Origin: Lachnospiraceae bacterium
Lineage (GTDB): Bacteria; Bacillota; Clostridia; Lachnospirales; Lachnospiraceae
Length of the DNA stretch: 36,709 bases
Direction of reading: 5' to 3'
Assembly (NCBI GenBank): GCA_910575255.1
Contig: CAJTEM010000042.1
Coordinates: forward strand, 1 to 36,709
Numbering within the stretch: the stretch's first letter is position 1; the number at the start of each line of letters is the position of its first letter. Made by a program: the position numbers and the translations under genes. The notes below the pieces were generated by a model. It was not told the origin of the DNA. It searched no databases and worked only from the letters and a program-made list of their open reading frames with translations. Positions 1 to 36,709 of the stretch are shown one piece after another.

Positions 1-177
1 TAAGGACTTCTAAATCTCTGCAAAGTCAAAATCCGCAGACCCTTTTCGATGGCTGCTCTCCCCGTTTCCCTGACTGTGTTTCGCGATTTCTTAACTTACT
101 GACATTGGGTGTGAACAGTAACCCTCACTGCCCATTTTTCCAGGGAGCCAGACCCTGCTCTTGCTGTCCCGTAAAAT
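1..177. other. Non-coding start of window
   Basis: I see no supported gene, RNA or terminator in this stretch. It leads directly into the 69-bp tandem repeats upstream of pcrA. Reading frames on the minus strand that cross it are shadows created by the repeats. Confidence 0.5.
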
Positions 178-379
178 TTGTGATAAAATGTCACCAACCG
201 GAGCGAAGCGAAGGTTGCTGACCTGCGCGAGCATCAGCGAGCTTCCTTGTGATAAAATGTCACCAACCGGAGCGAAGCGGAGGCTGCTGACCTGCGCGAG
301 CATCAGCGAGCTTCCTTGTGATAAAATGTCACCAACCGGAGCGAAGCGGAGGCTGCTGACCTGCGCGAGCATCAGCGAG
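178..379. repeat. Three tandem copies of a 69-bp repeat
   Basis: Units begin with TTGTGATAAAATG at about 178, 247 and 316, giving a period of exactly 69 bp. Copies 2 and 3 are identical over the shared part. Copy 1 differs at a few bases (GCGAAGCGAAGGTTG against GCGAAGCGGAGGCTG). The third copy stops at CATCAGCGAG, 18 bp before the pcrA start. Each unit can form a small GC-rich stem (GCTGA with TCAGC around an inner TGC/GCA). As 69 is a multiple of three, the array is open in frame with pcrA and also on the other strand, which creates misleading long frames. Confidence 0.9.
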
Positions 380-397
380 AAAGGATTACAGATACTT

Positions 398-2929
398 ATG
401 GCAGTTTATGATACATTGAACCCCAGGCAGCAGGAGGCTGTCTTACATACGGAGGGACCGCTTTTGATTCTGGCGGGAGCAGGATCCGGCAAGACCCGGG
501 TGCTCACGCACCGGATCGCTTATCTGATTGAAGAAAAGGAAGTCAATCCCTGGAATATTCTGGCGATTACCTTCACGAATAAAGCAGCAGGGGAGATGCG
601 GGAGCGGGTAGACTTGCTGGTGCAGTCTGGTGCCGGCAGCGTGTGGGTCAGCACCTTTCATTCTTTGTGTGTGCGGATTCTGCGGCGTTTTATCGAATAC
701 CTGGGATATGAAAACAATTTTACGATCTACGACAGCGATGACCAGAAGACGCTGATGAAACAGATACTCAAAAAGCTGAACCTGGATTCCAAGCAGTATC
801 GGGAGCGGGACATGCTGCGGATCATTTCCAGTGCAAAGAATGAACTGATTGGGGTCGATGAATTCTGGAAAAATGCACAGGGTGACTGGCGGCTGAAAAA
901 GGTGGCTGAGGTTTATGAGGCGTATCAGGCTGAGCTCAAGAAGAATAATGCGCTTGATTTTGATGATCTGATTTTTAAAACCGTAGATCTGTTCCGGGTC
1001 AATGACCAGGTGCTGGATTATTATCAGGAAAGATTTCGTTATCTCATGGTGGACGAGTATCAGGATACGAATGCGGCGCAGTTTGAGCTGATTTCTCTGT
1101 TTGCGAGAAGATATCAGAATCTTTGCGTGGTGGGAGACGATGATCAGTCAATCTATAAATTCCGGGGAGCGGATATCGGAAATATTTTGAATTTTGAAGA
1201 AACGTTTCCGGGAGCAAAGGTCATCAAGCTGGAGCAGAATTATCGTTCCACAAAGAATATTCTGGATGCGGCAAATGGGGTCATTCGTAACAATCGGGGG
1301 CGAAAGGAGAAGACTCTGTGGACAGCGAATGAGACAGGAGGTCTGGTGAGATTCCGACAGTTTGAGCAGTCATATGAAGAGGCGGAAGGAATTATCCGGG
1401 ATATACTGGCTCAGGGGCGACCTTACCGGGACAGTGCCGTGCTTTACCGGACCAACGCCCAGTCGCGTCTGCTGGAAGAAAAATGTTTGACTTACAATAT
1501 CCCTTACCGGCTGGTGGGCGGCGTAAATTTCTATCAGCGGAGAGAGATTAAGGATATCCTGAGCTATTTAAAGACGATTGCCAACGGAAGGGATGATCTG
1601 GCAGTTCAGAGGATTATCAATGTACCCAGAAGGGGGATCGGAGCAGCCTCGATTGGAAAGATTATGACCTGGGCGGCCCAGCAGGAGATCAGCTTTTATG
1701 ACGGATGTACTCAGGCTGCCTTTGTGCCGGGAATGGGGAAAGCAGCAGGTAAAATACAGGCGTTTGTGAGTCAGATGGAAGAGTTCCGGCAACGGATTCA
1801 GGGCTGGGAGCTGGAGCAGCAGAGGAAGGCAGAGGGAGAGGAAGGTGAGGCAGGAAGGAATGGAGCCAGGGAAGAAGCATCCGGGGATAGTCTTCCATTC
1901 CAGGATAACCTCTATGGCTTAAAGGAGCTGATCGAGGATATTCTGGAAAAGACCGGTTACCGACAGGAGCTGGAGGAGGAAGGGGAAGAAGAGGCAAAGG
2001 AACGTCTGGAAAATATTGACGAGCTGATTTCCAAGGCGATCAGTTACTGTGAGGACAGTGACATGCCAAGTCTGGACGGATTTCTGGAGGAAGTGGCCCT
2101 GGTGGCAGACGTTGACCGGATGGACAGCTCAGAGGATCGTGTGACATTAATGACATTACATAGTGCGAAAGGACTGGAATTTCCGGCAGTATATTTAAGC
2201 GGTATGGAGGATGGGCTGTTTCCGGGATCACGATCTGTGATGTCAGAGGATCCGACGGATCTGGAGGAGGAGCGGCGGCTCTGCTATGTAGGGATTACCC
2301 GGGCGAGAGAGCAGTTGACACTCACAGCAGCAAAGATGCGTATGACCAGGGGCGAGACCCATTATTCCAGAATCAGCCGTTTCGTGGAGGAGATTCCGGA
2401 GGAGCTGATAGAAAGAGGAAAGTCGGAACGCAGGAACGAACCAAAGAATGTAACTGCATCGGGGGAGACAAAAGATTCGTCCTGGAATCGGAATCAGCGT
2501 AAGCTGGGAGTCAGCATGTTCGGGATGAAATCGAATTCTTATGCATCATCTACGGCAGGGTATCTGGAGCAGGGCTTTGAGAGGAGCGGAAGAAAAGCAT
2601 TTTTGGAAAATGCCCCTGATTTGTCCGGGGCGGCAGGCAGCGTGGAGGCAGCCAACAAAGAGGAAGGGATGTCCGGTCCTGGGCAGACTGCGGGTAAGGG
2701 CCAAAACAGTAGTGCAGGAAAACAGCCTGGGTTCGGTAAAGCATTTGTTGTCCGGAAATCGACTTCTCTGGACTATGAGGCCGGTGACCGGGTTCGGCAT
2801 ATGAAATTTGGTGAGGGAACCGTACGATCCGTGGCGGATGGCGCACGTGACTTTGAAGTGACTGTGGAGTTTGACCGGTTCGGTGTGAAAAAGATGTTCG
2901 CATCCTTTGCAAAATTGCAAAAACTATAA
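398..2929 (+). CDS. pcrA: ATP-dependent DNA helicase PcrA/UvrD
   Basis: This is an SF1A 3'-5' DNA helicase of 843 residues, acting in the cytoplasm in nucleotide excision repair, plasmid replication and removal of RecA or stalled polymerase. The Q motif (QQEAV, about 11-15) and Walker A (AGAGSGKT, 26-33) are followed by DEYQDTN (Walker B), GDDDQSIYKFRGAD (motif III), QNYRST (motif IV), TLHSAKGLEFP (motif V) and YVGITRAREQL (motif VI). The C-terminal YEAGDRVRHMKFGEGTV tail is typical of PcrA rather than Rep. A variable acidic insert lies in the 2B region around residues 460-540. I chose ATG 398, with a weak AAAGGA upstream, because homologues begin near LNPRQQEAV; the open frame extends back only through the repeat array. 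Confidence 0.95.
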   Translation: MAVYDTLNPRQQEAVLHTEGPLLILAGAGSGKTRVLTHRIAYLIEEKEVNPWNILAITFTNKAAGEMRERVDLLVQSGAGSVWVSTFHSLCVRILRRFIEYLGYENNFTIYDSDDQKTLMKQILKKLNLDSKQYRERDMLRIISSAKNELIGVDEFWKNAQGDWRLKKVAEVYEAYQAELKKNNALDFDDLIFKTVDLFRVNDQVLDYYQERFRYLMVDEYQDTNAAQFELISLFARRYQNLCVVGDDDQSIYKFRGADIGNILNFEETFPGAKVIKLEQNYRSTKNILDAANGVIRNNRGRKEKTLWTANETGGLVRFRQFEQSYEEAEGIIRDILAQGRPYRDSAVLYRTNAQSRLLEEKCLTYNIPYRLVGGVNFYQRREIKDILSYLKTIANGRDDLAVQRIINVPRRGIGAASIGKIMTWAAQQEISFYDGCTQAAFVPGMGKAAGKIQAFVSQMEEFRQRIQGWELEQQRKAEGEEGEAGRNGAREEASGDSLPFQDNLYGLKELIEDILEKTGYRQELEEEGEEEAKERLENIDELISKAISYCEDSDMPSLDGFLEEVALVADVDRMDSSEDRVTLMTLHSAKGLEFPAVYLSGMEDGLFPGSRSVMSEDPTDLEEERRLCYVGITRAREQLTLTAAKMRMTRGETHYSRISRFVEEIPEELIERGKSERRNEPKNVTASGETKDSSWNRNQRKLGVSMFGMKSNSYASSTAGYLEQGFERSGRKAFLENAPDLSGAAGSVEAANKEEGMSGPGQTAGKGQNSSAGKQPGFGKAFVVRKSTSLDYEAGDRVRHMKFGEGTVRSVADGARDFEVTVEFDRFGVKKMFASFAKLQKL

Positions 2930-2981
2930 TATTTTTTCATTTTTTGAATAAAATAGGATAGTAAAAAAAGAAAAGAAATGG

Positions 2982-2987
2982 TATAAT
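2982..2987 (+). promoter_or_regulatory. Probable -10 box for the small membrane protein
   Basis: A perfect TATAAT lies in an AT-rich gap 54 bp upstream of ATG 3041. No good -35 hexamer is visible 17 bp upstream (TAGTAA), so this is a tentative promoter. It suggests the small gene is transcribed separately from pcrA. Confidence 0.45.
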
Positions 2988-3040
2988 CTAGATAATGCAC
3001 ATGAGATGTGTGCCAGGATGATAGAAAGGACGTGAGTAGG

Positions 3041-3346
3041 ATGGGAAAGTTTGATACAATGAGCAAGGATGCGCTGACCCGTGTAGAAGAGATTATCAAT
3101 TCTACCAAGCTGAATGATTTCCTGCACAGGAAAGAAGAGGAGGAGAAGAAGAAGACCTGCATTCTTTGGGTGCTGGCGATCATCGGCGCAGTGGCAGCGA
3201 TTGCGGCAATTGCCTATGGTGTATATCGTTTCTTCACTCCGGATTATCTGGAGGATTTCGAGGACGATTTTGACGATGATTTTGACGATGATTTTTTTGA
3301 GGACGACGATGACACCGCCGCCGATGAGGATAAGGAAGAGAAATAA
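3041..3346 (+). CDS. Small single-pass membrane protein with acidic tail
   Basis: The 101-residue product has an N-terminal charged part with a lysine/glutamate-rich stretch (about 37-45). One strong transmembrane segment follows (ILWVLAIIGAVAAIAAIAYGV region, about 47-67), then a tail made almost entirely of Asp, Glu and Phe. I recognise the layout from small uncharacterised Lachnospiraceae proteins but cannot assign a function. ATG 3041 has AGAAAGGA 10 bp upstream; an upstream start at 3008 in the same frame has no such support. A terminator follows directly, so it is a monocistronic unit between pcrA and rlmD. Confidence 0.75.
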   Translation: MGKFDTMSKDALTRVEEIINSTKLNDFLHRKEEEEKKKTCILWVLAIIGAVAAIAAIAYGVYRFFTPDYLEDFEDDFDDDFDDDFFEDDDDTAADEDKEEK

Positions 3347-3355
3347 AAAGCAAGA

Positions 3356-3393
3356 AGCGTGTCTCCTTTATGCGGGGCACGCTTTTATTTTTT
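3356..3393 (+). terminator. Rho-independent terminator
   Basis: AGCGTG pairs with CACGCT, extended by G-U and G-C pairs, around a short loop. It is followed by TTTTATTTTTT. It lies 9 bp after the small membrane protein gene and probably ends that transcript. Confidence 0.8.
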
Positions 3394-3447
3394 CATAGGA
3401 GTTTGAAAACTCATTCCCGTCATCTGCGCGCTCCACTTTGCGGTATT

Positions 3448-3499
3448 TTGGCTTTTATTCGGTCAACGTAGCTCACTACGCTTCCCTCGTTCGAGCCAA
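3448..3499. repeat. Imperfect palindromic intergenic repeat
   Basis: Outer arms TTGGCT and AGCCAA enclose an inner perfect stem CGTAG-CTCA-CTACG, with partly matching sequence between them. The element sits in the gap between the terminator and rlmD, has no coding content and resembles dispersed palindromic (REP-like) elements. No second copy is seen in this window. Confidence 0.55.
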
Positions 3500-3606
3500 A
3501 TCCCCACAAACTGTAACGCACATCTAACAGAAAGCAATTTTTAAACACGTTGTAAGACAGATCGGAACGAAATCAGGAAAAGCGAAGAAAAAATAAGGAG
3601 AGAAAA

Positions 3607-5016
3607 ATGAAAAAAGGGGAAATCCGGGAGGGGATCATAGAGAGGATCGATTATCCTAACAGGGGAGTGCTCAGGATAGACGGGGAAAAGGTTATTGTCA
3701 AGAATGCGCTTCCAGGACAAAGAATACGTCTGGCGATTCATAAAAAGCGGGCGGGAAGGGCAGAAGGAAGGCTTCTGGAGGTGCTGGATCCTTCTGCATT
3801 GGAGAAAAGGGAGAATGTCTGTCCGCATTTTGGTGTCTGCGGCGGATGCCTGTACCAGAGCCTGCCTTATGAGGAACAGCTGAAGCTGAAAAAAGAGCAG
3901 GTCGACAGCCTGATCCGTGAGGTCTGCGGGGACTGGGGGCTGGAGGGAATTAAGGGCAGCCCGATTGCAGAGGGGTATCGGAATAAGATGGAATTTTCCT
4001 TTGGCGATGAATATAAGGATGGCCCGCTGGCTCTGGGAATGCACCGGCGAGGCAGTTTTTATGATGTGGTGACCACCCGGGACTGCCGGATTGTGCATGA
4101 AGATTTCTGTAAGATCCTGGGGGCTACCCTGGATTATTTTGCAAAGGCGGGGGTACCCTATTATAAAAAGCTGCAGCACGTGGGGTATCTGCGCCATCTT
4201 TTGGTACGCCGGGCGGTAAAGACAGGAGAGATTCTGGCTGTTCTGGTGACCACAACACAGACAGAGGTTCTGGCAGCACGATGCGGCGAACCGGAGAGAG
4301 GGGAGGCAGAGCTGCTGTCTGGGTGGCGTCAGACTCTGGAAAAGCTGGATCTGGAAGGAAGCTTCGCCGGGATTCTTCATATGAAGAATGACAGTCTGGC
4401 AGATGTGGTGCAGAGTGATGAGACAGAGATATTGTCAGGCCGGGATTATTTTTATGAAGAGCTTCTGGGAATGAGATTTTGCATTACCCCATTTTCCTTC
4501 TTCCAGACGAATTCCCTGGGAGCAGAGGTGCTGTATGAGACAGTACGAGAATATGTCGGTGACACAAAGGACAAGGTAGTGTTTGACCTTTACAGCGGAA
4601 CCGGGACGATCGCGCAGATTACTTCACCGGTAGCTGCCCGTGTGGTAGGTGTGGAGATTGTGGAAGAAGCCGTGGAGAGTGCGAGGGAAAATGCCAGAAG
4701 CAACGGATTAGAGAATTGTGAGTTTATTGCCGGGGATGTGCTGAAGGTGATAGGGGATATTAAGGACAAGCCGGATCTGATTATTCTGGATCCTCCCCGG
4801 GATGGGATTCATCCCAAGGCGCTGAGGAAGATTATGGATTTCGGCGTGGAGAGGATGGTTTATGTATCATGTAAGCCAACCAGCTTAGCACGGGATCTGC
4901 AGGTGCTGATGGAAAATGGATATCGGGTGGAGCGGGGATGTTGCGTGGACATGTTCCCGGCTACCGGGAATATAGAAGTTGTGTGTCTTTTGAGTAAACA
5001 ACTGCCAATGCTTTGA
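3607..5016 (+). CDS. rlmD: 23S rRNA (uracil-C5)-methyltransferase RlmD/RlmCD
   Basis: This SAM-dependent enzyme of the RumA/TrmA family methylates C5 of a uracil in 23S rRNA (U1939 in Escherichia coli numbering; Firmicute enzymes may also modify U747). The 469-residue protein has an N-terminal TRAM-like domain (1-60). Four iron-sulfur-type cysteines (C72, C78, C81, C160) follow, then FFQTNSLGAEVLYETV, the SAM motif FDLYSGTGTI, DPPRDGIHP, and the catalytic Cys region YVSCKPTSLARDL. The C-terminal DMFPATGNIEVVCLL is standard. AAGGAG 5 bp upstream supports ATG 3607. It is probably the first gene of an operon with the next two genes, 78 and 33 bp apart. Which uracil it modifies cannot be told from sequence. 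Confidence 0.9.
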   Translation: MKKGEIREGIIERIDYPNRGVLRIDGEKVIVKNALPGQRIRLAIHKKRAGRAEGRLLEVLDPSALEKRENVCPHFGVCGGCLYQSLPYEEQLKLKKEQVDSLIREVCGDWGLEGIKGSPIAEGYRNKMEFSFGDEYKDGPLALGMHRRGSFYDVVTTRDCRIVHEDFCKILGATLDYFAKAGVPYYKKLQHVGYLRHLLVRRAVKTGEILAVLVTTTQTEVLAARCGEPERGEAELLSGWRQTLEKLDLEGSFAGILHMKNDSLADVVQSDETEILSGRDYFYEELLGMRFCITPFSFFQTNSLGAEVLYETVREYVGDTKDKVVFDLYSGTGTIAQITSPVAARVVGVEIVEEAVESARENARSNGLENCEFIAGDVLKVIGDIKDKPDLIILDPPRDGIHPKALRKIMDFGVERMVYVSCKPTSLARDLQVLMENGYRVERGCCVDMFPATGNIEVVCLLSKQLPML

Positions 5017-5094
5017 ATAGAATACCCGAAAAAGGTGAAATATGATGATATCAGAATATGTCGCTCAGACTGGGATAAACAGGAGGAAACGCGA

Positions 5095-6012
5095 ATGTAT
5101 GATATGATCATTATTGGGGCCGGTCCGGCCGGTATCAGTGCGGCTATCTATGGAAAAAGCAGAGGCAGGAAGGTTCTGGTGCTGGAGAAGAATCAGGTGG
5201 GCGGCCTGATTGGAGCAGTGTCAACGGTTACGCATTATACGGCAGTTATGAAGGAAGAATCCGGCAGGACATTTGCCGGACGGATGAAGGAGCAGGCTCT
5301 TAGCGCCGGTGCGGAGATTCGTTATGAAAGGGTAACAGAGGTAAAACTTGCCGGTGAGATTAAAAGAGTTGTGACAGAGAAGGAAGGCTATGAAGGCAAA
5401 ACTGTGATTCTGGCGAATGGCGGTTCCGGCCGCATGCTGGGAATTCCGGGAGAGCACCTGAAGGGCATTCGGCTGAATGCGCCAAAAGACGGTCCCGCTT
5501 ATAAGGGGAAGAATCTCTATGTGATCGGCGGAGCGGATGGCGCTGTTAAAGAAGCCATTTATCTGGCAGGAATCGCGAAAACCGTTACCATTGTATGCCT
5601 GGAGGATGAGCTTGCATGTATACAGGAGTTCAGAGATAAGGCTGCTGCCTGTCAGAATATAGAAATCATGCCACATGCGAGCCTCACTGCAGTATATGGC
5701 AAGGAAAGGGCTGAGGAGCTTGAATTCACAGATAACAGAACAGGAGAGAAACGGGTGGTGAAGGATGCGGAATGTGGGGTATTTGTCTATGCCGGCATTG
5801 TTCCTGACACCCGGATGTATACGGAACTGAGGCTGGAGGGCGGATATATACCGGTTGACGAATGGATGCAGACAGAGATTCCGGGAGTGTTCGCTGCCGG
5901 AGATATCTGTGTAAAAAAGATAAGGCAGGTGGCGACCGCGGTTGCGGATGGGGCGATTGCAGGGATACGGGCAGCTGAGGTAACCAGACCCATCACACAG
6001 GATGCCTCCTGA
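5095..6012 (+). CDS. Thioredoxin-reductase-like FAD/NAD(P) oxidoreductase lacking the CxxC
   Basis: The 305-residue flavoprotein has the two-dinucleotide-fold layout of thioredoxin reductase: FAD-binding GAGPAG at 8-13, a second nucleotide site around VIGGADGAVKEA (143-154), and the C-terminal FAD motif FAAGDICVKKIRQVATAVADGAIA. Where thioredoxin reductases carry CATCDG, this protein reads NAPKDG (128-133), so both redox cysteines are gone. It cannot use the classical disulfide relay; the substrate or partner is unknown. ATG 5095 has a strong AGGAGG 8 bp upstream. An earlier in-frame start at 5035 is not supported. It sits between rlmD and a pyrophosphatase-like gene in the same direction. 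Confidence 0.85.
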   Translation: MYDMIIIGAGPAGISAAIYGKSRGRKVLVLEKNQVGGLIGAVSTVTHYTAVMKEESGRTFAGRMKEQALSAGAEIRYERVTEVKLAGEIKRVVTEKEGYEGKTVILANGGSGRMLGIPGEHLKGIRLNAPKDGPAYKGKNLYVIGGADGAVKEAIYLAGIAKTVTIVCLEDELACIQEFRDKAAACQNIEIMPHASLTAVYGKERAEELEFTDNRTGEKRVVKDAECGVFVYAGIVPDTRMYTELRLEGGYIPVDEWMQTEIPGVFAAGDICVKKIRQVATAVADGAIAGIRAAEVTRPITQDAS

Positions 6013-6045
6013 CGGTGCAGACAAAAACAAACAAAGGAGAAGGCT

Positions 6046-6369
6046 ATGATCGGACAGACGGTAAGGGTTATTGTAGACAGGCCGCTTGGAAGCTGTCACC
6101 CGGAACATCAAGACTTGTATTATCCTGTCAACTATGGATATATTGAAGGCATTATGGCTCCGGATGGTGAGGAACTGGACGCCTATATTCTTGGCGTATA
6201 TGAGGCTGTGAAGGAATTTACAGGAAGGGTCATCGCGATTGTCCATCGTCTGGATGATATAGAAGATAAACTGGTGGTTGCACCGGAGAAGCTTATTCTT
6301 ACCGAAAAGGAAATCCGGGAACAGGTAAGATTCCAGGAGCAGTACTTCCAGTCAGAGATCATCATGTAA
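6046..6369 (+). CDS. Short inorganic-pyrophosphatase-like protein
   Basis: The 107-residue product matches the core of soluble family I pyrophosphatases: DLYYPVNYGYIEG followed by DGEELDAYILGV and a valine/basic segment KLVVAPEKL. It is much shorter than the roughly 170-residue bacterial enzymes. The signature D-x-D-x-x-D reads D-G-E-E-L-D, with Glu replacing the middle Asp, so pyrophosphate hydrolysis should not be assumed. Proteins of this short type are common in Firmicutes and are usually annotated inorganic pyrophosphatase. AAAGGAG lies 6 bp before ATG 6046. It is the last gene of the probable rlmD operon. Confidence 0.75.
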   Translation: MIGQTVRVIVDRPLGSCHPEHQDLYYPVNYGYIEGIMAPDGEELDAYILGVYEAVKEFTGRVIAIVHRLDDIEDKLVVAPEKLILTEKEIREQVRFQEQYFQSEIIM

Positions 6370-6424
6370 AATACACACGTTGGTGCATCGTATAACCCAA
6401 TGGTGAAATCAGTAAGGACACAGA

Positions 6425-6604
6425 ATGGATAGCTGCCGGCCGGAGCGTGTTCCCGGGATAATCGATGTGAGACCGGACACCTCCGATACGGCCGAAGCCG
6501 CACTCCTTCCGGAACCGGCAGCTGATGCTATTATACGCCCGATACAGGCGGATGCGCAAGGAAAATCTGGAAAAAGTAATGGCTGCTTTAAAGAGCTGTT
6601 TTAA
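6425..6604 (+). CDS. Possible 59-residue ORF, doubtful
   Basis: An ATG frame with AAGGA 6 bp upstream encodes 59 residues, ending within the 3' end of the convergent DUF4349 gene. I do not recognise the product, which is rich in Pro, Ala and Asp. Much of it overlaps an inverted repeat (6431-6523), so its openness may be accidental. It would be the only coding content of the 230-bp gap between two convergent genes. Confidence 0.25.
   Translation: MDSCRPERVPGIIDVRPDTSDTAEAALLPEPAADAIIRPIQADAQGKSGKSNGCFKELF
6431..6523. repeat. Long-loop inverted repeat between convergent genes
   Basis: AGCTGCCGG (6431-6439) is perfectly repeated in inverse as CCGGCAGCT (6515-6523), and the pairing continues imperfectly inward through CCGGA-type bases. 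There is no T-tract on either strand, so it is not a clean terminator. It may be a structured RNA element or a small mobile remnant. Confidence 0.45.
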
Positions 6605-7788
6605 AGAGAAGAATCACTGCCTGAGTCTTTCTCTTTTGTACTGTCTTCGGCGTTGCTTTGGTTTTTCGTTTCGGTCCAATCCTTTCTGTTTTTTTCTTTA
6701 GCATCCGGGGCTTTTCGGCGGAGAAGCTTTTTCACAATTGTGCGGATCCCTGCGGCGACAACAGCCAAAAGAACCAGGGCAGGTAAATGAGAGATTACCC
6801 ATACCAGAAGATCCGTAAGGCTGTTACTTACATTTTCCAGGTTGCGTACAAAGCCCTTTTGGATGCGGGTTCCCACGGAATCCGGGGCAGTGGGGGTGAA
6901 TACGCCGACTTCCTGGATGCTGATATGAACGGTGCTGTAATTGACCTGATTATCATAGGTTCTCAGCTGGGATTCGAATCCCTCGAGCTGATAGCGGATC
7001 TCAGAAAGACGTTCCTCGAGGGCTATGACAGCCTCCAGGGTATCGGCCTTCTCAAGCAATGCCCACAAACGCTCCTGTTCGATGGTCAGGGATTTTTTGC
7101 GGCTTTCGATATCTGTATACTGTAAAGTTACGTCCATAACATTCTCAGAGCGGCTGATGACATTGCTTTGGTCACTCATCTGAGCGAGAAAGCTGTCCAG
7201 CTTAGCAGAGGGGATACGGACGGTCAGGAATGCGTAACGCTTCCGGTCGACGGCAGTGGAAATACTGGTGCCGCTGACATCTGACTGTTCAATATAACCA
7301 CCCTCGGCGGCTACGGATTGCCGGATAGAGGGAAGGAGGGTGTCAAAGTCTGTCGTCTCCACATCCAGGCTGACAGTACGGATCAGCTTGCGCTGTATGG
7401 CAGCCTGCCCGGTGGAAGTATTGTCAGCCGGGGAAGAGGGGGCATCGACCGGAGTGGACGGTGTCTCCTGTGAGGTGCCGTATGGGGCGCCATTTTCTGT
7501 TATGGTGTCTTCCGTGATGGGAGCATAGGCAGGGGCTGGTGCAGCTGCGGCCGCAGCGGCAGTCTCTGCTACTGCATAACTTTTCATCTCTGCTTCTTCG
7601 TAATAGCCATCCTCTATCATTCCGCTGCCAGAATTGGCCATAGGGGCTGTCATGTCGAAGCTGCTGTAGGCAGCAGTTGTTTCGGCAGCAGCATTTTTTG
7701 AACTGCTGCCGCAGGCCACGACGGAACCGGCGGTAATGGTGGCAGTGAGCAGAAAAACGGCAGTCTTTCGGAACTTCTTTTTCATCAT
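6601..7788 (-). CDS. DUF4349 lipoprotein
   Basis: This 395-residue envelope protein starts with a lysine-rich N-region and hydrophobic signal ending in a lipobox (SVVAC, Cys26), so it should be lipid-anchored outside the membrane. An Ala/Ser/Pro-rich linker reaches to about residue 125. The DUF4349 core follows (LIRTVSLDVETTDFDTLL to QLRTYDNQVNYSTVHISI) with a central coiled-coil-like stretch. A second transmembrane segment lies near the end (LPALVLLAVVAAGI), followed by a charged cytoplasmic tail. Function is unknown; the family is often linked to envelope stress. GGGAGG 6 bp before ATG 7788 fixes the start; the ATG at 7809 lacks a site. It converges with the pyrophosphatase-like gene. Confidence 0.85.
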   Translation of the reverse strand: MMKKKFRKTAVFLLTATITAGSVVACGSSSKNAAAETTAAYSSFDMTAPMANSGSGMIEDGYYEEAEMKSYAVAETAAAAAAAPAPAYAPITEDTITENGAPYGTSQETPSTPVDAPSSPADNTSTGQAAIQRKLIRTVSLDVETTDFDTLLPSIRQSVAAEGGYIEQSDVSGTSISTAVDRKRYAFLTVRIPSAKLDSFLAQMSDQSNVISRSENVMDVTLQYTDIESRKKSLTIEQERLWALLEKADTLEAVIALEERLSEIRYQLEGFESQLRTYDNQVNYSTVHISIQEVGVFTPTAPDSVGTRIQKGFVRNLENVSNSLTDLLVWVISHLPALVLLAVVAAGIRTIVKKLLRRKAPDAKEKNRKDWTETKNQSNAEDSTKEKDSGSDSSL

Positions 7789-7917
7789 AGATATCCTCCC
7801 TGGTCTCATAATGTAGCGCCCCCTCGCGTTCGTTCGGCGGCATGTATGATTTGTTCTGTATAAGATACGGATGAAAAAGTCGGATTTATGGCGAAAAAAA
7901 TATTTTTTTCACATGTC

Positions 7918-7946
7918 TTGTATATTAACAGAAGATTATGTATAAT
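7918..7946 (+). promoter_or_regulatory. guaA promoter
   Basis: TTGTAT and TATAAT are separated by exactly 17 bp, 64 bp upstream of the GTG start of guaA. The leader is short, with no room for a purine riboswitch after the likely start point. Confidence 0.75.
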
Positions 7947-8010
7947 GTTTTTTGTTTTGAACTTTATAGGGGATAAAATCAGCATTGAGATAAGGAACGG
8001 GAGGAAGCCT

Positions 8011-9555
8011 GTGAAACGAGAGAGGATATTGATCATTGATTTCGGCGGCCAGTATAATCAACTGGTGGCGCGTCGGGTTCGTGAATGCAATGTGTACTGT
8101 GAGATTTACTCATATAAAACGGATTTACGGAAGCTTCAGGAGATGAAACCGAAAGGAATCATTTTGACCGGAGGTCCCAGCAGCTGCTATGAGGAAGGAG
8201 CTGCTTCCTGCGATCCGGCGTTGTTCGAGATGGGAGTTCCGGTGCTGGGATTGTGCTACGGTGCGCAGCTGATGATGCATACGTTAGGAGGCCGTGTATG
8301 CAAGGCGCCGGTCCGCGAGTATGGTAAGATCGAAGTGACGACAGACGGAAAGAGCCGGCTGTTTTATCATGTTTCGGAGAAAACCGTGTGTTGGATGAGC
8401 CATAACGATTATATTGAGAAGGCGGCGCCCGGATTCCAGATCATCGCCCATACTCCCGACTGCCCGGTAGCGGCAGCTCAGTCCGAGGAGAGGCAGCTGT
8501 ATGCGATTCAGTTTCATCCTGAGGTACTACATACCGTGGAGGGAACGAAGATGCTCTCCAATTTTGTATATGAGATCTGTGGTTGTGTCGGAGACTGGAA
8601 GATGGATACTTTTGTGGAAAACAGTATCCGCTCGATCCGGGAAAGGGTGGGCAGCGGAAAGGTACTTTGCGCCTTGTCCGGCGGAGTAGATTCCTCTGTG
8701 GCAGCAGTGATGATGGCGAAAGCAGTGGGAGATCAGCTGACCTGTGTGTTTGTAGATCATGGGCTTCTGAGAAAGAATGAAGGGAATGAGGTGGAAGAGG
8801 TATTTGGTCCGGATGGTCCGTACAAGCTGAATTTTATCCGGGTCAACGCACAGCAGCGTTTTTATGAAAAGCTAAAGGGCGTGGAGGAGCCGGAGCAGAA
8901 GCGAAAGATTATCGGGGAGGAATTTATCCGTGTATTTGAGGAAGAGGCTCAAAAGATTGGTGCAGTGGACTTTTTGGTGCAGGGAACGATCTACCCGGAT
9001 GTGGTGGAATCCGGCCTGGGCGGCGAGTCGGCTGTGATCAAGTCTCACCATAATGTGGGCGGTCTGCCGGATTATGTGGATTTTAAAGAGATTATTGAGC
9101 CGTTGCGGGATTTGTTCAAGGATGAGGTGCGAAGGGCCGGGCTGGAGCTTGGGATTCCGGAGAGATTAGTCTACCGTCAGCCCTTTCCCGGGCCGGGACT
9201 TGGAATCCGGATTGTGGGCGAGGTGACAGAAGAAAAGGTGCGGATGGTGCAGGACGCGGATGCCATTTATCGGGAGGAGATCGCAAAGGCCGGCCTGGAT
9301 AAGAGTATCGGACAGTATTTTGCGGCGTTGACCAATATGCGCTCCGTGGGTGTTATGGGGGATGAGAGAACTTATGATTATGCTGTGGCGCTGCGGGCAG
9401 TGAATACCATTGATTTTATGACAGCGGAGACAGCGGAGATTCCTTTTGATGTGCTGGTGAAGGTGATGAACCGGGTGATTAATGAAGTGAAAGGGATCAA
9501 TCGGGTGCTTTATGACCTCACCTCGAAGCCGCCGGGGACGATAGAGTTCGAGTGA
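8011..9555 (+). CDS. guaA: GMP synthase (glutamine-hydrolysing)
   Basis: This cytoplasmic enzyme converts XMP, ATP and glutamine to GMP in purine synthesis. The 514-residue protein has the class I glutamine amidotransferase domain (ILTGGPSS; nucleophile Cys82 in LGLCYGAQ; His in QFHPEV). The PP-loop ATP pyrophosphatase domain follows ([11 protein letters not shown]), then the dimerisation domain ending [11 protein letters not shown] 8011 has GGGAGG 6 bp upstream and gives the usual family length; the in-frame extension to 7888 crosses the promoter and is rejected. The last codons overlap the 11-bp att core, so the TGA stop and the downstream terminator appear to be supplied by the inserted element. 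Confidence 0.95.
9543..9553. other. Left attachment core (attL) in guaA 3' end
   Basis: AGAGTTCGAGT covers the last guaA codons and the first base of its stop. The same 11 bp occur at 31877-31887. Element DNA begins just to the right; the stop here is TGA, while the right copy is followed so as to give TAG. Confidence 0.65.
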
Positions 9556-9561
9556 GAAGTA

Positions 9562-9605
9562 AAATCCTCGCAAGTCTTGAAAAATCAAGGCTTGCGGGGA
9601 TTTTC
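9562..9605 (+). terminator. Terminator after guaA
   Basis: A long stem pairs AATCC-CGCAAG-CTTG with CAAG-CTTGCG-GGATT around an AAAA-type loop, and is followed by TTTTC. It lies 7 bp after the guaA stop, inside the left end of the element, and so would replace the original guaA terminator. Confidence 0.85.
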
Positions 9606-9616
9606 TAATTGGCGGT

Positions 9617-9634
9617 GGGTACGATTTGGATACA
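9617..9634. other. Putative left integrase arm-type site
   Basis: GGGTACG-ATTT-GGATACA is two near-identical heptamers spaced by ATTT. It matches the right-end copy (31758-31775) at 16 of 18 bases in the same orientation. It lies 63 bp inside the att core, as expected for arm sites of a tyrosine integrase. Confidence 0.5.
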
Positions 9635-9640
9635 GATTTT

Positions 9641-10201
9641 TTAATCCAGATTATTGTTTATCAAACGGTGTTCTGTATCCTCCATAACTTGGTCGTGGAG
9701 ATGCTGGATACTTAGGTCGAAAAAAGTATTTCCGTTTTGTTCGGGATAAGTGTCCATCCAGCGGTCATAATCCGTTTCGGCTTTAATGAGAGCCTCCCCA
9801 CGTTTTTTTGCATCTTTGATTTCATTGCATTTTTCTACATCTTCTAAAAATTTCTCGTAACGTTGACACCATGCGTTCATCAGTGTCAGGGTTTCAAAAC
9901 GTATACCAACTGTATCATTGCCTTCATCGTCTTTGCACGCAAAAAGATGTCCGTTGTACTGCCGGGCAATCTGGAATAGGCGGTGCATGGCTTTAATCAT
10001 GTCAAAATCGGAATTTTCCAGTACTTCCGGATTGACGGCAAGGGCATTTGCTATTTTTTCAAGTGATGAAGGCTTGGGATTGCGCCTGCCGCTTTCGTAG
10101 GCACGAATATAGGCTTCGCTTGCACCAACCAATTCACCTAATTGTTTTTGGGTAAGACCACGCTCTTTGCGGATGCGGCGGATATTTTCTCCAACAGTCA
10201 T
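9641..10201 (-). CDS. XRE-family transcriptional regulator
   Basis: The 186-residue protein has an N-terminal Cro/CI-type helix-turn-helix (about 4-60: LTQKQLGELVGASEAYIRAYESG). An uncharacterised C-terminal part, rich in charged helices, follows. It is transcribed away from the xis-int pair, the usual position of an element repressor that controls its own promoter and excision. AGGAGG lies 7 bp before ATG 10201. The C-terminal part may sense a signal or form dimers; no peptidase motif is visible. Confidence 0.85.
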   Translation of the reverse strand: MTVGENIRRIRKERGLTQKQLGELVGASEAYIRAYESGRRNPKPSSLEKIANALAVNPEVLENSDFDMIKAMHRLFQIARQYNGHLFACKDDEGNDTVGIRFETLTLMNAWCQRYEKFLEDVEKCNEIKDAKKRGEALIKAETDYDRWMDTYPEQNGNTFFDLSIQHLHDQVMEDTEHRLINNNLD

Positions 10202-10285
10202 AAGTCTGCCTCCTAAAATTTAAACTGTGTATCTTCACTAAATCAATCATATCACATAAGGAGAGAAAAATAAAGCAAAAAGATA

Positions 10286-10314
10286 TTGACAAGAAACAAA
10301 AGTTACGATAAGAT
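10286..10314 (+). promoter_or_regulatory. Promoter of xis-int with GAAACA repeats
   Basis: TTGACA and TAAGAT are separated by 17 bp. Three copies of GAAACA occur on the plus strand at 10293, 10320 and 10342, across and downstream of the promoter. They could be half-sites for the divergent XRE protein; the operator role is inferred. Confidence 0.65.
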
Positions 10315-10372
10315 AAAAACGAAACATAATGATACTATATAGAAACAAATATAGAGAAAGAGAGGAAAAAGC

Positions 10373-10567
10373 ATGAATGAAAAGATTTACTACAATGCGG
10401 AGGACATTTCCAAGATGCTCGGTGTGAGCATGGGAAAATCCTACAAGATTCTCAGAGAGATGAACAGGGATTTGGCAGGCAGGGGATTTCTTACGATTGC
10501 AGGGAAAATTCCTGTGGAGTATTTCAGGGAGAAATGGTACGGGGCGGCAAAGGAGGCGGTTGTATGA
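10373..10567 (+). CDS. Excisionase-like small DNA-binding protein
   Basis: The 64-residue protein carries one winged-helix or MerR-like helix-turn-helix (YYNAEDISKMLGVSMGKSYKILREMN). It ends with a basic-aromatic tail (IPVEYFREKWYG) seen in excisionases that accompany Firmicute integrases. Its stop overlaps the integrase start (ATGA), showing translational coupling. It probably directs the integrase toward excision. Confidence 0.75.
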   Translation: MNEKIYYNAEDISKMLGVSMGKSYKILREMNRDLAGRGFLTIAGKIPVEYFREKWYGAAKEAVV

Positions 10568-11643
10568 GCTGTAATGCGAAGAAAGATCCAAACGGTACTT
10601 GGCGGATACAGTACCGCTGGACGGATTGGACTGGCGCAAAAAAGAAATCGCAGAAAAGAGGTTTCAAAACAAAGAAAGAAGCGGAAGAATGGTATGCACA
10701 TTTCTTATTGCAACAATCCTCCGATCCAACAATGACGTTGGCTGACTTTTGGGAGATTTATAAGGCAGATATGGAAAAGCGCCTGCGGAAAACTACCATG
10801 AAGCAGAAAGAGTATGTGATGAACGATAAGGTTTTGCCTTATTTTGGCAGTACGCCAATCAATGAAATTTCTGCACCCATGATAAGGAAGTGGCAGGGCG
10901 AAATGATGGAGAAAGGCTTTAAGCCGACTTATTTGAAAACCATCCATAACCAGCTCAGCGCAATTTTAAATTATGCAGTCAATTTTTACGATTTGCGATC
11001 CAATCCATGCCGGAAAGCGGGAAGTATGGGGAAGAGCAGGGCGGATGAAAGACCATACTGGACTTTGGAGGAATTTCAGAAGTTTTCCGATGCGATTATG
11101 GATAAGCAGGATTCATGGGTTGCATTTCAGATTTTATTTTGGACGGGGATGCGTTTGGGAGAACTGCTTGCGCTTCAGGTAAAGGATGTAAATTTTGAGG
11201 AAGGCACGATTACTGTTGATGAATCCCTTGCGAGGATTGACGGAGAGGATTTGATTACGCCTCCGAAAACGGAGAGTTCCATAAGGGTAATTACCATACA
11301 TAAGGAATTACAGGAGGTAATCAAAGAGTATATTTCAACACTCTATCGGGCAAGGGCGGGCACACGACTTTTTGCAGGACGGACAAAGAGCTTCTTTGAG
11401 CATGAAATGGAGCGGGGGATTAAGCTGTCAGGCGTAAAAAAGATAACTGTCCATTGTACCAGACACAGCCATGCGAGTATGCTCGTGCAGATGGGGTTCA
11501 GTCCTGTTGAGATTGCAAAAAGGTTAGGGCATGGGAAAGTAACGACTACGATTGAAACCTACTGTCACCAATCTATGGACGCACAGATAAAAATTGCGGA
11601 CAGGCTTGGAAAAGTGGAAAGGGGTGAGGAAAGTGGCGTGTAA
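10564..11643 (+). CDS. int: Tyrosine integrase of the guaA element
   Basis: This 359-residue tyrosine recombinase should carry out integration and excision at the guaA 3' end. An N-terminal arm-binding domain (GTWRIQYRWTDWTG to GFKTKKEAEEW) is followed by a SAM-like core-binding domain (about 60-150). The catalytic domain has Arg in WTGMRLGE, HCTRHSHAS (H-x-x-R), RLGHGKVTTTIETYCH and the nucleophile Tyr in ETY. AAAGGAGG 6 bp before ATG 10564 fixes the start; the longer frame from 10534 is not needed. It overlaps xis by 4 bp. Confidence 0.9.
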   Translation: MSCNAKKDPNGTWRIQYRWTDWTGAKKKSQKRGFKTKKEAEEWYAHFLLQQSSDPTMTLADFWEIYKADMEKRLRKTTMKQKEYVMNDKVLPYFGSTPINEISAPMIRKWQGEMMEKGFKPTYLKTIHNQLSAILNYAVNFYDLRSNPCRKAGSMGKSRADERPYWTLEEFQKFSDAIMDKQDSWVAFQILFWTGMRLGELLALQVKDVNFEEGTITVDESLARIDGEDLITPPKTESSIRVITIHKELQEVIKEYISTLYRARAGTRLFAGRTKSFFEHEMERGIKLSGVKKITVHCTRHSHASMLVQMGFSPVEIAKRLGHGKVTTTIETYCHQSMDAQIKIADRLGKVERGEESGV

Positions 11644-11968
11644 GCGTGAAGCAAGGTTTCGGCGTAATACAATCGCATTCTGGCTGAGTGATGAGGAAAA
11701 AGCCCAAGTGGAAGCAAGGATTATATTATCGGGACTTCCCAAAGGAGATTATTACCGCAAAGCTATATTGGGACAGGAAGTGACGGTAACTGCCGGAAAT
11801 TATATGTCTAACAGAGTTGCAAAAGTGTTAGAGCAGATATTGGAAAATTTCAAAAATGGGAATGTGGAAGATGAAAAATTACTGCTGGAATTAGTAAAGC
11901 AGTTAATAGAAATTGGACAGAATGGAAATGCCCCTGCTGGTAACAGGGACATTTCAGAAACAGATTAG
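11633..11968 (+). CDS. MobC-like relaxosome accessory protein
   Basis: The 111-residue basic protein has a ribbon-helix-helix-like N-terminus (RRNTIAFWLSDEEKAQVEARIILSGLPKGDYYRKAILG). This is typical of MobC-type proteins that bind oriT and help the relaxase. The C-terminal half is helical and acidic. GTG 11633 has AAAGGGGTGA 5 bp upstream and overlaps the integrase by 11 bp, which suggests coupling. It is separated from the MobV relaxase gene by 4 kb, so partnership is inferred. Confidence 0.65.
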   Translation: MACKREARFRRNTIAFWLSDEEKAQVEARIILSGLPKGDYYRKAILGQEVTVTAGNYMSNRVAKVLEQILENFKNGNVEDEKLLLELVKQLIEIGQNGNAPAGNRDISETD

Positions 11969-12079
11969 GTTGTTGGCGCAATCTAATCTTAGCATAAAAA
12001 GGACAAGCCTCTTTATACATATTTGCAGATTTATTATAGCAGAGGCTTTTCCGGAAGAAAAGGAGGAGCAACGGGGAAA

Positions 12080-12727
12080 TTGAATATTTTTTCAGAAGTA
12101 AAGGAACATCTGACTGCAAGGCAGGCAGCAGAATATTATGGCCTGAAAGTTAAGAGAAATGGGACTGCCTGTTGTCCGTTCCATGATGATAAGCACCCAA
12201 GCATGAAGATTGACAGAAATTATCACTGTTTTGCCTGTGGTGTGGGTGGAGATGTGATTGATTATGTTTCCCGGATGTTTGGATTGTCACAGTATGATGC
12301 GGCGTTAAAGCTGATAGAGGATTTTGTTCTGCCTGTTGATGTAAAGAAAAATGAGGGACTGAATGCGCAGGAAAAAGAGCGTATCCGTAAAGAAAAGGCG
12401 GAGCAAAAGAGAATTATGCACATTCAGGAACGGTTTGAAAAATGGTGCAGTCAGACTGTTGATATATTGAAAAACTGCATTTCCGAGATTGACAGTGTAA
12501 ATCATTTTCTTATTGGGAAACCGCCGGATATTATTTTTTCGGAAGATTATGCGCAGATGCTCCATGCAGAGCCGGTCATCAATTACTGGCTGGATATTCT
12601 GTGCGTGGGAGAAGTTTCAGAGAGGCGGGATTTTTTCTTAAAGGACAGGAAGAAGGTGGAGGAAATTGCAGGAAAAGTCTGCACAGGCAGAAAACGAATT
12701 ATGGGATGCAGTCGGGGAAGCGCTTGA
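12080..12727 (+). CDS. CHC2 zinc-finger primase-like protein
   Basis: The 215-residue protein has the DnaG-type CHC2 zinc-binding motif near its N-terminus (CPFH at about 31-34 and CFAC 22 residues later). The family pattern HPSMKID lies between them, and GGDVIDYV follows. The TOPRIM catalytic domain of full primases is missing, so it may only recognise template or partner the VapE helicase next door. TTG 12080 with CGGGGA just upstream begins LNIFSEVKEHLTARQAAEYYGL, matching where homologues start. Its last 62 bp overlap the next gene in another frame. Confidence 0.75.
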   Translation: MNIFSEVKEHLTARQAAEYYGLKVKRNGTACCPFHDDKHPSMKIDRNYHCFACGVGGDVIDYVSRMFGLSQYDAALKLIEDFVLPVDVKKNEGLNAQEKERIRKEKAEQKRIMHIQERFEKWCSQTVDILKNCISEIDSVNHFLIGKPPDIIFSEDYAQMLHAEPVINYWLDILCVGEVSERRDFFLKDRKKVEEIAGKVCTGRKRIMGCSRGSA

Positions 12728-14024
12728 TATGGAAATGAGTACAGTGGAGGACGTATTGGATTCGCTTGCAAGAACGCAGAAAGGGAATGTGAAATCTTCC
12801 ATCGAAAACTGCATGACTATTTTATACAGAGATCCATTGTTAAAAGATGCCATATGCAAAAATGAGCTGACTAATAAAATTGATATTGTAAAGCAGCTAT
12901 TGTGGAAACGGAATGGAAGATGCATTACAGACGTAGATATGTTCCAAATTCAGCGTTACATAGAAACAAATTATGGAATTTCCAGCGATAAGGCAATTAA
13001 TAAGGCGGTCAGCATTGCAGCAAGTGAAAAAAGCTACCATCCAATCAGAGAGTTTCTTGAAAATCTGCAATGGGATGGAAAAAGCAGGATTTCAAGTCTG
13101 CTTCCACGTTTTCTTGGAATAGATGATAATGAATATACAAGGGAAATCATGCGGCTTTTGATGATGGCGGCAATACACCGGATTTATGAGCCGGGCTGTA
13201 AGTTTGAGATTATGGTCTGCCTTGTGGGTGGTCAGGGTGCAGGAAAGTCTACATTTTTCCGTTTTCTTGCTGTCAATGATGAGTGGTTTACAGATGATTT
13301 GAAGCGTATGGATGATGAAAATGTTTACAGCAAGATGCAGGGGCATTGGATTATTGAGATGTCAGAAATGCTTGCCACTGTCAATGCAAAGAGTATTGAA
13401 GATATTAAATCATTTCTGAGCAGGCAGAAAGAAACCTACCGTATTCCATATCAGACTTATGCGGAGGACAGGCCAAGACAGTGTATCTTTGTCGGCACAT
13501 CGAACAACCTTGATTTTCTTCCGCTGGACAGGACAGGGAACAGAAGATTTGCGCCTGTTTTGGTTCATCAGGAGCGTGTGGAGAAACACATCCTTGAGGA
13601 CGAAAAGGAGTCGAGGGAATATATTGTGCAGGCATGGGCGGAGGCTATGGTTATCTATAATAACTGTTCACATGAGTTGAAACTGTCAAAGGAAATGGAA
13701 GAATATCTGAAGGAGATGCAGAAGCAGTTTATGCCGGAAGATACAAAGGTGGGCGTTATTCAGGCGTGGCTGGACGATTGTACGGAAGAATATGTTTGCA
13801 GCGAAATGATTTACAGAGAAGCGTTGAGGCATGAGTATGAAGAACCAAAACAATGGGAGATTAAGGAAATTAACAGCATTATGAATATCTGTATTGACGG
13901 GTGGGAGAAAATCAGTTCTCACAGGTTCGGAAAGTATGGATTGCAGCGTGGCTGGAAACGAAGAACCAATATGCAGGGATTTTCACCGTTGCCGGAGAAT
14001 GCGAAGACACCTTTTAAGGAATAA
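12666..14024 (+). CDS. VapE-family replication helicase
   Basis: This is a 452-residue virulence-associated-E-family protein with an SF3-like P-loop ATPase: VGGQGAGKSTFF (around residue 190), then WIIEMSEM, SFLSRQKETYR and VGTSNNLDFLPLDRTGNRRF. Such proteins stand beside CHC2 primase-like proteins in integrative elements and probably support replication of the excised circle. The TTG start at 12666 has GGTGGAGGA directly upstream; ATG 12729 is an alternative that would remove the overlap but cut into a conserved N-terminus. The C-terminus is wHTH-like and basic. Confidence 0.8.
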   Translation: MQEKSAQAENELWDAVGEALDMEMSTVEDVLDSLARTQKGNVKSSIENCMTILYRDPLLKDAICKNELTNKIDIVKQLLWKRNGRCITDVDMFQIQRYIETNYGISSDKAINKAVSIAASEKSYHPIREFLENLQWDGKSRISSLLPRFLGIDDNEYTREIMRLLMMAAIHRIYEPGCKFEIMVCLVGGQGAGKSTFFRFLAVNDEWFTDDLKRMDDENVYSKMQGHWIIEMSEMLATVNAKSIEDIKSFLSRQKETYRIPYQTYAEDRPRQCIFVGTSNNLDFLPLDRTGNRRFAPVLVHQERVEKHILEDEKESREYIVQAWAEAMVIYNNCSHELKLSKEMEEYLKEMQKQFMPEDTKVGVIQAWLDDCTEEYVCSEMIYREALRHEYEEPKQWEIKEINSIMNICIDGWEKISSHRFGKYGLQRGWKRRTNMQGFSPLPENAKTPFKE

Positions 14025-14080
14025 ATGACAGAATGGGTTTTTTTGTACTTTGGGTATCTTCATATTTTCGATTTGCTGTA

Positions 14081-14100
14081 TGCCAACAAATTGGTTGGCA
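14081..14100. repeat. Inverted repeat
   Basis: TGCCAAC and GTTGGCA form a perfect 7-bp stem with a 6-base loop, 57 bp after the VapE gene. No T-tract follows. It may be a replication origin or single-strand structure or a protein-binding site; the role is unknown. Confidence 0.5.
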
Positions 14101-14174
14101 GAACAAAACGAGAATAACGAAGTTACCCAGACATCAGAAAGAGCGGCAGTATATTTTAAACTCTTTTTTATCCG

Positions 14175-14266
14175 GTTTACAGGGCGCGTCTACATTTTGT
14201 AAACGGTAAGTTTACAGCGGAATATAAGAAAATCAAGGCTTTCAGCCATTTGTAAACGGTGTAAAC
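14175..14266. promoter_or_regulatory. TGTAAAC motif cluster, candidate parC/operator
   Basis: Five copies of TGTAAAC lie within 92 bp: inverted at 14175 and 14210, direct at 14198, 14251 and 14260. The pair at 14198 and 14210 forms a palindrome. The cluster ends 53 bp before the ParM-like start, where type II partition loci carry their centromere and ParR-controlled promoter. The role is inferred from position and repetition. Confidence 0.65.
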
Positions 14267-14318
14267 AGAAAAAACTGAAAACGCAATAACAAGATTAACA
14301 ATAATATGGAGGACATTT

Positions 14319-15248
14319 ATGATGCAGAAATATAGCAACAACACAAAAATCATTATTGGGCTGGATCATGGTTACGGAAATATTAAGACAGCGCACAGGA
14401 TATTCAGGACAGGCGTAGAATGTTTTGAGGAAGAACCGATTGTCAGCATGAATTATATCAAGTATAAGGATAAGTATTATGTGATAGGGGAAAACCATTT
14501 GATTTATCAGGGCAACAAGACAGATTCTCTGGATTTCTTTATCCTTACGTTGGCAGGTTTGGCGGAGGAACTGAAATTCCGGGGGTTGCATGAGGCAAAA
14601 GTGGTGCTGGCTGTCGGACTTCCTCTTGCTTGGGCGAAAAGTCAGGCAACGGATTTTAAGAAATATCTGATGCAGGAGCAGGAGTTGTTCTTCTCATTCC
14701 GTAAAGAAAATTACAGGGTGCATTTATGCGGAGTTGAAATGTTCCCGCAGGGATTTGCGGCGGTGTGCAATGCTGGTTTGATGAAAGGTTTTAATATGAT
14801 AGCGGATATCGGAAATGGCACGATGAACGTGATGCAGATTATTGACGGCAGACCATTAGAGAAAAGTCTTGTGACGGATAAATTCGGTGTTTCGATCTGT
14901 ATGAAGGAAATACAAAAAGAACTGTCAAAATCAGCAGGGGAAAGTATACCGGAGGTTATGATTGAACCGATGCTGATAAATGGGTTACAGGGCAGGACGG
15001 ATGACGTTGCAAAAATAGTTGGTCGGATTGCGGAGCGATATGCAGGAGATATTTTAAAGAGGTTAATTGATTATGGATATAAGGAAAATCTGGTGCATCT
15101 TTATGTGATTGGCGGGGGCGGCTGCCTGCTCAGGCATTACAGTGATATTGCATCGAAGGGGAATGTAACATTTATTGAGGATATCTGCGCCAATGCAAAA
15201 GGGTATGAATATCTTGCAATGCAGAAACAGCGCAGACAGGCGGTATAG
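14319..15248 (+). CDS. parM: ParM/StbA-like actin-family ATPase
   Basis: The 309-residue protein has the actin-fold nucleotide signatures: phosphate-1 GLDHGYGNIK (about 14-23), phosphate-2 IADIGNGTMNV (about 167-177) and the adenosine motif YVIGGGGCLLRHY. ParM-type filaments push plasmid copies apart. Here the likely role is stable inheritance of the excised circular form. TGGAGGA lies shortly before ATG 14319, with a second ATG in the next codon. A small RHH-like gene follows, as parR follows parM. Its distance from well-studied ParM proteins is probably large, so subfamily assignment is open. Confidence 0.8.
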   Translation: MMQKYSNNTKIIIGLDHGYGNIKTAHRIFRTGVECFEEEPIVSMNYIKYKDKYYVIGENHLIYQGNKTDSLDFFILTLAGLAEELKFRGLHEAKVVLAVGLPLAWAKSQATDFKKYLMQEQELFFSFRKENYRVHLCGVEMFPQGFAAVCNAGLMKGFNMIADIGNGTMNVMQIIDGRPLEKSLVTDKFGVSICMKEIQKELSKSAGESIPEVMIEPMLINGLQGRTDDVAKIVGRIAERYAGDILKRLIDYGYKENLVHLYVIGGGGCLLRHYSDIASKGNVTFIEDICANAKGYEYLAMQKQRRQAV

Positions 15249-15263
15249 AAATGGGGTTATAGA

Positions 15264-15704
15264 ATGAGAAAGACCTATAAATGCAGTAATATAAAATTCT
15301 GCATGGAAGATGAAAACCAGCGCAGGACATGGGAATATTTGCAGGGAATGACAAGAAAAGATGGTTCTTATGGAAAGATACTTTCTGATGCGTTTGTAGC
15401 GGTTCGTGACGGGCATGTACAGTTTGAAACTGATAGTGTGGTGCGTGATTCCGCTATTCTATCAGGGCAGGATACGGATATTTTGGGGAAGATGCTGGAC
15501 GGGGTGTTAGAAGAAAAATTCCATGAGATGCTCCCTAAATTACAAGAAGCTTTTGCAGAGCAAATCAGCAGAGTTTTTAGAGAATATGTTTCTGATTTTC
15601 ATTCTGGTGTGGATGCTTCTGCTGATACAGACAGAATGGGGCAGATGCATGAGTCGGAATTATCTGAGGATATGATGGCGTTTGCATTTGCAATGGGCGA
15701 ATAG
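15264..15704 (+). CDS. ParR-like partner, tentative
   Basis: The 146-residue acidic protein starts with a segment that could form a ribbon-helix-helix (IKFCMEDENQRRTWEYLQGMT to KILSDAFVAV). Long helices and an Asp/Glu-rich end follow. Its position 15 bp after the ParM-like gene and the repeat cluster upstream of both suggest it is the DNA-binding adaptor. I do not recognise it by sequence alone. Confidence 0.55.
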   Translation: MRKTYKCSNIKFCMEDENQRRTWEYLQGMTRKDGSYGKILSDAFVAVRDGHVQFETDSVVRDSAILSGQDTDILGKMLDGVLEEKFHEMLPKLQEAFAEQISRVFREYVSDFHSGVDASADTDRMGQMHESELSEDMMAFAFAMGE

Positions 15705-15722
15705 GCGGTTCCGAAATTTTAT

Positions 15723-15786
15723 ATTCGGTACTCAATTCTGAAAAGGAAGCCTATGGAACGGTACCGAAAAGCTTAAATTCGGTACT
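15723..15786. repeat. Repeated ATTCGGTACT motifs
   Basis: ATTCGGTACT occurs at 15723 and 15777. Before the second copy, TACCGAA faces TTCGGTA in a perfect 7-bp inverted pair. The motifs follow the ParR-like gene and may be a binding site for it or a weak terminator. Confidence 0.45.
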
Positions 15787-15878
15787 GTTGCCTAAAACGA
15801 ATGACGGCTGTACTTTGCCGGAATGAGCAGTCTGTCGGATGGTTTTTCCGGCAGAGCACGGATGCCGTCAGGCAGACG

Positions 15879-15973
15879 GTGTTTGCAAGCGGCAAACACT
15901 ACCCTCGGAGAGCGCCTTACTTCTGATGCGTATGCGTCAGAAGTAATAAGGCGTTACTTTTGACAAAAGTAAC
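15879..15973. other. Candidate oriT hairpin cluster
   Basis: Three inverted repeats stand in a row just before the relaxase gene. GTGTTTG/CAAACAC lies at 15879-15899. A long imperfect stem built on CGCCTTA-TTCTGA lies at 15913-15953. A perfect 9-bp stem GTTACTTTT/AAAAGTAAC lies at 15953-15973. Relaxase nick sites usually lie next to such stems upstream of the mob gene. The nick position is not identified. Confidence 0.6.
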
Positions 15974-16024
15974 AAAACCGTAGTTAGTATGTATACATAA
16001 AAATATGAGAAAGAGAGTGATGCG

Positions 16025-17389
16025 TTGGCGGCAAAAACAATTTCTTTTCCGAAAGGGAAAGGTCATCTTACGCACAATAACAGGGAATTTATCTGCAATA
16101 ATGTGGTGCCGGAAAGAACAGCTTGGAACCGGATTTACATACAGGAACCAATAAAAGATGCTTATGAAAAATGCTTCGGACAGGCACTTCGGGATTATAA
16201 TGCGGCGCAGAAGCGTAAGGACAGGCAGAAAGACGATTATTTGAAGGAGATTGAAAATTCTGGCAATAAGGAAAAGGCTTTTTATGAAAATATCGTACAG
16301 ATAGGTAAAAAGACAGATACTCCAGTTACGGACGAAAACGGAGTGCTGACAGAGGAGGCAAAAGCGGCAATAGAAGTCCTAGACCGCTATGCAAAGACTT
16401 TTCAGGAGCGCAATCCGAATCTATATTTATTCAACTGTGTGATGCATCTGGATGAGGCAACACCGCATCTACATATAGACTATATTCCGGTAGCGCATGG
16501 ATATAAAAATGGCATGAAGATACGCAACAGTCTGACAAAGGCATTCCAGCAGATGGGATTTGCAAAAGCAGTCAGTAGAAAGCAGAATGAAACTGTCGCA
16601 TGGCAGGAACGAGAGAGGGAATATCTGACAGAACTGTGCAGGGAACAGGGGATTGAGATAGAAGTCCTTGGCATACAGAGGGATAATCTGTCACTGCCGG
16701 AATATAAAGCCGCAATGCGAGAAGTGGAGGAGTTGGAACAACAGGCGGTGGTGCTGGATAAGCGGAATGAGGCTCTTGAGCAACAGAATGATGATCTTGC
16801 GCAGAAAACAGCAGAACTTCGTGGACAGGTGCAAGAAATGGAGGTACAAAACAATGAGTTGGTTTTACAGGCACAGAAACTCACAGAGCAGATTGAGGAA
16901 GCAGAGAAAAAAGGAAAAGCGGCGAAGGAGGTTCTTGCTAAACATGATTTGAGGGCGGAAACATTTAAAATGATTTCAAAGGAAGTGACGGCAGAAACAA
17001 AAAATATGAAAAGAGTTGCTGTTCCAGTGACAAATCTTTTTGGTAGTGAGGAATATGTCAACGTAAAGAAAAGCGACTGGAATAAAATGCTGGATGCTTT
17101 CAGTAAGGCGGTATCGAGAAATCATCTCTTGGAGAAGTATGAGAAGAAGATATCGAATTTGGAAAAGAAGGTAGCTGCGCTTACCGAGCAAATCGAAAAA
17201 TTAAAACGGTTTGTAGCATCAAGAGGACTTGGGGAGGCGTTTGTGGAATTTATAAAATCGCTTGCGCCCAAGACCATGAAACAGAAACTGGAGGAGGCAA
17301 AAGAGGATGCCGCGGTACATAACCAGCAAAGAAAGCGTAGCCAGCAGGACATAGTAAGAAAGAATAAGCAGTGGCAGCAGGAAATGTAA
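16025..17389 (+). CDS. mobV: MobV (Pre/Mob) relaxase
   Basis: This is a 454-residue plasmid-recombination/mobilization enzyme that nicks oriT and leads the strand during conjugative mobilization. The MobV metal-binding motif H-x-D-E-x-x-P-H-x-H is present as HLDEATPHLH (141-150). The N-terminus PKGKGHLTHNNREF contains the conserved Asn-Arg region. Residues from about 225 on form long coiled coils (glutamine and lysine rich). TTG 16025 is the only start in frame that includes the conserved N-terminus, with a purine-rich GAAAGAGAGTGA upstream. It follows the candidate oriT. It needs a conjugation apparatus from elsewhere. Confidence 0.85.
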   Translation: MAAKTISFPKGKGHLTHNNREFICNNVVPERTAWNRIYIQEPIKDAYEKCFGQALRDYNAAQKRKDRQKDDYLKEIENSGNKEKAFYENIVQIGKKTDTPVTDENGVLTEEAKAAIEVLDRYAKTFQERNPNLYLFNCVMHLDEATPHLHIDYIPVAHGYKNGMKIRNSLTKAFQQMGFAKAVSRKQNETVAWQEREREYLTELCREQGIEIEVLGIQRDNLSLPEYKAAMREVEELEQQAVVLDKRNEALEQQNDDLAQKTAELRGQVQEMEVQNNELVLQAQKLTEQIEEAEKKGKAAKEVLAKHDLRAETFKMISKEVTAETKNMKRVAVPVTNLFGSEEYVNVKKSDWNKMLDAFSKAVSRNHLLEKYEKKISNLEKKVAALTEQIEKLKRFVASRGLGEAFVEFIKSLAPKTMKQKLEEAKEDAAVHNQQRKRSQQDIVRKNKQWQQEM

Positions 17390-17416
17390 ATTTTTAAGGA
17401 AAGAGAGGAACAGACA

Positions 17417-17770
17417 ATGGATATAACTTACGAAAAATGTGGAGATTATTTAATTCCGAATCTAATCCCCGATCCGGAGCCAGAGGGAGAGTTGAGAAAG
17501 TTTGGACTGATGCGAAAATCCTATCTGGAAAATCACAGGAGGGGTATTTATTCGGGACTGCTGTTATCAGGTAAGCTAAAGAAGCATCTACTTATGATAC
17601 AGGAACAGGCAGAGGAAAGATTTGATCTGTTGGTGGAGCAGATGGCGAAGCGTGAAGGAGTGACGGAGCAGTTAAAAGCACAAGATCAGATGCTTTGGGT
17701 TAAGAAAATGAATAGCATTAGGATGAGGGCAGAGGAGATTGTAAGGGAAGAGATAATTTATATATTGTAG
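17417..17770 (+). CDS. TnpV-like transposon protein
   Basis: The 117-residue protein matches the TnpV family named from Tn4451: N-terminal YEKCGDYLIPNL, a central RKFGLMRKSYLENHRRGIYSGLLLSGKL, and an acidic helical end. The function is unknown, but the family marks Clostridial mobile elements. It follows the relaxase by 27 bp and is probably cotranscribed. Confidence 0.75.
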   Translation: MDITYEKCGDYLIPNLIPDPEPEGELRKFGLMRKSYLENHRRGIYSGLLLSGKLKKHLLMIQEQAEERFDLLVEQMAKREGVTEQLKAQDQMLWVKKMNSIRMRAEEIVREEIIYIL

Positions 17771-17777
17771 TAGAGAG

Positions 17778-17804
17778 CAAGGTACAGCGTGTAGTTGTAC
17801 CTTG
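17778..17804 (+). terminator. Hairpin after TnpV, probable terminator
   Basis: CAAGGTACA pairs perfectly with TGTACCTTG around a 9-base loop, 8 bp after the TnpV stop. The following TTGTATT is only weakly T-rich, so termination may be partial. Confidence 0.6.
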
Positions 17805-17849
17805 TTGTATTAAGATAAGAATATTATATAAGATTGCGTTAGGATATGC

Positions 17850-17878
17850 TTGCTATTGTTCCAAGGTTGGAATATACT
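17850..17878 (+). promoter_or_regulatory. Promoter of the hsd-TIR operon with palindromic operator
   Basis: TTGCTA and TATACT are spaced by 17 bp. The spacer contains the perfect palindrome TTCCAAGGTTGGAA (17859-17872), ending directly at the -10 box. A protein bound there would control polymerase. The small HTH protein encoded 36 bp downstream is the obvious candidate. Confidence 0.7.
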
Positions 17879-17914
17879 ATATATTAGTTCAAGTTGTAAA
17901 CATGGAGGACGGGT

Positions 17915-18106
17915 ATGGAATACTTAACAGTAAAAGAAATAGCTGAAAAGTGGGGTATTTCCGGAAGAAGAGTAAATTCATTGTGTAATGAAGGTAGAAT
18001 AGTAGGTGCAGAGAAAAAGGGTCCTATGTGGCTGATACCAAAGGATGCCGAAAAACCTGTTGATTTGAGATATGGCAAAAAGCAAATGACTGAGGAGAAA
18101 AAATAA
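17915..18106 (+). CDS. Small HTH regulator of the restriction operon
   Basis: The 63-residue protein is a single helix-turn-helix domain of the MerR/excisionase type (YLTVKEIAEKWGISGRRVNSLCNEGRI), with WLIPKDAEKPVD closing the wing. ATGGAGGA-type sequence lies 9 bp before the ATG. Its stop codon directly abuts the hsdM start. Such proteins often head Firmicute type I restriction operons and probably time methylase and nuclease expression, here through the palindrome in its promoter (inferred). Confidence 0.75.
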   Translation: MEYLTVKEIAEKWGISGRRVNSLCNEGRIVGAEKKGPMWLIPKDAEKPVDLRYGKKQMTEEKK

Positions 18107-20209
18107 ATGGCGAATATAGCAATAGATGTGATGTGGGATGATAACCCTGTGGATGTTACAGCAGAGGCAAACTTTATATGGAGTATTGCGAACAAATTGC
18201 GAGGGTCTTATATGCCTGATAAATATGGTGACGTTATTATCCCTATGACGATTATAAGGCGTTTTGAATGTGCTTTGCTCGATGATGAAGCGAAAAGAAA
18301 AGATGTCATTGAAACTTTTAGACAGAATCCGAATTATCCTGAAAAAGCGCTGTTCAGGAAGTCGGGATTCCAATTTTATAATACCAGCGATTATACGTTA
18401 CAGGAACTTTGTAATGATGCTGACCATGTAGCAGCAAATTTTAAGGCATATATAGCAGGATTCTCTGCAAATGTGCAGGATATTTTGAAAGAGCTGGAAA
18501 TGGAGCAGCATATCAACAAAATGGACAAGGATGGATGCCTGTATTCGGTAGTCAAAGCATTTTCAGAACTGGATTTAAGCCCCAGAACTTTTGACAGTAT
18601 CAAAATGGGGTACATATTTGAAAACCTGATAGGCAGATTCTATCAGAATGTGGATGCCGGACAGTTTTATACGGGCAGGGATATTATTAAATTGTTGGTA
18701 TCGCTTCTGATTTCGGAGGGATGCAATGATATTTTTGATGAGGGAAAGATTATAACAGTTTGTGATCAGGCATGTGGTACAGGTGGTATGCTTTCAACAG
18801 CATATAGCTATCTCAAGCATTATAATCCCTCTGCGGATGTGCGGTTGTTTGGGCAGGAGATGATGGGGCAATCCTATGCGGTAGGTCTGGCGGAGATGCT
18901 AATTAAAGGACAGAATGCCGAGAACTTTCGTCATGCTGATACCTTAAAAGAGGACTGTTTTGAAGGTACAAAAATGCGATTCTTAATTGAGAATCCGCCT
19001 TTTGGTACACCGTGGTCTGGAAAGGACGCAAAGGCAGGGCAGGAAGATGCTGTAAATGCCGAATATGCGAAAAGATTTCATGGACGATGGGGTGCAGGTC
19101 TTCCAAGCGGTGGTGATTCACAGCTTTTATTTTTGCAGTCAGCGGTTGCAAAGCTGGATGACCAACAGGGAAGGGCAGCTATTATTGAAAATGGTTCTCC
19201 GCTTTTTACAGGAGGTACAGCATCAGGGGAATCACAGGTAAGAAGATGGTTATTGGAGAATGATTTGATTGAGGCTATAATCCAGATGCCTACGGAATTG
19301 TTTTACAATACAGGCATCAGCACTTATGTGTGGATATTGTCAAAAAACAAAAGAAAAGAGAGAATAGGAAAGATTCAGCTTATAGACGCTTCCGGTATCT
19401 GCCATAAACTGCGCAAGCCTTTGGGCAACAAGAAAAATGAATTTAATCCGGAGGACAGAAAGAAGATAACAGAGTTATATGCCGATTTTACAGAAAATGA
19501 GTACAGCAAGATTTATGATAATACGGAGTTTATTTACAAAGAGTATGCAATAATGCAGCCTTTACAGAGGAGCTATTCTATTACAGAGGATAGTATACAG
19601 GCAATGCTGCGGCAGGGTACACTAAAAAATCTGTGGGATGAAATAAAAGTGGCGCAGTTGGAGGAATTGGGAACTGCGATTACAGGGAAAGAACAGAAAG
19701 CGCTTGATAATTTTTATAAGAACAAGCCAGTGTATGATGCAATCCTTGATGCACTGCAATCATCGGTATCCAATCAAAAATGGCTTTCTCCCGATGAATT
19801 TATGCCAGTGGTAACAAAAATTCTTTTGAATGTAGCAGATAATAAGATAATACAGAAGATTGCGGATGGTCTTTCAGTTATGGACAAGGAAGCGGTAATT
19901 CAGAAGGATAAGAAAGGGAACATTCTGTTTGATAAGTCTACGAAAGATACTGAAATCGTAAAGGTGGAAGAAGATATTGATTCTTATATGGAAAGGGAAG
20001 TGCTGCCTCATATGCCAGATGCAGTAGCATTCTGGGAAGAAAATCTTGAAGCGAAGAATCCTGTTATCAGGACAGGTGCGGAGATTCCTTTTACGCGGTA
20101 TTTCTATAAGTATCAGCAGTCGATACCGAGTGAGGAACTGGAAGCCAAATTCAGTGAATTGGAGCGGTTGGTTAGTGAACGTGTGGCTAAGTTGTTTGGG
20201 GGTATATAA
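18107..20209 (+). CDS. hsdM: Type I restriction-modification methyltransferase HsdM
   Basis: This is a 700-residue adenine-N6 methyltransferase subunit. The N-terminal helical domain (about 20-150) is followed by SAM motif I (CDQACGTGGML, 219-229) and catalytic motif IV NPPF (296-299). Other conserved segments are GRAAIIENGSPLF and GEAS-like GGTASGESQVRRWLLE. The C-terminal 200 residues are an extension involved in HsdS contact. It would methylate the site chosen by HsdS and form part of the cleavage complex. It starts immediately after the HTH gene stop, with GAGGAG upstream. Confidence 0.93.
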   Translation: MANIAIDVMWDDNPVDVTAEANFIWSIANKLRGSYMPDKYGDVIIPMTIIRRFECALLDDEAKRKDVIETFRQNPNYPEKALFRKSGFQFYNTSDYTLQELCNDADHVAANFKAYIAGFSANVQDILKELEMEQHINKMDKDGCLYSVVKAFSELDLSPRTFDSIKMGYIFENLIGRFYQNVDAGQFYTGRDIIKLLVSLLISEGCNDIFDEGKIITVCDQACGTGGMLSTAYSYLKHYNPSADVRLFGQEMMGQSYAVGLAEMLIKGQNAENFRHADTLKEDCFEGTKMRFLIENPPFGTPWSGKDAKAGQEDAVNAEYAKRFHGRWGAGLPSGGDSQLLFLQSAVAKLDDQQGRAAIIENGSPLFTGGTASGESQVRRWLLENDLIEAIIQMPTELFYNTGISTYVWILSKNKRKERIGKIQLIDASGICHKLRKPLGNKKNEFNPEDRKKITELYADFTENEYSKIYDNTEFIYKEYAIMQPLQRSYSITEDSIQAMLRQGTLKNLWDEIKVAQLEELGTAITGKEQKALDNFYKNKPVYDAILDALQSSVSNQKWLSPDEFMPVVTKILLNVADNKIIQKIADGLSVMDKEAVIQKDKKGNILFDKSTKDTEIVKVEEDIDSYMEREVLPHMPDAVAFWEENLEAKNPVIRTGAEIPFTRYFYKYQQSIPSEELEAKFSELERLVSERVAKLFGGI

Positions 20210-20210
20210 T

Positions 20211-21407
20211 ATGGCAGAATTAAAGGACAGAGGAACTGAATGGTTAGGGGAGATTCCAGATTCGTGGCGATTATCACGTATAGGAAGTGTATATGAGCTG
20301 AGAAATACAAAAGTTAGTGATAAGGAATATCCCCCTCTTTCAGTAACGAACAAAGGAATTGTTCCTCAACTTCAAACAGCAGCAAAAACTAATGCACATG
20401 ATGATAGAAAGCTGGTAAAGAAAGGTGACTTTGCTATCAATAGTCGTTCCGATAGGAGAGGTTCGTGCGGTATCTCATCATATGAGGGGTCTGTGTCGCT
20501 GATAAATACAATTCTTGCACCATTGGGAGAGATGAATCCACGTTATTATGACTGGCTCTTTCATACAGTACAATTTGGCGATGAATTTTATAAGTGGGGA
20601 CACGGTATAGTAGATGATTTGTGGACAACAAACTGGCAGGACATGAAGAAAATTACGATACCAATGCCCGATTTAAATGAACAAGAAAAAATAGTAGCGT
20701 TTTTAGATACTAAATGTTCTGAGATAGATGCACTCTTTATGGATATTCAATCAGAGATTGACTCATTAGAGGAATATAGAATGTCTATTATAAATGAAGT
20801 GTTGAGGTGCGGAATAAGTGGGAAAAGTAAACACAAGGAAGTGAGATTTAAATATATTGCAACTGTAAAAGCTAATTTAGTACCACCAACATTTTTTTTA
20901 GAATATCCTCAGGTATCACCAGAAAACATAACTAAGAATACAGGAAAATTATTATCATATTCGACTGTAGAGGATTCTGGCATAATCAGTGGCAATCATT
21001 TGTTTTATAAAGGGCAAATTATATATTCTAAAATTCGCCCAAACCTTAATAAAGCAATAATAGCCCCGTTTGATGGATTGTGTAGCGCTGATATGTACCC
21101 AATAGAAGCAAAAATCAATAGTAAATATTTATTATATGCAATGCTATCAAGGCATTTTGTTGAGCAAGTCACGCTTATAATGCAAGACAGAGTAAAAATG
21201 CCTAAGATTAATCAGGATGAACTTGGAAATATAGGGGTTTATATTGCGCCGGATATAGAGCAAAAAGAGATTGTATTATATCTTGACAAAAAATGTGCAG
21301 AAATAGATTCTATAATCGAAACAAAAAAGGAGCAATTAACGGTTCTTAATGAATATAAAAAAGCAATTATTTATGAGTATGTAACAGGGAAGAAAGAGGT
21401 GGTTTGA
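20211..21407 (+). CDS. hsdS: Type I restriction specificity subunit HsdS
   Basis: The 398-residue protein has two target-recognition domains (about 10-165 and 205-370). Each is followed by a conserved helix (NEQEKIVAFLDTKCSEIDALF and EQKEIVLYLDKKCAEIDSIIE) that sets the spacing between the two half-sites. The start WLGEIPDSWRLSRIG is typical. ATG 20211 follows hsdM by 1 bp and has a G-run upstream. Its TGA shares one base with the ATG of the TIR gene. The second target domain is distinctly AT-rich, consistent with domain exchange. Confidence 0.9.
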   Translation: MAELKDRGTEWLGEIPDSWRLSRIGSVYELRNTKVSDKEYPPLSVTNKGIVPQLQTAAKTNAHDDRKLVKKGDFAINSRSDRRGSCGISSYEGSVSLINTILAPLGEMNPRYYDWLFHTVQFGDEFYKWGHGIVDDLWTTNWQDMKKITIPMPDLNEQEKIVAFLDTKCSEIDALFMDIQSEIDSLEEYRMSIINEVLRCGISGKSKHKEVRFKYIATVKANLVPPTFFLEYPQVSPENITKNTGKLLSYSTVEDSGIISGNHLFYKGQIIYSKIRPNLNKAIIAPFDGLCSADMYPIEAKINSKYLLYAMLSRHFVEQVTLIMQDRVKMPKINQDELGNIGVYIAPDIEQKEIVLYLDKKCAEIDSIIETKKEQLTVLNEYKKAIIYEYVTGKKEVV

Positions 21408-22423
21408 TGTCGATAAGAGTTTCAAAAGAGGCTGAGGAAGTCTTAATGGAAATATTGGAGCATGAACACGATGGTAATTACTGGAAAATTCGTTTTGATA
21501 AATTGTCAAATCGTGATGATATTGTATTGAGGGGATGCTTTAAAGAATTACGAGAAAATGGACTTATCAATGCCGAATATGCAGATAATTATCCGTATTT
21601 GATAACTATACTAAAAGATGGTTATTTGTATGAAAAGCATTTGGAAGAAGAGAAGGATGCTGAACTGACTCCGTTTGAAAGAGAACTTAATGAGCTTCTG
21701 AAACGCGCAAAAAATATCAAAGCGCCGATTAATGCTGCACCACCTAATATGAGTAAGGATGAATATAATAAACCCAGCGAGATTTGGATGAATGATGTGC
21801 AGATTTTTTACGATAATTATCTTAAAGAGCATGCGTTGGGAAATAGGATAAGGACATTATTATTCCAAAGAGGATTGGGTGCATATGGGGATTTAGTGGC
21901 AGCGCTTACAAGTGTGAGCAAAGACAGGAAATTTATTGATAAAATAAACGGAGTGCAGGAAGTTTTAGTGCCTAAATATCAGGCAAAAGAAATACCGGAA
22001 TATGATGTGTTTATATCCCATGCAAATGGAGATAAGGAAGAACTGGTAGAAGATTTATATAAATCGTTAAATAAGTTGGGAATACAAATATTTTATGATA
22101 AAGAATCTATTGAGTGGGGAGATAACTGGAAGGATAAGATATTGAATGGTGTAAAAAAAGCCGAGTTTGCTATTATTGTCATATCGGAAAATTTTTTTGG
22201 CAGAGAATGGACAGAAAGAGAACTTAAAGAATTATTATCGAGGCAGAACAGGAATGGACAGAAGCTAATACTTCCCATACTCAAAAGTATAACACTGGAG
22301 CAATTACAGCAGAAATATTCGTCAGTGGCGGACATTCAAGCAATAGATTCTAAAAAGTATTCCACTGATGAAATAGCTTTGATGTTTGCAAAACAACTGA
22401 TAAAAAGATTGAGGACCGAATAA
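21407..22423 (+). CDS. wHTH-TIR protein inside the type I RM operon
   Basis: The 338-residue protein has an N-terminal winged-helix-like region (1-80: KEAEEVLMEILEHEHDG to LRENGLINAEYADNYPYLITILKDG) and a helical linker (about 85-185). A C-terminal TIR domain follows (198-338) with YDVFISHANGDKEELVEDLY, a box-2-like FYDKESIEWGDNW and EFAIIVISENFFGREWTERELKEL. Glu272, in the W-x3-E-L pattern, matches the catalytic Glu of TIR NADases. The gene lies between hsdS (1-bp overlap) and hsdR (24 bp), so it is part of the operon. A role as NAD-depleting effector tied to restriction is inferred; TIR domains can also be adaptors or make signalling nucleotides. Confidence 0.85.
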   Translation: MSIRVSKEAEEVLMEILEHEHDGNYWKIRFDKLSNRDDIVLRGCFKELRENGLINAEYADNYPYLITILKDGYLYEKHLEEEKDAELTPFERELNELLKRAKNIKAPINAAPPNMSKDEYNKPSEIWMNDVQIFYDNYLKEHALGNRIRTLLFQRGLGAYGDLVAALTSVSKDRKFIDKINGVQEVLVPKYQAKEIPEYDVFISHANGDKEELVEDLYKSLNKLGIQIFYDKESIEWGDNWKDKILNGVKKAEFAIIVISENFFGREWTERELKELLSRQNRNGQKLILPILKSITLEQLQQKYSSVADIQAIDSKKYSTDEIALMFAKQLIKRLRTE

Positions 22424-22447
22424 AAGTGTTTGAGGAGGAAGCGGTAA

Positions 22448-25400
22448 ATGCAAAATGATGTGTTATCCGAAAAAGAATACCAGAAATACATATTGGAACG
22501 ACTTTTTGAAAATGGGTATGAGATAAAGCCGTCTGCCAGTTATGACCGTTATTTCGCAATAGACAGGGAGGCGCTTTTTCGGTTTCTGAATACAACACAG
22601 CCTGATGAGATGGATGCACTCAGAAAAGTATATAAGTCAGATTTAGAAAACACGATTATTGGCGTTATCAATGCGGAAGAAACGAAGACAAGAGGAAGCA
22701 GACTGGATGTATTAAAACATGGGATAGAGATTGCAAACTACAAGTTGGAGCTTATGTATACAAAACCGGCAACCACATTCAATCCTGTGCTTAATAAGCT
22801 ATATGAGCAGAATATTTTTTCCGTATCCGAAGAAGTCTGGGCAAGCGACAATGAAAGGATAGACCTTGTAATCTTCTTAAATGGTCTGGCAATCATGACA
22901 TTTGAACTGAAATGCAACGCAGCAGGGCAGTCCTATCAGGATGCAATATATCAGTACCGCGCACAGCGCGACCCAAAGACAAGGCTTTTCAGGTGGAAAG
23001 CAGGGGCGTTGGTGGATTTTGCAATGGACTTGGAACAGGTCTATATGACTACGAAGCTGGACGGAGCATCAACGTTCTTCCTGCCCTTTAACATGGGAAA
23101 GGGAGAGGGAATTGATACAGGAGCAGGGAATCCGATTTATGAAGGTAAGTACAGCGTGTCCTATATGTGGGAAGATATTCTGCAAAAAGACATGCTGATT
23201 GAGATAATTGGAAAATTTATGTTCATTGAGGTCAAGGAAAAGAAAAACCCTTTGACAGATAAAATGAAACGCTCTGAAACGGTTATTTTTCCAAGATATC
23301 ATCAGTTGGATGTCATCAGAAAGACGTTGGCAGAGGTGGCGGCAACGGGTTCCAGCCAAAATTATCTGATACAGCATTCCGCTGGTTCGGGCAAGACCAA
23401 TTCCATTGCATGGCTGGCGCACAGACTGGCATCTCTGCATGATATAGAAAATAAAATCATATTTGATAATATTATTATATGTACAGACAGGGTAGTTGTG
23501 GACAGGCAGCTCCAGCAGGCGGTAATGGGAATTGAACATAAGGCAGGGATGATTCGGGTTATGGATGAAAAGTGCAATTCCAATGACCTTGCGTTTGCGA
23601 TTCAGGGAAATACGAAAATTATCGCCACTACAATACAGAAATTCCCGTACATTGTTGACAGTGTAAGGGGGCTGAAAAATAAAAAGTTTGCAGTTATTAT
23701 AGATGAGGCTCATTCGTCCACTGCAGGTAAGAATATGGCAGCGGTGACAATGACGCTCGGCAATGGAGATAAATTGGTATATGATACGGAGGATATGATT
23801 GTTGACCAGATTTCCAAACAAGGAAAACAGGCGAATGTTTCCATGTTTGCTTTTACAGCAACGCCAAAGCCTACAACAATACAGCTTTTCGGACGGGAGA
23901 ATACAAAGGGACAGAAAGAGGCATTTCATTTTTATACGATGAAACAGGCGATAGAAGAGGGCTTTATTCTGGATGTGTTGGATAATTACTTAAATTATGA
24001 AACTTATTACAAGCTGAATAAGGAAATTGAGGAAGATCCTACCTTGCAGACAAATGAAGCCAAAAGACAGATTGCCCGGTTTATTCAGCTCCATGAAGTA
24101 AATATAGGGCAGAGGGTAGAGATTATTATTGAGCATTTCAGAACCTCGGTCATGCAGGAGTTGGGTGGACGCGCAAAGGCTATGGTTGTAACAGAATCAA
24201 GGGCAGGGGCGGTCAAATACAGACAAGCTTTTGAAGATTATACAAAGAAGAAAGGTTATACGAATATTCGTGCTTTAGTGGCGTTTTCCGGCAAGGTGAC
24301 GCTGGAGGATAAAGAATATACAGAAGTAGGAATGAATGGCATATCAGAGAAAAATCTGCCTGACGAGTTTGACAAGGACGAGTATCAGGTACTCCTGGTT
24401 GCGGATAAATACCAGACAGGATTTGACCAGCCGAAACTGTGTGCCATGTATATCCTGAAAAAGTTGCATGGGGTGACTGCGGTACAGACACTTTCCAGAC
24501 TGAACCGTATCTGCCCACCTTATGAGAAGAAGACATTTGTGCTGGATTTTGTCAACAAATATGAGGATATCGTGGCGGCTTTTTCCAAATATTACACAAA
24601 GACAGTTCTTTCCAATTCGGTTACGCCCCGCGCAATTTATGATATTGAAGCGAAGATAGTCGGATACTTTTTCTTAGACCCTGCCGATGTGGAATCCTTT
24701 AATAAAGTATTGTATGAATCGACACATACTGCGAAGGATAAAAAGCAGATGACATTTTATCTGCAAAAAGCAAAAGGTGTGATAGACGGCTTTGCAGACG
24801 ATAAAAGAGGGCAGATCGCATTAGACATCAGGCATTTTATCAGGTTTTATGAATTTTTGCTACAGGCTTCCTGCTTTGAGGATGTGGAACTGCATAAGAA
24901 ATATAATTTCCTGTCCTATTTGATAGCATATATCAGAATTAATCATGGAGGGGGAGGTTATAATCTTGATGGCATGATTAAAGCATCTGAGTTTCTCCAG
25001 AAAAAAGGAGAGGAACACAAGAAAAGCAATATAACCGCAAGCCCTGTAATGAAGCTGCCCACAGCATATGATATTGTATTGAGTCCTACAAAGGAAGAGC
25101 GCCTTTCACAGATTATCAGAGAGATAAACAGCAGGACGGGCAGACAATATGACAATGATGTTGCAATCAAGGCAGCATTGCAGATTCGGGATATAATGAA
25201 AAAGTCCGAGGAACTAAAAACCAGCGCAAAGAATAATTCGGAACAGGATTTTGAATTTGCATATTTTGATCATGTTGATGATGCGCTGATAGATGGTCTG
25301 GAGCAAAATCAGGACTTCTTTACCCTGCTTTTACAGAACGATGAAATTAAACATGAAGTGCTGGGATTGTTCTTGAGTGATACTTATCATAGTTTGCGGA

Positions 25401-25504
25401 ATGGAGAAGAAGCGAGAGAAGGAATTGTATATCAATATGAGAATACTGAATTGATGATGGTTGCGGAACCCTCTGCGTATTATGGAAATAGAGAGGAAAA
25501 ATAG
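22448..25504 (+). CDS. hsdR: Type I restriction endonuclease subunit HsdR
   Basis: This 1018-residue motor-nuclease subunit cleaves unmethylated DNA after translocation. The PD-(D/E)xK nuclease centre is visible as D139 and E153-L-K155 (RIDLVIFLNGLAIMTFELK). SF2 helicase motifs follow: HSAGSGKT (310-317), IIDEAHSS (DEAH 419-422), FTATPKPT, the motif VI-like YQTGFDQPKL and QTLSRLNR. A C-terminal helical HsdM-contact region completes it. GAGGAGGA upstream supports ATG 22448. All catalytic residues I can check are intact, so the system appears functional. Confidence 0.93.
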   Translation: MQNDVLSEKEYQKYILERLFENGYEIKPSASYDRYFAIDREALFRFLNTTQPDEMDALRKVYKSDLENTIIGVINAEETKTRGSRLDVLKHGIEIANYKLELMYTKPATTFNPVLNKLYEQNIFSVSEEVWASDNERIDLVIFLNGLAIMTFELKCNAAGQSYQDAIYQYRAQRDPKTRLFRWKAGALVDFAMDLEQVYMTTKLDGASTFFLPFNMGKGEGIDTGAGNPIYEGKYSVSYMWEDILQKDMLIEIIGKFMFIEVKEKKNPLTDKMKRSETVIFPRYHQLDVIRKTLAEVAATGSSQNYLIQHSAGSGKTNSIAWLAHRLASLHDIENKIIFDNIIICTDRVVVDRQLQQAVMGIEHKAGMIRVMDEKCNSNDLAFAIQGNTKIIATTIQKFPYIVDSVRGLKNKKFAVIIDEAHSSTAGKNMAAVTMTLGNGDKLVYDTEDMIVDQISKQGKQANVSMFAFTATPKPTTIQLFGRENTKGQKEAFHFYTMKQAIEEGFILDVLDNYLNYETYYKLNKEIEEDPTLQTNEAKRQIARFIQLHEVNIGQRVEIIIEHFRTSVMQELGGRAKAMVVTESRAGAVKYRQAFEDYTKKKGYTNIRALVAFSGKVTLEDKEYTEVGMNGISEKNLPDEFDKDEYQVLLVADKYQTGFDQPKLCAMYILKKLHGVTAVQTLSRLNRICPPYEKKTFVLDFVNKYEDIVAAFSKYYTKTVLSNSVTPRAIYDIEAKIVGYFFLDPADVESFNKVLYESTHTAKDKKQMTFYLQKAKGVIDGFADDKRGQIALDIRHFIRFYEFLLQASCFEDVELHKKYNFLSYLIAYIRINHGGGGYNLDGMIKASEFLQKKGEEHKKSNITASPVMKLPTAYDIVLSPTKEERLSQIIREINSRTGRQYDNDVAIKAALQIRDIMKKSEELKTSAKNNSEQDFEFAYFDHVDDALIDGLEQNQDFFTLLLQNDEIKHEVLGLFLSDTYHSLRNGEEAREGIVYQYENTELMMVAEPSAYYGNREEK

Positions 25505-25544
25505 CTATTAAGATATTAGGAAAATGTTATAGGAATAAATTATG

Positions 25545-25571
25545 AATTCGCTACACACTGTGTAACGAATT
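25545..25571. repeat. 27-bp near-perfect palindrome
   Basis: AATTCG at 25545 faces CGAATT ending at 25571. Twelve of thirteen base pairs match around a single central base. It lies 40 bp after hsdR, has no T-tract and resembles an operator more than a terminator. Confidence 0.6.
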
Positions 25572-25666
25572 GGAAGGAGCGTAGGAATGCCCAAAATACA
25601 GCTTAGGTGACAGTTAATGATATTGTGATTTATGATTATTGGGATATATATTAGGAGAGGGGATTG

Positions 25667-25841
25667 TTGAACAAGAGTAAAAAGGGTTATCTAAAGCAAA
25701 ATAGGGAGCATATAGTGGATGAAACAATATTTGAAATCAAAGATGTGAAAGATTATTCGGTTCTTTATAGAAGATGTGGGTATTCTTGTGGCGAGAGATA
25801 GTGATTTTAGTGATGTGAATGTTGAAAAACCAGAGTTCTGA
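25667..25841 (+). pseudogene. Broken short reading frame upstream of the helicase
   Basis: After AGGAGAGGGG, a TTG frame encodes 44 residues (beginning LNKSKKGYLKQNREH) and stops at 25801. From about 25749 a second frame reads IRFFIEDVGILVARDSDF and ends with TGA at 25839-25841, in frame with the helicase ORF. Together they look like the decayed start of a lost gene, or a 5' extension broken by a frameshift and a stop. I do not recognise the product. The rest of the 390-bp gap holds only the palindrome and a seven-codon ORF with a good Shine-Dalgarno site. Confidence 0.35.
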
Positions 25842-25892
25842 CACTTGTGGAGTTCTGAGGGAGATGTTTTGGAGAAAGAGATAGGTGAGTTT

Positions 25893-28736
25893 ATGGATAA
25901 AATTCTGCAAATTGATAAGCAAATTTTAAATATTGACAAGGTTATATGTAGACATATAAGTAATTTGAGCAATTCAACAAGAGGAGAAATCTCTCAGGAT
26001 ATATTGTCGCAGTTAAGACATTTTGTTGAACATATTATGTTGAAAATATATGCCAATGGTGGCGATATTGAAGACACACAAGATAATGTTAAACAGGCTG
26101 TAAAATATGCTAAAAGCGAAGAGCTTTTGAGACACTTATCTCGATTTCATCATTTTTTGCAGGTGGCTGTATCACATCGGACTTTGGAGGAAGAGAACTC
26201 GGAGCGGCTAATGCTGAAATATTACGAATATCTTCTTAGAATTAAAATATTATTACATGATAAATATTCTCTTGATGTTTTAGCTAATTTAGAAGAATTT
26301 CCGATTGCGGCGGATGAGAGTTTGAATGAGTATTATTTTAAAATAGCTCAAAAGGTTAATGGATATAAAATGGCGTCAAGGAACGGTTTTAAATATGATC
26401 GCTTTTACATTCAAAATGTAAAGCCGTTTTTTTACAATAATAAAATATATTATGAAGTGGCATTTATTCCAGCGAATGATAAAGTAAGTAAAACAGATAG
26501 GATAATTGCGTTTACGGAATTAGAGATAACAGATTTTTATGCTGTAAAATTGGCTATAGAAGATGATTATATAGAAATATTTGATAAGTATATGCCTATA
26601 AGAATTATTTTAGATTGGGAGGTAAGCATTCGACCATGTGAATTTAAAAATTTTAGCAAGTTAATAAATAATCAGTCAAAAGCTATTGGAAAAGCGGAGG
26701 AACGTAATCTTGCTAAATATTTGACAGAAACAGGAAGGAGTTTAGCGGAGATAGTTGTTTATTCAGATGAAATATATAATAATGTACGGAATCAGATTGT
26801 GCCGAATACAGAAGCATATCATTTTTTTGATTTGTTAGATTATTGTAGAGAACTAATTAAGAAGCAAAAAGCAGGTTGCAATGTTTTAAGATATTTGCTT
26901 CATCATTTGAATAATCGCGTTATTAAAGAGCAATATCACGAGAGTTATAAGAAGGATTATTATACTGGAAGATGGGAATATTTGGGTGGAAATAATTGGA
27001 TGTCTAATTTATATTTAGCAAATGAATGCCTTCCGTTTGATACAATGCCATTTTGTTCGGGCTTGAAGAAACATGTTCCAAGTTTATCGGATTTATTAAT
27101 AGCATTAGATGCAGCAGGACGTGAACATGAATTTATGGCAAGGGTTATAAAAAATAATACAGAACAAAAGGGAATGCTGTATACTCAGTTGGAACAGGTG
27201 GGAGAAAAGTATAGACTTGATAATTTTGAGGATGTAGAGACATTAAAAAATGTATATAATAAAAAACTACCGAATACTAAGAAACAACAAGCACGTAGAT
27301 TGATTATAGATAGAGGATATATATTTATTGAAGCATATAGAGATGATACCGTATATATAATTAATGCCATTAAAGGTTTGACTCAAAGTGGTGTGGATAA
27401 TTATTCAAATACTGCAACACATTGGATTGAAAATAATGATTATAATATATCAGAAGAAAAGAAAAAAGCACTGGGAACAATGTTTGATAAATCTCATGTG
27501 TCAGTAATATATGGAGCGGCAGGAACAGGAAAAACTACATTCATTAATTATATTTCTAGTTTTTTGAAAGAATATTCAAAATTGTATTTAGCATATACAA
27601 ATCCGGCTGTTAATAATTTGAAGAGGAAGGTTGCGGCAACATCGGATTATGAATTTCTGACTATTTCAAAGTTTAATAATAAATACAATGATGATATAAA
27701 GAGAGAATACGATATTATATTCATGGATGAGTGCAGTACGATTAGTAATAGGGAAATGAAAGAATTTTTGGAACTGGCTAAGTTTAAATTGCTTGTTTTA
27801 GTTGGGGATACTTATCAGATAGAGGCAATAGAATTTGGGAATTGGTTTGATGCAATACGTGGTTTTCTGCCGACAACTGCAATATGTGAGTTAGTAAAAC
27901 CCTATAGAAGTAATAGTAAGCAGTTGCAGGCACTATGGGATAATGTTCGTAAAATGGAGGATGATATTTTAGACCGGCTACAAGCAGGAGGGTATTCGGC
28001 TAATTTAGATCCTTCTATTTTAAGTCCCGCATCAGAAAACGAGATTATTTTGTGTTTAAATTATGGTGGTTTATATGGAATAAACAATATAAATCATTTT
28101 ATGCAAGAAAACAACAATAGGAAAGAAATACGGAGAGGAATACAGAGGTATAAAGTTGGGGATCCAATTTTATTTAACGATTCAGCCGATGCATTTTTTA
28201 CAAAAAGCAAGGATCAAATTCCTATTATTCATAACAATATGAAGGGGAAGATTGTTGATTTTAGGCTTTTGGAAGCTGGTAAAATAACGGAACGAATTCA
28301 ATTTGATATAGAAATTGAAAGACCATTGATGAACTTGGATAACGAAAATATAGATTTTCAAGTTGTAGGTGTATCAGAGAAGGGAAACTCTATAATCAGA
28401 TTTGAGGTTTATAAAAATAAAAGTACAGATGAGGATGATGATAATGTGTCAAAAAATGTGGTGCCATTTCAAATAGCATATGCGGTATCAATTCATAAAG
28501 CACAGGGGTTAGAGTATGATTCTGTTAAGATTATAATAACAGATGATATTGACGAGCTAATAACGCATAGTATTTTTTACACTGCTATAACAAGGGCAAG
28601 GGAAAAACTGAAAATCTATTGGACGCAATCTGTTGAAAAGAAAGTTTTAGATAGAATTGAACCGAAAAATAATCACATGGATATAGCACTATTGAAGCAA
28701 GAAATAATGAAAAAAGTGATACATATATGTGTGTAA
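25893..28736 (+). CDS. SF1 helicase with HEPN-like N-terminus
   Basis: The 947-residue protein has an all-helical N-terminal region (1-130) containing R42-x4-H47, which resembles the HEPN RNase motif. A middle domain of unknown type (about 140-520) follows. The C-terminal part is an SF1 helicase with Walker A GAAGTGKTT (541-549), Walker B FMDEC (610-614), LVGDTYQIE, LVKPYRSN, AYAVSIHKAQGLEYDSVKI and the motif VI YTAITRAREKL (896-906). It is probably a nucleic-acid-dependent ATPase in phage defence, inferred from position behind a restriction locus. ATG 25893 has AGGTGAG upstream; an in-frame TGA blocks extension beyond 25841. The gene is very AT-rich. Confidence 0.75.
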   Translation: MDKILQIDKQILNIDKVICRHISNLSNSTRGEISQDILSQLRHFVEHIMLKIYANGGDIEDTQDNVKQAVKYAKSEELLRHLSRFHHFLQVAVSHRTLEEENSERLMLKYYEYLLRIKILLHDKYSLDVLANLEEFPIAADESLNEYYFKIAQKVNGYKMASRNGFKYDRFYIQNVKPFFYNNKIYYEVAFIPANDKVSKTDRIIAFTELEITDFYAVKLAIEDDYIEIFDKYMPIRIILDWEVSIRPCEFKNFSKLINNQSKAIGKAEERNLAKYLTETGRSLAEIVVYSDEIYNNVRNQIVPNTEAYHFFDLLDYCRELIKKQKAGCNVLRYLLHHLNNRVIKEQYHESYKKDYYTGRWEYLGGNNWMSNLYLANECLPFDTMPFCSGLKKHVPSLSDLLIALDAAGREHEFMARVIKNNTEQKGMLYTQLEQVGEKYRLDNFEDVETLKNVYNKKLPNTKKQQARRLIIDRGYIFIEAYRDDTVYIINAIKGLTQSGVDNYSNTATHWIENNDYNISEEKKKALGTMFDKSHVSVIYGAAGTGKTTFINYISSFLKEYSKLYLAYTNPAVNNLKRKVAATSDYEFLTISKFNNKYNDDIKREYDIIFMDECSTISNREMKEFLELAKFKLLVLVGDTYQIEAIEFGNWFDAIRGFLPTTAICELVKPYRSNSKQLQALWDNVRKMEDDILDRLQAGGYSANLDPSILSPASENEIILCLNYGGLYGINNINHFMQENNNRKEIRRGIQRYKVGDPILFNDSADAFFTKSKDQIPIIHNNMKGKIVDFRLLEAGKITERIQFDIEIERPLMNLDNENIDFQVVGVSEKGNSIIRFEVYKNKSTDEDDDNVSKNVVPFQIAYAVSIHKAQGLEYDSVKIIITDDIDELITHSIFYTAITRAREKLKIYWTQSVEKKVLDRIEPKNNHMDIALLKQEIMKKVIHICV

Positions 28737-28788
28737 TGAATTGGCTAAACATCATTTCATTTTTTGAAATAAATGCATAAATTACTTT

Positions 28789-28983
28789 AACCTGAATCCG
28801 TGAAGTTCGTGCGTATGTAAATGCCTAAAATTCCAGTGTTCACAACGGATTTCGGTTTTTTGGCAGACTAAAAATCTTTCACCCAATGGGTGAAGAAAAT
28901 TTAAGACTGAAAAAGCTATGCAATACTTGCAAATACAGGCATTATCCGCATCTTAGCCAAATTAAGTTTCACGGATTCAGGTT
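28789..28983. mobile_element. MITE-like 195-bp element
   Basis: The 16-bp termini AACCTGAATCCGTGAA and TTCACGGATTCAGGTT are perfect inverted repeats. The interior has no gene but has an inner hairpin TTCACCC-AAT-GGGTGAA. It lies between the helicase gene and a short orphan ORF. It looks like a non-autonomous transposon or the end pair of an insertion sequence deleted internally. A target duplication is not clear. Confidence 0.7.
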
Positions 28984-28986
28984 TAA

Positions 28987-29172
28987 ATGTTAGATGGGTT
29001 ATGTGATAATCTGTGTTTATCTACATTGTTTGCGTTAAGAAAATATAGTAATGATGCATCCAACAAGAAAATGGTATTGAACTACAGTCAAGTAAGTAGA
29101 TACAATTATTGGAAAAACTTTCTGGAAACAAAATATAAAGCGCAATATAAAATGTTATTGCAGAACTGGTAA
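28987..29172 (+). CDS. Short orphan ORF next to the MITE
   Basis: This 61-residue frame starts 4 bp after the MITE-like element and has no visible Shine-Dalgarno site. The product (SQVSRYNYWKNFLETKYKAQYK region) is not recognised. It may be the 3' remainder of a gene cut by the insertion. Confidence 0.35.
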   Translation: MLDGLCDNLCLSTLFALRKYSNDASNKKMVLNYSQVSRYNYWKNFLETKYKAQYKMLLQNW

Positions 29173-29229
29173 AATTAGCAATAATATATTAAAGAGTAAA
29201 TAAATGTCTATAGAAAGCAGGTAGAAAGT

Positions 29230-30612
29230 ATGCCAGAACATCAGACAATAGAATACAAAGAATCGTGGCATGATGAATTTTTAGAGTGGATCTGCGGATA
29301 TGCAAATGCCTATGGCGGAACGCTTTATATTGGCAAGAATGATAATGGAGATGTTGTTGGACTAAGTGATAAAGATAGGAAAAAGCTATTGGAGTCTATT
29401 CCAAATAAGATTACAGATACAATGGGAATTGTAACGGATGTCAATTTGCTATATGAAAATGACTTGCAATACATTGAGATTATTGTGGACAAGTACCCTT
29501 CGCTCATCAGTTATCATGGCAAATATTTTTACCGTTCCGGCAGTACAATGAGAACAATAACAGGAAAAGAACTGGATAAAGCAATTCTGAAATCACAGGG
29601 TAGAACTTGGGACGGTATGCCGATTCCGAAGTTGAAAGTGACAGATTTAAGAAGAGAAGCAATTGATTTACTGAAAGAAAAGGCGATAAGAAGAGGAAGG
29701 CTGACAGAGGAAGAAACAAAGGTTGATGATACAATATTGATGGAAAATCTTTACCTAATTGATGAAGATGGTTATCTGATAAGAGCAGCAATGTTGGCAT
29801 TCTATAAAGATCCAGAGAAATGGGTTACAGGTTCTTATATTAAGATTGGCTGTTTTGGGAAATCAGATGCCGACTTGAAATATCAGGATGAGGTACATGG
29901 CTCCCTGATTGAACAGATTGATAAATCGGTTGACTTGGTTTACACGAAATATTTGAAAGCTTTAATTTATTATGATGGGATTCAGCGGATTGAGCAGTTT
30001 ATGTTTCCGCAGGAGGCATTTCGTGAGATTTTGCTGAATGCGGTGGTTCACAAGGATTATAGCGCCTGTAACCCAATTCAGATCAGCGTATACGAGGATA
30101 AAATATATATTTGGAATGATGGTGAAATGCCGTCCGATCTGGACTCAACAGAGAAACTGTTTGAAAAGCACTCTTCCAAACCGTATAATCCTAAACTGGC
30201 AAATGTTTTCTTTAAGAGTGGTATGATAGAAGCATGGGGTAGAGGGTTTGACAAAATCAAAGAAGCGTGTGAAAAGTACAATGGGCGGTTACCAGAATAC
30301 AATATCAACGCATCAGGGATTATGGTGTTGTGTAAGGCGTGTGATAAGTATTTAGAGTTATTAAATGATAAAGATGATTTGCATCTTGGTCATAGTGAAA
30401 AAGATCATAACCAAAATGGTCATGATGTGGTTATGATGATTTTAGATTTTTGTAAAGAAGCAAGATCTATACCGGAAATCATGGAACAATTTGAATTTGA
30501 TAGCCGGACAAGCTTTAGGAGAAAATATTTAAATAAATTGGTAAAAGATGGCAGATTAAAAATGACGTTACCGGATAAGCCCAAAAGTAAAAATCAAAAA
30601 TACTATTCCTGA
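29230..30612 (+). CDS. AlbA_2 (Schlafen-like) / RecG-type ATP-binding protein
   Basis: The 460-residue protein begins with an AlbA_2 putative nucleic-acid-binding domain (EYKESWHDEFLEWICGYANAYGGTLYIGKNDNG region, about 8-115). A HATPase_c_4-type domain follows (FREILLNAVVHKDYSACNPIQISVYEDKIYIWNDGEMP, about 260-330), with GMIEAWGRGFDKI. It ends in a winged helix and the usual KSKNQKYY tail. Such proteins are annotated as transcriptional regulators or RecG-like but lack helicase motors. Some relatives occur in defence clusters; the function here is unknown. Palindromes inside its 3' part and just after its stop may be its own binding sites (inferred). Confidence 0.8.
   Translation: MPEHQTIEYKESWHDEFLEWICGYANAYGGTLYIGKNDNGDVVGLSDKDRKKLLESIPNKITDTMGIVTDVNLLYENDLQYIEIIVDKYPSLISYHGKYFYRSGSTMRTITGKELDKAILKSQGRTWDGMPIPKLKVTDLRREAIDLLKEKAIRRGRLTEEETKVDDTILMENLYLIDEDGYLIRAAMLAFYKDPEKWVTGSYIKIGCFGKSDADLKYQDEVHGSLIEQIDKSVDLVYTKYLKALIYYDGIQRIEQFMFPQEAFREILLNAVVHKDYSACNPIQISVYEDKIYIWNDGEMPSDLDSTEKLFEKHSSKPYNPKLANVFFKSGMIEAWGRGFDKIKEACEKYNGRLPEYNINASGIMVLCKACDKYLELLNDKDDLHLGHSEKDHNQNGHDVVMMILDFCKEARSIPEIMEQFEFDSRTSFRRKYLNKLVKDGRLKMTLPDKPKSKNQKYYS
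30404..30437. repeat. Palindrome inside the AlbA_2 gene
   Basis: ATCATAACCA and TGGTTATGAT are perfect 10-bp inverted arms around 14 bp that include another GGTCATGATG copy. They encode the spacer before the C-terminal winged helix. The related palindrome after the stop has the same consensus. Confidence 0.6.
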
Positions 30613-30619
30613 TTAAGTT

Positions 30620-30660
30620 CATGACCATATCATGACCATTTTGGTTATGATGTGGTCATG
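30620..30660. repeat. Palindrome after the AlbA_2 gene
   Basis: CATGACCATATCATGACCA pairs with the sequence ending GTGGTCATG, with two changes that are G-U compatible, and a short AT loop. It begins 8 bp after the stop and lacks a T-tract. It repeats the TCATGACCA theme of 30404-30437. Confidence 0.6.
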
Positions 30661-30714
30661 ATGAGAGAAGATACTGAAAAAGTAGAAATTTATTATTAAG
30701 AAAGAGGTGTCAAA

Positions 30715-30957
30715 GTGTTCAATCAAAATCAAATATACAATATTTTTAATCAACAACAGATACAGGCACAACTGCAGCAAAGGCAACAGCAGTATCATAA
30801 TCAGCAAATATGGAAGGTGTCAGATTGTGCAAAGAAATTAGACGATTTTCTTAAAAGTGCAGAGGAAATAGATGTACAGTATCAGCAACTTGCCTTTGCA
30901 GAATGTTGTGCAGTATTGGGTAAACATATGCAAGATAAAGCTGGAATTTGGTTCTGA
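30715..30957 (+). CDS. Small glutamine-rich protein
   Basis: The GTG-start frame has AAGAAAGAGGTG upstream and encodes 80 residues. The N-terminal 32 residues are rich in Gln and Asn (QQQIQAQLQQRQQQYHNQQ), followed by a helical part with three cysteines. I do not recognise it. It sits between the AlbA_2 gene and the nucleotidyltransferase, which has its own promoter. Confidence 0.5.
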   Translation: MFNQNQIYNIFNQQQIQAQLQQRQQQYHNQQIWKVSDCAKKLDDFLKSAEEIDVQYQQLAFAECCAVLGKHMQDKAGIWF

Positions 30958-30975
30958 AGTTTTGAAAAATAGAAA

Positions 30976-31008
30976 TTGACAAAAGTGTATAATATGTTAT
31001 TCTATAAT
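30976..31008 (+). promoter_or_regulatory. Probable nucleotidyltransferase promoter
   Basis: TTGACA at 30976 is followed by TATTCT after 16 bp and TATAAT after 21 bp, about 50 bp upstream of ATG 31059. Which -10 is used is unclear. Confidence 0.5.
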
Positions 31009-31058
31009 GATACAATTTTAAAATTGTGTGGGCGGCATGGGCGAGAAGGAGGATTCTT

Positions 31059-31718
31059 ATGTACCATTATATTCAGGACAAGGATTTTCAGAAGCGCCTA
31101 AAAAGCACTTGCTCTGATATTGTAAATCAATTAGTCCAAAGTATTAACAAAGATTCTGTCATGACAGTGAAAGCTTGTCTTGTAGGAAGCGGAGCCAAAA
31201 ATCTTGTAACACAGAATGCAAATAGCCCGATAGATTTAGATTATAATATCTGCATTCTAGATGCTAAATCTATTAACATTAATAATGGTCGTGATATAAA
31301 GGAGTATATTCGAAAAGAGTTTAACAATGTTCTTAAAGCGAACGATTGGAATGATTGCCAAGATTCAACCTCTGCATTTACTACAGAAAAAAGAGTTTTT
31401 AAGCGAGGTAACAAAACAGCATTTAGTATTGACATTGCGATTACGTTTAAGAATAATTTTGGATGGCATAAGTTGATTCATGAAAAAACCAGTTGGACTG
31501 TTTATGACAGATATTATTGGAATGAAATTCCGGATTCAAGATGGTTGGAAGAAAAGGTGTATGCTATAAAGCTAAATCATTTATGGGGTGAAGTGAGGAG
31601 TACATATCTTGAGAAAAAGAACTTGTATTTGCAAAGGAACGATAATACACATCCCTCTTTTATAGTATATATTGAATCTGTAAATCAAGTTTACTATAAA
31701 TATTTTAAATTCGCTTAA
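31059..31718 (+). CDS. Pol-beta-superfamily nucleotidyltransferase
   Basis: The 219-residue protein has a complete nucleotidyltransferase active site: GSG at 43-45 (LVGSGAKNLV), DLD at 59-61 (PIDLDYNI) and the third acid D125 (FSIDIAI). The C-terminal half is helical (WLEEKVYAIKLNHLW). The GSG-DxD layout is shared with OAS/cGAS-like, CCA-adding and antitoxin-type enzymes, so the product is unknown. AAGGAGG precedes ATG 31059. No CBASS effector (Cap4, patatin, membrane protein) or E1/E2 partner is adjacent. As the last gene before the right arm site, it is element cargo. Confidence 0.75.
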   Translation: MYHYIQDKDFQKRLKSTCSDIVNQLVQSINKDSVMTVKACLVGSGAKNLVTQNANSPIDLDYNICILDAKSININNGRDIKEYIRKEFNNVLKANDWNDCQDSTSAFTTEKRVFKRGNKTAFSIDIAITFKNNFGWHKLIHEKTSWTVYDRYYWNEIPDSRWLEEKVYAIKLNHLWGEVRSTYLEKKNLYLQRNDNTHPSFIVYIESVNQVYYKYFKFA

Positions 31719-31757
31719 GATACTGTGATGGTATATAACCTTTAGTAAAAGGTATAT

Positions 31758-31775
31758 GGGTACAATTTGGGTACA
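31758..31775. other. Putative right integrase arm-type site
   Basis: GGGTACA-ATTT-GGGTACA is two identical heptamers spaced by ATTT. It matches the left site at 9617-9634 in the same orientation and lies 101 bp inside the right core. Confidence 0.5.
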
Positions 31776-31876
31776 CCAGCTTTGAAACCATATAAATGAG
31801 AAATAGAAACGCATCAAAATGATACGAATTTGCAAGAAAAAGCAATGTAAAACAGGACTTGCAACGAACTGGAAAA

Positions 31877-31887
31877 AGAGTTCGAGT
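31877..31887. other. Right attachment core (attR)
   Basis: This is a second copy of AGAGTTCGAGT, identical to the guaA end. Read in the guaA frame it encodes Glu-Phe-Glu, and the next bases give a TAG stop. A terminator begins 11 bp later, as expected for a displaced native guaA tail or for the left end of another element using the same site. Confidence 0.65.
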
Positions 31888-31897
31888 AGTCGGAGCT

Positions 31898-31938
31898 AAG
31901 CCGCAAAGCCCGTAAACACTAGGGTTTGGCGGCTTTTT
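31898..31938 (+). terminator. Terminator downstream of attR
   Basis: AAGCCGC pairs with GCGGCTT, continued by CCC/GGG, around a roughly 10-base loop. TTTTT follows. The T-tract serves plus-strand transcripts, as for guaA or the nucleotidyltransferase. Confidence 0.8.
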
Positions 31939-31969
31939 CTCTTTCTCATTGCATTACGATTGCATTTTT

Positions 31970-33154
31970 CTATTCAACCTCTCTGTGATAGATTGCGGTG
32001 TGCTGATTGCTTGTGTAATCTGCAATGCTGTGTGAAGCGGGTGTGTATGTCAGCACGCCCGTTAATTTATTGGCAACTTCAAGATTGCTGTTCGGGTACA
32101 AATGCCCGTATGTTCCTAAAGTGGTCTGTATCTTTTCATGCCCCAGACGTTCTTTAATCAAAAGCGGGTTTTCTCCCATGCTGATTAAAAGGGAAGCGTG
32201 GGAATGTCTTAACGCATGGATTTTGATACGGTGTACGCCTGCAAGCCCGGCAAGTTTCTCTAAGGCTCTTGGAAGCGTGTGCTTACTGGTCGGAATACTG
32301 TTGTAGCTCAACACCAGATTGCAGCCTTTCAGTACCTTTTGCTGAACCTCACGCCATGCCTGCAACTCCTTTAGGGTGTCCGTGTCGATATAGATTGTGC
32401 GGACGCTTGCCTGCGTCTTTGGCTCAACAAACTTGTAATCGTCCATTGATTTATAGTACAGGGTTTTTGTTATGCTTAAAAGCCCGGTTTCAAAATCAAT
32501 GTCAGACCATTGCAGGGCGGCGGCTTCGCCTATCCTCATGCCAGTCATAAACAGCAGCCAAAAGGAAATGAAAAGGTAATGTTCATAATAATCGCCCTTG
32601 TAGAGCAGGGAAATCACTTTTTGAAATTCCTCCAACGTCCAGAAGTCAACCTTTGTCTTTTCGCTCTTGATGTTGCCTATCATGCGTGACGGGTTTTTCT
32701 TTGCAATCCCTAAAACGATAGCCCGGTCAAATGCGATAGAGAGCATACCCTGTACGATACGGATATAATTAGGGCTGAACTCTTTCGCAAGTTCCAGTTG
32801 CCAGTTCTGCACGTTGATAGGCTCTATCTCGTCCGTTGCCATTTTGTAGAAGTATGCGAAATGCTTCTGAATGGTGGAACGGCGGTTTAGGTATGTGCTT
32901 TCCTTTACCTGAGTTTTGTACCACGGCAGGTATGTTTCTTCAATGAACGTCTGAAAAGAAACCGTGTCCTTTTTGGCGGTCAGTTCTTCGGTGGAAGTGA
33001 GGACAAGTTTTGAATATTCCTCCCGTGCTTCCTTTTTTGTCTTAAAGCCGCTTCGGTATTTCTGGATTTGTTTACCTGTTATCGGATTGTAGCCTAAGTT
33101 TGCTCTAAAATAATAAGTTCCGTTATCTGCTTTCTTAATTGGGTCTTTTGCCAT
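31970..33154 (-). CDS. int: Second tyrosine integrase
   Basis: This 394-residue tyrosine recombinase is unlike the first integrase in sequence. An N-terminal AP2-like arm domain (GTYYFRANLGYNPITGKQIQKYRSGFKTKKEAREEY) and a core-binding domain lead to the catalytic domain. That domain has Arg in MTGMRIGEAAAL, HALRHSHAS, RLGHEKIQTTLGTYGH and Tyr in GTY. AAGGAG 7 bp before ATG 33154 fixes the start. Its 3' end lies 83 bp from the att core, the place expected for the integrase of a neighbouring element. A DUF3173 remnant precedes it by 11 bp, the usual partner gene. Confidence 0.9.
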   Translation of the reverse strand: MAKDPIKKADNGTYYFRANLGYNPITGKQIQKYRSGFKTKKEAREEYSKLVLTSTEELTAKKDTVSFQTFIEETYLPWYKTQVKESTYLNRRSTIQKHFAYFYKMATDEIEPINVQNWQLELAKEFSPNYIRIVQGMLSIAFDRAIVLGIAKKNPSRMIGNIKSEKTKVDFWTLEEFQKVISLLYKGDYYEHYLFISFWLLFMTGMRIGEAAALQWSDIDFETGLLSITKTLYYKSMDDYKFVEPKTQASVRTIYIDTDTLKELQAWREVQQKVLKGCNLVLSYNSIPTSKHTLPRALEKLAGLAGVHRIKIHALRHSHASLLISMGENPLLIKERLGHEKIQTTLGTYGHLYPNSNLEVANKLTGVLTYTPASHSIADYTSNQHTAIYHREVE

Positions 33155-33165
33155 AATCGCACTCC

Positions 33166-33350
33166 TTACATTGGTGTGCAAGAAGTACATTCAGCCTGCC
33201 CGTCTTGAAATCTGATACCCAACAATTCCTCCACGGCTTCCCTCGGTACACGGTCTAATTTCCGGGACTGGTAGTATGTATGCCCTTTGGAAATCATAAG
33301 TTTCTTCGCTTCCCTTATAATGTCAGCCGCAAAAGAAGTACCATAACCCA
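33166..33350 (-). pseudogene. 5'-truncated DUF3173 gene
   Basis: The minus strand encodes LGYGTSFAADIIREAKKLMISKGHTYYQSRKLDRVPREAVEELLGI, the body of the small DUF3173 proteins that accompany ICE integrases and probably act in excision. The family's first residues and start codon are missing. Upstream of LGYG the frame runs into antisense of the serine recombinase remnant. The junction lies near 33345-33351. Confidence 0.75.
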
Positions 33351-33647
33351 GAGCAGCGGTTTGTGAAGCTGACGGCGGCGATGGAGCGGGAACAGGAGGA
33401 AAACCAGAAGCGGCTAAAAGAATTGACCCTCTCCTTGCGCCGTTCAAATGAGCAGGAAAGCGATGTCCGCACCTTTATCCGGGAAATCCGGCAGTATGCC
33501 ACGATACAGGAATTGGACGAGGGTATCTTGAACCGCCTTATCAGCCGGATTCTGGTGGGTGAGGTGAAAAAGGTTGACGGGGAGAAGTTTCAGGAAATCA
33601 AAATCATTTATAACTTTGTCGGGGAGATCCCAGCGGTAACAGAATAA
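33351..33647 (+). pseudogene. 3' remnant of a TnpX-like large serine recombinase
   Basis: The reading frame EQRFVKLTAAMEREQEENQKRLKEL to IIYNFVGEIPAVTE matches the C-terminal coiled-coil and DUF4368-type tail of large serine recombinases (TnpX group). The catalytic N-terminal domain is absent, so it is inactive. It shows that a transposon of that class ended or recombined here, cutting the DUF3173 gene. Confidence 0.75.
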
Positions 33648-33656
33648 CGGCAATGC

Positions 33657-33690
33657 CCTTCTCTCTTTTTTGGGAAGGGTTTTCTTTTTG
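33657..33690 (+). terminator. Terminator after the recombinase remnant
   Basis: CCCTTC and GAAGGG form a stem, with TTTTCTTTTT following. It belongs to the original recombinase gene. Confidence 0.8.
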
Positions 33691-33701
33691 CCTGCATAGG
33701 A

Positions 33702-33734
33702 AAAAGAAGCCGGGTTCGCTATTCTCCGGCTTCC
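33702..33734 (-). terminator. Terminator of the minus-strand cargo operon
   Basis: On the minus strand GAAGCCGG pairs with CCGGCTTC around a 12-base loop. TTTTTCC follows. It lies 50 bp after the DUF2185-like gene. Confidence 0.8.
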
Positions 33735-33783
33735 GGGATAACTCCAATTTTTCTTTATGTACATTTTCATGGGAAACTGGAAG

Positions 33784-34062
33784 TTATCGCTTTCTAATAA
33801 TCCAATCGTCATCTTGGGTTTTTCTTTCTGCATAGTAACCGCAAGACATATCCTTTAAAGTACTGACAGAGTTATCTAAATCAAAAACCCATTTTAAAGA
33901 TACTAGCTTTGCTTCATCTGTTTCGTGTGTTTTTCCGCATAGAAATTGCCACATTCCGTCATCTTCATCATGTGATACATATAGAATAGGTGCCTGATGT
34001 TCCAATATATGGCAACAGATAATCGTAGCAGTATCGGGTGAATCATAAAAAGGAAATTCCAT
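33784..34062 (-). CDS. DUF2185-like protein
   Basis: The 92-residue protein resembles DUF2185 proteins: ILEHQAPILYVSHDEDDGMWQFLCG, then LVSLKWVFDLDNSVSTLKDMSCGYYAER and a Trp near the end. Relatives are annotated as immunity-type (Imm33-like) proteins, so a toxin-immunity role is possible but unproved. AAAGGAG lies 8 bp before ATG 34062. It is the last gene of the minus-strand operon. Confidence 0.65.
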   Translation of the reverse strand: MEFPFYDSPDTATIICCHILEHQAPILYVSHDEDDGMWQFLCGKTHETDEAKLVSLKWVFDLDNSVSTLKDMSCGYYAERKTQDDDWIIRKR

Positions 34063-34103
34063 GTCTGTCACTCCTTTCAAATTTGAATTTTGGTATCTCA
34101 ATG

Positions 34104-34490
34104 TTAATCATACGGATATATCCATATATCCTCATATCTGACCGTAAATGACGCAAAACTTCCTTTATCAATCTGAACACGGTTACTTTCAATCTCAACC
34201 ATGTCAAGCCAATCCGTTGCAAACCGTACATAATATATATCCTCGTCTATATCTTCAACCTGACAGTTAAAAACAACCATATCATCACATATAAATGTGC
34301 CAAAATTATGTACTGGACTTTGAGATATCTTTTTTTCAAATTTCTCATATGACAGTTCGATGAAATATGTATACTTTACAACAGGTTGTTCCCTATATTT
34401 CCACACGCCTTTAAGTTTTCCAATCTCTGTAGTTCCAGTTACGATAATTTTATCGTTTTCATATCCTATTTTATCTGCTCCAAATTTCAT
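34104..34490 (-). CDS. Hypothetical protein, 128 residues
   Basis: I do not recognise this acidic soluble protein. It is predicted mostly beta-strand (alternating pattern KIIVTGTTEIG, YTYFIELSYEKFEK, DIYYVRFATDWLDMVEI), with no signal peptide or membrane segment. Its place beside a DUF2185-like gene suggests another immunity- or accessory-type protein. The start ATG 34490 has GAGGTG upstream. Confidence 0.55.
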   Translation of the reverse strand: MKFGADKIGYENDKIIVTGTTEIGKLKGVWKYREQPVVKYTYFIELSYEKFEKKISQSPVHNFGTFICDDMVVFNCQVEDIDEDIYYVRFATDWLDMVEIESNRVQIDKGSFASFTVRYEDIWIYPYD

Positions 34491-34523
34491 CTTAACACCT
34501 CTACTATATCAACAAACTGGAAT

Positions 34524-35309
34524 TTAACGCTTTTTTAGTTCGGCAATAGCACCATAATGTAAAATATCAAATTCATTAGGCGCAATATGTTCAAGGAGTG
34601 TTCTATGCTCTTGTTCCCACATAGAAATTTCTTTTTCAGTAAGCGAAGCACCAATTCCACGACACGCTTTCATTCTTCCATTCCAGCTTTCATGGGTGAA
34701 TGGTATTCTTACAGTAAATTCTTCGTGATGTACAAGTTCAAAGTTTTCTTTATAGCAATCGGGTATGTCTATTTGATGTATCGTTTCTCCTGCACCACTC
34801 CAGTTAGGACTATATTTTAATACAAGTTTTTCACTTGCTCCCGCAATTTTATCCTCAAATGGAAGCCATGCCATATATAAAACAAGAATCTTTCCCTCTT
34901 TTTTAAGCATACGATAAAACTTAGGCATAACAATTTCATGGTTAAAATACCAAAAACATTGACAGGCTGTGATTACATCAAAAGAATTATCTGAAAAACT
35001 TATATCTTCTGTTGGCACAACGTAATAATCTATATCCATATCTTTTGAAAGGATTTTGGCTTGTTCAATTTGATTTCCTGAAATATCGGTAGCCCTCCAC
35101 TTCGCCCCATACTGGTACATATTTCTGGGAAGAACCCCTGTCCCTGTTCCAACATCAAGGATAGATTGTCCGTCTATACATAATTTGCGGTCAACAATTT
35201 TTTGATAAAATTCTTTTGGATAAATATCACGGAACTATGCATAATCTAAAGAGGTTTTCCCCCAATCAAAAGGTTTTCCGTTATCTATATCTCTATCAGT
35301 TATCTTCAT
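34524..35309 (-). pseudogene. SAM-dependent methyltransferase with one amber codon
   Basis: The full frame from ATG 35309 (GGAGG upstream) would encode 261 codons of a class I methyltransferase: N-terminal FDWGKTSLDYA, SAM motif I ILDVGTGTGVLPR, ATDISGNQIEQAK, and FDVITACQCFWYF. Codon 25 (35235-35237 on the plus strand) is TAG where relatives of this type have Lys, a single-base change from AAG. The rest is intact. A restart at the internal ATG at 35120 would lose motif I. It is either a recent pseudogene or rescued by suppression. Confidence 0.75.
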
Positions 35310-35351
35310 ACTATGCCTCCATAAATTTCTTTTGCCCGACAAACCGGAATT

Positions 35352-35678
35352 TTACTTTTTTCTTTTCTCTATCATAACCGATGACACAATCGCATATACA
35401 ATCGCAACTATTACAACTCCTATTACTAAATAAACCAGCCAGATCGTTTGTAAAATTATATCAATTATATTAATCAAAAATATAATTCCAATTAAAAGAA
35501 AGACAATCCCCGATTGTTTGTAGTGTGGTTTCTTATCTATGTTTTTTCTCTCCTGCTTTGATGCATAAATATATGCATTGTTAAACAAGAACCCTTTTTC
35601 ATTAAACTGCAAGTAACTAAATACAAAACATATAATTGCTATTACACCTAATACAATCGCTCCAACTATATTTCCCAT
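35352..35678 (-). CDS. DUF3784-like membrane protein
   Basis: The 108-residue protein has three hydrophobic segments (about 3-22, 54-72, 78-102) and a conserved polar link FLFNNAYIYASKQERKNIDKKPHYKQSG between the first two. This matches the DUF3784 layout. Function is unknown. ATG 35678 has GGAGG 9 bp upstream; the start further out at 35738 overlaps the previous peptide gene and is rejected. Confidence 0.6.
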   Translation of the reverse strand: MGNIVGAIVLGVIAIICFVFSYLQFNEKGFLFNNAYIYASKQERKNIDKKPHYKQSGIVFLLIGIIFLINIIDIILQTIWLVYLVIGVVIVAIVYAIVSSVMIEKRKK

Positions 35679-35703
35679 AGCATTAACCTCCGTAAATTTC
35701 GAT

Positions 35704-35805
35704 TTACTTATTTCTTTTGGCAAACTTATCAATAACATTGTCTACCCAAAAAGTGAAAAAAAAATCAGCAATCGCCGCAAATAGATTAACAATAAAATCA
35801 ACCAT
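35704..35805 (-). CDS. 33-residue hydrophobic peptide
   Basis: ATG 35805, with GGAGG 8 bp upstream, encodes 33 residues: a hydrophobic helix (VDFIVNLFAAIADFFFTFWV) and a basic end KFAKRNK. It is probably membrane-inserted. It could be a small toxin-like or regulatory peptide, or a subunit working with the DUF3784-like protein next to it. It is the first gene of the minus-strand operon. Confidence 0.5.
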   Translation of the reverse strand: MVDFIVNLFAAIADFFFTFWVDNVIDKFAKRNK

Positions 35806-35841
35806 ATAGGTTTCCTCCAAATTTCGATTGTTGCTGAGTTT

Positions 35842-35870
35842 AGTTTAGCACATTTATAGGGTGTCTACAA
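35842..35870 (-). promoter_or_regulatory. Promoter of the minus-strand cargo operon
   Basis: Read on the minus strand, TTGTAG and TAAACT are spaced by 17 bp, 37 bp upstream of the peptide start. It would drive the peptide, DUF3784-like, methyltransferase, unknown and DUF2185-like genes. Confidence 0.5.
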
Positions 35871-35914
35871 GATTCTATACACGAAAAGCCAAAAAGAATG
35901 AATTCTTCACTTGA

Positions 35915-36196
35915 CAATGTGGCAAAGAGCTTATGACACAAGACGAGCTTTCCGTCATGAACGGCGGCAAATGTATCTTGCAGGTAAGGGGCGCACGCCC
36001 CTTTTTCAGTGACAAGTTCGATATAACCAAGCACCCAAGATATAAATTCCTTTCCGATTTTGACAAAAAGAATGTATTTGACATTGAGAAATATCTAAAA
36101 CGCCGCCCGGCAGTTATCAAGCCGGAAGAACCGTTCGACCTCTACGAGATTGACGGGGCAGATTTGCAGGAGGACACAGACCATGAAAAAACGTAA
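35915..36196 (+). pseudogene. 3' remnant of a VirD4/TraG coupling protein
   Basis: The frame GKELMTQDELSVMNGGKCILQVRGARPFFSDKFDITKHPRYKFL is the C-terminal end of the type IV coupling ATPase of Firmicute ICEs. The Walker motifs and membrane anchor are missing, because the cargo operon begins immediately upstream. Its 3' end overlaps the following small gene by 14 bp, as in intact ICEs. The cargo segment therefore lies between a recombinase remnant and conjugation DNA. Confidence 0.75.
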
Positions 36197-36353
36197 CGCT
36201 GAAACAAAAGAAAAGCAGCTTGAAAGATTTCTGATGAATGTTGCGGAAACCGCAGAAAACGCATTGCGGGAATACTGGCAGGAACGGGACGCAGAAAACC
36301 GTATGTATGCAACGGAGTATGTCACACGCTGGGGGCTTATCCCGCAACAATGA
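36183..36353 (+). CDS. Small ICE protein after virD4
   Basis: The 56-residue charged helical protein (QLERFLMNVAETAENALREYWQERDAENRMYATEYVTRWGLI) starts inside the coupling-protein end, with GGAGG 9 bp upstream. I know of no function; its position suggests it belongs to the conjugation operon. Confidence 0.55.
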   Translation: MKKRNAETKEKQLERFLMNVAETAENALREYWQERDAENRMYATEYVTRWGLIPQQ

Positions 36354-36435
36354 CGGCAGATAAGCCGCCCTTTTGCAAATCAGCCGGGGGATATGTGGCG
36401 CAGGGGAAAAGACGCAGGGAAAAGGGCTTTGCGTT

Positions 36436-36549
36436 ATGGAAATGTGCATAACAGCCTATTCCGTCATGGAAAACGCCATTCACAGCACATGGAAAAGCAA
36501 AGTGCAGCTTTCCCACGTCCTGCAAACAGCGTTTCCCACAACTCCATGA
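36436..36549 (+). CDS. Possible 37-residue ORF
   Basis: The ATG frame has AAAAGGG 9 bp upstream and encodes YSVMENAIHSTWKSKVQLSH in its middle. A competing frame from 36393 (75 residues) overlaps it. Neither product is recognised, so both are doubtful. The rest of this 350-bp stretch holds only the repeats listed next. Confidence 0.25.
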   Translation: MEMCITAYSVMENAIHSTWKSKVQLSHVLQTAFPTTP

Positions 36550-36574
36550 GCAAGGCAGTTATACACATTCCCAC

Positions 36575-36655
36575 AAATCCAAACTTATATAAAATCCAAA
36601 CTTTTCTGAAAACAGCTTGATAATTGGGGATTCTTGCCGGAAAAAGTTTGGATTT
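36575..36655. repeat. Direct and inverted AAATCCAAACTT repeats
   Basis: AAATCCAAACTT occurs at 36575 and again at 36592, where it extends to 14 bp. It faces a perfect inverse AAAAGTTTGGATTT at 36642-36655. The last pair makes a 14-bp stem with a 36-base loop. It could be a binding-site cluster, an oriT-like site or an element end. Confidence 0.6.
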
Positions 36656-36709
36656 CGTTTCACAAAGTACAATACTCCAATTATGACAAAATGCGTAAAA
36701 CATTGCTAT

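Follow-up and report, generated by a model that had tools for sequence, protein, structure and literature searches.

The window, by which we mean the whole stretch of 36,709 nucleotides analysed here from a Lachnospiraceae bacterium, contains an operon in which a gene for a TIR-domain protein lies between hsdS and hsdR (Table 1). By its sequence this is a type I restriction-modification operon, with intact hsdM, hsdS and hsdR genes that run in one direction and carry Pfam domains over the cut-off, and both methylation and restriction activity are predicted for it; the match of its hsdR to the NCBIfam hsdR subfamily (1.2e-55) lies under that family's curated cut-off. The gene order HTH-hsdM-hsdS-TIR-hsdR and the tight packing described in the initial annotation proved correct, in coordinates and spacings, where they were checked in the sequence. 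The ATG of hsdM (18107) abuts the stop codon of the HTH gene (which ends at 18106), a gap of 1 bp separates hsdM from hsdS, the hsdS stop codon TGA (21405-21407) and the ATG of the TIR gene (21407) overlap by one base, and the ATG of hsdR (22448) follows the end of the TIR gene (22423) after 24 bp. The hsdM, hsdS, TIR and hsdR genes are all open frames in the window sequence.

Table 1. Features of the TIR-containing operon and regions of its TIR protein
Feature	Position	Strand	Evidence or remark
Sigma-70-type promoter TTGCTA-17-TATACT, candidate operator	17850..17878	+	Upstream of HTH gene
Palindrome TTCCAAGGTTGGAA	17859-17872	+	Inside promoter spacer
HTH_17 protein, 63 aa, possible operon regulator	17915..18106	+	Pfam HTH_17 4.1e-07; ATG 17915
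hsdM, 700 aa	18107..20209	+	N6_Mtase 1.4e-53, HsdM_N 1.3e-19
hsdS, 398 aa	20211..21407	+	Methylase_S 1.1e-13
TIR protein, 338 aa	21407..22423	+	TIR_2/TIR over Pfam cut-off
TIR protein, unproven HTH-like part	Residues 1-87
TIR protein, helical region	Residues 88-190
TIR protein, TIR	Residues 199-335		W268/E272
hsdR, 1018 aa	22448..25504	+	SWI2_SNF2 4.8e-20, HSDR_N 4.6e-11, T1R_D3-like

On the 5' side of the operon, Pfam matches were obtained for a Mob_Pre relaxase, an actin-like protein and TnpV, and due to their presence the operon is probably carried by a mobilisable element. In the related loci L002, L003 and L005 both the relaxase (86-94% identical; partial in L002) and the actin-like protein (91-93% identical) recur, and neither was matched in the stretch of L004. 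The window additionally encodes, at 25845-28736, a 963-aa SF1 helicase-type protein with a near full-length match to the PADLOC candidate PDC-S53 (1157 bits), which is probably variable cargo, as tblastn gave no match for it in the stretches of L002-L005. A protein combining Schlafen AlbA_2 and RecG-type HATPase_c_4 domains is encoded at 29230-30612, and its copy in L003 is 92% identical.

A scan of positions 17700-25900 for promoters found 33 sites where 26.5 were expected, hence the promoter hexamers alone prove nothing. The palindrome inside the promoter spacer has one match in the window against 0.07 expected from shuffles, its arms (TTCCA-N4-TGGAA) are kept in the window and in L002-L005 (5/5) with a centre that varies, and with up to 3 mismatches allowed the genome has a single occurrence of promoter and palindrome together. 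The HTH regulator is 87-90% identical in L002, L003 and L005, and in a tblastn comparison of 17 loci, a set to which L135 does not belong, it is limited to loci of the window type. It is found in two overlapping frames in L004 (5423-5610) and in L111 (3049-3236), which seem to be the same contig (both 63,591 bases), and in this lineage the regulator may be broken or misassembled. Based upon the tight packing and the conserved palindrome, the promoter is probably repressed by the small HTH protein, and the simplest reading is that this protein would autorepress the operon with the palindrome as its candidate operator.

In the TIR protein, TIR_2 was detected at residues 201-321 (3.9e-21), with nothing over the Pfam cut-off N-terminal of it. 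The domain matches BtTir, AbTir, PdTIR and TcpB, bacterial TIRs of solved structure, and a structure search listed TIR folds for residues 195-338. The glutamate of a W-x3-E-L motif to which the initial annotation had drawn attention, Glu272, is in place within REWTERELKELL, and of eight AbTir positions with a reported role in NADase activity five are identical (S204, D231, W268, E272, and R279); in the alignment the other three differ, with R151 replaced by Glu215 and V193 by Ile257, and Y238 aligned with Lys303. Both the TIR fold and the WxxxE glutamate of TIR NADases are thus found in the window protein, which is a predicted TIR NADase, the fold match and the conserved residues being observed and the activity being what we infer from them. 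Loss of the active site, which had been named as evidence that would speak against such a role, was not encountered, as the main NADase residues are intact. The dN/dS values for the TIR gene are 0.09-0.13 between the window and four close relatives and 0.07-0.16 over all ten pairs, and the gene is under purifying selection.

Comparison with known TIR proteins places the likeness in the TIR domain. AbTir, BtTir, PdTIR, and TcpB share its fold but have other N-terminal parts. The Thoeris TIRs are similar in their TIR domain, and ThsB-type profiles match the TIR part only; the TIR-containing reverse transcriptase NF042941 likewise shares the TIR domain, but the window protein has no reverse transcriptase domain. 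Membership in these two systems was rejected, since the scores (33 of 220 bits and 103.7 of 600 bits, respectively) are far under the curated cut-offs. The best PADLOC match of the window TIR (2.2e-43), and of ten relatives scanned, was to the candidate PDC-S66, but in the window protein it is mostly the TIR part that matches (profile positions 139-277 of 282), the matches of the ten relatives start at 110-139, and none of these proteins matched the whole profile. PDC-S66 is described as uncharacterised (PMC12482510) and the PDCs as deriving from guilt-by-embedding (PMC12988326).

Relatives of the TIR protein were collected by a contig search (8 loci) and by protein or A1 searches of 99, 392, 391, 299, and 397 genomes, these samples being overlapping. 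Membership in the clade was set at a score of about at least 350 bits with A1, a threshold chosen after the gap in scores was seen, and after merging the loci of the window type (the window and L002-L005) the clade comprised 10 lineages. The gene lies in the hsdS-TIR-hsdR slot in five of these (window type, L006, L115, L135, and L073), and in two others it is beside type I genes outside the slot, the order being hsdR-hsdM-hsdS, a 163-aa frame with a sub-threshold HEPN match and TIR in L008, and hsdS, hsdR, two further frames and TIR in L007, where no hsdM is present in the stretch. The remaining three (L009, L023, and L074) showed no hsd match within stretches of 15.7-19.9 kb. The control TIR genes (50-240 bits) had no hsd matches in their stretches in any of 17 cases, including the nine whose flanks reach at least 4 kb in each direction. 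With hsd profiles that were built partly from these same loci, the association was significant by Fisher test both for linkage (7/10 vs 0/9, p 0.0024) and for the slot alone (5/10 vs 0/9, p 0.022); in a leave-out check the profiles recovered 7 of 8 divergent Hsd proteins and missed one HsdR. L115 and L111 were first met via HsdR and again via the TIR search. The control count does not include L075 (a 3.8-kb contig), L026 and L089 (no TIR frame by profile) or the weak matches L013-L021 (short flanks only), and L136 (238 bits) and L079 (229 bits), which fall between the clade and the controls, are without hsd matches and have less than 0.4 kb on one side. These results support an association of the TIR clade with type I loci, and the possibility raised in the initial annotation, that a search for this architecture would find the family mostly away from hsd genes, was not borne out.

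The lineages without hsd genes deserve separate mention. L023 (L010/L023) is a full-length relative, 63% identical and with the same N-terminus, which stands alone, and L074 occurs in a genome (G265) that is 95% complete and has no match to the HsdM_N profile, which was positive in 9 of 14 control genomes. Using tblastn, no record among plasmids (141 records) and phages (7 records) covered 80% of the TIR protein, and 26 relatives on viral contigs, which by eye have mostly coiled-coil-like N-termini (in L051 and L052 the TIR is at or near the start), showed no hsd match in the stretch examined; a phage or plasmid origin of the TIR was rejected on these grounds. In L009 (8740-10972), the clade TIR gene is followed by a gene for a second TIR protein of 359 aa, and genes for SIR2_2-domain proteins lie about 5 kb or less from the TIR gene in L073 (13089-16538) and L074 (14012-15640), where their products are possibly a second NAD-acting effector.

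The distribution of the N-terminal regions over these lineages bears upon their possible roles. The winged-helix-like N-terminus proposed in the initial annotation is unproven: residues 1-87 gave no Pfam match over the cut-off (best E 0.052) and no hit to a PDB sequence below E 1, and the AlphaFold models, themselves weak (pLDDT 68-72, pTM about 0.4), show this part with low confidence as helices without wing strands. The short TIRs of L006, L073, L115, and L135 (246-252 aa), which represent four of the five slot lineages, are without the N-terminal part, and the window type and the solo L023 are the only ones of the ten lineages to have residues 1-87. For these reasons (no Pfam or PDB match, weak models without wing strands and absence from the short TIRs) a winged helix serving as the interface to the Hsd complex was set aside. 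In L136, a similar N-terminal stretch ends, by eye, in an ITLSETGKRYF-like wing, and given this stretch the idea may still hold. Residues 88-190, with the pattern W...D/E-V/I-x-x-F...L-K/R-x-H, were recognised, in alignments and by eye, in every lineage of the ten except L009. Because this helical region recurs so broadly and residues 1-87 in only two lineages, it is the better candidate for sensing or assembly. Its sequence and models matched no recognised fold.

To see what else occupies the same position, the window HsdR was searched at E 1e-150 against 299 family genomes, giving 21 places in 19 genomes, of which 19 junctions (including the window) were readable after leaving out G1251 (contig edge) and G1229 (hsdR fragment). 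A TIR gene was present in three of them (window, L111, and L115), another frame in six (L112, L113, L120, L121, L124, and L126), and ten were empty. The other cargo comprised DUF1016/YhcG nucleases (L124 and L126, the latter with a second frame besides) and a DUF4238 protein (L121); the slot frames of L112, L113, and L120 had no Pfam match. RhuM (L118) and AbiJ_NTD4 (L120) were found in the hsdM-hsdS interval instead. In view of this variation among the 19 junctions, the hsdS-hsdR junction is a place where genes are exchanged, the TIR gene being one occupant. The ten empty junctions and the six with varied genes, three of those without a Pfam match, would also suit a neutral hitch-hiker, inserted where inserts are tolerated and with a function unrelated to phage or restriction, but the presence of the same TIR clade in the slot in five lineages, its dN/dS of 0.07-0.16 and the kept catalytic residues render this highly improbable. 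The window's own genome (G000) has seven HsdM_N matches, and between hsdS and hsdR its contig C52 has a 300-aa frame and its contig C24 none.

Several comparisons indicate that the TIR gene has moved between systems. The window and L073 are 67% identical in the TIR domain and 62% over the whole TIR, as against 27% in HsdR, and by sequence the L073 system is of another type I family than that of the window. As both of these systems, with unrelated HsdR, hold the gene in the same slot, their sequences indicate either a transfer from one operon to another, unrelated one or more than one capture. L113 and L112, neither of which has a TIR gene, are grouped in the HsdR tree with the window type (98/100) and with L006 (92/99), respectively, and loss and regain of the TIR cannot be told apart in this tree. 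L112, on contig C17 of the window's own genome (2493-14500), is a second type I system of that genome (HsdR 72%), with an AAA_13-type protein upstream (63% to that of L006), a 102-aa slot frame and McrBC-like genes downstream. L006 (2853-16190) has in a row the AAA_13 protein, hsdM in two frames, hsdS, TIR, hsdR, a McrB-like gene, and McrC; its AAA_13 protein is of the type of ATPase known from PrrC/RloC. When L004 is compared with the other four loci of the window type, dS is 0.39-0.44 for TIR, 0.66-0.78 for hsdM and 0.73-0.80 for hsdR, and because of this lower dS the TIR gene appears as if exchanged apart from its neighbours. The hsdS genes of L002-L005 are only 33-65% identical to that of the window and their TIR genes 91-93%, hence the TIR is not linked to a single DNA target. 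Gains of the slot were not counted from the TIR tree, since the order inside the clade is unresolved there (3 of 14 inner branches are starred, and the L076 row is untrimmed, with its start motif missing).

These observations can be set against the proposal that the TIR protein needs or guards the Hsd complex, as PrrC does. The Hsd complex would then hold the TIR inactive, or the TIR would read Hsd failure, and a phage anti-restriction protein that blocks restriction would bring about its release and abortive infection. Such a guard accords with the presence of the gene in precisely this slot, with tight junctions, in five lineages, of which one has a type I system of an unrelated family, and PrrC in ecoprrI is a described precedent for it (PMC12707154, PMC3710099). 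However, three of ten lineages are without hsd genes in the stretch, one of them in the genome lacking an HsdM_N match, the same clade occurs with an HsdR that is only 27% identical, and the slot accepts unrelated genes. We consider a guard of this kind unlikely, and the dependence on the Hsd complex assumed in the initial annotation is unsupported in the face of the solo relatives (L023 and the G265 member), the unrelated HsdR and the changing HsdS.

Embedded cargo in type I operons is already known (PrrC, DarTG2, and TgvAB). PrrC of the EcoprrI type IC locus resembles the present case as an effector gene within a type I operon which acts as a second line (PMC12707154, PMC3710099), but it is an anticodon nuclease with an ABC ATPase, held by its own RM enzyme, whereas the TIR has solo relatives. 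A PrrC-type ABC ATPase with a HEPN anticodon nuclease is absent from the window protein, in which TIR families alone pass the Pfam cut-off. The RptR-RMS-DarTG2 island of E. coli is alike in position, with toxic cargo placed precisely in the hsdS-hsdR interval, and it too begins with a gene for a small DNA-binding regulator (PMC12255303). Its cargo is the DarTG2 toxin-antitoxin pair, however, and RptR, a first-gene repressor, binds a series of three repeats, whereas the window has one palindrome and an HTH_17 protein, the two being likened by description; a further gene pair in the same place is also reported there, and the junction is termed a potential hotspot. The type I operon of V. cholerae VPI-2 likewise houses independent defence genes, TgvAB, and the same source places RloF between hsdR and hsdS (PMC11411939). 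Also described are HEPN families linked to R-M operons (PMC3710099) and regulators between R-M operons and immune operons (PMC13373217). The view that the present arrangement is uncharacterised thus holds for the TIR gene in the slot, which was not found in the partly accessible literature searched (the preprint defining the PDCs, outside this search, may list it), and fails for the slot and for embedded effectors, which are already published.

Another reading is addiction, in which the TIR would be a toxin restrained by an Hsd protein or by methylation, and a cell that lost the mobile element would die. The relaxase and actin-like genes that adjoin the operon in L002, L003, and L005 as well as in the window would agree with it, as does the toxin-antitoxin pair DarTG2 held by the slot elsewhere, but no separate antitoxin-like gene lies between hsdS and hsdR in the window and solo members of the clade exist, which leaves this reading improbable.

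The explanation to which we give somewhat the better chance is that the TIR gene, encoding a predicted and self-contained TIR NADase, occupies the hsdS-hsdR slot of this type I operon as exchangeable cargo and is co-expressed with restriction. The protein would probably be translated in step with hsdS and hsdR, as the packing suggests, and its own N-terminal helical region may sense infection or assemble TIRs. Upon restriction failure or sensed phage replication it would destroy NAD+ or make cyclic ADP-ribose and so stop the infected cell, working beside restriction as a second line that is independent of any one Hsd complex. Three solo lineages, unrelated Hsd partners and a slot with varied genes are the reasons why a TIR without need of an Hsd partner is favoured, but the strong bias towards the slot would be expected of a true guard as well. 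It is also conceivable, if rather doubtful, that the clade has settled at this junction as a restriction sentinel, which fires when a phage protein blocks HsdR or HsdM. Because the TIR sits with unrelated Hsd complexes, the cue for such a sentinel would be something that every one of them produces, for example complexes that translocate or have stalled, or DNA left unrestricted, rather than the surface of a single protein.

As exchangeable cargo, these proteins add predicted NAD+-targeting TIR enzymes to the cargo known inside type I restriction operons. The occurrence of the same clade in the same slot of unrelated host systems is comparative evidence for the hsdS-hsdR junction as a reusable docking site for back-up effectors, and since related TIR genes share this spot in other, even unrelated, restriction operons, their sequences suggest that the TIR gene is a swappable back-up weapon against viruses. 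If the functional link is true, restriction and NAD depletion would form one layered system, and how cells notice anti-restriction would become addressable in several natural pairs.
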